From: a virus
Strand: one strand, 5' to 3'
DNA: 25,128 nucleotides
Virus record (IMG/VR): IMGVR_UViG_3300020469_004024
Coordinates: 1 to 25,128 of that record
Positions 1 through 25,128 of this stretch are shown piece by piece. The notes below the pieces were generated by a model. The model was given only the letters and a program-made list of their open reading frames with translations, searched no databases and was not told where the DNA came from. How positions within the stretch are numbered: position 1 is the first letter of the stretch; each line of letters begins with the position of its first letter. The translations under genes were made by a program, and so were the position numbers.

Positions 1-480
1 TGGGCCAGGGCTTGCACAGCTGCTGACCTAGCTCAATACCTAGATGATTATTTGGTTATTGTTTCGAGCGAAGGGAATGAAGAAGGGTTTAGAGCTGTCT
101 ATGAAAAAGCCGGGATTCCTGCCGATAAAGTGATTCATGACCGAGCCGCATGGGATACAGTTACGAATTTCACGCACACTTATCGACTGCTTTTAAGCCT
201 AGGAGTAGAGCGTTTGTTTGTCGTAACCTCCGATTTTCATACGCCAAGAGCTAAAGCGATTGCAAAAGCTGTTTGGGGCGGCAGGATTAAAGAGCTGCAT
301 TTTGTTAAGCATCCACATTCATCAAAAAGTGCAAAATCTGATGCAAAGTATATTTTCATTGATCGATTAAGAGCCCTTATTTGGCGCTATACCGGGATTT
401 TATTTTATTGGTGGCACGTTGCAAAGAAACGGAATGCAAAATTAAATAGTGGCCATGCGTGGATTGAAATTGCCATTTGA
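1..480 (+). CDS. YdcF/DUF218-family protein, 5' end outside the window
   Basis: The reading frame is open from base 1 and ends at a TGA at 478-480, so the N-terminus lies outside the window; the TTG at 52 is unlikely to be the true start. The visible 159 residues match the second half of the DUF218 (SanA/ElyC/YdcF-like) fold. A DRAAWDTVTNFTHT segment corresponds to the conserved Thr-x-x-Asn motif, followed by a hydrophobic strand and SDFHTPRAKAIAK. Family members are Rossmann-like proteins associated with cell-envelope functions, but substrates are mostly unknown. The C-terminus contains an aromatic stretch (YTGILFYWWHV) that could touch a membrane. The family assignment is from motif recognition; a phage role is not clear. 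Confidence 0.7.
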   Translation, partial: WARACTAADLAQYLDDYLVIVSSEGNEEGFRAVYEKAGIPADKVIHDRAAWDTVTNFTHTYRLLLSLGVERLFVVTSDFHTPRAKAIAKAVWGGRIKELHFVKHPHSSKSAKSDAKYIFIDRLRALIWRYTGILFYWWHVAKKRNAKLNSGHAWIEIAI

Positions 481-531
481 TGCTTGTGAAGTAATGAAGT
501 GGTGAGTAGGCTGACGTTTTAGCTGTTCTGT

Positions 532-1050
532 ATGGCGATCCTGTGCGACTACGAGATTGGGGATTTATGTGACAGCTGCCAAATGGTTTGGCCTTTCGCT
601 CCAGAGCTGTTAAATCCAGCAAGCTTGGATCTTCGTCTTGGGCACCGTTTACTGATCGAGGTAAGCGACAAACGAGATTTGATTGAGATCGACATTTCGG
701 ACAGGACAAAAGAGGATCCGTATTACCTGTCTCCTGGTGAATTTGTCTTAGGTGAGACGGTTGAGACGTTTAATTTGCCTGACAGTATTTCAGCCCAGTT
801 TGTTTTGAAGTCAAGCCGTGCCAGGGAGGGGTTGAATCATTTACTTGCTGGCTGGTGCGATCCAGGATGGCACGGTAGCAAGTTGACGCTTGAGCTAAAG
901 AATGAGAGACGTTATCACGGCTTGCACTTGTATCCCGGCCTAAAGATTGGCCAGATGGTGTTTCATCGGATGAGCAACGTTCCACAAGTCAGCTATGCGG
1001 TAACAGGCCATTACAATAATCATTTGCAGGTAATGCCGTCAGTTGCTTGA
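532..1050 (+). CDS. dcd: dCTP deaminase (dUTPase/dCTP deaminase superfamily)
   Basis: This 172-residue protein would convert dCTP to dUTP, feeding dTMP synthesis during phage replication. Visible motifs are NPASLDLRLG (28-37), KSSRAREGL (93-101) for phosphate binding, AGWCDPGWHG (106-115) and LTLELKN (118-124), in which Glu121 is the expected catalytic residue. Near the C-terminus PGLKIGQMVFHRM (135-147) matches the usual end of the trimeric jelly-roll core. The length is slightly shorter than typical bacterial Dcd (about 190). Family knowledge cannot fully separate a mono-functional deaminase from a bifunctional deaminase/dUTPase, but the conserved Glu and SSRxR motif favour deaminase activity. 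The start is the ATG at 532; no strong Shine-Dalgarno sequence precedes it. Confidence 0.88.
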   Translation: MAILCDYEIGDLCDSCQMVWPFAPELLNPASLDLRLGHRLLIEVSDKRDLIEIDISDRTKEDPYYLSPGEFVLGETVETFNLPDSISAQFVLKSSRAREGLNHLLAGWCDPGWHGSKLTLELKNERRYHGLHLYPGLKIGQMVFHRMSNVPQVSYAVTGHYNNHLQVMPSVA

Positions 1051-1076
1051 CTGGTGCCTAATTGCTTGGAGGAAAG

Positions 1077-1292
1077 ATGGATGAAATGGAATGGATGATC
1101 GCTAAACAGAGCTTAGGGGAAGAGCTTGAGCTGGAACGGACAGTGAGGTCTGTTGCTGCAATGAATGATTTAGCAGGGGTAAGGGAGCTGTGTATATCGC
1201 TAATTCGTCAAAACTGGCATCAAAGGAAACTTTTAGGTCAAGCCGTTACTCGTATTGCAGAGATGGATGCTCAATCAATATCTTCTAGCTGA
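1077..1292 (+). CDS. small conserved-looking protein, unknown function
   Basis: This 71-residue, Glu/Leu-rich and probably all-helical protein begins MDEMEWMIAKQ. I chose the ATG at 1077 because GGAGG at 1068-1072 stands 4 nt upstream, one of the few canonical ribosome-binding sites in the window; a TTG at 1062 would overlap it. The helix pattern (ELERTVRSVAAMNDLAGVRE, then WHQRKLLGQAVTRIAEMD) looks like a small cyanobacterial/cyanophage protein that I recall but cannot name. It follows dcd by 26 nt on the same strand. Its end overlaps by 22 bp the end of the convergent gene on the minus strand. No function is proposed. Confidence 0.7.
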   Translation: MDEMEWMIAKQSLGEELELERTVRSVAAMNDLAGVRELCISLIRQNWHQRKLLGQAVTRIAEMDAQSISSS

Positions 1293-1564
1293 TCAGGAGG
1301 TTTTACAGTTAGAGCTTTATTACGTGCTCGACTTTCTAATCGAGTTTTAACGACTTCTAGCCAAATTTGTTTATCTTTAATGGCAGCAGCTTGCTCTTCT
1401 TCTTTAGGCCATTTTTCTCGAATGTATTCATAAATAATTTCTCTTGCAAGAGCGGAAGGTTTTTTACCGGAAAACTTAGCTTCTTCCAGGAAAAGTTCAC
1501 CACGATTTGGTTCTAAAAGGATTTGTATGTATAGCCGGTTGCCGTGCTTACCCATGAACTGCAT
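1271..1564 (-). CDS. ribbon-helix-helix (CopG/Arc-like) DNA-binding protein
   Basis: The N-terminal third reads as a ribbon-helix-helix domain: strand RLYIQILLEPN (10-20), helix 1 RGELFLEEAKFSG, turn KKPSA, helix 2 ALAREIIYEYIREK. Such proteins bind operator DNA as dimers, with the strand inserted in the major groove. The rest (about 50 residues) is charged and helical. It is 97 residues from the ATG at 1564; a second ATG three codons in (1555) is an equally possible start because no Shine-Dalgarno sequence distinguishes them. It is the last gene of the minus cluster that begins at the primase-helicase and could regulate that cluster or the nearby divergent promoters (inference). Confidence 0.7.
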   Translation of the reverse strand: MQFMGKHGNRLYIQILLEPNRGELFLEEAKFSGKKPSALAREIIYEYIREKWPKEEEQAAAIKDKQIWLEVVKTRLESRARNKALTVKPPDQLEDID

Positions 1565-1582
1565 TCAGTTAGTACAACAACG

Positions 1583-1792
1583 TTACCATGTTACGGAGTT
1601 ATCGACATTTTTCTTCCAAGCATTTGCCTGAGCTTTTCTGCTGCTGGAGCGTTGAGATTTAGATCCGCTTCTAACTTCTTTTGCCCGTTCCAGGAACATG
1701 GCAGCACGTTGTAGATCAGCTGTTGTTGCTGTTGGGATAGCTTGATATAGACGTTTCAGGTTGATTTGTCTTCCTGTCATGGGAAGAGGCAT
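1583..1792 (-). CDS. small basic hypothetical protein
   Basis: This encodes 69 residues from the ATG at 1792, with a GGAG at 1802-1805 nine bases upstream acting as a likely ribosome-binding site (it is also part of a TGGAGCG copy). An upstream in-frame TTG at 1810 would add six residues. The N-terminal half (GRQINLKRLYQAIPTATTAD then LQRAAMFLERAKEV) looks like two helices; the C-terminal half is Ser/Lys/Arg-rich and probably disordered, compatible with nucleic-acid binding. I do not recognise the family. It lies 18 bp upstream of the ribbon-helix-helix gene on the same strand and is probably co-transcribed with it. Confidence 0.55.
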   Translation of the reverse strand: MPLPMTGRQINLKRLYQAIPTATTADLQRAAMFLERAKEVRSGSKSQRSSSRKAQANAWKKNVDNSVTW

Positions 1793-1878
1793 AGTCCATC
1801 GCTCCAACAAGAGTGTTATGGCAGGTTAGTTGCAAGCTGGAATCAACGACAATCCACTTGCCAAGTTCTTGAAAGATT

Positions 1879-2154
1879 TTAAACATCTTCATCAGTATAT
1901 ATGTGTCTTAGTTGTTGGATGGTTGAAAACCTAGAAGGGTGATAAGCAGAAAGTATTGCAATATCAACTTTACACCTTAGAGCAGATATTATCTGCTGTT
2001 CAAAATACCAGTCGTCTTCTTCGTAAGTAATTTGTTCTACACATAATACCTTGCCTTTTTGGTCGTAAACCGTAAATCTAGCTATGGCTAAGGGACATGA
2101 TTCATCTGAGCTTTGGCAATAGTAAAAATTTACTAACCTGTTAGTTTGTTTCAA
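1879..2154 (-). CDS. hypothetical protein, start uncertain
   Basis: The frame encodes a plausible compact alpha/beta domain (LVNFYYCQSSDE, LAIARFTVYDQKGKVLCVE, then a helix and KVDIAILSAYH). With the TTG at 2154 the product is 91 residues and overlaps the stop of the upstream ribbon-helix-helix gene by 14 bp, which suggests translational coupling. An ATG at 2280 in the same frame would give 133 residues but would overlap that gene by 140 bp in another frame. I prefer the shorter form because the overlapped region looks genuinely coding in the other frame. I see no recognisable family. The gene belongs to the primase-led minus-strand cluster. Confidence 0.5.
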   Translation of the reverse strand: MKQTNRLVNFYYCQSSDESCPLAIARFTVYDQKGKVLCVEQITYEEDDWYFEQQIISALRCKVDIAILSAYHPSRFSTIQQLRHIYTDEDV

Positions 2155-2401
2155 GGGTTCTGAATTCGATAAGGCAGGCTGCGACGACGTTTTCGGCTTG
2201 GCTTCTTGTAAGTACGTTGCCAATTTTTCGACGCACTTTGTTAACAGTTTGATAAAAAACATCAGGACTGATTGATTCATGAGGCGTCAAGTTAGTAAGT
2301 TTTTCTCGCACAAGCTCTGCGCGAGAGATTTTTTTGAATTGAGCTTCTTCTTCAAGGCTTGCTATTAAAGAGGTCGGAAGCCGAACTTTGATTTCTCTCA
2401 T
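2141..2401 (-). CDS. ribbon-helix-helix DNA-binding protein
   Basis: This 86-residue protein opens with MREIKVRLPTSLIASLEEEA, a textbook ribbon-helix-helix start (a beta strand of alternating polar and aliphatic residues, then helix 1), followed by QFKKISRAELVREKLTNL as turn and helix 2. A second region (DVFYQTVNKVRRKIGNVLTR then QAENVVAACLIEF) appears to be a separate helical oligomerisation or effector domain. The start ATG at 2401 lies inside the end of the preceding gene (50-bp overlap). Given its place beside the primase and the iteron-like repeats, it is a candidate regulator of replication or of the divergent promoters, but this is inference. Confidence 0.75.
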   Translation of the reverse strand: MREIKVRLPTSLIASLEEEAQFKKISRAELVREKLTNLTPHESISPDVFYQTVNKVRRKIGNVLTRSQAENVVAACLIEFRTLETN

Positions 2402-2546
2402 TAGACGATTTTACTCTGCGCTTAGGAGTCTTGTGTAGTTTACGAGATGGTTTGACATAAGGTTTTTCAGCAATGGCTTTAAGGGTTTCAACGTAGCCAG
2501 GTGGTTCGGGCACTCCAGCTGCCTTAAGAATTTCAGTCCAATTCAT
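2352..2546 (-). CDS. small phage protein, MNWTEILKAAGVPEPPGY type
   Basis: This encodes 64 residues from the ATG at 2546. The N-terminus, MNWTEILKAAGVPEPPGY, resembles the opening of small proteins I associate with cyanophage genomes, in which a short amphipathic helix precedes a Pro-rich turn; the rest is strongly basic (KPSRKLHKTPKRRVKSS) and likely disordered. An upstream frame extends to 2639 but runs through the repeat region and lacks coding character, so the internal ATG is preferred. It follows the primase-helicase gene and overlaps the next gene by 50 bp. The function is unknown; the basic tail allows nucleic-acid binding. Confidence 0.6.
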   Translation of the reverse strand: MNWTEILKAAGVPEPPGYVETLKAIAEKPYVKPSRKLHKTPKRRVKSSNERNQSSASDLFNSKP

Positions 2547-2573
2547 GGCTCTCGCGCGTATACATGCCGTATG

Positions 2574-2779
2574 TGTCCCAAACGCTCCAAAACGCAGTGA
2601 TAGCAATGGAAGAGGGGTGGGACACAGGGGGGTGGACAACTAGTCTTGTCCCACGTCATCCGCTCCAAAAACAACCTCGACTGAACCCTCTAAGAGGGTG
2701 GGACAAGTGAGTGCTGTCCCAGGCTCTTGTCCCAGGGCATATTCCGCTCCAGCACTGGGATCTATAGGTGTATGGGACA
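2574..2779. repeat. iteron-like repeat cluster, candidate replication origin
   Basis: Three tandem units of about 75-80 bp each contain, in the same order, TGTCCCA, CGCTCCA and TGGGACA. Unit 1 has them at 2574, 2583 and 2618; unit 2 at 2647, 2661 and 2699; unit 3 at 2728, 2745 and 2773. One extra TGTCCCA stands at 2715. Seven copies of TGTCCCA/TGGGACA in 206 bp compare with about three expected in the whole window. A CTGAACCCTCT block is also repeated (about 2680 and 2783). The cluster spans the last 140 bp of the primase-helicase gene and the gap after it. The copies fall in different codon phases, so they are not explained by a protein repeat. Confidence 0.65.
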
Positions 2780-4871
2780 CTTCTGAACCCTCTCCACGCG
2801 CGAGAACAGCTTTATAGTTTTTAGTTTGAGATTCTTTTGGAACGTCTGAGACGATGAGTCCTCGTTTTTCTAGTCTTTGGAGCGATTTACGGATCGCAGC
2901 TGAAGATCCACGGATCAGGGAGTCATAGAAGAGATCGTCCCTGGAGCGTGAGTCTGGCCATGCCGCAACCAAACGTTGAAGAACTCTGCCGGTCACAGAC
3001 GCGGGAGAGGTGTCTTTTTCATCAACAGCTGGAGTGAAATCTGAAACGGTAAAGGAGAGGTCATCAGTCATCTGCATCACCAGCTGTGTGTTGGAGCGTC
3101 CAGACCGAGACTTCTCGATGGTTATGAGGCGGCTGTGAGCGCCTATAGAGCGTTTCTCTTCATCAGTGGGCTGTCTAAGCGCCCAGGTCTCGTCAACAGC
3201 ATCACGAATGGCTGAGGTGCCTCTGAAGCCACCATTCTTGTTGGCGTGGTGAACGATAAGGATTGTGGTTGCAGGGAAGAGGACACCATTGTTTTTGGTG
3301 AGCCAATAAAGGGGTTGAGCAAACTCAGATTTGTTTTCATCAAAGGCTCTTCCACCAGAGCAACCAATAAGTGAGTCAATGACAACCAGTTTGGGTTGAT
3401 GTTTGTGCATGAGTTTGACGAACTGTGCATAACGTTGAAGCTGCCAATCAGTCAGAAGCCTTGTGTTGTCATCAATGGGGTAATCAACCTCTTCCAGCTG
3501 CTCTTTAATCTGCATCAAGCTTTGATCACCATTGAGCAGCAATATTGGCCCTTGTGCTACTGGGACGTGATTACCTCTAACGAGAAACGGTTTACCCATA
3601 GATATATGTTTAGCGAGAGCCCATGCTGTCATTGATTTACCATCACCACCAGCGCCATAGATCAAGACAACAGAGGGGTGAGGCAAGACATCAGGGATAA
3701 GGTATTCGCGTTGAGTGTCTAGCTCCATCAGCTCAGGCAAAGTTAAGATGTCTTTTTTGTTTTCATACTGAAGCTGATCAACAATCAAACGTTCTAAAGC
3801 GCCTTGATCTCTGTAGCCAGCCTGAAGGGCCAGCGTATTGAGCTTGTAGTTAACTTCAGCAGGATTATCAAGATCAAGTATTTTTTTGGCACGGTCAATT
3901 ACAACATTAAAATCAAGAGTTGCGGTACGAATTTCTTGAATTTTACGATCTTCAGCTGACGTTACAATTTTTTTTGAGTCGTCTGAAAATCGATGCCTTT
4001 CTGGATCTTCTCTATCAGCCAACCAGATCAAAGTTCCAATACCAATAGAGCCGCCCTTAAAGGAGTACCAGGCGTCTTCACAGGGATTTGAGTCTTGCCA
4101 TTCAGAGGCAAAGTCTGGATCATCTGAGGACCAAGAGGACCAGAGCATGAGGCCAGCTTCTGTAGGTAAGGCAGAGTTAATTGCCATACCAATTTTAATC
4201 CAATGATCTCTAGATCCTTTGCCTTTACATGGGATCACACCAAGGCAATCATGAATAATTTGAAAGACCTCATCTTGAGTTCTATCTGAAAAATCTAGAT
4301 CACGTTTAACCATAGTTTTTGGAGGCTGTCTCATCTCAGCCAATAGCCAATCAGGAGCCACTGGAATGGAATCAAGATCGCCTTCAATTTTATATTGACC
4401 AGGCTCAGAAGTTTTACCGCCTGGATAAGCACCAAAAATCACACCTTGACGCTTTGAGTTCCACAAGATTTCATAATCCTGATCACCCAATCCTCTACCT
4501 TTGACTTCATTCCAAAGATGTTCTGGAACGCGAAAGAGATATTTAGCAGCATTAGCCTTAGTGGAGGTAACGATAGGAGCTTTGTGGAGCGTCGAGCCCC
4601 AGGTTTTTAGGAGTTTTTTTAAGCCACGATCAACATCGAGGATAACGATACCGTTACCTCTGATCCCAGTAAAAACGCCAACGGCCTGAAGGTCGCTGTT
4701 TTTTTGGCACGCCAAGGCGACATCAGCTGGCCCAAACTTATGATCAAAACTAGCTTCTAAAGGATTTTTACCAACTGCCGGTTTACCGGAAACCATTGAA
4801 GCATTTTTGCGGTAGATGGGTGCATAGACCAGCCCTGATGGCAGGGAGTTGACGAAATCAAGAAAGTTCAT
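2640..4871 (-). CDS. primase-polymerase / PriCT-2 / RecA-type helicase fusion
   Basis: This 743-residue replication protein has three recognisable parts. Residues about 1-190 fit a bifunctional primase-polymerase domain, with an acidic VILDVDRG near residue 76. Residues about 203-285 match PriCT-2 (DEVFQIIHDCLG, WIKIGMAINS, WSSWSSDDP). Residues about 385-620 form a RepA/DnaB-like RecA ATPase: Walker A GAGGDGKS at 406-413 with Lys412, Walker B LVVIDS with Asp499, and IVHHANKNGGFRGTSAIRD as the downstream motif. A winged-helix-like segment (about 635-690) precedes a low-complexity tail encoded by the iteron-like DNA. It would prime and unwind phage DNA at the origin. The start ATG at 4871 has no clear Shine-Dalgarno. 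It leads the minus cluster 4871-1271 and is driven by the leftward promoter near 4967-4995. Confidence 0.88.
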   Translation of the reverse strand: MNFLDFVNSLPSGLVYAPIYRKNASMVSGKPAVGKNPLEASFDHKFGPADVALACQKNSDLQAVGVFTGIRGNGIVILDVDRGLKKLLKTWGSTLHKAPIVTSTKANAAKYLFRVPEHLWNEVKGRGLGDQDYEILWNSKRQGVIFGAYPGGKTSEPGQYKIEGDLDSIPVAPDWLLAEMRQPPKTMVKRDLDFSDRTQDEVFQIIHDCLGVIPCKGKGSRDHWIKIGMAINSALPTEAGLMLWSSWSSDDPDFASEWQDSNPCEDAWYSFKGGSIGIGTLIWLADREDPERHRFSDDSKKIVTSAEDRKIQEIRTATLDFNVVIDRAKKILDLDNPAEVNYKLNTLALQAGYRDQGALERLIVDQLQYENKKDILTLPELMELDTQREYLIPDVLPHPSVVLIYGAGGDGKSMTAWALAKHISMGKPFLVRGNHVPVAQGPILLLNGDQSLMQIKEQLEEVDYPIDDNTRLLTDWQLQRYAQFVKLMHKHQPKLVVIDSLIGCSGGRAFDENKSEFAQPLYWLTKNNGVLFPATTILIVHHANKNGGFRGTSAIRDAVDETWALRQPTDEEKRSIGAHSRLITIEKSRSGRSNTQLVMQMTDDLSFTVSDFTPAVDEKDTSPASVTGRVLQRLVAAWPDSRSRDDLFYDSLIRGSSAAIRKSLQRLEKRGLIVSDVPKESQTKNYKAVLARGEGSEVSHTPIDPSAGAEYALGQEPGTALTCPTLLEGSVEVVFGADDVGQD

Positions 4872-4898
4872 GTAGTATCAGAGAGTGGTGTTTAAGCC

Positions 4899-4937
4899 AA
4901 TCTCCTGGGTGCGTTTTCGCTCAGGAGATTTTTTTTA
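4899..4937 (+). terminator. rho-independent terminator, rightward
   Basis: A 9-bp stem (AATCTCCTG at 4899-4907 with CAGGAGATT at 4922-4930) encloses an inner GCG-TTTT-CGC hairpin, and is followed by an uninterrupted T run to 4937. It works only for rightward transcripts, although no rightward gene ends here. It may block antisense transcription coming through the primase gene from the left and insulate the rightward promoter just downstream. In leftward mRNA the same hairpin lies in the 5' leader of the primase-helicase gene. Confidence 0.75.
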
Positions 4938-4939
4938 TT

Positions 4940-5001
4940 CTAGCCCGACTTGACGGCTAGAACCTAATCGTATAGTATTTGAAGGCATCGGTCAACGATG
5001 C
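4940..5001. promoter_or_regulatory. overlapping divergent promoters with two palindromic operator candidates
   Basis: Rightward: TTGACG (4950-4955), 17-bp spacer, TAGTAT (4973-4978; alternative TATAGT at 4971). Leftward: TTGACC (complement of 4990-4995), 17-bp spacer, TACGAT (complement of 4967-4972). The two -10 boxes are back to back, so polymerase cannot occupy both promoters. Each -35 lies in its own inverted repeat: CTAGCC-N9-GGCTAG at 4940-4960 over the rightward one, and GCATCG-N5-CGATGC at 4985-5001 over the leftward one. This would control the primase-helicase cluster (left) and the putative ssDNA-binding protein (right). The second repeat could alternatively act as a hairpin in the rightward mRNA leader. 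Confidence 0.6.
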
Positions 5002-5025
5002 AAAAAACACATCCGTTACTACTAC

Positions 5026-5640
5026 GTGAAACTTTCTGCAACGCTTCTCCAAGCAATGGAGCAACAAAATGATGGAGGCTCTTCTAAAAAAAATTATCTG
5101 CGCTATGCAAAGCTTGAGCCAGGTTCACCTGCAAATTTTGCACTGTTAGAAGAAGATCCAACGAGCTGGTGGATTGTCTGGGGTGATCCCGTAGAAGGTG
5201 GAAATGGTCAACCGTTTCGTTTTCTTACCCAGCCAACCCAGGCTGACATTGATACCGAACTGGGAAGCAATTTTACGCAAGCATTGAACTATGACAAAAA
5301 TGGCCCTAGTAAGCCAGTTGAATGTTTAACTTGGCCTATTTACAATTGGGATTTAAACTTAGTTCAAGTGCTTGAAGTCACGCATATCACGGTGGCGCGT
5401 CAATTTATGAAATATGGACTCAATAAAAAGTATTCTAAAAACTTTTTAATGTGGGATTTTGAGCTGTCCAAGATTAAAAATGAAGGCAAAACTAGGTATG
5501 ATTTACTTATTGTTCCACGTGACGAAGACGAGCATGATGATGCTGTAATGGATGCTGCGTGGGAAGAGGCGCAAAAGAAAGGATTTGATTTAAACCAAAT
5601 GCTTGTGGGAGGCGATCCATTTAATCCAAAAGCAGCTTAA
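5026..5640 (+). CDS. putative single-stranded DNA-binding protein
   Basis: This 204-residue protein has the general profile of a phage SSB: a central region rich in aromatic and beta-strand residues (SWWIVWGDPV, FRFLTQPT, CLTWPIYNWD, VLEVTHITVARQF, NFLMWDFELSK, YDLLIVPRD) and an acidic C-terminal part (DEDEHDDAVMDAAWEEA) ending near GGDPFN. The aromatic pattern fits an OB-fold and the acidic tail fits recruitment of replication partners. I cannot match it to a named family, so function is inferred from composition and from its position opposite the primase-helicase across a shared promoter region. The start shown is the GTG at 5026, about 40 nt after the predicted transcription start; ATG 5056 is an alternative. 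Confidence 0.5.
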   Translation: MKLSATLLQAMEQQNDGGSSKKNYLRYAKLEPGSPANFALLEEDPTSWWIVWGDPVEGGNGQPFRFLTQPTQADIDTELGSNFTQALNYDKNGPSKPVECLTWPIYNWDLNLVQVLEVTHITVARQFMKYGLNKKYSKNFLMWDFELSKIKNEGKTRYDLLIVPRDEDEHDDAVMDAAWEEAQKKGFDLNQMLVGGDPFNPKAA

Positions 5641-5938
5641 TCACCTGGAGCGGCAGGGCTAGGCATTGTCATTGATGTCGAAAACCTGCCTGTCCGTAAT
5701 CGGTTGCGGAGGCTGCTAGGCCAGGCGGTCTCTTCCTAGTACAACCAGATTACAGAAATGGATTCTAGCCTTAGAGCGATGTTGGTACAGGACATGACTC
5801 CCATAATGCCATCGTTAAGGCGGGGAAGCCCGTAAGTCCGCTTCAAATACATTTACTTGACAATGACATCATTCTGATGGCATTATGGTGTCAAGAGCGG
5901 ACCCCACTCCGCCCTTAACTATTCACAGCCCTTCAACC
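5641..5938 (+). ncRNA. structured non-coding segment, identity unknown
   Basis: No convincing reading frame exists in these 298 bp, but the segment is full of complementary pieces. A compact hairpin GTC-CGTAA-TCGG-TTGCG sits near 5692-5708 with flanking GCC/GGC pairing. GGCAGG (5652-5657) can pair with CCTGCC (5685-5690). A 13-bp perfect inverted repeat, CCATAATGCCATC (5801-5813) and GATGGCATTATGG (5876-5888), is accompanied by AAGTCCGCT (5834-5842) with AGAGCGGAC (5894-5902), and by GTTAAGGCGG (5814-5823) with an imperfect partner near 5909-5920. I do not recognise tRNA, group I intron, hammerhead or glutamine-riboswitch consensus. It may be a small RNA, a leader or an operator region. Confidence 0.4.
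5857..5886 (+). promoter_or_regulatory. sigma-70-type promoter for the 5939-7649 operon
   Basis: A perfect TTGACA (5857-5862) is followed after 18 bp by CATTAT (5881-5886). The -10 lies inside the right arm of the 13-bp inverted repeat (5876-5888), so a protein binding that arm would block transcription. The predicted transcript would start near 5893, about 46 nt before the ATG at 5939. Confidence 0.55.
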
Positions 5939-6898
5939 ATGAACTCCGCAAGTCTAGCTCAGGATCAGAATCCATATAAAGACGTAACTGCCGAAATCAT
6001 TTTTATTACGCCAGAAATGGCTGCTGAAATGGTGTCTCATAATTACGACAGTAATCGTCAAATCATTAAATCAAACTTGCTAGACATCAGTAAGATGATG
6101 AAAAGTAATCAGTTTGTTCTTAGTCCAGACGCTTTATTGTTTGATACAGAGGGTGTTTTAATTAACGGTCAGCACAGGACTACGGCTGTTGTAGAAACTG
6201 GGCTAGGTCAATGGTTTCTTGTTCTTAAAAATGTAAGTCATGACATTGGCAATATTGTTGATACCGGCAGGTCTAGGACTATGTGTGATCGAATTAATTT
6301 TAGGGGAGTAGATATGACCAAGAAGGAATGTTCAACTATTCGCCACGCTCTTTGTGACGTTTCTAGTGCGACTGTTGGTACGATGCAATATACAAAAAAC
6401 TATCAGGATAATTTTGTAGCGAAACAGTTTCTAAAGTTTCGTGATTTCTTTCGGTTAGCAGAAAGCAATAATTTTACTACCCCAGCTTTTAATCCATTTT
6501 TTCTTGCTACTGCGTTAAAAATTTATGCAGAAATGCGTTTTAAAGAAGAGAAAGGTGCTTGTTTTTTGCACAACATGAGTGCTTTTGAGAGAGCCAAACA
6601 TTGGATTGAGATTACAAATTTAGGGGCACCTCAGACAAGCATATATTATCCAAATTATGATGGAGCTGCTAATCGCGCTTATCACGCAAAGAAAGAAAAA
6701 CGTGAATCAACTCCTGGAGCTGGCTTCTGGAACGATTGTCCAAGTTTGCGTAAAAGTGTAAATGCTGCTTATAAATTTATGCTTGGTGAACCAGTTAATC
6801 GAAATCTGATTGCGATAACAAAAGATCCGTTTATTTCTCTTGCTAAATTGCCTCCAACTTGCCCAAAGTATATTACTACAAACGGTGAAGTGAATTGA
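5939..6898 (+). CDS. ParB/sulfiredoxin-like domain phage protein
   Basis: This encodes 319 residues from the ATG at 5939; an upstream in-frame ATG at 5885 is rejected because it lies within the promoter and inverted repeat. The early part, ITPEMAAEMVSHN, then LSPDALLFDTEGVLINGQHR (with Gly77-Gln78-His79-Arg80) and TTAVVETG, follows the arrangement of ParB/Srx-fold domains, whose conserved motif is G-x-H-R. Family members bind or nick DNA, or act as regulators and nucleotide-dependent switches; which applies here cannot be read from sequence. The C-terminal two thirds is helical with no recognised motif. It is the first gene of a five-gene operon with overlapping stop and start codons. Confidence 0.6.
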   Translation: MNSASLAQDQNPYKDVTAEIIFITPEMAAEMVSHNYDSNRQIIKSNLLDISKMMKSNQFVLSPDALLFDTEGVLINGQHRTTAVVETGLGQWFLVLKNVSHDIGNIVDTGRSRTMCDRINFRGVDMTKKECSTIRHALCDVSSATVGTMQYTKNYQDNFVAKQFLKFRDFFRLAESNNFTTPAFNPFFLATALKIYAEMRFKEEKGACFLHNMSAFERAKHWIEITNLGAPQTSIYYPNYDGAANRAYHAKKEKRESTPGAGFWNDCPSLRKSVNAAYKFMLGEPVNRNLIAITKDPFISLAKLPPTCPKYITTNGEVN

Positions 6899-7068
6899 AA
6901 AGAATTACTTTACAGCTTCGCACAGATCAGCACGAACACCTTAAGAAGTTAACGCGACCAGGCATTTCTATTTCATGCTTGGTGCGGCAGGCTTTAGACG
7001 AATATTTGTCAAAGTCAAAAAAACATGCAATTCCGCATTTTTACATTGATCCTTTTGATAACAAATGA
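6895..7068 (+). CDS. ribbon-helix-helix protein, TTG start
   Basis: This 57-residue protein reads MKRITLQLRTDQHEHLKKL, then RPGISISCLVRQALDEYL. The strand-helix-turn-helix layout and the closing LVRQALDEYL are typical of CopG/Arc-type DNA-binding domains. The TTG at 6895 overlaps the TGA of the preceding gene, and the stop overlaps the next start (ATGA), so translation is probably coupled on both sides. It is the third ribbon-helix-helix protein in the window and the shortest, being almost only the DNA-binding domain plus a short tail. It may autoregulate this operon through the inverted repeat at 5801-5888 (inference). Confidence 0.72.
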   Translation: MKRITLQLRTDQHEHLKKLTRPGISISCLVRQALDEYLSKSKKHAIPHFYIDPFDNK

Positions 7069-7145
7069 AATTCATCATTGTCTCTATTGTTTTCCTTTCA
7101 CTAACCTACTTCACCTGGAACGGTCTTAACAATGACAAGCACTAG
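7065..7145 (+). CDS. 26-residue membrane microprotein
   Basis: The frame encodes MKFIIVSIVFLSLTYFTWNG plus six polar residues. Nearly all of it is one hydrophobic segment, so it would be a single transmembrane peptide or a short exported peptide. The ATG overlaps the stop of the ribbon-helix-helix gene (ATGA) and its end overlaps the next start by 14 bp. The tight overlaps support it being translated. The function is unknown; small phage membrane peptides often act in lysis control, superinfection exclusion or host modulation, but nothing here decides. Confidence 0.5.
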   Translation: MKFIIVSIVFLSLTYFTWNGLNNDKH

Positions 7146-7221
7146 AATCAGCGACAAAAAACTTAAAGAGCTGGCTAAGAAAATAGCCAAAGCCATTAAA
7201 GCACTGGAGGAGGACTCATGA
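7132..7221 (+). CDS. 29-residue Lys-rich microprotein
   Basis: The frame encodes a short amphipathic helix (KKLKELAKKIAKAIKALEED). It overlaps the preceding microprotein by 14 bp and its TGA overlaps the ATG of the zinc-ribbon gene (ATGA). A GGAGGAGG run just before its end (7206-7213) is the ribosome-binding site of the next gene, so part of the coding sequence may be constrained by that. It could be a true peptide or mainly a coupling leader; the existence of a functional product is uncertain. Confidence 0.45.
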   Translation: MTSTRISDKKLKELAKKIAKAIKALEEDS

Positions 7222-7649
7222 CATTAAAATATTTCGGTTGTCCTTTTTGCGGACACCATAAGACCCGCGTAATTTGTGGATACAGGGGTCGAGTTGGTGA
7301 CAAGAGGAATATAAAATGGAGATATAGACGCTGCCCAGAGTGCCATACAAGAATGAAAACCGCTCAAAAGTTAATCCCTGTTATTGGAGCGGAGGAGTTA
7401 AGTCCTTATTCTGAGCAGAAGGTTCATAGGACAGGTCAATTATTAGAAGGTAAATGGCCTTCAGCAAAATTAAAACCATCTGAAGTATTAGAAGTTAGGA
7501 GACAATGGGCTGAAGCTGAATATAAAGATGACCAGCTAGCCATTGAGATAAGCCGCATATATGAAGTACAGAAGCGAACAATTTTAAGAATCGTGCAAGG
7601 CTTGAGCTGGAAGGCTTTGCTGGAGCGTGAAGAAAAAAGCAGCCTTTAG
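7218..7649 (+). CDS. zinc-ribbon plus helix-turn-helix protein
   Basis: This 143-residue protein has an N-terminal four-cysteine zinc ribbon (Cys8-x2-Cys11 and Cys39-x2-Cys42), with a basic loop similar to the NrdR-type ribbon. The C-terminal part (about 85-138) has a helix-turn-helix-like pattern: SEVLEVRRQWAEAEY, QLAIEISRIYEVQKRTILR, then IVQGLSWKAL. The ending resembles the DNA-binding module that often accompanies phage HNH endonucleases, but no HNH nuclease is present. A strong Shine-Dalgarno (GGAGGAGG at 7206-7213) precedes the ATG. A related but shorter zinc ribbon lies at 15124-15375 next to terL. It is likely a phage transcription regulator (inference). Confidence 0.65.
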   Translation: MTLKYFGCPFCGHHKTRVICGYRGRVGDKRNIKWRYRRCPECHTRMKTAQKLIPVIGAEELSPYSEQKVHRTGQLLEGKWPSAKLKPSEVLEVRRQWAEAEYKDDQLAIEISRIYEVQKRTILRIVQGLSWKALLEREEKSSL

Positions 7650-7701
7650 GTTGCCAAAGCAACGTTTAGGTGTAAGGTAGTTTTGGGAACCTATGTCTTA
7701 A

Positions 7702-8559
7702 ATGCGCGATCATCTAGACAAAATGGTTGAAGATTTAGAAGTGCAGGATGGTTTAGCCGCCTTAAGGAGCTGGAAGTTAACGCAAGACAATTCTGGTGCT
7801 TTCAGGGTTTATCGAGACGAGGAGGATCGTGAGTATCATTCTGTGACTCATATTTTGAAGCACACAGCTCCAAAGAGCCAACAGGAAGCTTTGGAGCGAT
7901 GGTCAAAAAAACCTGGCAGCGAGATGCAACGCCAGAATGCGTGTGGCCGTGGGACGGTAGTTCATGAGCATTGTGAGTATGTTCTCAAGACAGCTTCAAA
8001 GTTGGCCCGTCAAAGTGCCAACAAGAAGGGATCGTGGAAGATTTGGGATGATGGTCTGGCACGTCCTCCAAAAGCCATCACCGCCTGGGCGCTTAAGAAG
8101 TCGATGGAAGGATCGCCCAAAGTTAACTGGGCAGCCCGTGAGTACGCCAGAGGCTTATCCGATTGGCTGGTGAGTGGAACGGTAACAGGGATCCACGCAT
8201 CAGAGTTCAGCATTAGCCATACATCAGGTTTTGCTGGAACGGCAGACGCTTTAATTGACACACCGTTAGGGCTAACAATCTGTGATTTTAAGACAAGTTC
8301 TAGGGAGTCAGACAAGCCTGAATCATGGCTTGTGGATCACCAGGACCAGCTGGGAGCTTATAGCCTGGGTTTACAGGAGATGATCGGATTAAGGGTAAAA
8401 GCTGGAGCGATCATCATTGGAAAACCAAACGGCACTGTGCAGTTAAGGATGTTGAGTGAGTTAGAGATGCGTGGCTGCGAGTGTAGATGGAGTGAGCGTT
8501 TAAGTCGTTATCAGGCTATGTTGAGCACTGGAGCGTTAGAACTAAATGCCTTGCAGTAA
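7702..8559 (+). CDS. PD-(D/E)XK exonuclease, RecB/Cas4-like
   Basis: This 285-residue nuclease shows the RecB-family order of motifs: RGTVVHEHCEYVL (about 83-95) as the helical motif with a histidine, SGFAGTADALIDT with Asp182, ICDFKTSS with Asp195-Phe196-Lys197, and DQLGAYSLGL (215-224) as the QxxxY motif. These form the two-metal active site. Phage members act as 5'-3' exonucleases in recombination or in breaking down host DNA. It starts at an ATG after a 52-bp gap that follows the zinc-ribbon operon, so it may be read through from there. Its 3' end overlaps the next small gene by 14 bp. Confidence 0.85.
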   Translation: MRDHLDKMVEDLEVQDGLAALRSWKLTQDNSGAFRVYRDEEDREYHSVTHILKHTAPKSQQEALERWSKKPGSEMQRQNACGRGTVVHEHCEYVLKTASKLARQSANKKGSWKIWDDGLARPPKAITAWALKKSMEGSPKVNWAAREYARGLSDWLVSGTVTGIHASEFSISHTSGFAGTADALIDTPLGLTICDFKTSSRESDKPESWLVDHQDQLGAYSLGLQEMIGLRVKAGAIIIGKPNGTVQLRMLSELEMRGCECRWSERLSRYQAMLSTGALELNALQ

Positions 8560-8761
8560 TGATCAGGCAACACGTATCGCAACAGAGACCGATATGTTAT
8601 TGAATATACAAAGAGCAAAAGAGGAAGCATTAAAGGCTGATAGTCCCAAAGGATTAACAGCCTTAGCGCAAGGTTTTTGGTTTACATATAATAAAGAGAA
8701 AGGAAGGCAAGCTAAGACCAAGTCCAGGAACCGATCTTATTGCCATTCATATCACGTATAG
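8546..8761 (+). CDS. small hypothetical protein downstream of the exonuclease
   Basis: This encodes 71 residues starting at an ATG within the end of the exonuclease gene, with GGAG at 8530-8533 as a possible ribosome-binding site. The first 50 residues (helical, ATETDMLLNIQRAKEEALKA then LTALAQGFWFTYNKEKG) look protein-like; the last 20 are basic and overlap the convergent minus-strand gene by 50 bp. No terminator is seen between the two convergent genes. No family is recognised. Its position suggests an accessory factor of the nuclease (inference). Confidence 0.5.
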   Translation: MPCSNDQATRIATETDMLLNIQRAKEEALKADSPKGLTALAQGFWFTYNKEKGRQAKTKSRNRSYCHSYHV

Positions 8762-8927
8762 AAGCACTTCTATGACCTAACAATATTTTATGCCTTATAT
8801 TCTCCACGATATAATCAATTTCAAGATCAGGATAATAATCTATATCAGGGGAGGTTTCCCCCCCTGGCTCGTCTCGATATGGGAAGCAAGAGTGATCAGT
8901 ATGAATAGTAAGGTTTAACTTACTCAT
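8712..8927 (-). CDS. hypothetical protein, last gene of a minus-strand operon
   Basis: This encodes 71 residues from the ATG at 8927, which overlaps the stop of the preceding gene in an ATGA arrangement; a longer frame to 8969 is therefore not needed. The sequence is mixed alpha/beta with an acidic middle (DIDYYPDLEIDYIVENIRHK) and ends GNKIGSWTWS. I see no known domain. Its 3' end overlaps by 50 bp the end of the convergent plus-strand gene. Confidence 0.6.
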   Translation of the reverse strand: MSKLNLTIHTDHSCFPYRDEPGGETSPDIDYYPDLEIDYIVENIRHKILLGHRSASIRDMNGNKIGSWTWS

Positions 8928-9178
8928 GAATCTTCTGGGGAGGGAAGTCCATGTTCTAGCCAATCCCATTCGGTGATCAGTTCCTCTGTATCAGGGGAAG
9001 GTGCCCACCATCCACCTTCATCTAACTCCCATCCTGCTTTGGTACGGAGCTTGTAGATACGATTTTCTTCAGCCATTGCGGCATGAACTTTATCTGCATG
9101 ATCGTACCAAGTTGGACATTTTTCCAACAATAAAAGATTTTCCCGTGCCTGATAGGTGCTGCTGTTGTCGTTAGTCAT
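8924..9178 (-). CDS. hypothetical protein, Trp-rich and acidic
   Basis: This encodes 84 residues. The N-terminal half (YQARENLLLLEKCPTWYDHA, VHAAMAEENRIYKLR) is helical. The C-terminal half is Trp- and acid-rich (GWELDEGGWWAPSPDTEE, EWDWLEHGLP), which is unusual. Both ends overlap neighbours by 4 nt (ATGA), fixing its start at 9178 and indicating translational coupling. No family is recognised; strongly acidic phage proteins can be DNA mimics or anti-restriction factors, but this is speculation. Confidence 0.6.
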   Translation of the reverse strand: MTNDNSSTYQARENLLLLEKCPTWYDHADKVHAAMAEENRIYKLRTKAGWELDEGGWWAPSPDTEELITEWDWLEHGLPSPEDS

Positions 9179-9432
9179 TTTAAAGAAAAGAGTTTAGAAG
9201 GTTTACCGTAGTAATTTTTATGAGAAAAGTATTGTTTACCTTCAAGAGTTTTCCAGGCAGTAACTTCTTTGTACGGAGTCGAGAGATGATGGGTCCATGG
9301 ACATTTTACTAGCACAGTTTTACCATTCAATACAGCTTGTTTCTCCAATTTAGTCAAAGAAGAAACATATCTGTATTTATCTGAACCCTTACCTCTTGGA
9401 ACGCCTGTAGGTGAAAAGATTGGATAAGTCAT
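9175..9432 (-). CDS. hypothetical protein
   Basis: This encodes 85 residues, basic and Tyr/Lys-rich, starting MTYPIFSPTGVPRGKGSDKY. The middle (EKQAVLNGKTVLVKCPWTHH) looks like a beta hairpin. A single Cys and a His pair are present but do not form a recognisable metal site. The start ATG at 9432 overlaps the stop of the upstream gene and the stop overlaps the downstream start, both as ATGA. I do not recognise a family. Confidence 0.6.
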   Translation of the reverse strand: MTYPIFSPTGVPRGKGSDKYRYVSSLTKLEKQAVLNGKTVLVKCPWTHHLSTPYKEVTAWKTLEGKQYFSHKNYYGKPSKLFSLK

Positions 9433-9581
9433 CGTAGGTTGGGGTTCCTCTCAGCTGCTGTTGGAATGGAATCTTCTTCATCTTTGAGATCAAATTGTTG
9501 TCGCATCTCTTCAATTTCTTCATCAGTAAGCATAGAGAAGTAGTCTAGGTAGTCTTCTTCAGCTGTGTAGTAATGGCTCAT
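9429..9581 (-). CDS. 50-residue acidic protein
   Basis: This short gene reads MSHYYTAEEDYLDYFSMLTD, then EEIEEMRQQFDLKDEEDS and a polar tail. It is strongly acidic with an amphipathic helix. It overlaps the stop of the terminase-small-subunit-like gene upstream and the start of the next gene downstream, each by 4 nt, which supports it as a real coding region between two others. The function is unknown. Confidence 0.58.
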   Translation of the reverse strand: MSHYYTAEEDYLDYFSMLTDEEIEEMRQQFDLKDEEDSIPTAAERNPNLR

Positions 9582-9895
9582 TGTTGATCGGGCAAAGTAG
9601 AAATTTTGTGGCGTTGAATGAGAACAGAAAGCCTCATACTGTAGAGATCAATTTTTTCTTCATCATCCCTTGCGATGGCACGTTGAAGAAGTGAATTAAT
9701 CTGCTGATAAGGCTTAAGCCAGGCGGGCTTATCTGTTTGGAGCGGTTGAATTTTAGAGAATCGTTCTAGATGCCTGTAGGCCGTTGCCTGGGAGACATCA
9801 AATTGATCCATGAGCTGGTCTGCGATCTCACGGTGACATAAGCCATCGGCCTTCAGATCTGAGATACAGGAGTCAATGGAGTCACGATCAACCAC
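9578..9895 (-). CDS. helix-turn-helix protein, terminase-small-subunit-like
   Basis: This 105-residue protein has an N-terminal helix-turn-helix (SISDLKADGLCHREIADQLM-type region, with IADQLMDQFDVSQATAYRHL as the core) and a C-terminal helical pair (INSLLQRAIARDDEEKIDLY, then SMRLSVLIQRHK). The same layout, an HTH followed by a long helical oligomerisation segment, occurs in the gene at 13399-13779 beside terL, so the two may be distant paralogues. It could be a small terminase subunit or a transcription regulator of its own operon. It starts with a GTG at 9895, five bases from a perfect 14-bp palindrome that would suit autoregulation. It is the first gene of a five-gene, all-ATGA-overlap operon. 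Confidence 0.6.
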   Translation of the reverse strand: MVDRDSIDSCISDLKADGLCHREIADQLMDQFDVSQATAYRHLERFSKIQPLQTDKPAWLKPYQQINSLLQRAIARDDEEKIDLYSMRLSVLIQRHKISTLPDQQ

Positions 9896-9900
9896 GGGCG

Positions 9901-9914
9901 ATTCTCATGAGAAT
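9901..9914. promoter_or_regulatory. 14-bp perfect palindrome, operator candidate
   Basis: ATTCTCATGAGAAT reads the same on both strands and lies just upstream of the GTG start of the helix-turn-helix gene on the minus strand. Its position fits an operator bound by that protein as a dimer, or a 5' leader hairpin. The rest of the 157-bp divergent gap to 10053 contains a TGGAACG at 9989 and an AT-rich TATTCTAG region near 10024-10031 that could hold -10 elements, but no convincing paired -35. Confidence 0.4.
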
Positions 9915-10052
9915 TCTGAGAAACATCTTTTTGAGTGGATGTTTTCTGGTACGAGGGAAGGCTTTCATGGATCAGATGCGGTGGTTATTGGAACGGGTTG
10001 CGATGATAACCTCATTCGTTTACTATTCTAGAGTACATCACAATAGAACGCA

Positions 10053-10268
10053 ATGGCTACGATGAAACGGTTCCTAGAAGACCATTTGATGCCCAGCATC
10101 GAGCCAGGAGAGTATCTGCTGCCAGACGAGCAGAAGCTTGTTCTAGACGCTCTGACGTGGTTTTCATCGGACGTTGAAGGTATGAAATCAGCCGGTAGGA
10201 TCTCTTGGATCATTGAGAAGCTAAAACGCGCTCAGGCAGAAGGTGGGAGCATCACGCTGGTGCCTTAG
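10053..10268 (+). CDS. small hypothetical protein
   Basis: This encodes 71 residues, isolated on the plus strand between minus-strand genes. It reads MATMKRFLEDHLMPSIEPGE, YLLPDEQKLVLDALTWFSSD, then helices ending in a basic stretch. It appears fully helical with a Pro/Gly hinge near residue 16. A bidirectional terminator follows 28 bp after the stop, so it is likely a single-gene transcription unit. A second ATG at 10062 is an alternative start. No family is recognised. Confidence 0.6.
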   Translation: MATMKRFLEDHLMPSIEPGEYLLPDEQKLVLDALTWFSSDVEGMKSAGRISWIIEKLKRAQAEGGSITLVP

Positions 10269-10296
10269 TTCCCCAGGAGCGTACAGATAATAAAAA

Positions 10297-10323
10297 AGCC
10301 CCATGTTTGGGGCTGTTTTTTTA
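10297..10323. terminator. bidirectional rho-independent terminator
   Basis: A 7-bp stem AGCCCCA/TGGGGCT (10297-10314) is flanked by an A run on the left (10292-10296) and a T run on the right (10316-10322). It would stop rightward transcription from the gene at 10053-10268 and leftward transcription from the gene ending at 10321. Confidence 0.85.
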
Positions 10324-10965
10324 TTTTGTGATTCCATGTATTCGCCGCCAAGCACACCAAGTCGTTGCCTGACAGGCACTAGGTGTGATTGATAACTCAT
10401 TCGCTGCTGCAATGTAGTCTTGTTTTATCTGTATTCTAAGTTTTTTACTGATTGCTTTCACTTTGCTTAACGCTACTTTCTGACCATTCCAGATATTGAA
10501 AGCGTGGCCGTCTACTGTAACTTCGGACGTGTCAAGTAAAATCGAATTAAAGAACTCGATCAACTTAGGTCCAGATAAAGTATCTTTAATGAAATTTTCA
10601 AATGTACTTTCAAGAATTATCTTGCCAGGACAAAGATCTTTAAGCTCATGATCTTTATTTAAGATCGTTAATGCTTTATCTTTGTTGCGATTGAACGTTG
10701 AAACTTTAACTACTGATGCTGATTCTTTATTTATTTTATAGGCTTCTATCAACTGAGTGCTGTTTCGGACGTTAGTTTTCCAGCGGTTATGCGGACTGAG
10801 CGCTGAGATGACCCCAGCTGCTGTTACTAATTGAATATCAAATTCACTACTCAAAGAATAAGCTAGTTTACATGCTGTTTTATACCATTGGGCGCCTTCA
10901 ATTCTTTCAAGATTAGTGCTTAGTTCGTATGTAGCAAGAATTTTCTTGACATTGCGTTTTGTCAT
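10321..10965 (-). CDS. phage protein resembling HhH-GPD DNA glycosylases
   Basis: This 214-residue protein has the pattern of a family I recall from many marine phages (GAQWYKTACKLAYSL, VTAAGVISALSPHNRWKTN, then GPKLIEFFNSI, SEVTVDGHAFNIW, YIAAANELSITPSACQATTW). The segment with Val-Thr-Val-Asp-Gly-His-Ala resembles the catalytic-Asp region of endonuclease III-like glycosylases (VDTHV), preceded by a helix with a Gly-x-Lys. A role in base excision or recognition of modified bases is therefore suggested, but a classical Lys nucleophile and iron-sulphur cysteines are not seen. I treat this as an inference. It is transcribed alone or with the next upstream gene and ends in the terminator at 10297. 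Confidence 0.6.
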   Translation of the reverse strand: MTKRNVKKILATYELSTNLERIEGAQWYKTACKLAYSLSSEFDIQLVTAAGVISALSPHNRWKTNVRNSTQLIEAYKINKESASVVKVSTFNRNKDKALTILNKDHELKDLCPGKIILESTFENFIKDTLSGPKLIEFFNSILLDTSEVTVDGHAFNIWNGQKVALSKVKAISKKLRIQIKQDYIAAANELSITPSACQATTWCAWRRIHGITK

Positions 10966-11017
10966 TGCGTTTAAATCCTGTAATGTGGTGGTTGCCTCTA
11001 CTAAAAGGCAATATTTG

Positions 11018-11038
11018 GCCGAGGAATTAAACCTCGGC
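11018..11038 (-). terminator. hairpin between two minus-strand genes, weak terminator
   Basis: A 7-bp perfect stem GCCGAGG (11018-11024) with CCTCGGC (11032-11038) lies 30 bp after the stop of the gene at 11068-11289. Only a short A/T-mixed stretch follows on the minus strand, and a second hairpin (TTGCCT/AGGCAA, 10992-11011) comes next. Partial termination or a structured leader for the glycosylase-like gene are both possible. Confidence 0.4.
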
Positions 11039-11067
11039 TCAGTAACTAAGCGTTAATTTGATATCAA

Positions 11068-11289
11068 TTAACTTGGTTCTATTAGATTTTCTGCAAGTTC
11101 TGCTGCTACTTCCTGTAGGTGAAAGTTTGAGTTTGGGCCATACGTTAATTGTATTTCTGGGAATGCATCAAGAATCTTTTTGCTATTAATTGGGTCGGCG
11201 AAAAATAGCGTTTTAGCCATTGATCGAATAAAAGAGCCTCCATAGGTCTCCATGCGATCAATAGTTTCCATTAGTTCTTCAGTAGTCAT
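11068..11289 (-). CDS. small cyanophage-type protein, MxTYGGSF motif
   Basis: This encodes 73 residues with the recognisable opening ETIDRMETYGGSFIRSMAK, followed by LFFADPINSKKILDAFPE and a short acidic C-terminus. I associate this arrangement with small proteins frequent in cyanobacterial and other marine phage genomes, with no function assigned. The start ATG at 11289 is preceded by AAAACACA and no Shine-Dalgarno sequence. The same leader end precedes the gene at 11745. It looks like its own small transcription unit. Confidence 0.65.
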   Translation of the reverse strand: MTTEELMETIDRMETYGGSFIRSMAKTLFFADPINSKKILDAFPEIQLTYGPNSNFHLQEVAAELAENLIEPS

Positions 11290-11310
11290 TGTGTTTTGGG
11301 TCGTGGAATA

Positions 11311-11343
11311 AGCGGAGAACCGCTCAGAAAAGCCCCGTAGGGC
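11311..11343 (-). terminator. two short hairpins, weak terminator candidate
   Basis: Two hairpins sit between minus-strand genes: AGCGG/CCGCT with an AGAA loop (11311-11324) and GCCC/GGGC (11332-11343). On the minus strand the second is followed by four T. They could end the transcript of the gene at 11401-11745 or fold in the leader of the gene at 11068-11289. Confidence 0.35.
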
Positions 11344-11400
11344 CTCAGTGAGTGGATCATTAAGTGAAACAACGTTCAGTGATACATTTCACAGTAAACA

Positions 11401-11745
11401 TTAGACTACTGGCACGGACAGGATACGACTGATCAAAATCTTTGCAGCTGCTTTGCACGTGCAGACACCAGAATTTAAGCCCCAAATTTGATCAGTCTCT
11501 TTCAATAAGTCTTGATCAATCCATGGGTAAGTGTAACGTGCTAGATCATCCCATATTCTGAGATTAATAGCGTTTAAATGTTTATCTGTTTCGTACGCTT
11601 GAATTAATTCTTCTGGACTGAATTTGCCTGCGATGATGTTGACAATTTTGTCATTAGCAAATTGGGCATAAAATGCCTGATGCATGGTTGCTTTCTCGTC
11701 CTGATCACCTTTGAAGGTCAGGTACTGCTTTCGAGTAAATACCAT
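11401..11745 (-). CDS. hypothetical protein
   Basis: This encodes 114 residues, mostly helical: YAQFANDKIVNIIAGKFSPE, LIQAYETDKHLNAINLRIWD, then an aromatic stretch and a C-terminal part with a CxC (VCTCKAAAKILISR). The ending, with Cys-Thr-Cys and a helix, is unusual but two cysteines are not enough for a zinc site. The start is the ATG at 11745 after AAAACACA, with no Shine-Dalgarno. No family is recognised. Confidence 0.6.
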   Translation of the reverse strand: MVFTRKQYLTFKGDQDEKATMHQAFYAQFANDKIVNIIAGKFSPEELIQAYETDKHLNAINLRIWDDLARYTYPWIDQDLLKETDQIWGLNSGVCTCKAAAKILISRILSVPVV

Positions 11746-11840
11746 TGTGTTTTCCAGTGAGTGTGGTGCGGATCAGCCCTAAGGCTTTCTCCTTTACTAC
11801 ATTAACATGATTGACTGAAAAATGCCAGACATAAAAAAAA

Positions 11841-11856
11841 CGACCCCTTGGGGTCG
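11841..11856 (-). terminator. rho-independent terminator (distal of a tandem pair)
   Basis: CGACCCC/GGGGTCG forms a stem with a very small loop; on the minus strand it is followed by eight T (complement of 11833-11840). It lies 42 bp beyond another terminator and would catch leftward read-through from the gene at 11923-12243. Confidence 0.7.
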
Positions 11857-11898
11857 CTTTCTCTATATGTTTTTTTGGAACGGATAGGTTAAAAAAAG

Positions 11899-11918
11899 AT
11901 CCCGCACAATGGCGGGAT
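11899..11918 (-). terminator. rho-independent terminator (proximal of a tandem pair)
   Basis: ATCCCGC (11899-11905) pairs with GCGGGAT (11912-11918); on the minus strand a run of seven T follows almost directly (complement of 11891-11897). It begins 4 bp after the stop codon of the gene at 11923-12243. A TGGAACG copy (11876-11882) lies in the short interval between this terminator and the next. Confidence 0.8.
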
Positions 11919-11922
11919 AAAC

Positions 11923-12243
11923 TTAAAGATTAATAGGCTGAGAATCTATCTTTGAGAATTTAGCACAGTACTTTCTAGTTTGAATGAACCAGATAAACTC
12001 CTTAGCAAAGATCTTACTTCCTGGCATCAATAGAGATAAAATTGCGTTTAGTCTTGACTTAGTTACTCTTGTTTCATATCCGCAAGTTGTAAGATACAAC
12101 TTGGAATCTTCAATCTGAGCAATTTTGTTACCATGAAGCCTGACAATTAAACCGTGATCAGTGTTAGAAACCCTTGTGTTTCCGGACTGCCAATCTCTTT
12201 CATTAGCAATAGCAGTCAACATCTCGTTTTCGATTTTTCGCAT
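11923..12243 (-). CDS. phage protein with LHGN-type motif, unknown function
   Basis: This encodes 106 residues. The series MLTAIANERDWQSGNTRV, LIVRLHGNKIAQIED, LYLTTCGYETRVTKSRLNAI matches small phage proteins that I recall as common in marine phages, where an (L/Y)HGN(K/R)IA segment is followed by a (S/T)xxTKSRLNA(I/L) segment. The function is not known; a small beta-rich fold is likely. The start ATG at 12243 has no Shine-Dalgarno. It is followed by two tandem terminators, so it seems to be an independent unit. Confidence 0.68.
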   Translation of the reverse strand: MRKIENEMLTAIANERDWQSGNTRVSNTDHGLIVRLHGNKIAQIEDSKLYLTTCGYETRVTKSRLNAILSLLMPGSKIFAKEFIWFIQTRKYCAKFSKIDSQPINL

Positions 12244-12289
12244 AAGAGCTTAGATAGCGGTGATGTTTATTGGAGCGGAAAAAAGAAAA

Positions 12290-12306
12290 CCTGCCAAGAT
12301 GGCAGG
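12290..12306 (-). terminator. rho-independent terminator
   Basis: CCTGCC (12290-12295) pairs with GGCAGG (12301-12306); the minus-strand continuation is T-rich (GTTTTCTTTTTT complement of 12278-12289). It lies 11 bp after the stop of the gene at 12317-12475. Confidence 0.75.
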
Positions 12307-12316
12307 CTCTCAGTAG

Positions 12317-12475
12317 TTAGCTGAGAATAATCTCAGTATCGTGGCGATAAGCGTCGATCCCTGCCGTGCTTTTTAGTTTCCAAAATAAAGCAGCCTTTTT
12401 AACCGCTTCATAGGAACTATCTGCTGACAAAACCTGCGTACCTTTACTGACGTGGACGACAGTGTAGAAATACAT
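12317..12475 (-). CDS. 52-residue hypothetical protein
   Basis: The product starts MYFYTVVHVSKGTQVLSADS and continues SYEAVKKAALFWKLKSTAGI; two strands then an amphipathic helix. I placed the start at the ATG at 12475; the frame continues upstream to 12535 but the extra part overlaps the preceding gene and looks non-coding. A dedicated terminator follows. No family is recognised; the compact beta-beta-alpha look is reminiscent of small phage modulators. Confidence 0.55.
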   Translation of the reverse strand: MYFYTVVHVSKGTQVLSADSSYEAVKKAALFWKLKSTAGIDAYRHDTEIILS

Positions 12476-12485
12476 AATATTCGTT

Positions 12486-12680
12486 TCAAAGGTAACGCTT
12501 ATCGATACAAGCATAAGCCGTACCGACGAAGGCATCCTCTGAATAGCTAACTAGTTGGTGCGTTGACTCTAGAGTTTTGCAGCGCTCTGCGGCTCTCTCG
12601 TTCATTAACGCTTGCACCGGCGCAAGTAATCCCACGCCGATAGCAGTACCCGCAAGCACACAAGTGAAAGAAGAAAACAT
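12486..12680 (-). CDS. small secreted Cys-containing protein
   Basis: This encodes 64 residues with a convincing N-terminal export signal: MFSSFTCVLAGTAIGVGLLA followed by PVQA, an Ala-x-Ala-like cleavage context (VQA) near residue 24, although the N-terminal positive charge is lacking. The mature part (about 40 residues) has two cysteines (ERCKTLES and TAYACIDKRYL) that could form one disulphide in the periplasm. Its ATG follows AAAACA without Shine-Dalgarno, as in several neighbours. It may act in the host envelope; no known family. Confidence 0.6.
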   Translation of the reverse strand: MFSSFTCVLAGTAIGVGLLAPVQALMNERAAERCKTLESTHQLVSYSEDAFVGTAYACIDKRYL

Positions 12681-12711
12681 TGTTTTGAATTTTGATAGGT
12701 TAGGAAAAAAA

Positions 12712-12730
12712 ACCTCGGTCAGACTGAGGT
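12712..12730 (-). terminator. rho-independent terminator overlapping a stop codon
   Basis: ACCTCGG and CTGAGGT pair (7 bp with one G-U) around a TCAGA loop; a T-rich run follows on the minus strand (complement of 12704-12711). The stem includes the stop codon region (12719-12721) of the gene that it ends. Confidence 0.72.
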
Positions 12731-12952
12731 CAGATAAGGTCCTTTGGATAAAAGCTCGGCTATTTCCGAATTGTTCATTATGTAGTTTTCTACATCGTCC
12801 AATTCGTAAAAGGGATCACCGAACTGATCCCCACACCCATCGACAAGAATGTAAAGCCTTTCCTTGTCTTCGTCTCTCCCTTTCACTAGGGAGAAACTAG
12901 TGCATTCCTGACAAGCTTCTTTTAACAGGTCAAACCGTTTTGAATCGGTCAT
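12719..12952 (-). CDS. hypothetical acidic protein
   Basis: This encodes 77 residues, acidic (DDVENYIMNNSEIAELL) with an N-terminal helix that contains CQEC (KEACQECTSFSLV) and one more Cys in LVDGCGDQFGD. The three-Cys arrangement is incomplete for a zinc ribbon. The start ATG at 12952 is preceded at a distance by CCACCTCC on the minus strand, the opposite of a Shine-Dalgarno, so initiation is not explained by a classical signal. Upstream lies the long structured gap 12953-13398. Confidence 0.6.
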   Translation of the reverse strand: MTDSKRFDLLKEACQECTSFSLVKGRDEDKERLYILVDGCGDQFGDPFYELDDVENYIMNNSEIAELLSKGPYLTSV

Positions 12953-13398
12953 TGCTTTGGTTTTTTTAGGAGGTGGTTTTTGTGCTTACTGATAGCCGCT
13001 TCTGTGACGCTGTGGATCGTGTGATCGGTCAGGCTTGCGCGTGAGTATCACCCGGACTGATTGGGTCGCTAGGAGGTCAGCTATCAGCTGTCTGGATTTC
13101 ACGCGCCCAGACTGTGGCGAGGGTCGTTTTTCCACCGGAAACCGCCGGGATTCTCTCTTAAATCTCAGGAGATGCCGAGACTGTTTTTTCTACGAGAGCG
13201 GAGCCGCTGCCCTTCCTTCTCTCTCTCCTAGTATTCTATCACACAATCAAGTGATATGTGAGTAAGGGGGGTAGGATTCAGGTTTTCTTAACATTCCTTC
13301 ATGGGTCGGGTACCCGAAACATATTCTCGTCAACTAGCATTCGTGTACTAAAAAAGCCCCCCAGCATGAGAGGCTCGCTGTCTTTGTTGTTTGGTGCG
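12953..13398. other. 446-bp non-coding segment with long-range inverted repeats
   Basis: No convincing gene is seen on either strand. CTGATAGC (12989-12996) pairs with GCTATCAG (13080-13087), and GCGCGTGA (13037-13044) with TCACGCGC (13099-13106); because these two pairings interleave they could form a pseudoknot. A 12-bp palindrome TCGGGTACCCGA lies at 13306-13317. A possible leftward -10 (TAGAAT, near 13234-13239) would give a leader of roughly 270 nt for the gene at 12719-12952. It may be a long leader, a small RNA, or a packaging or replication site beside the terminase genes. Confidence 0.4.
13355..13375 (-). terminator. rho-independent terminator
   Basis: In leftward RNA AGCCUCUC (13375-13368) pairs with GGGGGGCU (13362-13355), using two G-U pairs, with a 5-nt loop and a following U run. 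It lies 24 bp beyond the stop of the terminase-small-subunit-like gene at 13399. Confidence 0.65.
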
Positions 13399-13779
13399 TC
13401 AGTCGTCTTTGTTTTCGATTTTGATGGTCAGGTCAGGCGCTTGAATATTGACGACCTCAGTGGATTCACCGATAACACGTCCAATGGAATCAAGAACCTG
13501 GCTGGCAGTTTGTAATTGACCTTTTTTAAGAGCCTGATGAAAAAGTTTAGTCCGCATGTGTTGAAGACGTGCGAGCATATTTTCTCGATCTTCTTTCCAG
13601 TCTTCATCAACGAGTTGTTTTACGTCACGCCAATCACGCCAAGCAGTAGGAATACTGACCTGTTCTTTTTCAGCATGATCGTAAACGAGTGCTCTAGCCG
13701 ATAGCCCATCAAGCTGCCGACGATAAAGCCGTCTCAGGCGATGCTCTTTAGCTTGCGTGGTGCGTTCGGTATGAGACAC
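13399..13779 (-). CDS. terS: terminase small subunit-like protein
   Basis: This 126-residue protein has an N-terminal helix-turn-helix-like region (LYRRQLDGLSARALVYDHAE, then VSIPTAWRDWRDVKQLV) and a long central helical segment (EDRENMLARLQHMRTKLFHQ, ALKKGQLQTASQVLDSIGRV), ending in a short beta strand (LTIKIENKDD). This is the usual layout of phage small terminases: DNA-binding domain, oligomerisation core, and a C-terminal strand that contacts the large subunit or portal. It is placed directly next to terL but on the opposite strand, 89 bp away from it. In most phages the two are in tandem, so this arrangement is odd. The start is the ATG at 13779. Confidence 0.68.
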   Translation of the reverse strand: MSHTERTTQAKEHRLRRLYRRQLDGLSARALVYDHAEKEQVSIPTAWRDWRDVKQLVDEDWKEDRENMLARLQHMRTKLFHQALKKGQLQTASQVLDSIGRVIGESTEVVNIQAPDLTIKIENKDD

Positions 13780-13868
13780 GTATAGATAAATGATTTTCCC
13801 AATGATAACCCCATAGGGAGCCGTGTGACCGGGGGGCAGGGGTCAAGAAACTATGTATTGTGATAGAC

Positions 13869-15122
13869 ATGAGTCAAAAATCCGAACCTATTCAACTTCG
13901 ATGGGCGCAAGGCGAAGTTTTTTCATGTGAGAAACGATTTCGAGTATTAGTTGCGGGTCGCCGCTTTGGCAAATCGTATTTGTCATGCGTTGAGTTGTTG
14001 CGTGGAGCGATCAACCGTCCTGGGGAGACATTTTTTTATTGTGCGCCAACGTATCGAATGGCAAAAGACATTGCGTGGCGAGTTTTAAAGAAGCTTGTAC
14101 CAAAGGTATGGATCAAAAGCAAGAACGAAACTGATTTAAGGATTGAACTAATCAACGGTTCAATGATCGAATTAAAAGGAACAGAGAATGCGATGGCATT
14201 AAGGGGTCGAAGTTTAAGCGGTGTGGTGTTAGATGAGGCAGCATTTATGGATTCAGAGGTATGGTTTGAGGTTATACGACCAGCTTTAGCGGATAAGGAG
14301 GGCTGGGCATTATTTATTTCTACACCTGACGGAACAGCGAGCTGGTTTTATGATTTATGGTGTTATGTAGCCGAAGATCCAACAGAATTATGGCAACGGT
14401 GGAGTTATACAACAATTGACGGCGGCAATGTAAGTGCCAAGGAGGTAGAAGCAGCCCGTGCTCAACTTGATTCTCGAACGTTTCGGCAAGAATTTGAAGC
14501 AAGCTTCGAGAATTTAACAGGATTAGTTGCAGTTAGCTTTTCGGACGAAAACATTTCAGAAAAAGCCAAAGATATCAAGATTCAACCATTATTACTGGGA
14601 GTTGACTTTAACGTTGACCCAATGAGTGGAATTTTAGCAGTAAAAGACGGTGAAACATTATATGTATTTGATGAAATCATGTTGACTGGAGGAGCGACGA
14701 CATGGGATTTTGCGGATGAGGTTACACGTCGTTATGGTGTGGATCGAAGGATTATTGCATGTCCCGATCCAACGGGCGGAGCGCGAAAAACACAAGGTGT
14801 TGGGGTAACAGACCATGCAATTTTACGTCGAAGTGGATTTACGGTTCAATCACCAAGGGCACCATGGAAGATTCGTGACAAGATTACATCAGTAAATACA
14901 GCATTAATGGATGCAGCCGGTCAGCGTCGTACAGTGATCCACCCACGATGTAAGACCTTGATCAAATCATTGAGGACATTGACGTATTCACCGGGAACAG
15001 GATTACCAAATAAGAATTTAGGAGTGGACCACGCATTTGATGCTTTTGGATATTTAGTTTTACAACAATTTAATCTGGCAAAACCAGAGACGATGGGTAG
15101 CACTTCTTATCGGTTGTATTGA
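13869..15122 (+). CDS. terL: terminase large subunit
   Basis: This 417-residue packaging ATPase-nuclease starts at the ATG at 13869 (a GTG at 13860 is an alternative giving 420). Walker A GRRFGKS is at 30-36 with Lys35; Walker B VVLDE is at 119-123, with Asp122-Glu123 as catalytic residues. The RNase H-like nuclease domain follows: LLGVDFNVDP with Asp246, and GVDHAFDAFGYL with Asp387 and Asp391 at the C-terminus. The protein cuts the concatemer and drives DNA into the prohead through the portal. The length is normal. No Shine-Dalgarno sequence is visible. It opens the rightward structural module. Confidence 0.93.
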   Translation: MSQKSEPIQLRWAQGEVFSCEKRFRVLVAGRRFGKSYLSCVELLRGAINRPGETFFYCAPTYRMAKDIAWRVLKKLVPKVWIKSKNETDLRIELINGSMIELKGTENAMALRGRSLSGVVLDEAAFMDSEVWFEVIRPALADKEGWALFISTPDGTASWFYDLWCYVAEDPTELWQRWSYTTIDGGNVSAKEVEAARAQLDSRTFRQEFEASFENLTGLVAVSFSDENISEKAKDIKIQPLLLGVDFNVDPMSGILAVKDGETLYVFDEIMLTGGATTWDFADEVTRRYGVDRRIIACPDPTGGARKTQGVGVTDHAILRRSGFTVQSPRAPWKIRDKITSVNTALMDAAGQRRTVIHPRCKTLIKSLRTLTYSPGTGLPNKNLGVDHAFDAFGYLVLQQFNLAKPETMGSTSYRLY

Positions 15123-15123
15123 A

Positions 15124-15375
15124 TTGAAGCGCATAAAAACCGTTCCATGTCCTAGGTGTGAGTCAGTAGAAACAAAAGTTGGAGCAACTTATCGATCTCA
15201 GGATGATGATGTCGTGAGATTTCGTATTTGCAATAAATGCGGCAAGAACTTCAGGACGATCCAGCCGCCAGAAGACATCTTATCCAATACAGTAGTCGTC
15301 AAACATTATCCTCGATATACAGAAAAGCATAAAAGGAAAGAAGTCAAGCTTGAGTATGACCGGCGATTGTCCTAG
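15124..15375 (+). CDS. NrdR-like zinc-ribbon protein
   Basis: This 83-residue protein has a four-cysteine ribbon (Cys9-Pro-Arg-Cys12, Cys36-Asn-Lys-Cys39) with VRFRICNKCGKNFRTIQPPE, similar to the NrdR N-terminal ribbon. There is no ATP-cone domain. It starts with a TTG one base after the TGA of terL, so translation is likely coupled. A longer relative with the same ribbon plus a helix-turn-helix lies at 7218-7649. It is probably a DNA- or RNA-binding regulator; zinc-ribbon proteins beside terL are seen in other phages but are rarely characterised. Confidence 0.72.
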   Translation: MKRIKTVPCPRCESVETKVGATYRSQDDDVVRFRICNKCGKNFRTIQPPEDILSNTVVVKHYPRYTEKHKRKEVKLEYDRRLS

Positions 15376-15400
15376 AATGAAAAAGATCTAAGGTCTTGCT

Positions 15401-15610
15401 ATGGCTTACGGTATGACACCTAAGAAGAAGCCAGCAAAAAAGCGCGGTTTATACGCAAATATCAAGGCAAAACGTGATCGAATCAAAGCGGGCTCTGGCG
15501 AAAAGATGCGTAAACCAGGCGCTAAAGGTGCTCCAACAGCGAAAGCGTTTAAGAAAGCTGCAAAAACTGCAAAAAAATCGAGCCGCAAAGCGGCAAGAGG
15601 TAAAAAATAG
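15401..15610 (+). CDS. small basic phage protein (GLYANI / GSGEKMRKPG type)
   Basis: This 69-residue, about one-third Lys/Arg protein carries the recognisable series KKRGLYANIKAKRDRIKAGS, GEKMRKPGAKGAPTAKAF and a Lys/Ala/Ser-rich tail. I recall such proteins as widespread in marine phages, typically among structural genes and without function. The charge suggests binding to DNA, perhaps packaged with the genome. The start is the ATG at 15401; upstream spacing to the previous stop is 25 bp. Confidence 0.75.
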   Translation: MAYGMTPKKKPAKKRGLYANIKAKRDRIKAGSGEKMRKPGAKGAPTAKAFKKAAKTAKKSSRKAARGKK

Positions 15611-15683
15611 TTAGGACTTAATCCGTAGCTTGTTACTGCTAAGGAGTTAGACTAATAGCTATAGAACCTTCCTATGTCTACCC

Positions 15684-16106
15684 ATGGCTGTTATTAGAGG
15701 AGAAGAGGGCGCTGTCCAATTTAGTGCGACTGGTGGCTCCAATGCGACCATCGTTGGCACTCGCAGCTGGACACTCAGCATCTCAAAAGAAACACTTGAC
15801 ACCACCAAGCAAGGTGACACCTTCCGATCCAATGTCGGCAGTATGGTCTCTGGCTCTGGAACGGTAGAACTTGTCTATGACCCAGATGCGACTGGACAAG
15901 CAGCTTTTGTCGAAGATGTGATTACGACTGCTGATCCAGCAGATGCAACCTTTGAGTTGTTTACTAAAGGAACAGCAAGTGGTACTGATTCTGTAAGTTT
16001 TGCTGGTCTTATTACCAGTATGGACATCGGATCAACTGCCGGTGATCTTGTTGTTGCAACCTGCAACTTCATTACTAGCGGAACAATCACCAGCAACCTT
16101 GAATAA
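15684..16106 (+). CDS. major tail tube protein
   Basis: This 140-residue, beta-rich, Thr/Ser/Gly-rich protein has the form of siphovirus tail tube proteins: VIRGEEGAVQFSATGG, WTLSISKETLDTTKQGDTFR, SGSGTVELVYDPDATG, FELFTKGTASGTDSVSFAGL, then ITSMDIGSTAG and a final strand. These polymerise into hexameric rings around the tape measure. The gene is placed between terL and the portal, whereas tail tube genes normally follow the tail terminator. It is preceded by 73 bp of AT-rich non-coding DNA that might hold a weak promoter. Confidence 0.75.
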   Translation: MAVIRGEEGAVQFSATGGSNATIVGTRSWTLSISKETLDTTKQGDTFRSNVGSMVSGSGTVELVYDPDATGQAAFVEDVITTADPADATFELFTKGTASGTDSVSFAGLITSMDIGSTAGDLVVATCNFITSGTITSNLE

Positions 16107-16117
16107 AGGTTGATCTG

Positions 16118-16390
16118 ATGGTTGAATATCGCGGCGAACGTTTCGCTGGCTACAACAAACCTAAGCGTACTCCGAGCCACCAGACAAAATCCCATGCCGT
16201 TTTGGTAAAGGAAGGTGATAAGGTTCGACTGATCCGATTCGGGCAGCAGGGAGTCAGTGGCTCACCTAAACGTGATGGTGAATCTGTAGCAGCAAAACGT
16301 CGTCGTGCATCATTTAAGGCTCGCCATGCAGCCAACATAAAGCGTGGCAAGCTTTCCCCTGCTTACTGGGCCAATCGTGTGAAATGGTGA
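16118..16390 (+). CDS. DUF6321-like small basic phage protein
   Basis: This 90-residue basic protein has the recognisable KSHAVLVKEGDKVRLIRFGQ, then RRRASFKARHAANIKRGKLS and AYWANRVKW. I recall this family as common in tailed marine phages, near head genes and of unknown function. The high charge and conserved aromatic C-terminus suggest a nucleic-acid or scaffold contact. The start is the ATG at 16118, 11 bp after the tail tube stop; the stop is 1 bp from the portal ATG, so they form one operon. The DUF name is from memory. Confidence 0.7.
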   Translation: MVEYRGERFAGYNKPKRTPSHQTKSHAVLVKEGDKVRLIRFGQQGVSGSPKRDGESVAAKRRRASFKARHAANIKRGKLSPAYWANRVKW

Positions 16391-16391
16391 C

Positions 16392-17843
16392 ATGACTTAT
16401 TCCGTTCCTGGCTCGGTACGCACCCGTCTCGTCAGTTCTTCTTATTTAGGAAGTATTGATAGTCCATTTGTTCGCACCAAAGCGGTGATTGATCAAATGA
16501 AGGGCTGGGAGATCATGACCGCCGTGACAAACGGTACTGAATATCTACGAGAAAATAGCGAAACATTTTTACCTCTTGAGCCACGTGAAGACTATGATGC
16601 CTATCTAGCACGGGTAAATAGATCTGTATTTTCACCCTACACGCAACGTTTAATTCGAGCAGCTGCTGGTTTAATTTTAAGAAAACCAATTAGCGTTGAA
16701 GGTGATCTTTATTGGACTGAAGTATTTAACAAAAATGTTGATGGCTGTGGATCGGACATTGATGAGTACGCACGTCGTCAAGCGATTTGCGCTTTAACTT
16801 ATGGCCATTGCAATACTTTAGTTGATTTTCCCGCACCAACGGCCGCAAGGACTTTAGCTGAAGAGCGAGCTTTGAACCGTAGACCATATTGGGTAGAAAT
16901 TGAGCCAAAAAATATTTATGGATGGAGATTAGATCGAGACTCAAATTATGGCACTTTAACCCAAGTACGAATTGCAGAAAAAGCAGTTATACCTGACGGT
17001 GAATTTGGTGAAAAATGTTATGATCAAATTCGTGTAATCGAGCCAGGTCGCTACAGGCTTTATCGTAAAAAGGAAGAAAATAAATCACTAGAAGGCGCTG
17101 CTCCATACCCTGATTCATACGACCAAACCAATTCTGGAGGGGAGTTTGAGCTTATAGGACAAGGCGTCTATGACTTAAATGAAATTCCTTTGATAACAGT
17201 TTACGCAAACAAAATCGAACCATTATGTAGTCGTCCACCGCTACTTGATATTGCATATTTAAACCTAGCTCACTTTCAGCGTCAAGCTGACCTGATTCAT
17301 AGTCTACATGTTGCTAGTCAGCCGATGTTAGTTATGGAAGGCTGGGACGATCAAACAAAAGACATAGCAATCAGCGTTAATTATGCAATGGCAACGCAAC
17401 CTGGCAATAAAGTTTATTATGTTGAGCCAGCATCTAGTGCTTTTGAGGCTCAATCAGCGGAGGTGCAGGAGCTACAACAGCAAATGAGCAGCCTAGGCAT
17501 TAGTACCCTCAGTCAACAGAAACATGTAGCTGAATCAGCTGATGCTCGCCGTTTGGATCGTATCGACACCAATTCAATGTTGGCGATGGTTTCAATGGAT
17601 TTAGAATCTGGTCTTCAGAAGTCTTATGACTTAGCTGCAAGTTATTTAAACATCGAGCCACCTGAGGTCAAGATTAGTCGTGATTTTGATCTTCAACGCT
17701 TAATTGGTCAAGACATCACTGCGATGGGTCAGTTGTTCCAAGACAACGTTATAAACCGCGAAGAGTTCCGTGAAATGCTTGTTCAGGGTGAGATTTTACC
17801 TAAAGCAGCCGAAGTCAACGATGACGTTAAAATAGAAGAGTAA
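16392..17843 (+). CDS. portal protein (DUF4055 type)
   Basis: This 483-residue protein has the layout of DUF4055-like portals: an N-terminal region with NGTEYLRENSETFLPLEPRE and YDAYLARVNRSVFSPYTQRL, a hydrophobic IRAAAGLILRKPI segment, central wing domain, and a C-terminal clip/crown region with helical repeats (VQELQQQMSSLGISTLSQQK, then DARRLDRIDTNSMLAMV). The portal forms a dodecameric ring through which terminase loads DNA and to which the connector proteins bind. The size is in the expected range. It follows the small basic gene by 1 bp. Confidence 0.85.
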   Translation: MTYSVPGSVRTRLVSSSYLGSIDSPFVRTKAVIDQMKGWEIMTAVTNGTEYLRENSETFLPLEPREDYDAYLARVNRSVFSPYTQRLIRAAAGLILRKPISVEGDLYWTEVFNKNVDGCGSDIDEYARRQAICALTYGHCNTLVDFPAPTAARTLAEERALNRRPYWVEIEPKNIYGWRLDRDSNYGTLTQVRIAEKAVIPDGEFGEKCYDQIRVIEPGRYRLYRKKEENKSLEGAAPYPDSYDQTNSGGEFELIGQGVYDLNEIPLITVYANKIEPLCSRPPLLDIAYLNLAHFQRQADLIHSLHVASQPMLVMEGWDDQTKDIAISVNYAMATQPGNKVYYVEPASSAFEAQSAEVQELQQQMSSLGISTLSQQKHVAESADARRLDRIDTNSMLAMVSMDLESGLQKSYDLAASYLNIEPPEVKISRDFDLQRLIGQDITAMGQLFQDNVINREEFREMLVQGEILPKAAEVNDDVKIEE

Positions 17844-17856
17844 TAGCTTTTTGATC

Positions 17857-17979
17857 ATGGCTGGACTTCGTTTTGAAGAAATCAATCCTCCCAAAAAAGA
17901 GGAGTGCCCGTTGCCTCCAGTCAAGAAAGCAACCAAAAAGCCGAAGTCTAGTAAAGTAGACGAGTCTATTAAATCTTAA
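17857..17979 (+). CDS. 40-residue Lys/Pro-rich protein between portal and scaffold
   Basis: The frame reads MAGLRFEEINPPKKEECPLP, then PVKKATKKPKSSKVDESIKS. It lies 13 bp after the portal stop and ends 2 bp before the scaffold start, so it is likely translated within the operon. It is disordered-looking. It could be a decoration, connector or scaffold-associated peptide; no family is recognised. Confidence 0.5.
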   Translation: MAGLRFEEINPPKKEECPLPPVKKATKKPKSSKVDESIKS

Positions 17980-17981
17980 AG

Positions 17982-18701
17982 ATGGAAGAACAGGTCATCC
18001 AGGAAACGCCAGTGGTGTCTCCTGAGCAACCAGTGGTTGCTATCGAAGACACAGCAGCTGTTGATGCTTCTCTTGCCCAAGCTCAATATGAGCAACAGCT
18101 TGAATCATTAAAGGCTCGCGCTGTTGAAGCCGAAGAAAAATTCCAAGGCGTCAAAGTCAAGCTTGATGATGTCTACAAAAAACAAAAGGACGCTCGACAA
18201 AAAACGCTTGAAGATCAAGGCCAATGGAAAGATCTTTGGGAAGAAGCAAACCAGTCAGGTCAACAAAAGGATCAGCGTATTGCCGATCTGGAGCGTAAGT
18301 TAGTCGAGCTAGAGACATCTAACGAGACAGCGGCAATGCAAACTTCTGCATTATCTGCAATCAGTCAAGCGGGAGCTGTAAATGCTCAACAGCTGCTTCA
18401 GTTAATGCAAAAAGACTTGAAGAAATCAGAGTCTGGCAAAGTTGTCGTATTAGATGGTGGCATTGAGCAAGACATCAATGTTTATCTTGCGAAACTAAAA
18501 AATCCTGGTTCTGGCTGGGAGCATCAGTTCAAGCCAAGTAGTGCTTCTGGGATGGGTGTAAAACCAAGTTTGAATACTGCTAATGCTTCTGGAATGTCTA
18601 ATCCTTATTTAGACGCGACAGCAAACCTAACTCAACGTATGATGTTAGAACATACCGATCCCGATCTTGCAGCCGTGCTCAAGAGAGAGGCAGGTAAGTA
18701 G
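17982..18701 (+). CDS. capsid scaffolding protein
   Basis: This 239-residue acidic protein shows the typical scaffold profile: an acidic Pro/Val/Glu-rich N-terminus, a long coiled coil (about 35-115; QLESLKARAVEAEEKFQGVK and DLERKLVELETSNE), then a low-complexity region and a C-terminal helix (LTQRMMLEHTDPDLAAVLKR) that would contact the coat protein. It immediately precedes the capsid gene. No protease domain or separate protease gene is seen, so the scaffold may leave the prohead intact rather than being cleaved. Confidence 0.82.
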   Translation: MEEQVIQETPVVSPEQPVVAIEDTAAVDASLAQAQYEQQLESLKARAVEAEEKFQGVKVKLDDVYKKQKDARQKTLEDQGQWKDLWEEANQSGQQKDQRIADLERKLVELETSNETAAMQTSALSAISQAGAVNAQQLLQLMQKDLKKSESGKVVVLDGGIEQDINVYLAKLKNPGSGWEHQFKPSSASGMGVKPSLNTANASGMSNPYLDATANLTQRMMLEHTDPDLAAVLKREAGK

Positions 18702-18765
18702 TCCCAGTGGGACACTAATTCGAGTCAGTGACTTGATCCCTGTAAACTTTATCTCCTAAAAAGAA

Positions 18766-19845
18766 ATGGCTGCTCCATTTCAGAATTATTCAGGCGGTGT
18801 CCTACTTGCGGACATCGTAAAAAGAAATAATTTCAGCACCTACGTGTCTGAGGCCATCAAAGAGCGCAGCTTGTTTATCAGGTCTGGTGCAGTTGTTCGC
18901 AACTCCTTGCTTGATTCAAGAGCTGGCGGCACACGCATCCAAGTCCCTGAGTTTAATCCAGTATCTCCAACGGAGGAGATTATGGATGGAACAGCAACAT
19001 GGGGGACCGGATCAGCTGGGCACCTTACTCCTCAAAAGATTGGTACAGGTACTCAGATTGCAACGATTTGCCATCGCGGTTTTGCTTACGCCGTAGATGA
19101 TGTTGCAGCATTGGCTGCCGGTGAAGATCCAATGCTTCACATTCGCAATCAACTTGCTGATGCAATCAACAAGCTAAACAGTGGTCGCTTGTTTTCTCAC
19201 CTTGCTGGTTTATTTGGCACGGCACTTGCTGCTAATGCCATTGATAAAGGCAAGGCAGCTGCTTCTGGCGCTGGGGAAGAAAACTTCTTAAGTGGTTCAA
19301 CAGTTGCCGAAGCGCGAGCCAAGCTTGGTGAGCGTGGTGATGAGCTAGACACTCTTGTCGTTCATCCTTCTGTTGGTTTCTACCTGTATCAGGTTGGCCT
19401 GCTGACCTTCTCTACTTCTGCATTGTCTACTGGTGGTGCAGTGACCTGGGGCGGCGGTGGCGTCGGTGTTGGTGCCCGTTCTATCGGTGAATTTGCCGGG
19501 ATGAACGTAATCATGGACCCAGCAGTTAATACTGTTGCTCCTGGCACTGGAGGCCACCAGCGTGAGTTTTATTGCTACCTAACCAAAGGCGGCACTATTC
19601 TTGAAGGCGTTCAGCAAGAGCTGCGGATTGAAGCTGAAAGGAACATCCTTGCTAAGCAAGACGTGCTTTCAGTTGACTACCACTCGGCCTATCACGTGAT
19701 GGGTACGAAGTATGACAACGCGAATGACAATCCAACCAATGCTCATCTGGCAACAGCTAACCGCTGGGCTGCCACGTATGACGTTGAGTTGATTCCTTTG
19801 GTTCAAGTGACTGTTAACAGTCCTTTGGATACAAGCACCATCTGA
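18766..19845 (+). CDS. major capsid protein
   Basis: This 359-residue protein follows scaffold and precedes a strong terminator, as expected for the highly expressed coat. Features consistent with an HK97-fold coat are an N-terminal arm (NYSGGVLLADIVKRNN, SEAIKERSLFIRSGAVV), then RIQVPEFNPVSPTEEIMDG, a helix FAYAVDDVAALAAGEDPM, the spine helix region and ELDTLVVHPSVGFYLYQVG in the P domain. The 64-bp gap upstream contains a short GTCCCAGTGGGAC hairpin (18701-18713) and an AT-rich stretch, but no clear Shine-Dalgarno. Assignment comes from gene order and motif style. Confidence 0.85.
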   Translation: MAAPFQNYSGGVLLADIVKRNNFSTYVSEAIKERSLFIRSGAVVRNSLLDSRAGGTRIQVPEFNPVSPTEEIMDGTATWGTGSAGHLTPQKIGTGTQIATICHRGFAYAVDDVAALAAGEDPMLHIRNQLADAINKLNSGRLFSHLAGLFGTALAANAIDKGKAAASGAGEENFLSGSTVAEARAKLGERGDELDTLVVHPSVGFYLYQVGLLTFSTSALSTGGAVTWGGGGVGVGARSIGEFAGMNVIMDPAVNTVAPGTGGHQREFYCYLTKGGTILEGVQQELRIEAERNILAKQDVLSVDYHSAYHVMGTKYDNANDNPTNAHLATANRWAATYDVELIPLVQVTVNSPLDTSTI

Positions 19846-19896
19846 TCTTGATCAGATAAAAGGCCCTACCATCAGGTGGGGCCACTCTTTTTTTTT
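19841..19896 (+). terminator. strong terminator after the capsid gene
   Basis: GGCCCTACC (19862-19870) pairs with GGTGGGGCC (19875-19883) around an ATCA loop, followed after four bases by nine T (19888-19896). A separate palindrome TCTGATC-TT-GATCAGA (19841-19856) lies just before it and covers the capsid stop codon. Partial read-through would set the capsid-to-connector expression ratio. Confidence 0.88.
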
Positions 19897-19902
19897 CTTG
19901 CT

Positions 19903-20433
19903 ATGGCTGCCACAGTTAATGCCACTCTTAGTAGCGCGTCAGCCAATAGCTACGTGACGCTAGGGGAAGCGAACGCATATTTCGAGACCGTTCCAGATAG
20001 TAGCGATTGGGATAATAAAACAGATGATCAAAAGAATAGGTCTTTAATTTCTTCCACTCGTTGGATCGATAGTTTAAATTTCTACGGTGATCGTTGTGAC
20101 ACTGGCCAAGCATTGAAATGGCCACGTAACAATTACCACGTTGATCGTGTTGAGCTGACTTGTAGTGTTATCCCGTCTGACATCAAGTACGCTGCATACG
20201 AACTGGCGCGAGCGTTGGCCAATGAACCGGACTCAATTACAGGGACTACCGGCGATACGGGGTTATACGAAGAAGTCAAGCTTGGAGACATCGAAGTCAA
20301 GTACAACACTTCTAGCCAAGCTACTGGAACTGTCAATAACGTATTCGACATTTACCCTTGGTTGCAGTCTTATCTTGGTGCTTATAGTCTTGGAGGTAGC
20401 GGTAGCTATCAAGTACGTGTGGTGAGGGGTTGA
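19903..20433 (+). CDS. head-tail adaptor, DnaT-like family
   Basis: This 176-residue protein begins MAATVNATLSSASANSYVTL, GEANAYFETVPDSSDW, the pattern of the so-called DnaT-like putative ssDNA-binding family, which in phages functions as a head completion/adaptor protein below the portal. Trp-rich segments (STRWIDSLNF, ALKWPRNNY) and a helix IKYAAYELARALANEP fit that family. The start is the ATG at 19903, because an upstream in-frame codon at 19876 lies within the terminator. It opens the connector operon. Confidence 0.72.
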   Translation: MAATVNATLSSASANSYVTLGEANAYFETVPDSSDWDNKTDDQKNRSLISSTRWIDSLNFYGDRCDTGQALKWPRNNYHVDRVELTCSVIPSDIKYAAYELARALANEPDSITGTTGDTGLYEEVKLGDIEVKYNTSSQATGTVNNVFDIYPWLQSYLGAYSLGGSGSYQVRVVRG

Positions 20434-20434
20434 T

Positions 20435-20818
20435 ATGGCTGGTCAACTCGACACTCTTTTCAAGAACGTAGCAAAATCAGTTGTAGCTGATTTAGGTAAA
20501 TCGTTTGACAATTCAATTATTTATACAATTAAAGCATCTCCTACTTATAACGTTAATACCGGATCTTTAAGTACAACAGACACAGTTTATTCATTCAAAG
20601 CTCCAGTGGAGTTTATTGATTCACAAGAGGAAGAGGGCAGGGAAGAGCGTAAAGCAAAGTTGTATATCACTCCTGATCAAATAGGAGGTAATCAACCAAC
20701 CTTTGAAGATACCGTTACTTTAAAGTATGCCGGATCCAATAGGGTTACTCAGATCGTTGATCTTCGCACGTATAAGGGTAATCAAGAGTATCTGTTTGTT
20801 TTGTTGGTGCGGTTCTGA
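20435..20818 (+). CDS. head closure / head-tail joining protein
   Basis: This 127-residue protein with mostly beta character (NSIIYTIKASPTYNVNTGSL, DTVYSFKAPVEFID, TFEDTVTLKYAGSN, YLFVLLVRF) follows the adaptor by 1 bp. In siphovirus gene order, the small protein between adaptor and gp10-like protein is the head-closure or stopper subunit. No specific motif is decisive, so the assignment rests mainly on order and beta-rich profile. Confidence 0.6.
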   Translation: MAGQLDTLFKNVAKSVVADLGKSFDNSIIYTIKASPTYNVNTGSLSTTDTVYSFKAPVEFIDSQEEEGREERKAKLYITPDQIGGNQPTFEDTVTLKYAGSNRVTQIVDLRTYKGNQEYLFVLLVRF

Positions 20819-21330
20819 TGGCTAAGAGCGTGGCCAAGCAAATTGAAGCAGAGGTTGAAGCGCATCTCCAGCAAAGCTATAACCGACTAATTAACACCGT
20901 TATGCGTCGGCTTGCGACTAAAAAACGCAGTCCTGTTTACACAGGTTTTTTTGCATCAAGCTGGAAAGCAGATACCTCGCCTATCAATGCTCAAGATAAA
21001 GTTGAAGAAAACGCTCCTTGGTCCCAAATCAAAGCAACAAAAAACGCTAACCCTGCAAGCAAAGATTATAAAATTGATCCAAGATTTTACCCTCCAAATA
21101 AAGCGTTTAACTATAAAAAACGTGTTTACATTGGGAACACAGCTGAATATGCGGTTTACGCATTGGAAGACGGCAGGGTCCAACAGTTTGTTCAAGGGTC
21201 TGAAATGAAATCTCTAGTTGATGCAGCGTTCAAGGAACGCAAGGCCAGGATTTCAGTTGGATCAAGGCAAGCGACAGGTGCTTTCGGCAGTGCAGCTGGC
21301 AAGATTTACACTGGTTATAGCGAGGTGTAG
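20818..21330 (+). CDS. HK97-gp10-like tail completion protein
   Basis: This 170-residue protein starts with a long basic helix (EVEAHLQQSYNRLINTVMRR) followed by SPVYTGFFASSWKAD, the conserved (T)G-x-(F/L)-(R/A)-x-S element of the HK97 gp10-like family, and VYIGNTAEYAVYALEDG, the equivalent of the N-x-x-x-YA-x-x-x-E-x-G motif. It caps the tail or joins it to the head. It overlaps the previous gene by 1 nt (TGATG), so translation is coupled. Confidence 0.78.
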   Translation: MAKSVAKQIEAEVEAHLQQSYNRLINTVMRRLATKKRSPVYTGFFASSWKADTSPINAQDKVEENAPWSQIKATKNANPASKDYKIDPRFYPPNKAFNYKKRVYIGNTAEYAVYALEDGRVQQFVQGSEMKSLVDAAFKERKARISVGSRQATGAFGSAAGKIYTGYSEV

Positions 21331-21332
21331 TC

Positions 21333-21761
21333 ATGACTCTGGTAAACGCAAGAGCAGCTTTTGAAAAAGCAGTGACTGATGCTGTTGCAGCATCCGATGC
21401 TGCGGTATTAATGGTTTACGACAATGTTGCGTTTACTAAGCCAGGTAAAACTAAAAAATACATTTTAATGTCAGTCAGCTTTGGTCAATCGACGCTCCAA
21501 AACCAAGGTGCCGCACAAGATTATTATTCTGGAACGATCCAATGCAACGTATATGTCCCCAAATCAGCTGGTACGGCAACGTTGTCTACGATTAGCGAAG
21601 CAGTGGTCAACGGTTTAACTTCTGTGAATGCCAGCACCTACACAGACACTTATAGCTCTAGGCCGCGTGTTTTAGACATTGTTGGGCCAACACCGTTAAA
21701 CATTGAAAACCGTTCGCACTTTGTTGGAGTAATTTCTTGTCAATTTTCGGCAACCGCGTAA
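21333..21761 (+). CDS. tail terminator protein (DUF4128-like)
   Basis: This 142-residue alpha/beta protein comes directly after the gp10-like gene. It has an N-terminal helix (TLVNARAAFEKAVTDAVAAS), strands (KKYILMSVSFGQSTLQNQGA), a middle helix and a C-terminal strand pair (HFVGVISCQFSA). This order and profile match tail terminators, which form a hexamer at the top of the tail and stop tube growth. The DUF match is from memory. Confidence 0.68.
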   Translation: MTLVNARAAFEKAVTDAVAASDAAVLMVYDNVAFTKPGKTKKYILMSVSFGQSTLQNQGAAQDYYSGTIQCNVYVPKSAGTATLSTISEAVVNGLTSVNASTYTDTYSSRPRVLDIVGPTPLNIENRSHFVGVISCQFSATA

Positions 21762-21789
21762 TAGACTGTTAGGCAAATGCAGACCTTAG

Positions 21790-22140
21790 ATGCGTGCTTC
21801 AGAGCTTCTTCGGAACAAGTTTGGCGTCAGCCAGCTGTATAGGTACGAAGTAAAACAAGAAGAAGAGGTGGTGCTTGAAATCTATTGGCATCCGCTTACG
21901 ATTGCTGAACGAGAGTCAATTCAGAAAAGCGCCGATTCAGACGAAGCCGGAGACTTTGCGCTCAGCATGATGCTTCGTAAAGCTTTGAACGCGGATGGAA
22001 AGCGTTTATTTCAAGAAGGAGAGAAAGCTGTTCTAAAAAATTCAGTCGAGGCAGCCGTTCTTCAGGACATTCAGTTAGCCATGTTAGCTTCTGGAGCGGA
22101 GAATAAAGTGGAGGAAGCGAAAGCAGACTTGAAAAGCTAA
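21790..22140 (+). CDS. tail assembly chaperone, short form (gpG-like)
   Basis: This 116-residue, helical and charged protein lies between the tail terminator and the tape measure, the usual position of the gpG-type chaperone that keeps the tape measure soluble. It reads RASELLRNKFGVSQLYRYEV, then EIYWHPLTIAERESIQKSAD and a helix-rich end. The stop codon at 22138-22140 is preceded by CTTGAAAAGC, which forms a candidate +1 slippery site leading to the long form described next. The start is the ATG at 21790. Confidence 0.75.
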   Translation: MRASELLRNKFGVSQLYRYEVKQEEEVVLEIYWHPLTIAERESIQKSADSDEAGDFALSMMLRKALNADGKRLFQEGEKAVLKNSVEAAVLQDIQLAMLASGAENKVEEAKADLKS

Positions 22141-22330
22141 TGGAGATTGGTTTTTTATTTATGCTCTAGCTAAGGAGCTGGGCATGACTGTTGCTCAGCT
22201 TTGCAAGACTTTGACGCGGGAAGAGTTGGTCGGTTGGGCTGCTTTTTTTGAGTTGAAATCGGAGCAAGACGAGAAAGCAATAGAAAAAGCCAAAACAGCA
22301 AATCGAACGCAAGTACCAGTTAGGAGGTAA
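22133..22330 (+). CDS. tail assembly chaperone, frameshifted extension (gpGT-like)
   Basis: A second frame, +1 relative to the short chaperone, runs from just inside its end to a TAA at 22328-22330 and encodes KANGDWFFIYALAKELGMTV, then LVGWAAFFELKSEQDEKAIE. This resembles the T-part of chaperone GT proteins. Upstream this frame is closed by TGA at 22130-22132, so the switch must occur in the few bases before the TAA. The site is A-AAA at 22132-22135: the Lys tRNA on AAA can move forward one base and re-pair with AAA. The joined product would be 21790-22134 plus 22136-22330, 179 residues. An alternative is separate initiation at ATG 22184. Confidence 0.65.
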   Translation, partial: KANGDWFFIYALAKELGMTVAQLCKTLTREELVGWAAFFELKSEQDEKAIEKAKTANRTQVPVRR

Positions 22331-22356
22331 GATCAAGTAAGGGTCGCTGCCTAGCC

Positions 22357-25128
22357 GTGCCAGATTTTGGGATTAATCTTGATCTAAACGTTCGCGGACA
22401 AGAAAAATTTCAACGGGCGATTAAGGGAGTTGAGGCGCTTGAAGCAGCTGCCAAGAGAGTAAAAAAAGAATTTGACTTGTCCGGCAAGCTTCCGGGAACG
22501 CAAGCGCAAGCCGACCGGATAGGCTCTCTTAAGGCAGAGCTAACAAAACTTGCCCAAAAGCTTACAACCACTGGAACGTCAGGACGAAAAACTCAAGCTG
22601 GAGTTAATGATCTTGTTTCAACGTTTAAGTCTCTTTCTGCGGCAAGCGATGTCACAAAGGTGTCGTTTGATCAATTTGTAAAAGCAACTGTTGTTGCCGA
22701 ACGAGAAGTTAATAAGCTTGCTAGGGCTGAAGAGAATGTGCGACGTGAATTTTTAGGAATGCAAAGCCTTGAGTCACGCGAGGCTCAGCTAGAAAGAAGA
22801 GGTAACAAGCTTAGATTCTTACGAACTCAGAGAAAATTAAAGCTACAAGAGGCTGATGCAAGGAAGGAAAACGCTAAGCAGATAGATAGAGAAGCAAGAT
22901 CTTTAGAACGAAAAAACGACAAGGCTAAAAGAGAGGCTGCTATTGCAAAAAGAACAAAAGCTCGCCAAGGAAGACAGAAATTTACTGACGTAGCGACTGG
23001 AATTGGTTTTCCGCTGTTGTTTGGCGGAGGTCCGGGGTCTGCAATTGGTGGCGCAATCGGTGGGGCGCTTGGTGGGTTAGGAGGTTCTGTTCTTGCTAGT
23101 GCTTTGGGACAGCAGATAGACAAGCTAGGAGGGTTTGCGATTAAGACGGGAGCAGCCCTTGACCAACCTATTGAACAATTTGAAGAGATTATCAAGCTCA
23201 CTGGCAGCCTTGGTCGAGAGATTGGAGGACAGCAAGGACTTTTGAAAAGTCTTGGGTTGACCGAAGTTGCTGCGCTACAGGCTTCGCAGACGTTTGAAGA
23301 AGCTTACGGCCTTAAAACAGTTAACAGCTTAAAAGATTTATCACGCTCGGCTGTAGCCTTTCAAGATGCAATGGCAAGGCTGGGAATCACGATAACTGCT
23401 ACTCTTGCCGGGCCTTTGGGAGATTTGTTAAATAGTTTGTCTCGCGTAATGCCTAAAGGTCGCATTGATGAAATTTCTGAGCGTCAAGTACAGATTAGGC
23501 AACGCACTCAACAATTAGAAATTGATTTGAAAGGTGGAATAAACCCTAAAGCTTTGTCGCTAGCGGAAAGGCTTAAGCTCGAAAAGCAAGGAAAACCTGT
23601 TCCAGATGTAAATACTTTTGCTGGTGCTTCGTCTATGTCATTAAGTAGACGCACACGTCTCCAATCAAAACTGAATGAACTTAATAGTGAAATGGCAATT
23701 TTAGAAAAAGAGAGAACAAGGCTTATAGATGAACAAAACAATTCGCTTACCAGTCAGTCTAAAATCACTGGTATTATTAGAGATCAGATTAAAGCAATTG
23801 CAGAGATAGACAAACGAAGAACGCAGCAAGAGCAAATGCGTTTTACAGCAAGAAGAGACACTCTTGCAACTTTTTCAGCAAATACTGAAATCAAGCAAGC
23901 TGAAAATAGCCTAAACAGTATTAACTTAAGATTAAAAGCGGTTAAAGAGCTTAATAAAGAAACTATTAAAAATGGCAAAACAGATTTTAAGAATTTTGAT
24001 AAACAAGTATTGCTTGAGAAAGAACAGACAGCCGCTCAAGAAAACTTAAACAGGTTAAGAGCAAAAGGCAGTAATGACGAGTTAGTAGCCAAAAGAGCAA
24101 TCAATAAAGACGAGCTTCAGGCAATAAATAACATTAAAAAGACTACAATTTTAAGACAACAGTCCCATCTTGAAGAACTTACTTTTAACAAAGGCCGTGA
24201 AGCAATCTTTGAGGGCGAGTTGCTCGTCTTAGAGCAAAATTTTAAGCTTAAAGAGCAAATAGCTTTATCGCAAAACAAGCAGTCGCTTGAAAGTGTGAAA
24301 GAGTTGGAAATCAAGAAACAATTAGTACAGCTTCATGCTCAGGAAGCTGATTTGCGAAAAAGAAATTTTGACGAAGCGGTAAGGATAACAAAAGAAAGTC
24401 AAGCGCAATTTAGAATTGCAAAAGCAGAGCGCGAGCAGCAAGCGGCTTCTCGCTTAAAGGAAAGTCAAAACAAGTTTGGACTTGATATGAGGCAAAGTCA
24501 GATTACGCCTGTCGGTTTCTTTACAGAAAGTCAAAAGTCTATTGACATTAGAGAGCTAGAGACAGCGTTAATTCTTGAGCAAAAGTCTTTAAAGATAGCA
24601 AATATGCGAAAGAATTTAAAAGAAAATGGAGCTGACCTAAGAGAAGATGAAAAAATAAATAGACAGTTTGCTATTGATCAGGCAGCAAAACTGTTTGATC
24701 AAGACCAGAAAAATTTAACTCAGCTCAACGAACAGCTTGATTTTCAAGATAGGTATCGGGACGCTTTGGCATTAACCACGCCAGTTGTTGACAGCTTGTT
24801 TGACAGCCTGACAGCGGTAGTTGCTGGGACGAAATCAGCAGAAGAAGCGTTTGCCGACTTCCTTCGTACTATTTCTGACATGCTAATGGATACAGTTAAG
24901 CAGATGATTGCTCAATACATCGCTTTGGCAATTGCAAGAAGCTTTGGAATGGGTGGAAAGGGAGAGCAGCCTGGTTTTGATTTGGGAGGCTTTGGGAATC
25001 TTTCTTCTAGCGGAGTGGGTTTTTTGGAGGGAGCAAATATTCCATTACTGTCTAGAGCAAACGGCGGCCCACTTAGCGCAAATCAGCCTTCAATAATTGG
25101 CGAACGTGGACCGGAGTTGTTCATTCCG
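22357..25128 (+). CDS. tail tape measure protein, 3' end outside the window
   Basis: A frame of 924 codons begins at a GTG (22357) and is still open at the last base. The start MPDFGINLDLNVRGQEKF, RAIKGVEALE fits tape measures. A hydrophobic Gly/Ala segment (FPLLFGGGPGSAIGGAIGG, then ALGGLGGSVLASAL; residues about 212-250) is the membrane-interacting part. Long coiled coil follows (about 370-800). Near the end GTKSAEEAFADFLRTISDML and PSIIGERGPELFIP are the conserved C-terminal tape-measure elements. It sets tail length. AGGAGG at 22322-22327 is too distant to serve this start directly, so initiation may be coupled to the chaperone. Confidence 0.88.
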   Translation, partial: MPDFGINLDLNVRGQEKFQRAIKGVEALEAAAKRVKKEFDLSGKLPGTQAQADRIGSLKAELTKLAQKLTTTGTSGRKTQAGVNDLVSTFKSLSAASDVTKVSFDQFVKATVVAEREVNKLARAEENVRREFLGMQSLESREAQLERRGNKLRFLRTQRKLKLQEADARKENAKQIDREARSLERKNDKAKREAAIAKRTKARQGRQKFTDVATGIGFPLLFGGGPGSAIGGAIGGALGGLGGSVLASALGQQIDKLGGFAIKTGAALDQPIEQFEEIIKLTGSLGREIGGQQGLLKSLGLTEVAALQASQTFEEAYGLKTVNSLKDLSRSAVAFQDAMARLGITITATLAGPLGDLLNSLSRVMPKGRIDEISERQVQIRQRTQQLEIDLKGGINPKALSLAERLKLEKQGKPVPDVNTFAGASSMSLSRRTRLQSKLNELNSEMAILEKERTRLIDEQNNSLTSQSKITGIIRDQIKAIAEIDKRRTQQEQMRFTARRDTLATFSANTEIKQAENSLNSINLRLKAVKELNKETIKNGKTDFKNFDKQVLLEKEQTAAQENLNRLRAKGSNDELVAKRAINKDELQAINNIKKTTILRQQSHLEELTFNKGREAIFEGELLVLEQNFKLKEQIALSQNKQSLESVKELEIKKQLVQLHAQEADLRKRNFDEAVRITKESQAQFRIAKAEREQQAASRLKESQNKFGLDMRQSQITPVGFFTESQKSIDIRELETALILEQKSLKIANMRKNLKENGADLREDEKINRQFAIDQAAKLFDQDQKNLTQLNEQLDFQDRYRDALALTTPVVDSLFDSLTAVVAGTKSAEEAFADFLRTISDMLMDTVKQMIAQYIALAIARSFGMGGKGEQPGFDLGGFGNLSSSGVGFLEGANIPLLSRANGGPLSANQPSIIGERGPELFIP

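Follow-up and report, generated by a model that had tools for sequence, protein, structure and literature searches.

Does the cluster of short repeats at the end of a marine phage's primase gene mark the origin of replication, and which protein would recognize it? The cluster lies at positions 2574 to 2779 of the window, a stretch of 25,128 nucleotides that makes up positions 1 to 25,128 of the IMG/VR virus record IMGVR_UViG_3300020469_004024, and it overlaps the 3' end of a primase-helicase gene on the minus strand. The first-pass annotation had described it as a threefold repeat unit and a likely origin.

Structure of the repeat array

TGTCCCA was matched 9 times in the window, compared with 2.3 expected, and 7 of the 9 matches were inside 206 bp. 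The copies listed at the outset were all present, with TGTCCCA on the plus strand at 2574, 2647, 2715 and 2728, TGGGACA on the plus strand at 2618, 2699 and 2773, and CGCTCCA at 2583, 2661 and 2745. Together with one degenerate site, the seven exact TGTCCCA/TGGGACA sites formed the array below.

2553..2558, no strand, CGCGCG flanking element, mirror position of 2797-2802
2574..2580, plus strand, iteron TGTCCCA, mirror partner 2773-2779
2583..2589, minus strand, polar word TGGAGCG in the array, reads CGCTCCA on the plus strand
2618..2624, minus strand, iteron TGTCCCA, mirror partner 2728-2734
2632..2638, minus strand, degenerate iteron TGTCCAC, exact TGTCCCA in many relatives, mirror partner 2715-2721
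2647..2653, plus strand, iteron TGTCCCA, mirror partner 2699-2705
2661..2667, minus strand, polar word TGGAGCG in the array, reads CGCTCCA on the plus strand
2699..2705, minus strand, iteron TGTCCCA, mirror partner 2647-2653
2715..2721, plus strand, iteron TGTCCCA, mirror partner 2632-2638
2728..2734, plus strand, iteron TGTCCCA, mirror partner 2618-2624
2745..2751, minus strand, polar word TGGAGCG in the array, reads CGCTCCA on the plus strand
2773..2779, minus strand, iteron TGTCCCA, mirror partner 2574-2580
2797..2802, no strand, CGCGCG flanking element, mirror position of 2553-2558

The eight sites followed one another in the order > < < > < > > <, and the start positions of mirror partners gave nearly the same sum throughout (2574+2773, 2618+2728, 2632+2715 and 2647+2699 gave 5347, 5346, 5347 and 5346). 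The array was two-fold symmetric with its centre near 2676, and the two CGCGCG elements (2553 and 2797) flanked it at nearly equal distance. Since the degenerate eighth site completes the dyad, the array is a palindrome of eight sites and not three direct units; the repeats themselves were real, while their grouping by threes gave way to the mirror-symmetric description. The statement that the copies are in different codon phases was right for TGTCCCA/TGGGACA, which were found in all three phases, but not for the three CGCTCCA, which share one phase. The three TGGAGCG words had one common orientation, which broke the dyad symmetry.

Among 110 arrays with at least six sites, 50% showed full mirror symmetry, versus 1.1% when gaps and orientations were shuffled. 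The densest 250 bp outside the array held at most one TGTCCCA-type site in the window and 14 related genomes, and such a cluster was unique in each of the 15 genomes; several copies of a short word, clustered and found once per genome, are the makeup of an iteron module. The G+C content of the array was 55%, and no marked AT-rich unwinding element was revealed beside it, the best nearby 40-mer being a modest one with 72.5% AT at 2803.

The primase-helicase and its winged helix

2640..4871, minus strand, primase-helicase gene of 743 amino acids with Prim-Pol, PriCT_2, AAA_25 (RepA/DnaB-like ATPase) and C-terminal winged helix
2802..3002, minus strand, codons of the predicted C-terminal winged helix (residues about 624-690), placed by AlphaFold2 model and alignment
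2889..2891, minus strand, codon of Arg661, a recognition-helix residue which covaries with iteron positions 6-7

The gene running from 4871 to 2640 encoded the Prim-Pol (PF09250), PriCT_2 and AAA_25 domains. In the AlphaFold2 model of the full protein, for which 19 relatives were used (mean pLDDT 76, pTM 0.45), the RepA/DnaB-like ATPase was followed by a winged helix with helices at 626-636, 644-648 and 657-669 and strands at 673-676 and 685-688. The model placed residue 661 (the bracketed R of AAI[R]KSLQRL) within the recognition helix 657-669, and residues 683-685 were at the wing. The tail from 691 to 743, which is coded by the array, was predicted to be disordered. The winged helix modelled alone without alignment was poor (pLDDT 51) and was left out of the analysis, and a search by sequence revealed no relatives with solved structure.

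Primase, helicase and C-terminal winged helix were thus in one single chain, as in proteins of the P4 alpha type, with a Prim-Pol of PF09250 in place of the bacterial (Toprim) primase. The PrimPol of phage S-2L was considered as a protein of the same type and rejected, as inspection revealed no winged-helix motif in it and no TGTCC array.

To the left of the array, two small proteins on the minus strand (2141-2401 and 1271-1564) looked by eye like ribbon-helix-helix DNA-binding proteins, and the one at 2141-2401 weakly matched a transcriptional repressor in PHROG. A dCTP deaminase-like protein (Pfam DCD) was encoded at 532-1050 and a phage exonuclease (PHROG 298) at 7702-8559, both on the plus strand. 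Relatives of the portal and terminase included cyanophages, from which a picocyanobacterial host is guessed for this phage.

Conservation among relatives

A first scan of viral contigs yielded 71 relatives, and profile scans raised the number to over 500, with the best 80 per query kept; about 290 related loci were compared. The relatives are metagenomic contigs, many of them partial. No relatives were found in the search of bacterial genomes. The array was at the same position in most of the about 290 relatives, and its conservation among those which share the primase, on which the original reading had been made to depend, was clear, since nearly all of them have it at this location. Relatives without TGTCCCA had the same layout, with all copies switched together to another word and the TGTCC core kept constant; the words filling their arrays included TGTCCAGG, TGTCCCC, TGTCCCCCGGTC and TTGTCCAATTGC, among others. 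In 46 representatives the stop codon of the primase gene fell within the array; in 78 others it came after the array, and in 2 it preceded it. Because the array was retained whether coding or not, it is the DNA that is conserved.

Covariation of residue 661 and the iteron

In the first 65 arrays, residue 661 was the sole perfect predictor of the word class among 739 alignment columns, with TGTCCCA in 41 of 41 arrays for R, TGTCCCC in 21 of 21 for K, and TGTCCA in 3 of 3 for Q or H. The code after TGTCC could be written as TGTCC(C/T)A for R, TGTCCC(C/G) for K and TGTCCA for Q/H. The rule was built on these 65 arrays, and loci fetched later were used as the test set. Applied strictly, it was right for 131 of the 140 held-out arrays that were callable and had one of the residues R, K, Q and H (94%, versus 34% shuffled); besides these, the test set contained 28 arrays without a clear word and 9 with a residue lacking a rule. 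Six of the nine misses differed from the rule by a single letter, having TGTCCTA where 661 is R or TGTCCCG where it is K. The other three, L247, L272 and L286, were genuine rule breakers, and L247 and L286 also deviated at residue 664 or 665. Word calls were anchored on TGTCC, and unanchored 7-mer counts agreed with them.

On a tree built without the winged helix, 24 changes of word class were counted and independent pairs were compared. Of 18 pairs differing in the presence of R, 16 also differed in the word in the same direction and none in the opposite one (p = 3e-5); for K it was 9 of 9 (p = 0.004); the Q/H/S/T class had the same trend, which was not significant with supported branches alone. 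By mutual information, residue 661 was linked to iteron positions 6-7. Positions 8-10 were linked more weakly, and mainly to residues 683-685 near the wing. Contacts of recognition helix and wing in this geometry are expected for a winged helix on DNA.

Judged from this covariation, the winged helix of the primase-helicase very probably binds the TGTCCCA sites, and Arg661 would set the letters of all copies. The proposal that these are iterons of the primase-helicase, inside and next to its own gene, was therefore strongly supported, through residue-base covariation and not for the reasons given originally. Some of the word switches may be exchanges in which winged helix and array moved together as one linked module.

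Arrays of short sites can also serve as centromeres or operators, and another phage protein, for example the ribbon-helix-helix-like one at 2141-2401, might bind the array for partition or repression, with the primase residue hitch-hiking by linkage. The array and the primase gene are indeed physically linked, and the weak repressor match adjoins the array. Hitch-hiking, however, would hit neighbouring columns equally, whereas, after training on the first set, residue 661 gave the right word in 88% of the 163 called test loci, compared with 56% for the column ranked second. The associated residues are also located where a winged helix touches DNA, and in the distant relatives that were read the sequence beyond the array differed while primase and array remained together. 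Binding by such another protein is thus considered highly improbable.

Two further groups of arrays were observed. Arrays of loci with Gly661 (L204, L206, L209, L213-L215, L217, L220, L222, L227-L232, L236, L237, L245, L246 and L248) were mostly without a uniform word and mostly had TGTCCT-like sites, which might reflect a relaxed specificity or the help of a partner protein. At L302 the core was changed from TGTCC to TGTCG, with 6 copies of TGTCGCAT after the primase winged helix, and the recognition helix read LNRL instead of LQRL, so that Q665, one helical turn from 661, was now N. This single case gives a hint that residue 665 could read iteron position 5.

Proposed function of the array

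We estimate a probability of roughly 0.8 that the array consists of binding sites for the winged helix of its own primase-helicase and is most likely the replication origin. The role as origin is likely by analogy with the P4 alpha, pRN1, SaPI/SCCmec and PLE systems, and the presence of Prim-Pol, ATPase and winged helix in one chain suits an initiator. Initiator subunits would occupy the eight sites in two halves that mirror each other, the RepA/DnaB-like ATPase linked to them would assemble as a hexamer and open the DNA, and the linked Prim-Pol domain would lay the first primer.

Covariation speaks for binding and not for its purpose, and the array might instead be an operator through which the primase-helicase regulates either the gene that encodes it or the small genes on the left, with replication starting elsewhere. 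Its location, with the primase stop on one side and a small same-strand gene on the other, would fit this. On the other hand, the primase gene has the array at its 3' end, often entirely within coding sequence, no promoter-like site was found inside it in a scan limited to the sigma-70 type, and eight mirror-symmetric sites together with the sharp edge of the polar word described below suit an origin better. An operator is therefore thought unlikely.

The sites also form inverted pairs, and pRN1, whose protein combines a winged helix with Prim-Pol and helicase, relies on a stem-loop located 3' of that protein's gene (PMC4234260), so an origin recognized as single-strand structure rather than as duplex sites was considered. 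The array strand folded no better than its shuffles (z -0.5), without the long stem-loop of the pRN1 type. Between L006 and L010 the orientations of single sites were flipped in mirror pairs with distances unchanged, and the iteron letters track the recognition-helix residue, all of which makes a stem-loop origin very improbable here.

Polar word and replication direction

TGGARCG was present 39 times in the window versus 4.4 expected, and among over-represented polar 7-mers of the window's clade it ranked first or close to first, with TGGTRCG also in relatives. Its orientation followed the genome strand and not gene direction (113 plus versus 24 minus copies on minus-strand genes), and an effect of codons was rejected for this reason. 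TGGARCG as a general cyanophage word was rejected as well, for it was not enriched in S-2L, KBS-S-2A and the S-CBS4 stretch, the hosts of which may differ.

Over 10 kb rightward of the array there were 182 plus and 10 minus copies of TGGARCG, whereas at distances up to 120 bp from the gene end the counts were 0 plus and 21 minus. In the first kb leftward the word was mixed (15 plus versus 14 minus), and farther left it was mainly plus again. TGGWRCG had essentially one orientation inside 126 representative arrays (160 versus 7), while the counts in their flanks were 111 versus 659 over the 2.5 kb toward the primase and 337 versus 402 on the other side. The edge of polarity at the array was sharp and conserved, yet no genome-wide mirror switch took place there. 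The switch of TGGARCG, which had been offered as independent support for an origin, thus held as a sharp change at the array with inverted copies inside, but not as a clean reversal, given the left flank.

A change of GC skew at the array had also been predicted, and its absence named as grounds against an origin; the sign of the skew was constant in 16 of 16 genomes. Together with the left flank, mixed and then plus, this led us to reject a symmetric bidirectional origin. The constant skew argues against that kind of origin and not against iteron binding, and a constant skew with a polarity edge lacking a mirror switch favours one-directional replication. The claim of an origin remained likely by the analogies above, with the unchanged skew and the unmirrored polarity on the left counting against it.

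The polarity data would fit replication that runs mainly rightward and is primed at TGGARCG, although this is speculation. The three words in the array would prime the rightward leading strand, and those to its right, which have the opposite orientation, would prime the lagging strand, which would give mainly one-way replication. In a more specific and rather doubtful form of this idea, the dyad would bind two initiator assemblies symmetrically and the direction would be written by TGGARCG as the template start site of Prim-Pol; the inverted copies in the origin would start the leading strand, and the copies spread to the right along the lagging template would serve Okazaki primers. If true, the origin and a genome-wide grammar of priming would be set by one polypeptide whose specificity is readable from sequence.

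TGGARCG could also be a Chi-like recombination hot-spot or a packaging word, with no link to the array's role as origin, a reading to which we give somewhat less than even odds. Chi-like words are likewise over-represented and polar, and the polarity of TGGARCG is genome-wide and independent of gene direction. Against this, TGGWRCG is dense and inverted within the arrays, the polarity edge coincides with the array, and the three other cyanophage sequences, with the reservation on hosts made above, were not enriched in TGGARCG.

Significance

The relatives make up a natural data set with hundreds of initiator/origin pairs in which the DNA specificity was switched repeatedly, and single residues could be assigned to single base positions. 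The joint change of an initiator and all copies of its site becomes directly testable, and candidate origins of uncultured phages could be predicted from protein sequence. The polar, priming-like word suggests a way to read the direction of replication.

Comparison with known systems

P4 alpha, the protein of satellite phage P4, combines primase, helicase and an origin-binding C-terminal winged helix in one polypeptide and binds origin repeats to start replication (cited in PMC4234260). The single chain and C-terminal winged helix are alike here, where the repeats are the predicted target. P4 alpha has a Toprim-type primase (PMC4234260), whereas the window protein has an archaeo-eukaryotic Prim-Pol with a RepA/DnaB-like ATPase, and its repeats are inside or at the 3' end of the initiator gene, in a dyad with TGTCC core. 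ORF904 of pRN1 shares Prim-Pol, helicase and C-terminal winged helix, with an essential element directly 3' of the gene (PMC4234260). It differs in having a 100-nt stem-loop without iterons and an SF3 helicase, compared with iterons without special folding and a RecA-fold ATPase here.

In SaPI Rep, and probably SCCmec Cch2, the C-terminal domain of the helicase binds iterons just downstream of the gene, possibly as two hexamers (PMC7581432). The short iterons at the 3' side of the helicase gene are a common feature with the window, but the primase is separate in those systems, the helicase family is different and so are the repeat words. For RepA of PLE, the ICP1 satellite, the DNA-binding domain of the initiator covaries with the origin and was swapped several times (PMC8263062). 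This covariation is alike; PLE, however, belongs to the RepA_N family with few variants and swaps of whole domains, while here hundreds of loci relate single residues to single base positions.

No description of iterons was found in the literature on CyRepA plasmid initiators. Arrays of the same placement were nevertheless observed in AAA ATPase genes of cyanobacterial plasmids, with 8 copies of TTGGACAA in pANACY.03 (L338) and 6 of AACCTAAC in Nostoc p057_I (L339), inside the 3' coding end in both. Their words differ from that of the window, and these ATPases have only about 25-28% identity to the window protein over the matched part. The 661 code is not simply transferable to them, as R occurred with S at the 665 position and with the word TTGTCCAA. 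Even so, intragenic iterons may be general in this AAA ATPase family.

Follow-up and report, generated by a model that had tools for sequence, protein, structure and literature searches.

A conserved junction between divergent primase-helicase and SSB genes in phages, with predicted plasmid-like antisense control of the primase-helicase

Organization of the primase/SSB junction

The window (the whole 25,128-base virus record analyzed here) carries a leftward primase-helicase gene and a rightward gene for a single-stranded DNA-binding protein (SSB), and on and between these the following features were placed, promoters and RNAs being predictions:

2640 to 4871, minus strand: primase-helicase, 743 amino acids (AAA_25, E = 3e-18; PriCT_2, E = 1e-13; Prim-Pol, E = 2e-5), target of the predicted antisense RNA
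4849 to 4878, plus strand: P1, rightward promoter spanning the primase start (−35 TTGACG at 4849 to 4854, 18-bp spacer, −10 TAGTAT at 4873 to 4878; 9 of 12 consensus positions)
4872 to 4930, minus strand: putative 5′ leader of the primase transcript, 59 nt, with complementarity to the predicted antisense RNA over 46 nt as calculated from coordinates
4885 to 4936, plus strand: predicted antisense RNA of ∼52 nt (14-nt tail, hairpin, U run), its start placed 7 nt after the −10
4899 to 4936, plus strand: rightward intrinsic terminator (stem 4899 to 4930, 13 pairs; T run 4929 to 4936)
4937 to 4942, minus strand: P_L, conserved leftward −10 (TAGAAT) for the primase mRNA, with a presumed start near 4930
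4940 to 4960, no strand: left palindrome CTAGCC-N9-GGCTAG, clade-specific
4950 to 4978, plus strand: P2, promoter driving the SSB arm rightward (TTGACG-17-TAGTAT), conserved among relatives
4967 to 4995, minus strand: previously proposed leftward promoter (TTGACC-17-TACGAT), at best specific to the clade of the window
4985 to 5001, plus strand: right palindrome, a putative 5′-terminal hairpin of the SSB mRNA (z = −3.4)
5002 to 5025, plus strand: SSB leader, G-poor (G fraction 0.04) and predicted to be unstructured
5026 to 5640, plus strand: SSB, 204 amino acids, gp32 fold by structural matches

No close DNA relatives of the window were found among named phages. Residues 2 to 285 of the primase-helicase matched a plasmid-borne replication protein of the CyRepA1 family from Synechococcus elongatus (28.2%, E = 6e-11); against NCBIfam the protein gave no match at E 0.01, and its only named-phage match was to Synechococcus phage S-CBS4 (25%). 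A preliminary description of this DNA had assigned the first gene of the right arm to an ssDNA-binding protein, and structural comparison bears this out, the best matches to the model (mean pLDDT of 86) all being gp32: the top four rows were gp32 chains (Z of 9.1 to 6.9), with 1gpc first (Z = 9.1, rmsd of 4.3 over 158 aligned residues) and the SSB of PRD1 as the next row after them (6.4). As modeled, the 204-amino-acid protein has the gp32 core fold. A plain Foldseek search with the same model returned no match at E 0.001 and no gp32 among the best 50 listed. In an alignment with 21 relatives (homologues of the protein, 27 to 74% identical to it), 10 of the 22 members matched the phage SSB family phrog_1607 (best E = 1.5e-5), and the window's own protein matched no family, phrog_1607 included. 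Its search against named phages found no match; the SSB of one other junction (L048) gave a 30% match to hypothetical proteins of Flavobacterium phages. The label “ParB-like” that had been attached to a 337-amino-acid protein further along the arm found no support, with no ParB family match for it at E 0.1.

Motifs in the window and assembly of the comparison set

The preliminary description had read the intergenic region as two divergent promoters with touching −10 boxes, each with its −35 inside a palindrome that would bind a ribbon-helix-helix (RHH) repressor. A direct sequence check located every letter of these motifs as described: rightward TTGACG (4950 to 4955) and TAGTAT (4973 to 4978), leftward TTGACC (reverse complement of 4990 to 4995) and TACGAT (reverse complement of 4967 to 4972), both with 17-bp spacers and with −10 boxes that do touch, and the palindrome arms CTAGCC (4940 to 4945) with GGCTAG (4955 to 4960) and GCATCG (4985 to 4990) with CGATGC (4996 to 5001). 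The pattern TTGAC-N18-TAnnnT occurred twice in 25 kb, at exactly these two sites (1.0 expected; two or more occurrences in 29 of 100 shuffles), and a 9-of-12 promoter scan gave 19 sites in 5 kb versus 9.7 ± 3.1 in shuffles. No further exact copy of either palindrome was found in the window, and matches with at most three mismatches were near chance (left, 7 against 5.8 expected; right, 11 against 6.7 expected). Since promoter and palindrome motifs were thus not clearly beyond chance in the window alone, relatives were needed to decide.

The comparison set comprised 101 divergent primase/SSB junctions, the window included, in 43 clusters. Primase homologues were taken from viral contigs (71 loci plus a second set of 80) and from four MAG contigs. 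From the first viral set the 51 loci extending to the primase start were used; the second contributed 46, the rest being contigs already in the first set or too short upstream of the start; and all four MAG contigs, which bear unrelated labels, were retained. One region with 94 nt upstream (L052) was removed at clustering, which left the 101. For the 51 loci of the first set, a script read the divergent neighbor in 47 (4 of the 51 had too little sequence, and in L045 another frame was chosen). Across the 43 clusters, a script-usable SSB start was available in 41, an SSB leader in 37 and the primase F-V codon in 37; for comparing the layout of the leftward −10 and P2, the end of the terminator was placed by hand in L030, L033, L128 and L150. 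The clusters share ancestry, so the counts given below are not independent, and the P values, which treat clusters as independent, overstate significance because TAnnnT is a loose motif and the clusters are related.

P1, the terminator and a predicted antisense RNA

P1 straddles the beginning of the primase gene, its −35 lying in primase codons and its −10 right at the start codon. In 31 of 43 clusters TAnnnT stood at a single fixed distance from the primase start, and no other offset tested had it in more than 6; as a control, the same pattern at SSB starts was present in 0 of 41 clusters. The valine codon that forms the −35 was GTC in 25 of 37 clusters, where the remainder of these genes would predict 11.5 (P = 1.3 × 10−6, clusters treated as independent), a bias that could in part stem from other constraints at gene starts. 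The −10 lay off the common offset in the remaining 12 of 43 clusters, and the −35 was poor in the most distant ones. A script detected the rightward terminator in 39 of 43 clusters, its stem sequence varying from cluster to cluster; in L128 and L150 a terminator is visible by eye, and L030 and L033 have a hairpin with a weak T run.

P1 and the terminator together predict a short RNA complementary to the leader of the primase mRNA, with lengths from 47 to 75 nt over the 43 clusters. In the window, the segment from 4885 to 4937 folds at −22 kcal/mol (z = −5.95). A strand-bias test of the terminator hairpin, with segments bounded by the two −10 boxes, showed the P1 RNA strand to be the better-folding one in 34 of 43 clusters, a modest effect (P = 0.005, shuffle-corrected). 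Rfam at gathering score gave no matches in the window; the known RNA family YenS, which had a subthreshold match within 4800 to 5100 (E = 0.19), was rejected as a candidate, and no tRNA genes were found. The hairpin loop of the predicted RNA varies within the L011 cluster (n = 11), being GGAACG in four members, GGTTCG in six and GGTTTCG in one. The GGAACG and GGTTCG forms sit on an unchanged stem, between primase and SSB, in L011, L012 to L015, L019, L022, L023, L029, L053 and L073.

Predicted leftward transcription toward the primase-helicase

In 42 of 43 clusters (all but L133) a TAnnnT reading leftward lies at most 12 nt from the terminator stem, and 20 of these 42 had a leftward −35 matching at least five of six positions at spacers of 15 to 19. 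By comparison, the leftward promoter put forward earlier at 4967 to 4995 did not hold up among relatives, where it was complete in 1 of 43 clusters, that of the window itself (−10 in 4 of 43, −35 in 1 of 43). Among six closely related junctions its −35 is TTGACC in the window, L004 and L031, which have the same hexamers throughout this promoter, and TTGCCT in L003, L005 and L006. Because the −35 of P_L in the window is degenerate (TAGGTT, two of six) while that of the previously proposed promoter matches at five of six, the start of the primase mRNA in the window is uncertain, and a switch to the latter promoter within its clade is possible; the leader would in that case be longer, with the antisense RNA complementary to a portion of it. 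The leader from 4872 to 4930 folds at −16 kcal/mol (z = −4.25). Whether the primase mRNA, too, follows a 5′-hairpin rule was considered, and no such rule is claimed: the window fits it, but the profile over 43 clusters lacks a sharp peak at one offset.

Clusters resembling that of the window have 7 nt between the conserved leftward −10 and the −35 of P2, a distance so short that a polymerase at P_L or P2 should hinder the other. The notion of a compact divergent promoter pair is in this respect retained, with overlapping RNA polymerase footprints still expected, as is that of mutual exclusion between the two arms; what changes for both is the leftward site, which differs from 4967 to 4995. P1, the rightward terminator and the conserved leftward −10 had all been overlooked in the preliminary description.

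P2, the SSB hairpin and the SSB leader

Downstream of P2, 27 of 43 clusters have a stem of at least 5 bp that begins exactly 7 nt after the −10, where +1 is expected; no other offset tested had more than 4 such clusters. These stems have unrelated sequences in different clusters. The hairpin ranked better than shuffles (rank of ≤0.05) in 24 of 43 clusters, and in 35 of 43 its folding was better on the strand that P2 would transcribe (P = 0.0013). For the right palindrome, with which this hairpin coincides, conservation was of one kind only: pairing is kept (a 5/5 stem in 22 of 43 clusters by a gapless script) and the letters change freely. Retaining pairing while losing its letters, it behaves as an RNA stem, unlike a fixed operator, and is best read as an RNA hairpin, though it might conceivably be an operator that changes along with its repressor. 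A stem-loop at the very 5′ end of an mRNA can protect that end, and the hairpin at +1 probably does so for the SSB mRNA. In L011 (about 2434 to 2653), and at the same place in L014, the hairpin is replaced by a branched element of ∼75 nt whose outer stem has an unchanged start.

The leader that follows is poor in G (median of 0.087 for SSB leaders versus 0.217 for gene starts; lower in the leader in 34 of 37 clusters), as would suit a gp32-like protein that coats its own mRNA, and, together with the gp32 fold and the hairpin, suggests autoregulation like that of T4 gene 32.

Proposed control of the junction and alternative readings

We consider it probable, with considerable room for doubt, that the junction from 4849 to 5025 is a conserved three-promoter cassette that places a phage primase-helicase under plasmid-like antisense control, opposed to an overlapping SSB promoter. 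The comparison establishes conservation of the sequence parts; from these we infer that the RNAs are transcribed, that they pair and that they have a regulatory effect. Transcription of the primase-helicase would start leftward at the −10 beside the terminator (4937 to 4942), or, in the clade of the window, possibly at the promoter proposed earlier. P1, lying over the primase start codon, would fire the opposite way and end at the terminator, yielding an RNA of ∼52 nt complementary to most of the primase mRNA leader, which most likely pairs with it and lowers synthesis of the primase-helicase, in the manner of plasmid copy-control RNAs acting on Rep proteins. Pairing is expected because the anatomy resembles that of RNAII of plasmid pMV158 and because antisense control operates near CyRepA1 on plasmid pSYSA. 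Convergent transcription may add to the repression. P2 would drive the gp32-like SSB from a site that overlaps the leftward promoter, so that the arms would compete for RNA polymerase, and the SSB mRNA would open with a hairpin at +1, behind which an unstructured and G-poor leader is possibly the site at which SSB represses its own translation. Two hallmarks of copy-control antisense RNAs of the pMV158 RNAII kind can be recognized in this sequence: a promoter on the opposite strand at the start of the replication gene, and a short, intrinsically terminated RNA predicted to be complementary to its leader.

Part of this arrangement would also be accounted for if the terminator were an insulator only, blocking rightward read-through before P2, with P1 weak or silent. 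Its position just before P2 would serve that end, and the −35 of P1 is degraded in several clusters, but the retention of the P1 −10 and of the GTC codon forming its −35, together with a start-to-terminator distance that stays within 47 to 75 nt, makes an insulator alone an unlikely explanation. P1, the terminator and P2 also stand in tandem in one direction, as they would in an attenuator from which P1 transcripts, usually ended at the terminator, extend into the SSB arm with the help of an antiterminator; since that arm is already served by P2, we hold this to be very unlikely.

Repression of two touching promoters by RHH proteins, each bound to the palindrome over a −35, is in our judgment improbable, even though all its motifs are present in the window and its two promoters are the only strict matches there. 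RHH proteins include the plasmid repressor CopG, and two matches to the family were obtained (2141 to 2401 and 6895 to 7068), both weak and below Pfam cutoffs (E = 0.0022 and 0.0036); a 97-amino-acid protein at 1271 to 1564, supposed to be a third, had no Pfam match. Against this model stand the leftward promoter, complete in one cluster of 43 (that of the window), and the fate of the palindromes, whose conservation between relatives had been proposed as a check. The left one was perfect (6/6) in 2 of 43 clusters and is confined to the clade of the window, where it is whole in the window, L003, L005 and L006, broken in L004, and whole with both arms changed in L031, this paired change being a point in favor of an operator. 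The right one drifts freely in sequence with its pairing kept at +1, and is branched in L011 and L014. On conservation, the palindromes are therefore rejected as a matched pair of operators. Reading palindromes as operators from a single genome, as was done here at the outset, can fall once relatives are compared; the site itself is real, and is of interest for reasons other than those first given.

Relation to known systems

The closest parallels to the antisense control favored here are found in plasmids. RNAII of pMV158 has a 17-nt tail and a single hairpin with a 6-nt loop, ends in 8 U-rich nucleotides and prevents repB mRNA from being translated; the repressor CopG acts alongside it (PMC4485353). 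The predicted phage RNA would likewise be a short tail-hairpin-U-run molecule directed against the mRNA of a replication gene, with the differences that the plasmid gene encodes a rolling-circle initiator rather than a tailed-phage primase-helicase, that the phage junction adds a divergent SSB arm, and that the phage RNA and any role of RHH proteins are predictions. On pSYSA of Synechocystis, a highly transcribed antisense RNA beside the CyRepA1 gene is used in copy control (PMC9978351). The likeness there (asRNA1 at ssr7036-CyRepA1) is an antisense RNA next to the gene of a primase-helicase Rep, a family that the phage primase resembles; asRNA1 differs in being ∼150 nt long with three stem-loops and in covering, instead of the leader of rep itself, a small gene that lies upstream.

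Further likenesses are with systems outside plasmids. In Bacillus subtilis, the antisense RNA ArrA overlies the 5′ UTR of dnaA, which encodes a replication initiator, though this system is chromosomal and concerned with a different protein. The lambda pO promoter opposes a replication-region promoter and makes a short RNA, OOP, that affects replication; OOP, however, pairs with cII mRNA, and there is no SSB arm. Extrachromosomal mycobacterial prophages have origins with RNA-based initiation, with no antisense cassette at a primase leader mentioned in the abstract describing them. For the SSB arm, the leader of T4 gene 32 contains a pseudoknot and then an unstructured stretch, and the phage junction shares with it a gp32-fold SSB and a structured 5′ element ahead of an unstructured leader; its plain hairpin stands in place of the T4 pseudoknot, and the likeness drawn between the leaders is one of architecture. 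T4 gp32 is reported to repress its own mRNA (PMC535899). The titles and abstract openings searched contained no description of an antisense RNA against a phage primase leader. The predicted junction is best read as a variant of plasmid-style antisense control, directed at a phage primase-helicase.

A broader and more speculative extension, which we regard as rather unlikely, is that plasmid-style antisense RNA controls the primase-helicase throughout a large and widespread group of tailed phages and also sets replication compatibility, with one phage shutting down the replication of a related one that enters the same cell. An antisense RNA could do so because its action is in trans and close relatives differ in its loop, a variation that does not discriminate between readings, as the loop of a plain terminator would vary too. 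Should the antisense control favored above be borne out, a broad and largely unnamed group of phages would have, at the heart of its replication region, a copy-control logic known from plasmids, coupled to an SSB arm whose leader resembles that of gene 32, and plasmid and phage replication control would be tied together; the order P1-terminator-P2 would be a ready marker for finding such replication modules; and superinfection incompatibility by an RNA of ∼50 nt would become directly testable.

Other features of the window

Elsewhere in the window, the 337-amino-acid protein (5885 to 6898) matched phrog_5931, a family of unknown function (E = 7e-25), and a 214-amino-acid protein (10321 to 10965) had strong matches to DUF7178 and phrog_3842, also of unknown function. 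The large terminase subunit (13860 to 15122) had 2,180 matching records, and its nearest counterpart was in cyanophage S-2L (43%), a phage known for its modified DNA. The intergenic stretch after the SSB gene (5641 to 5925) folds better than shuffles (z = −3.1), and a perfect 13-bp inverted repeat (5801 to 5813 and 5876 to 5888), accompanied by further nested inverted repeats, is found around a promoter-like sequence (TTGACA at 5857, CATTAT at 5886).
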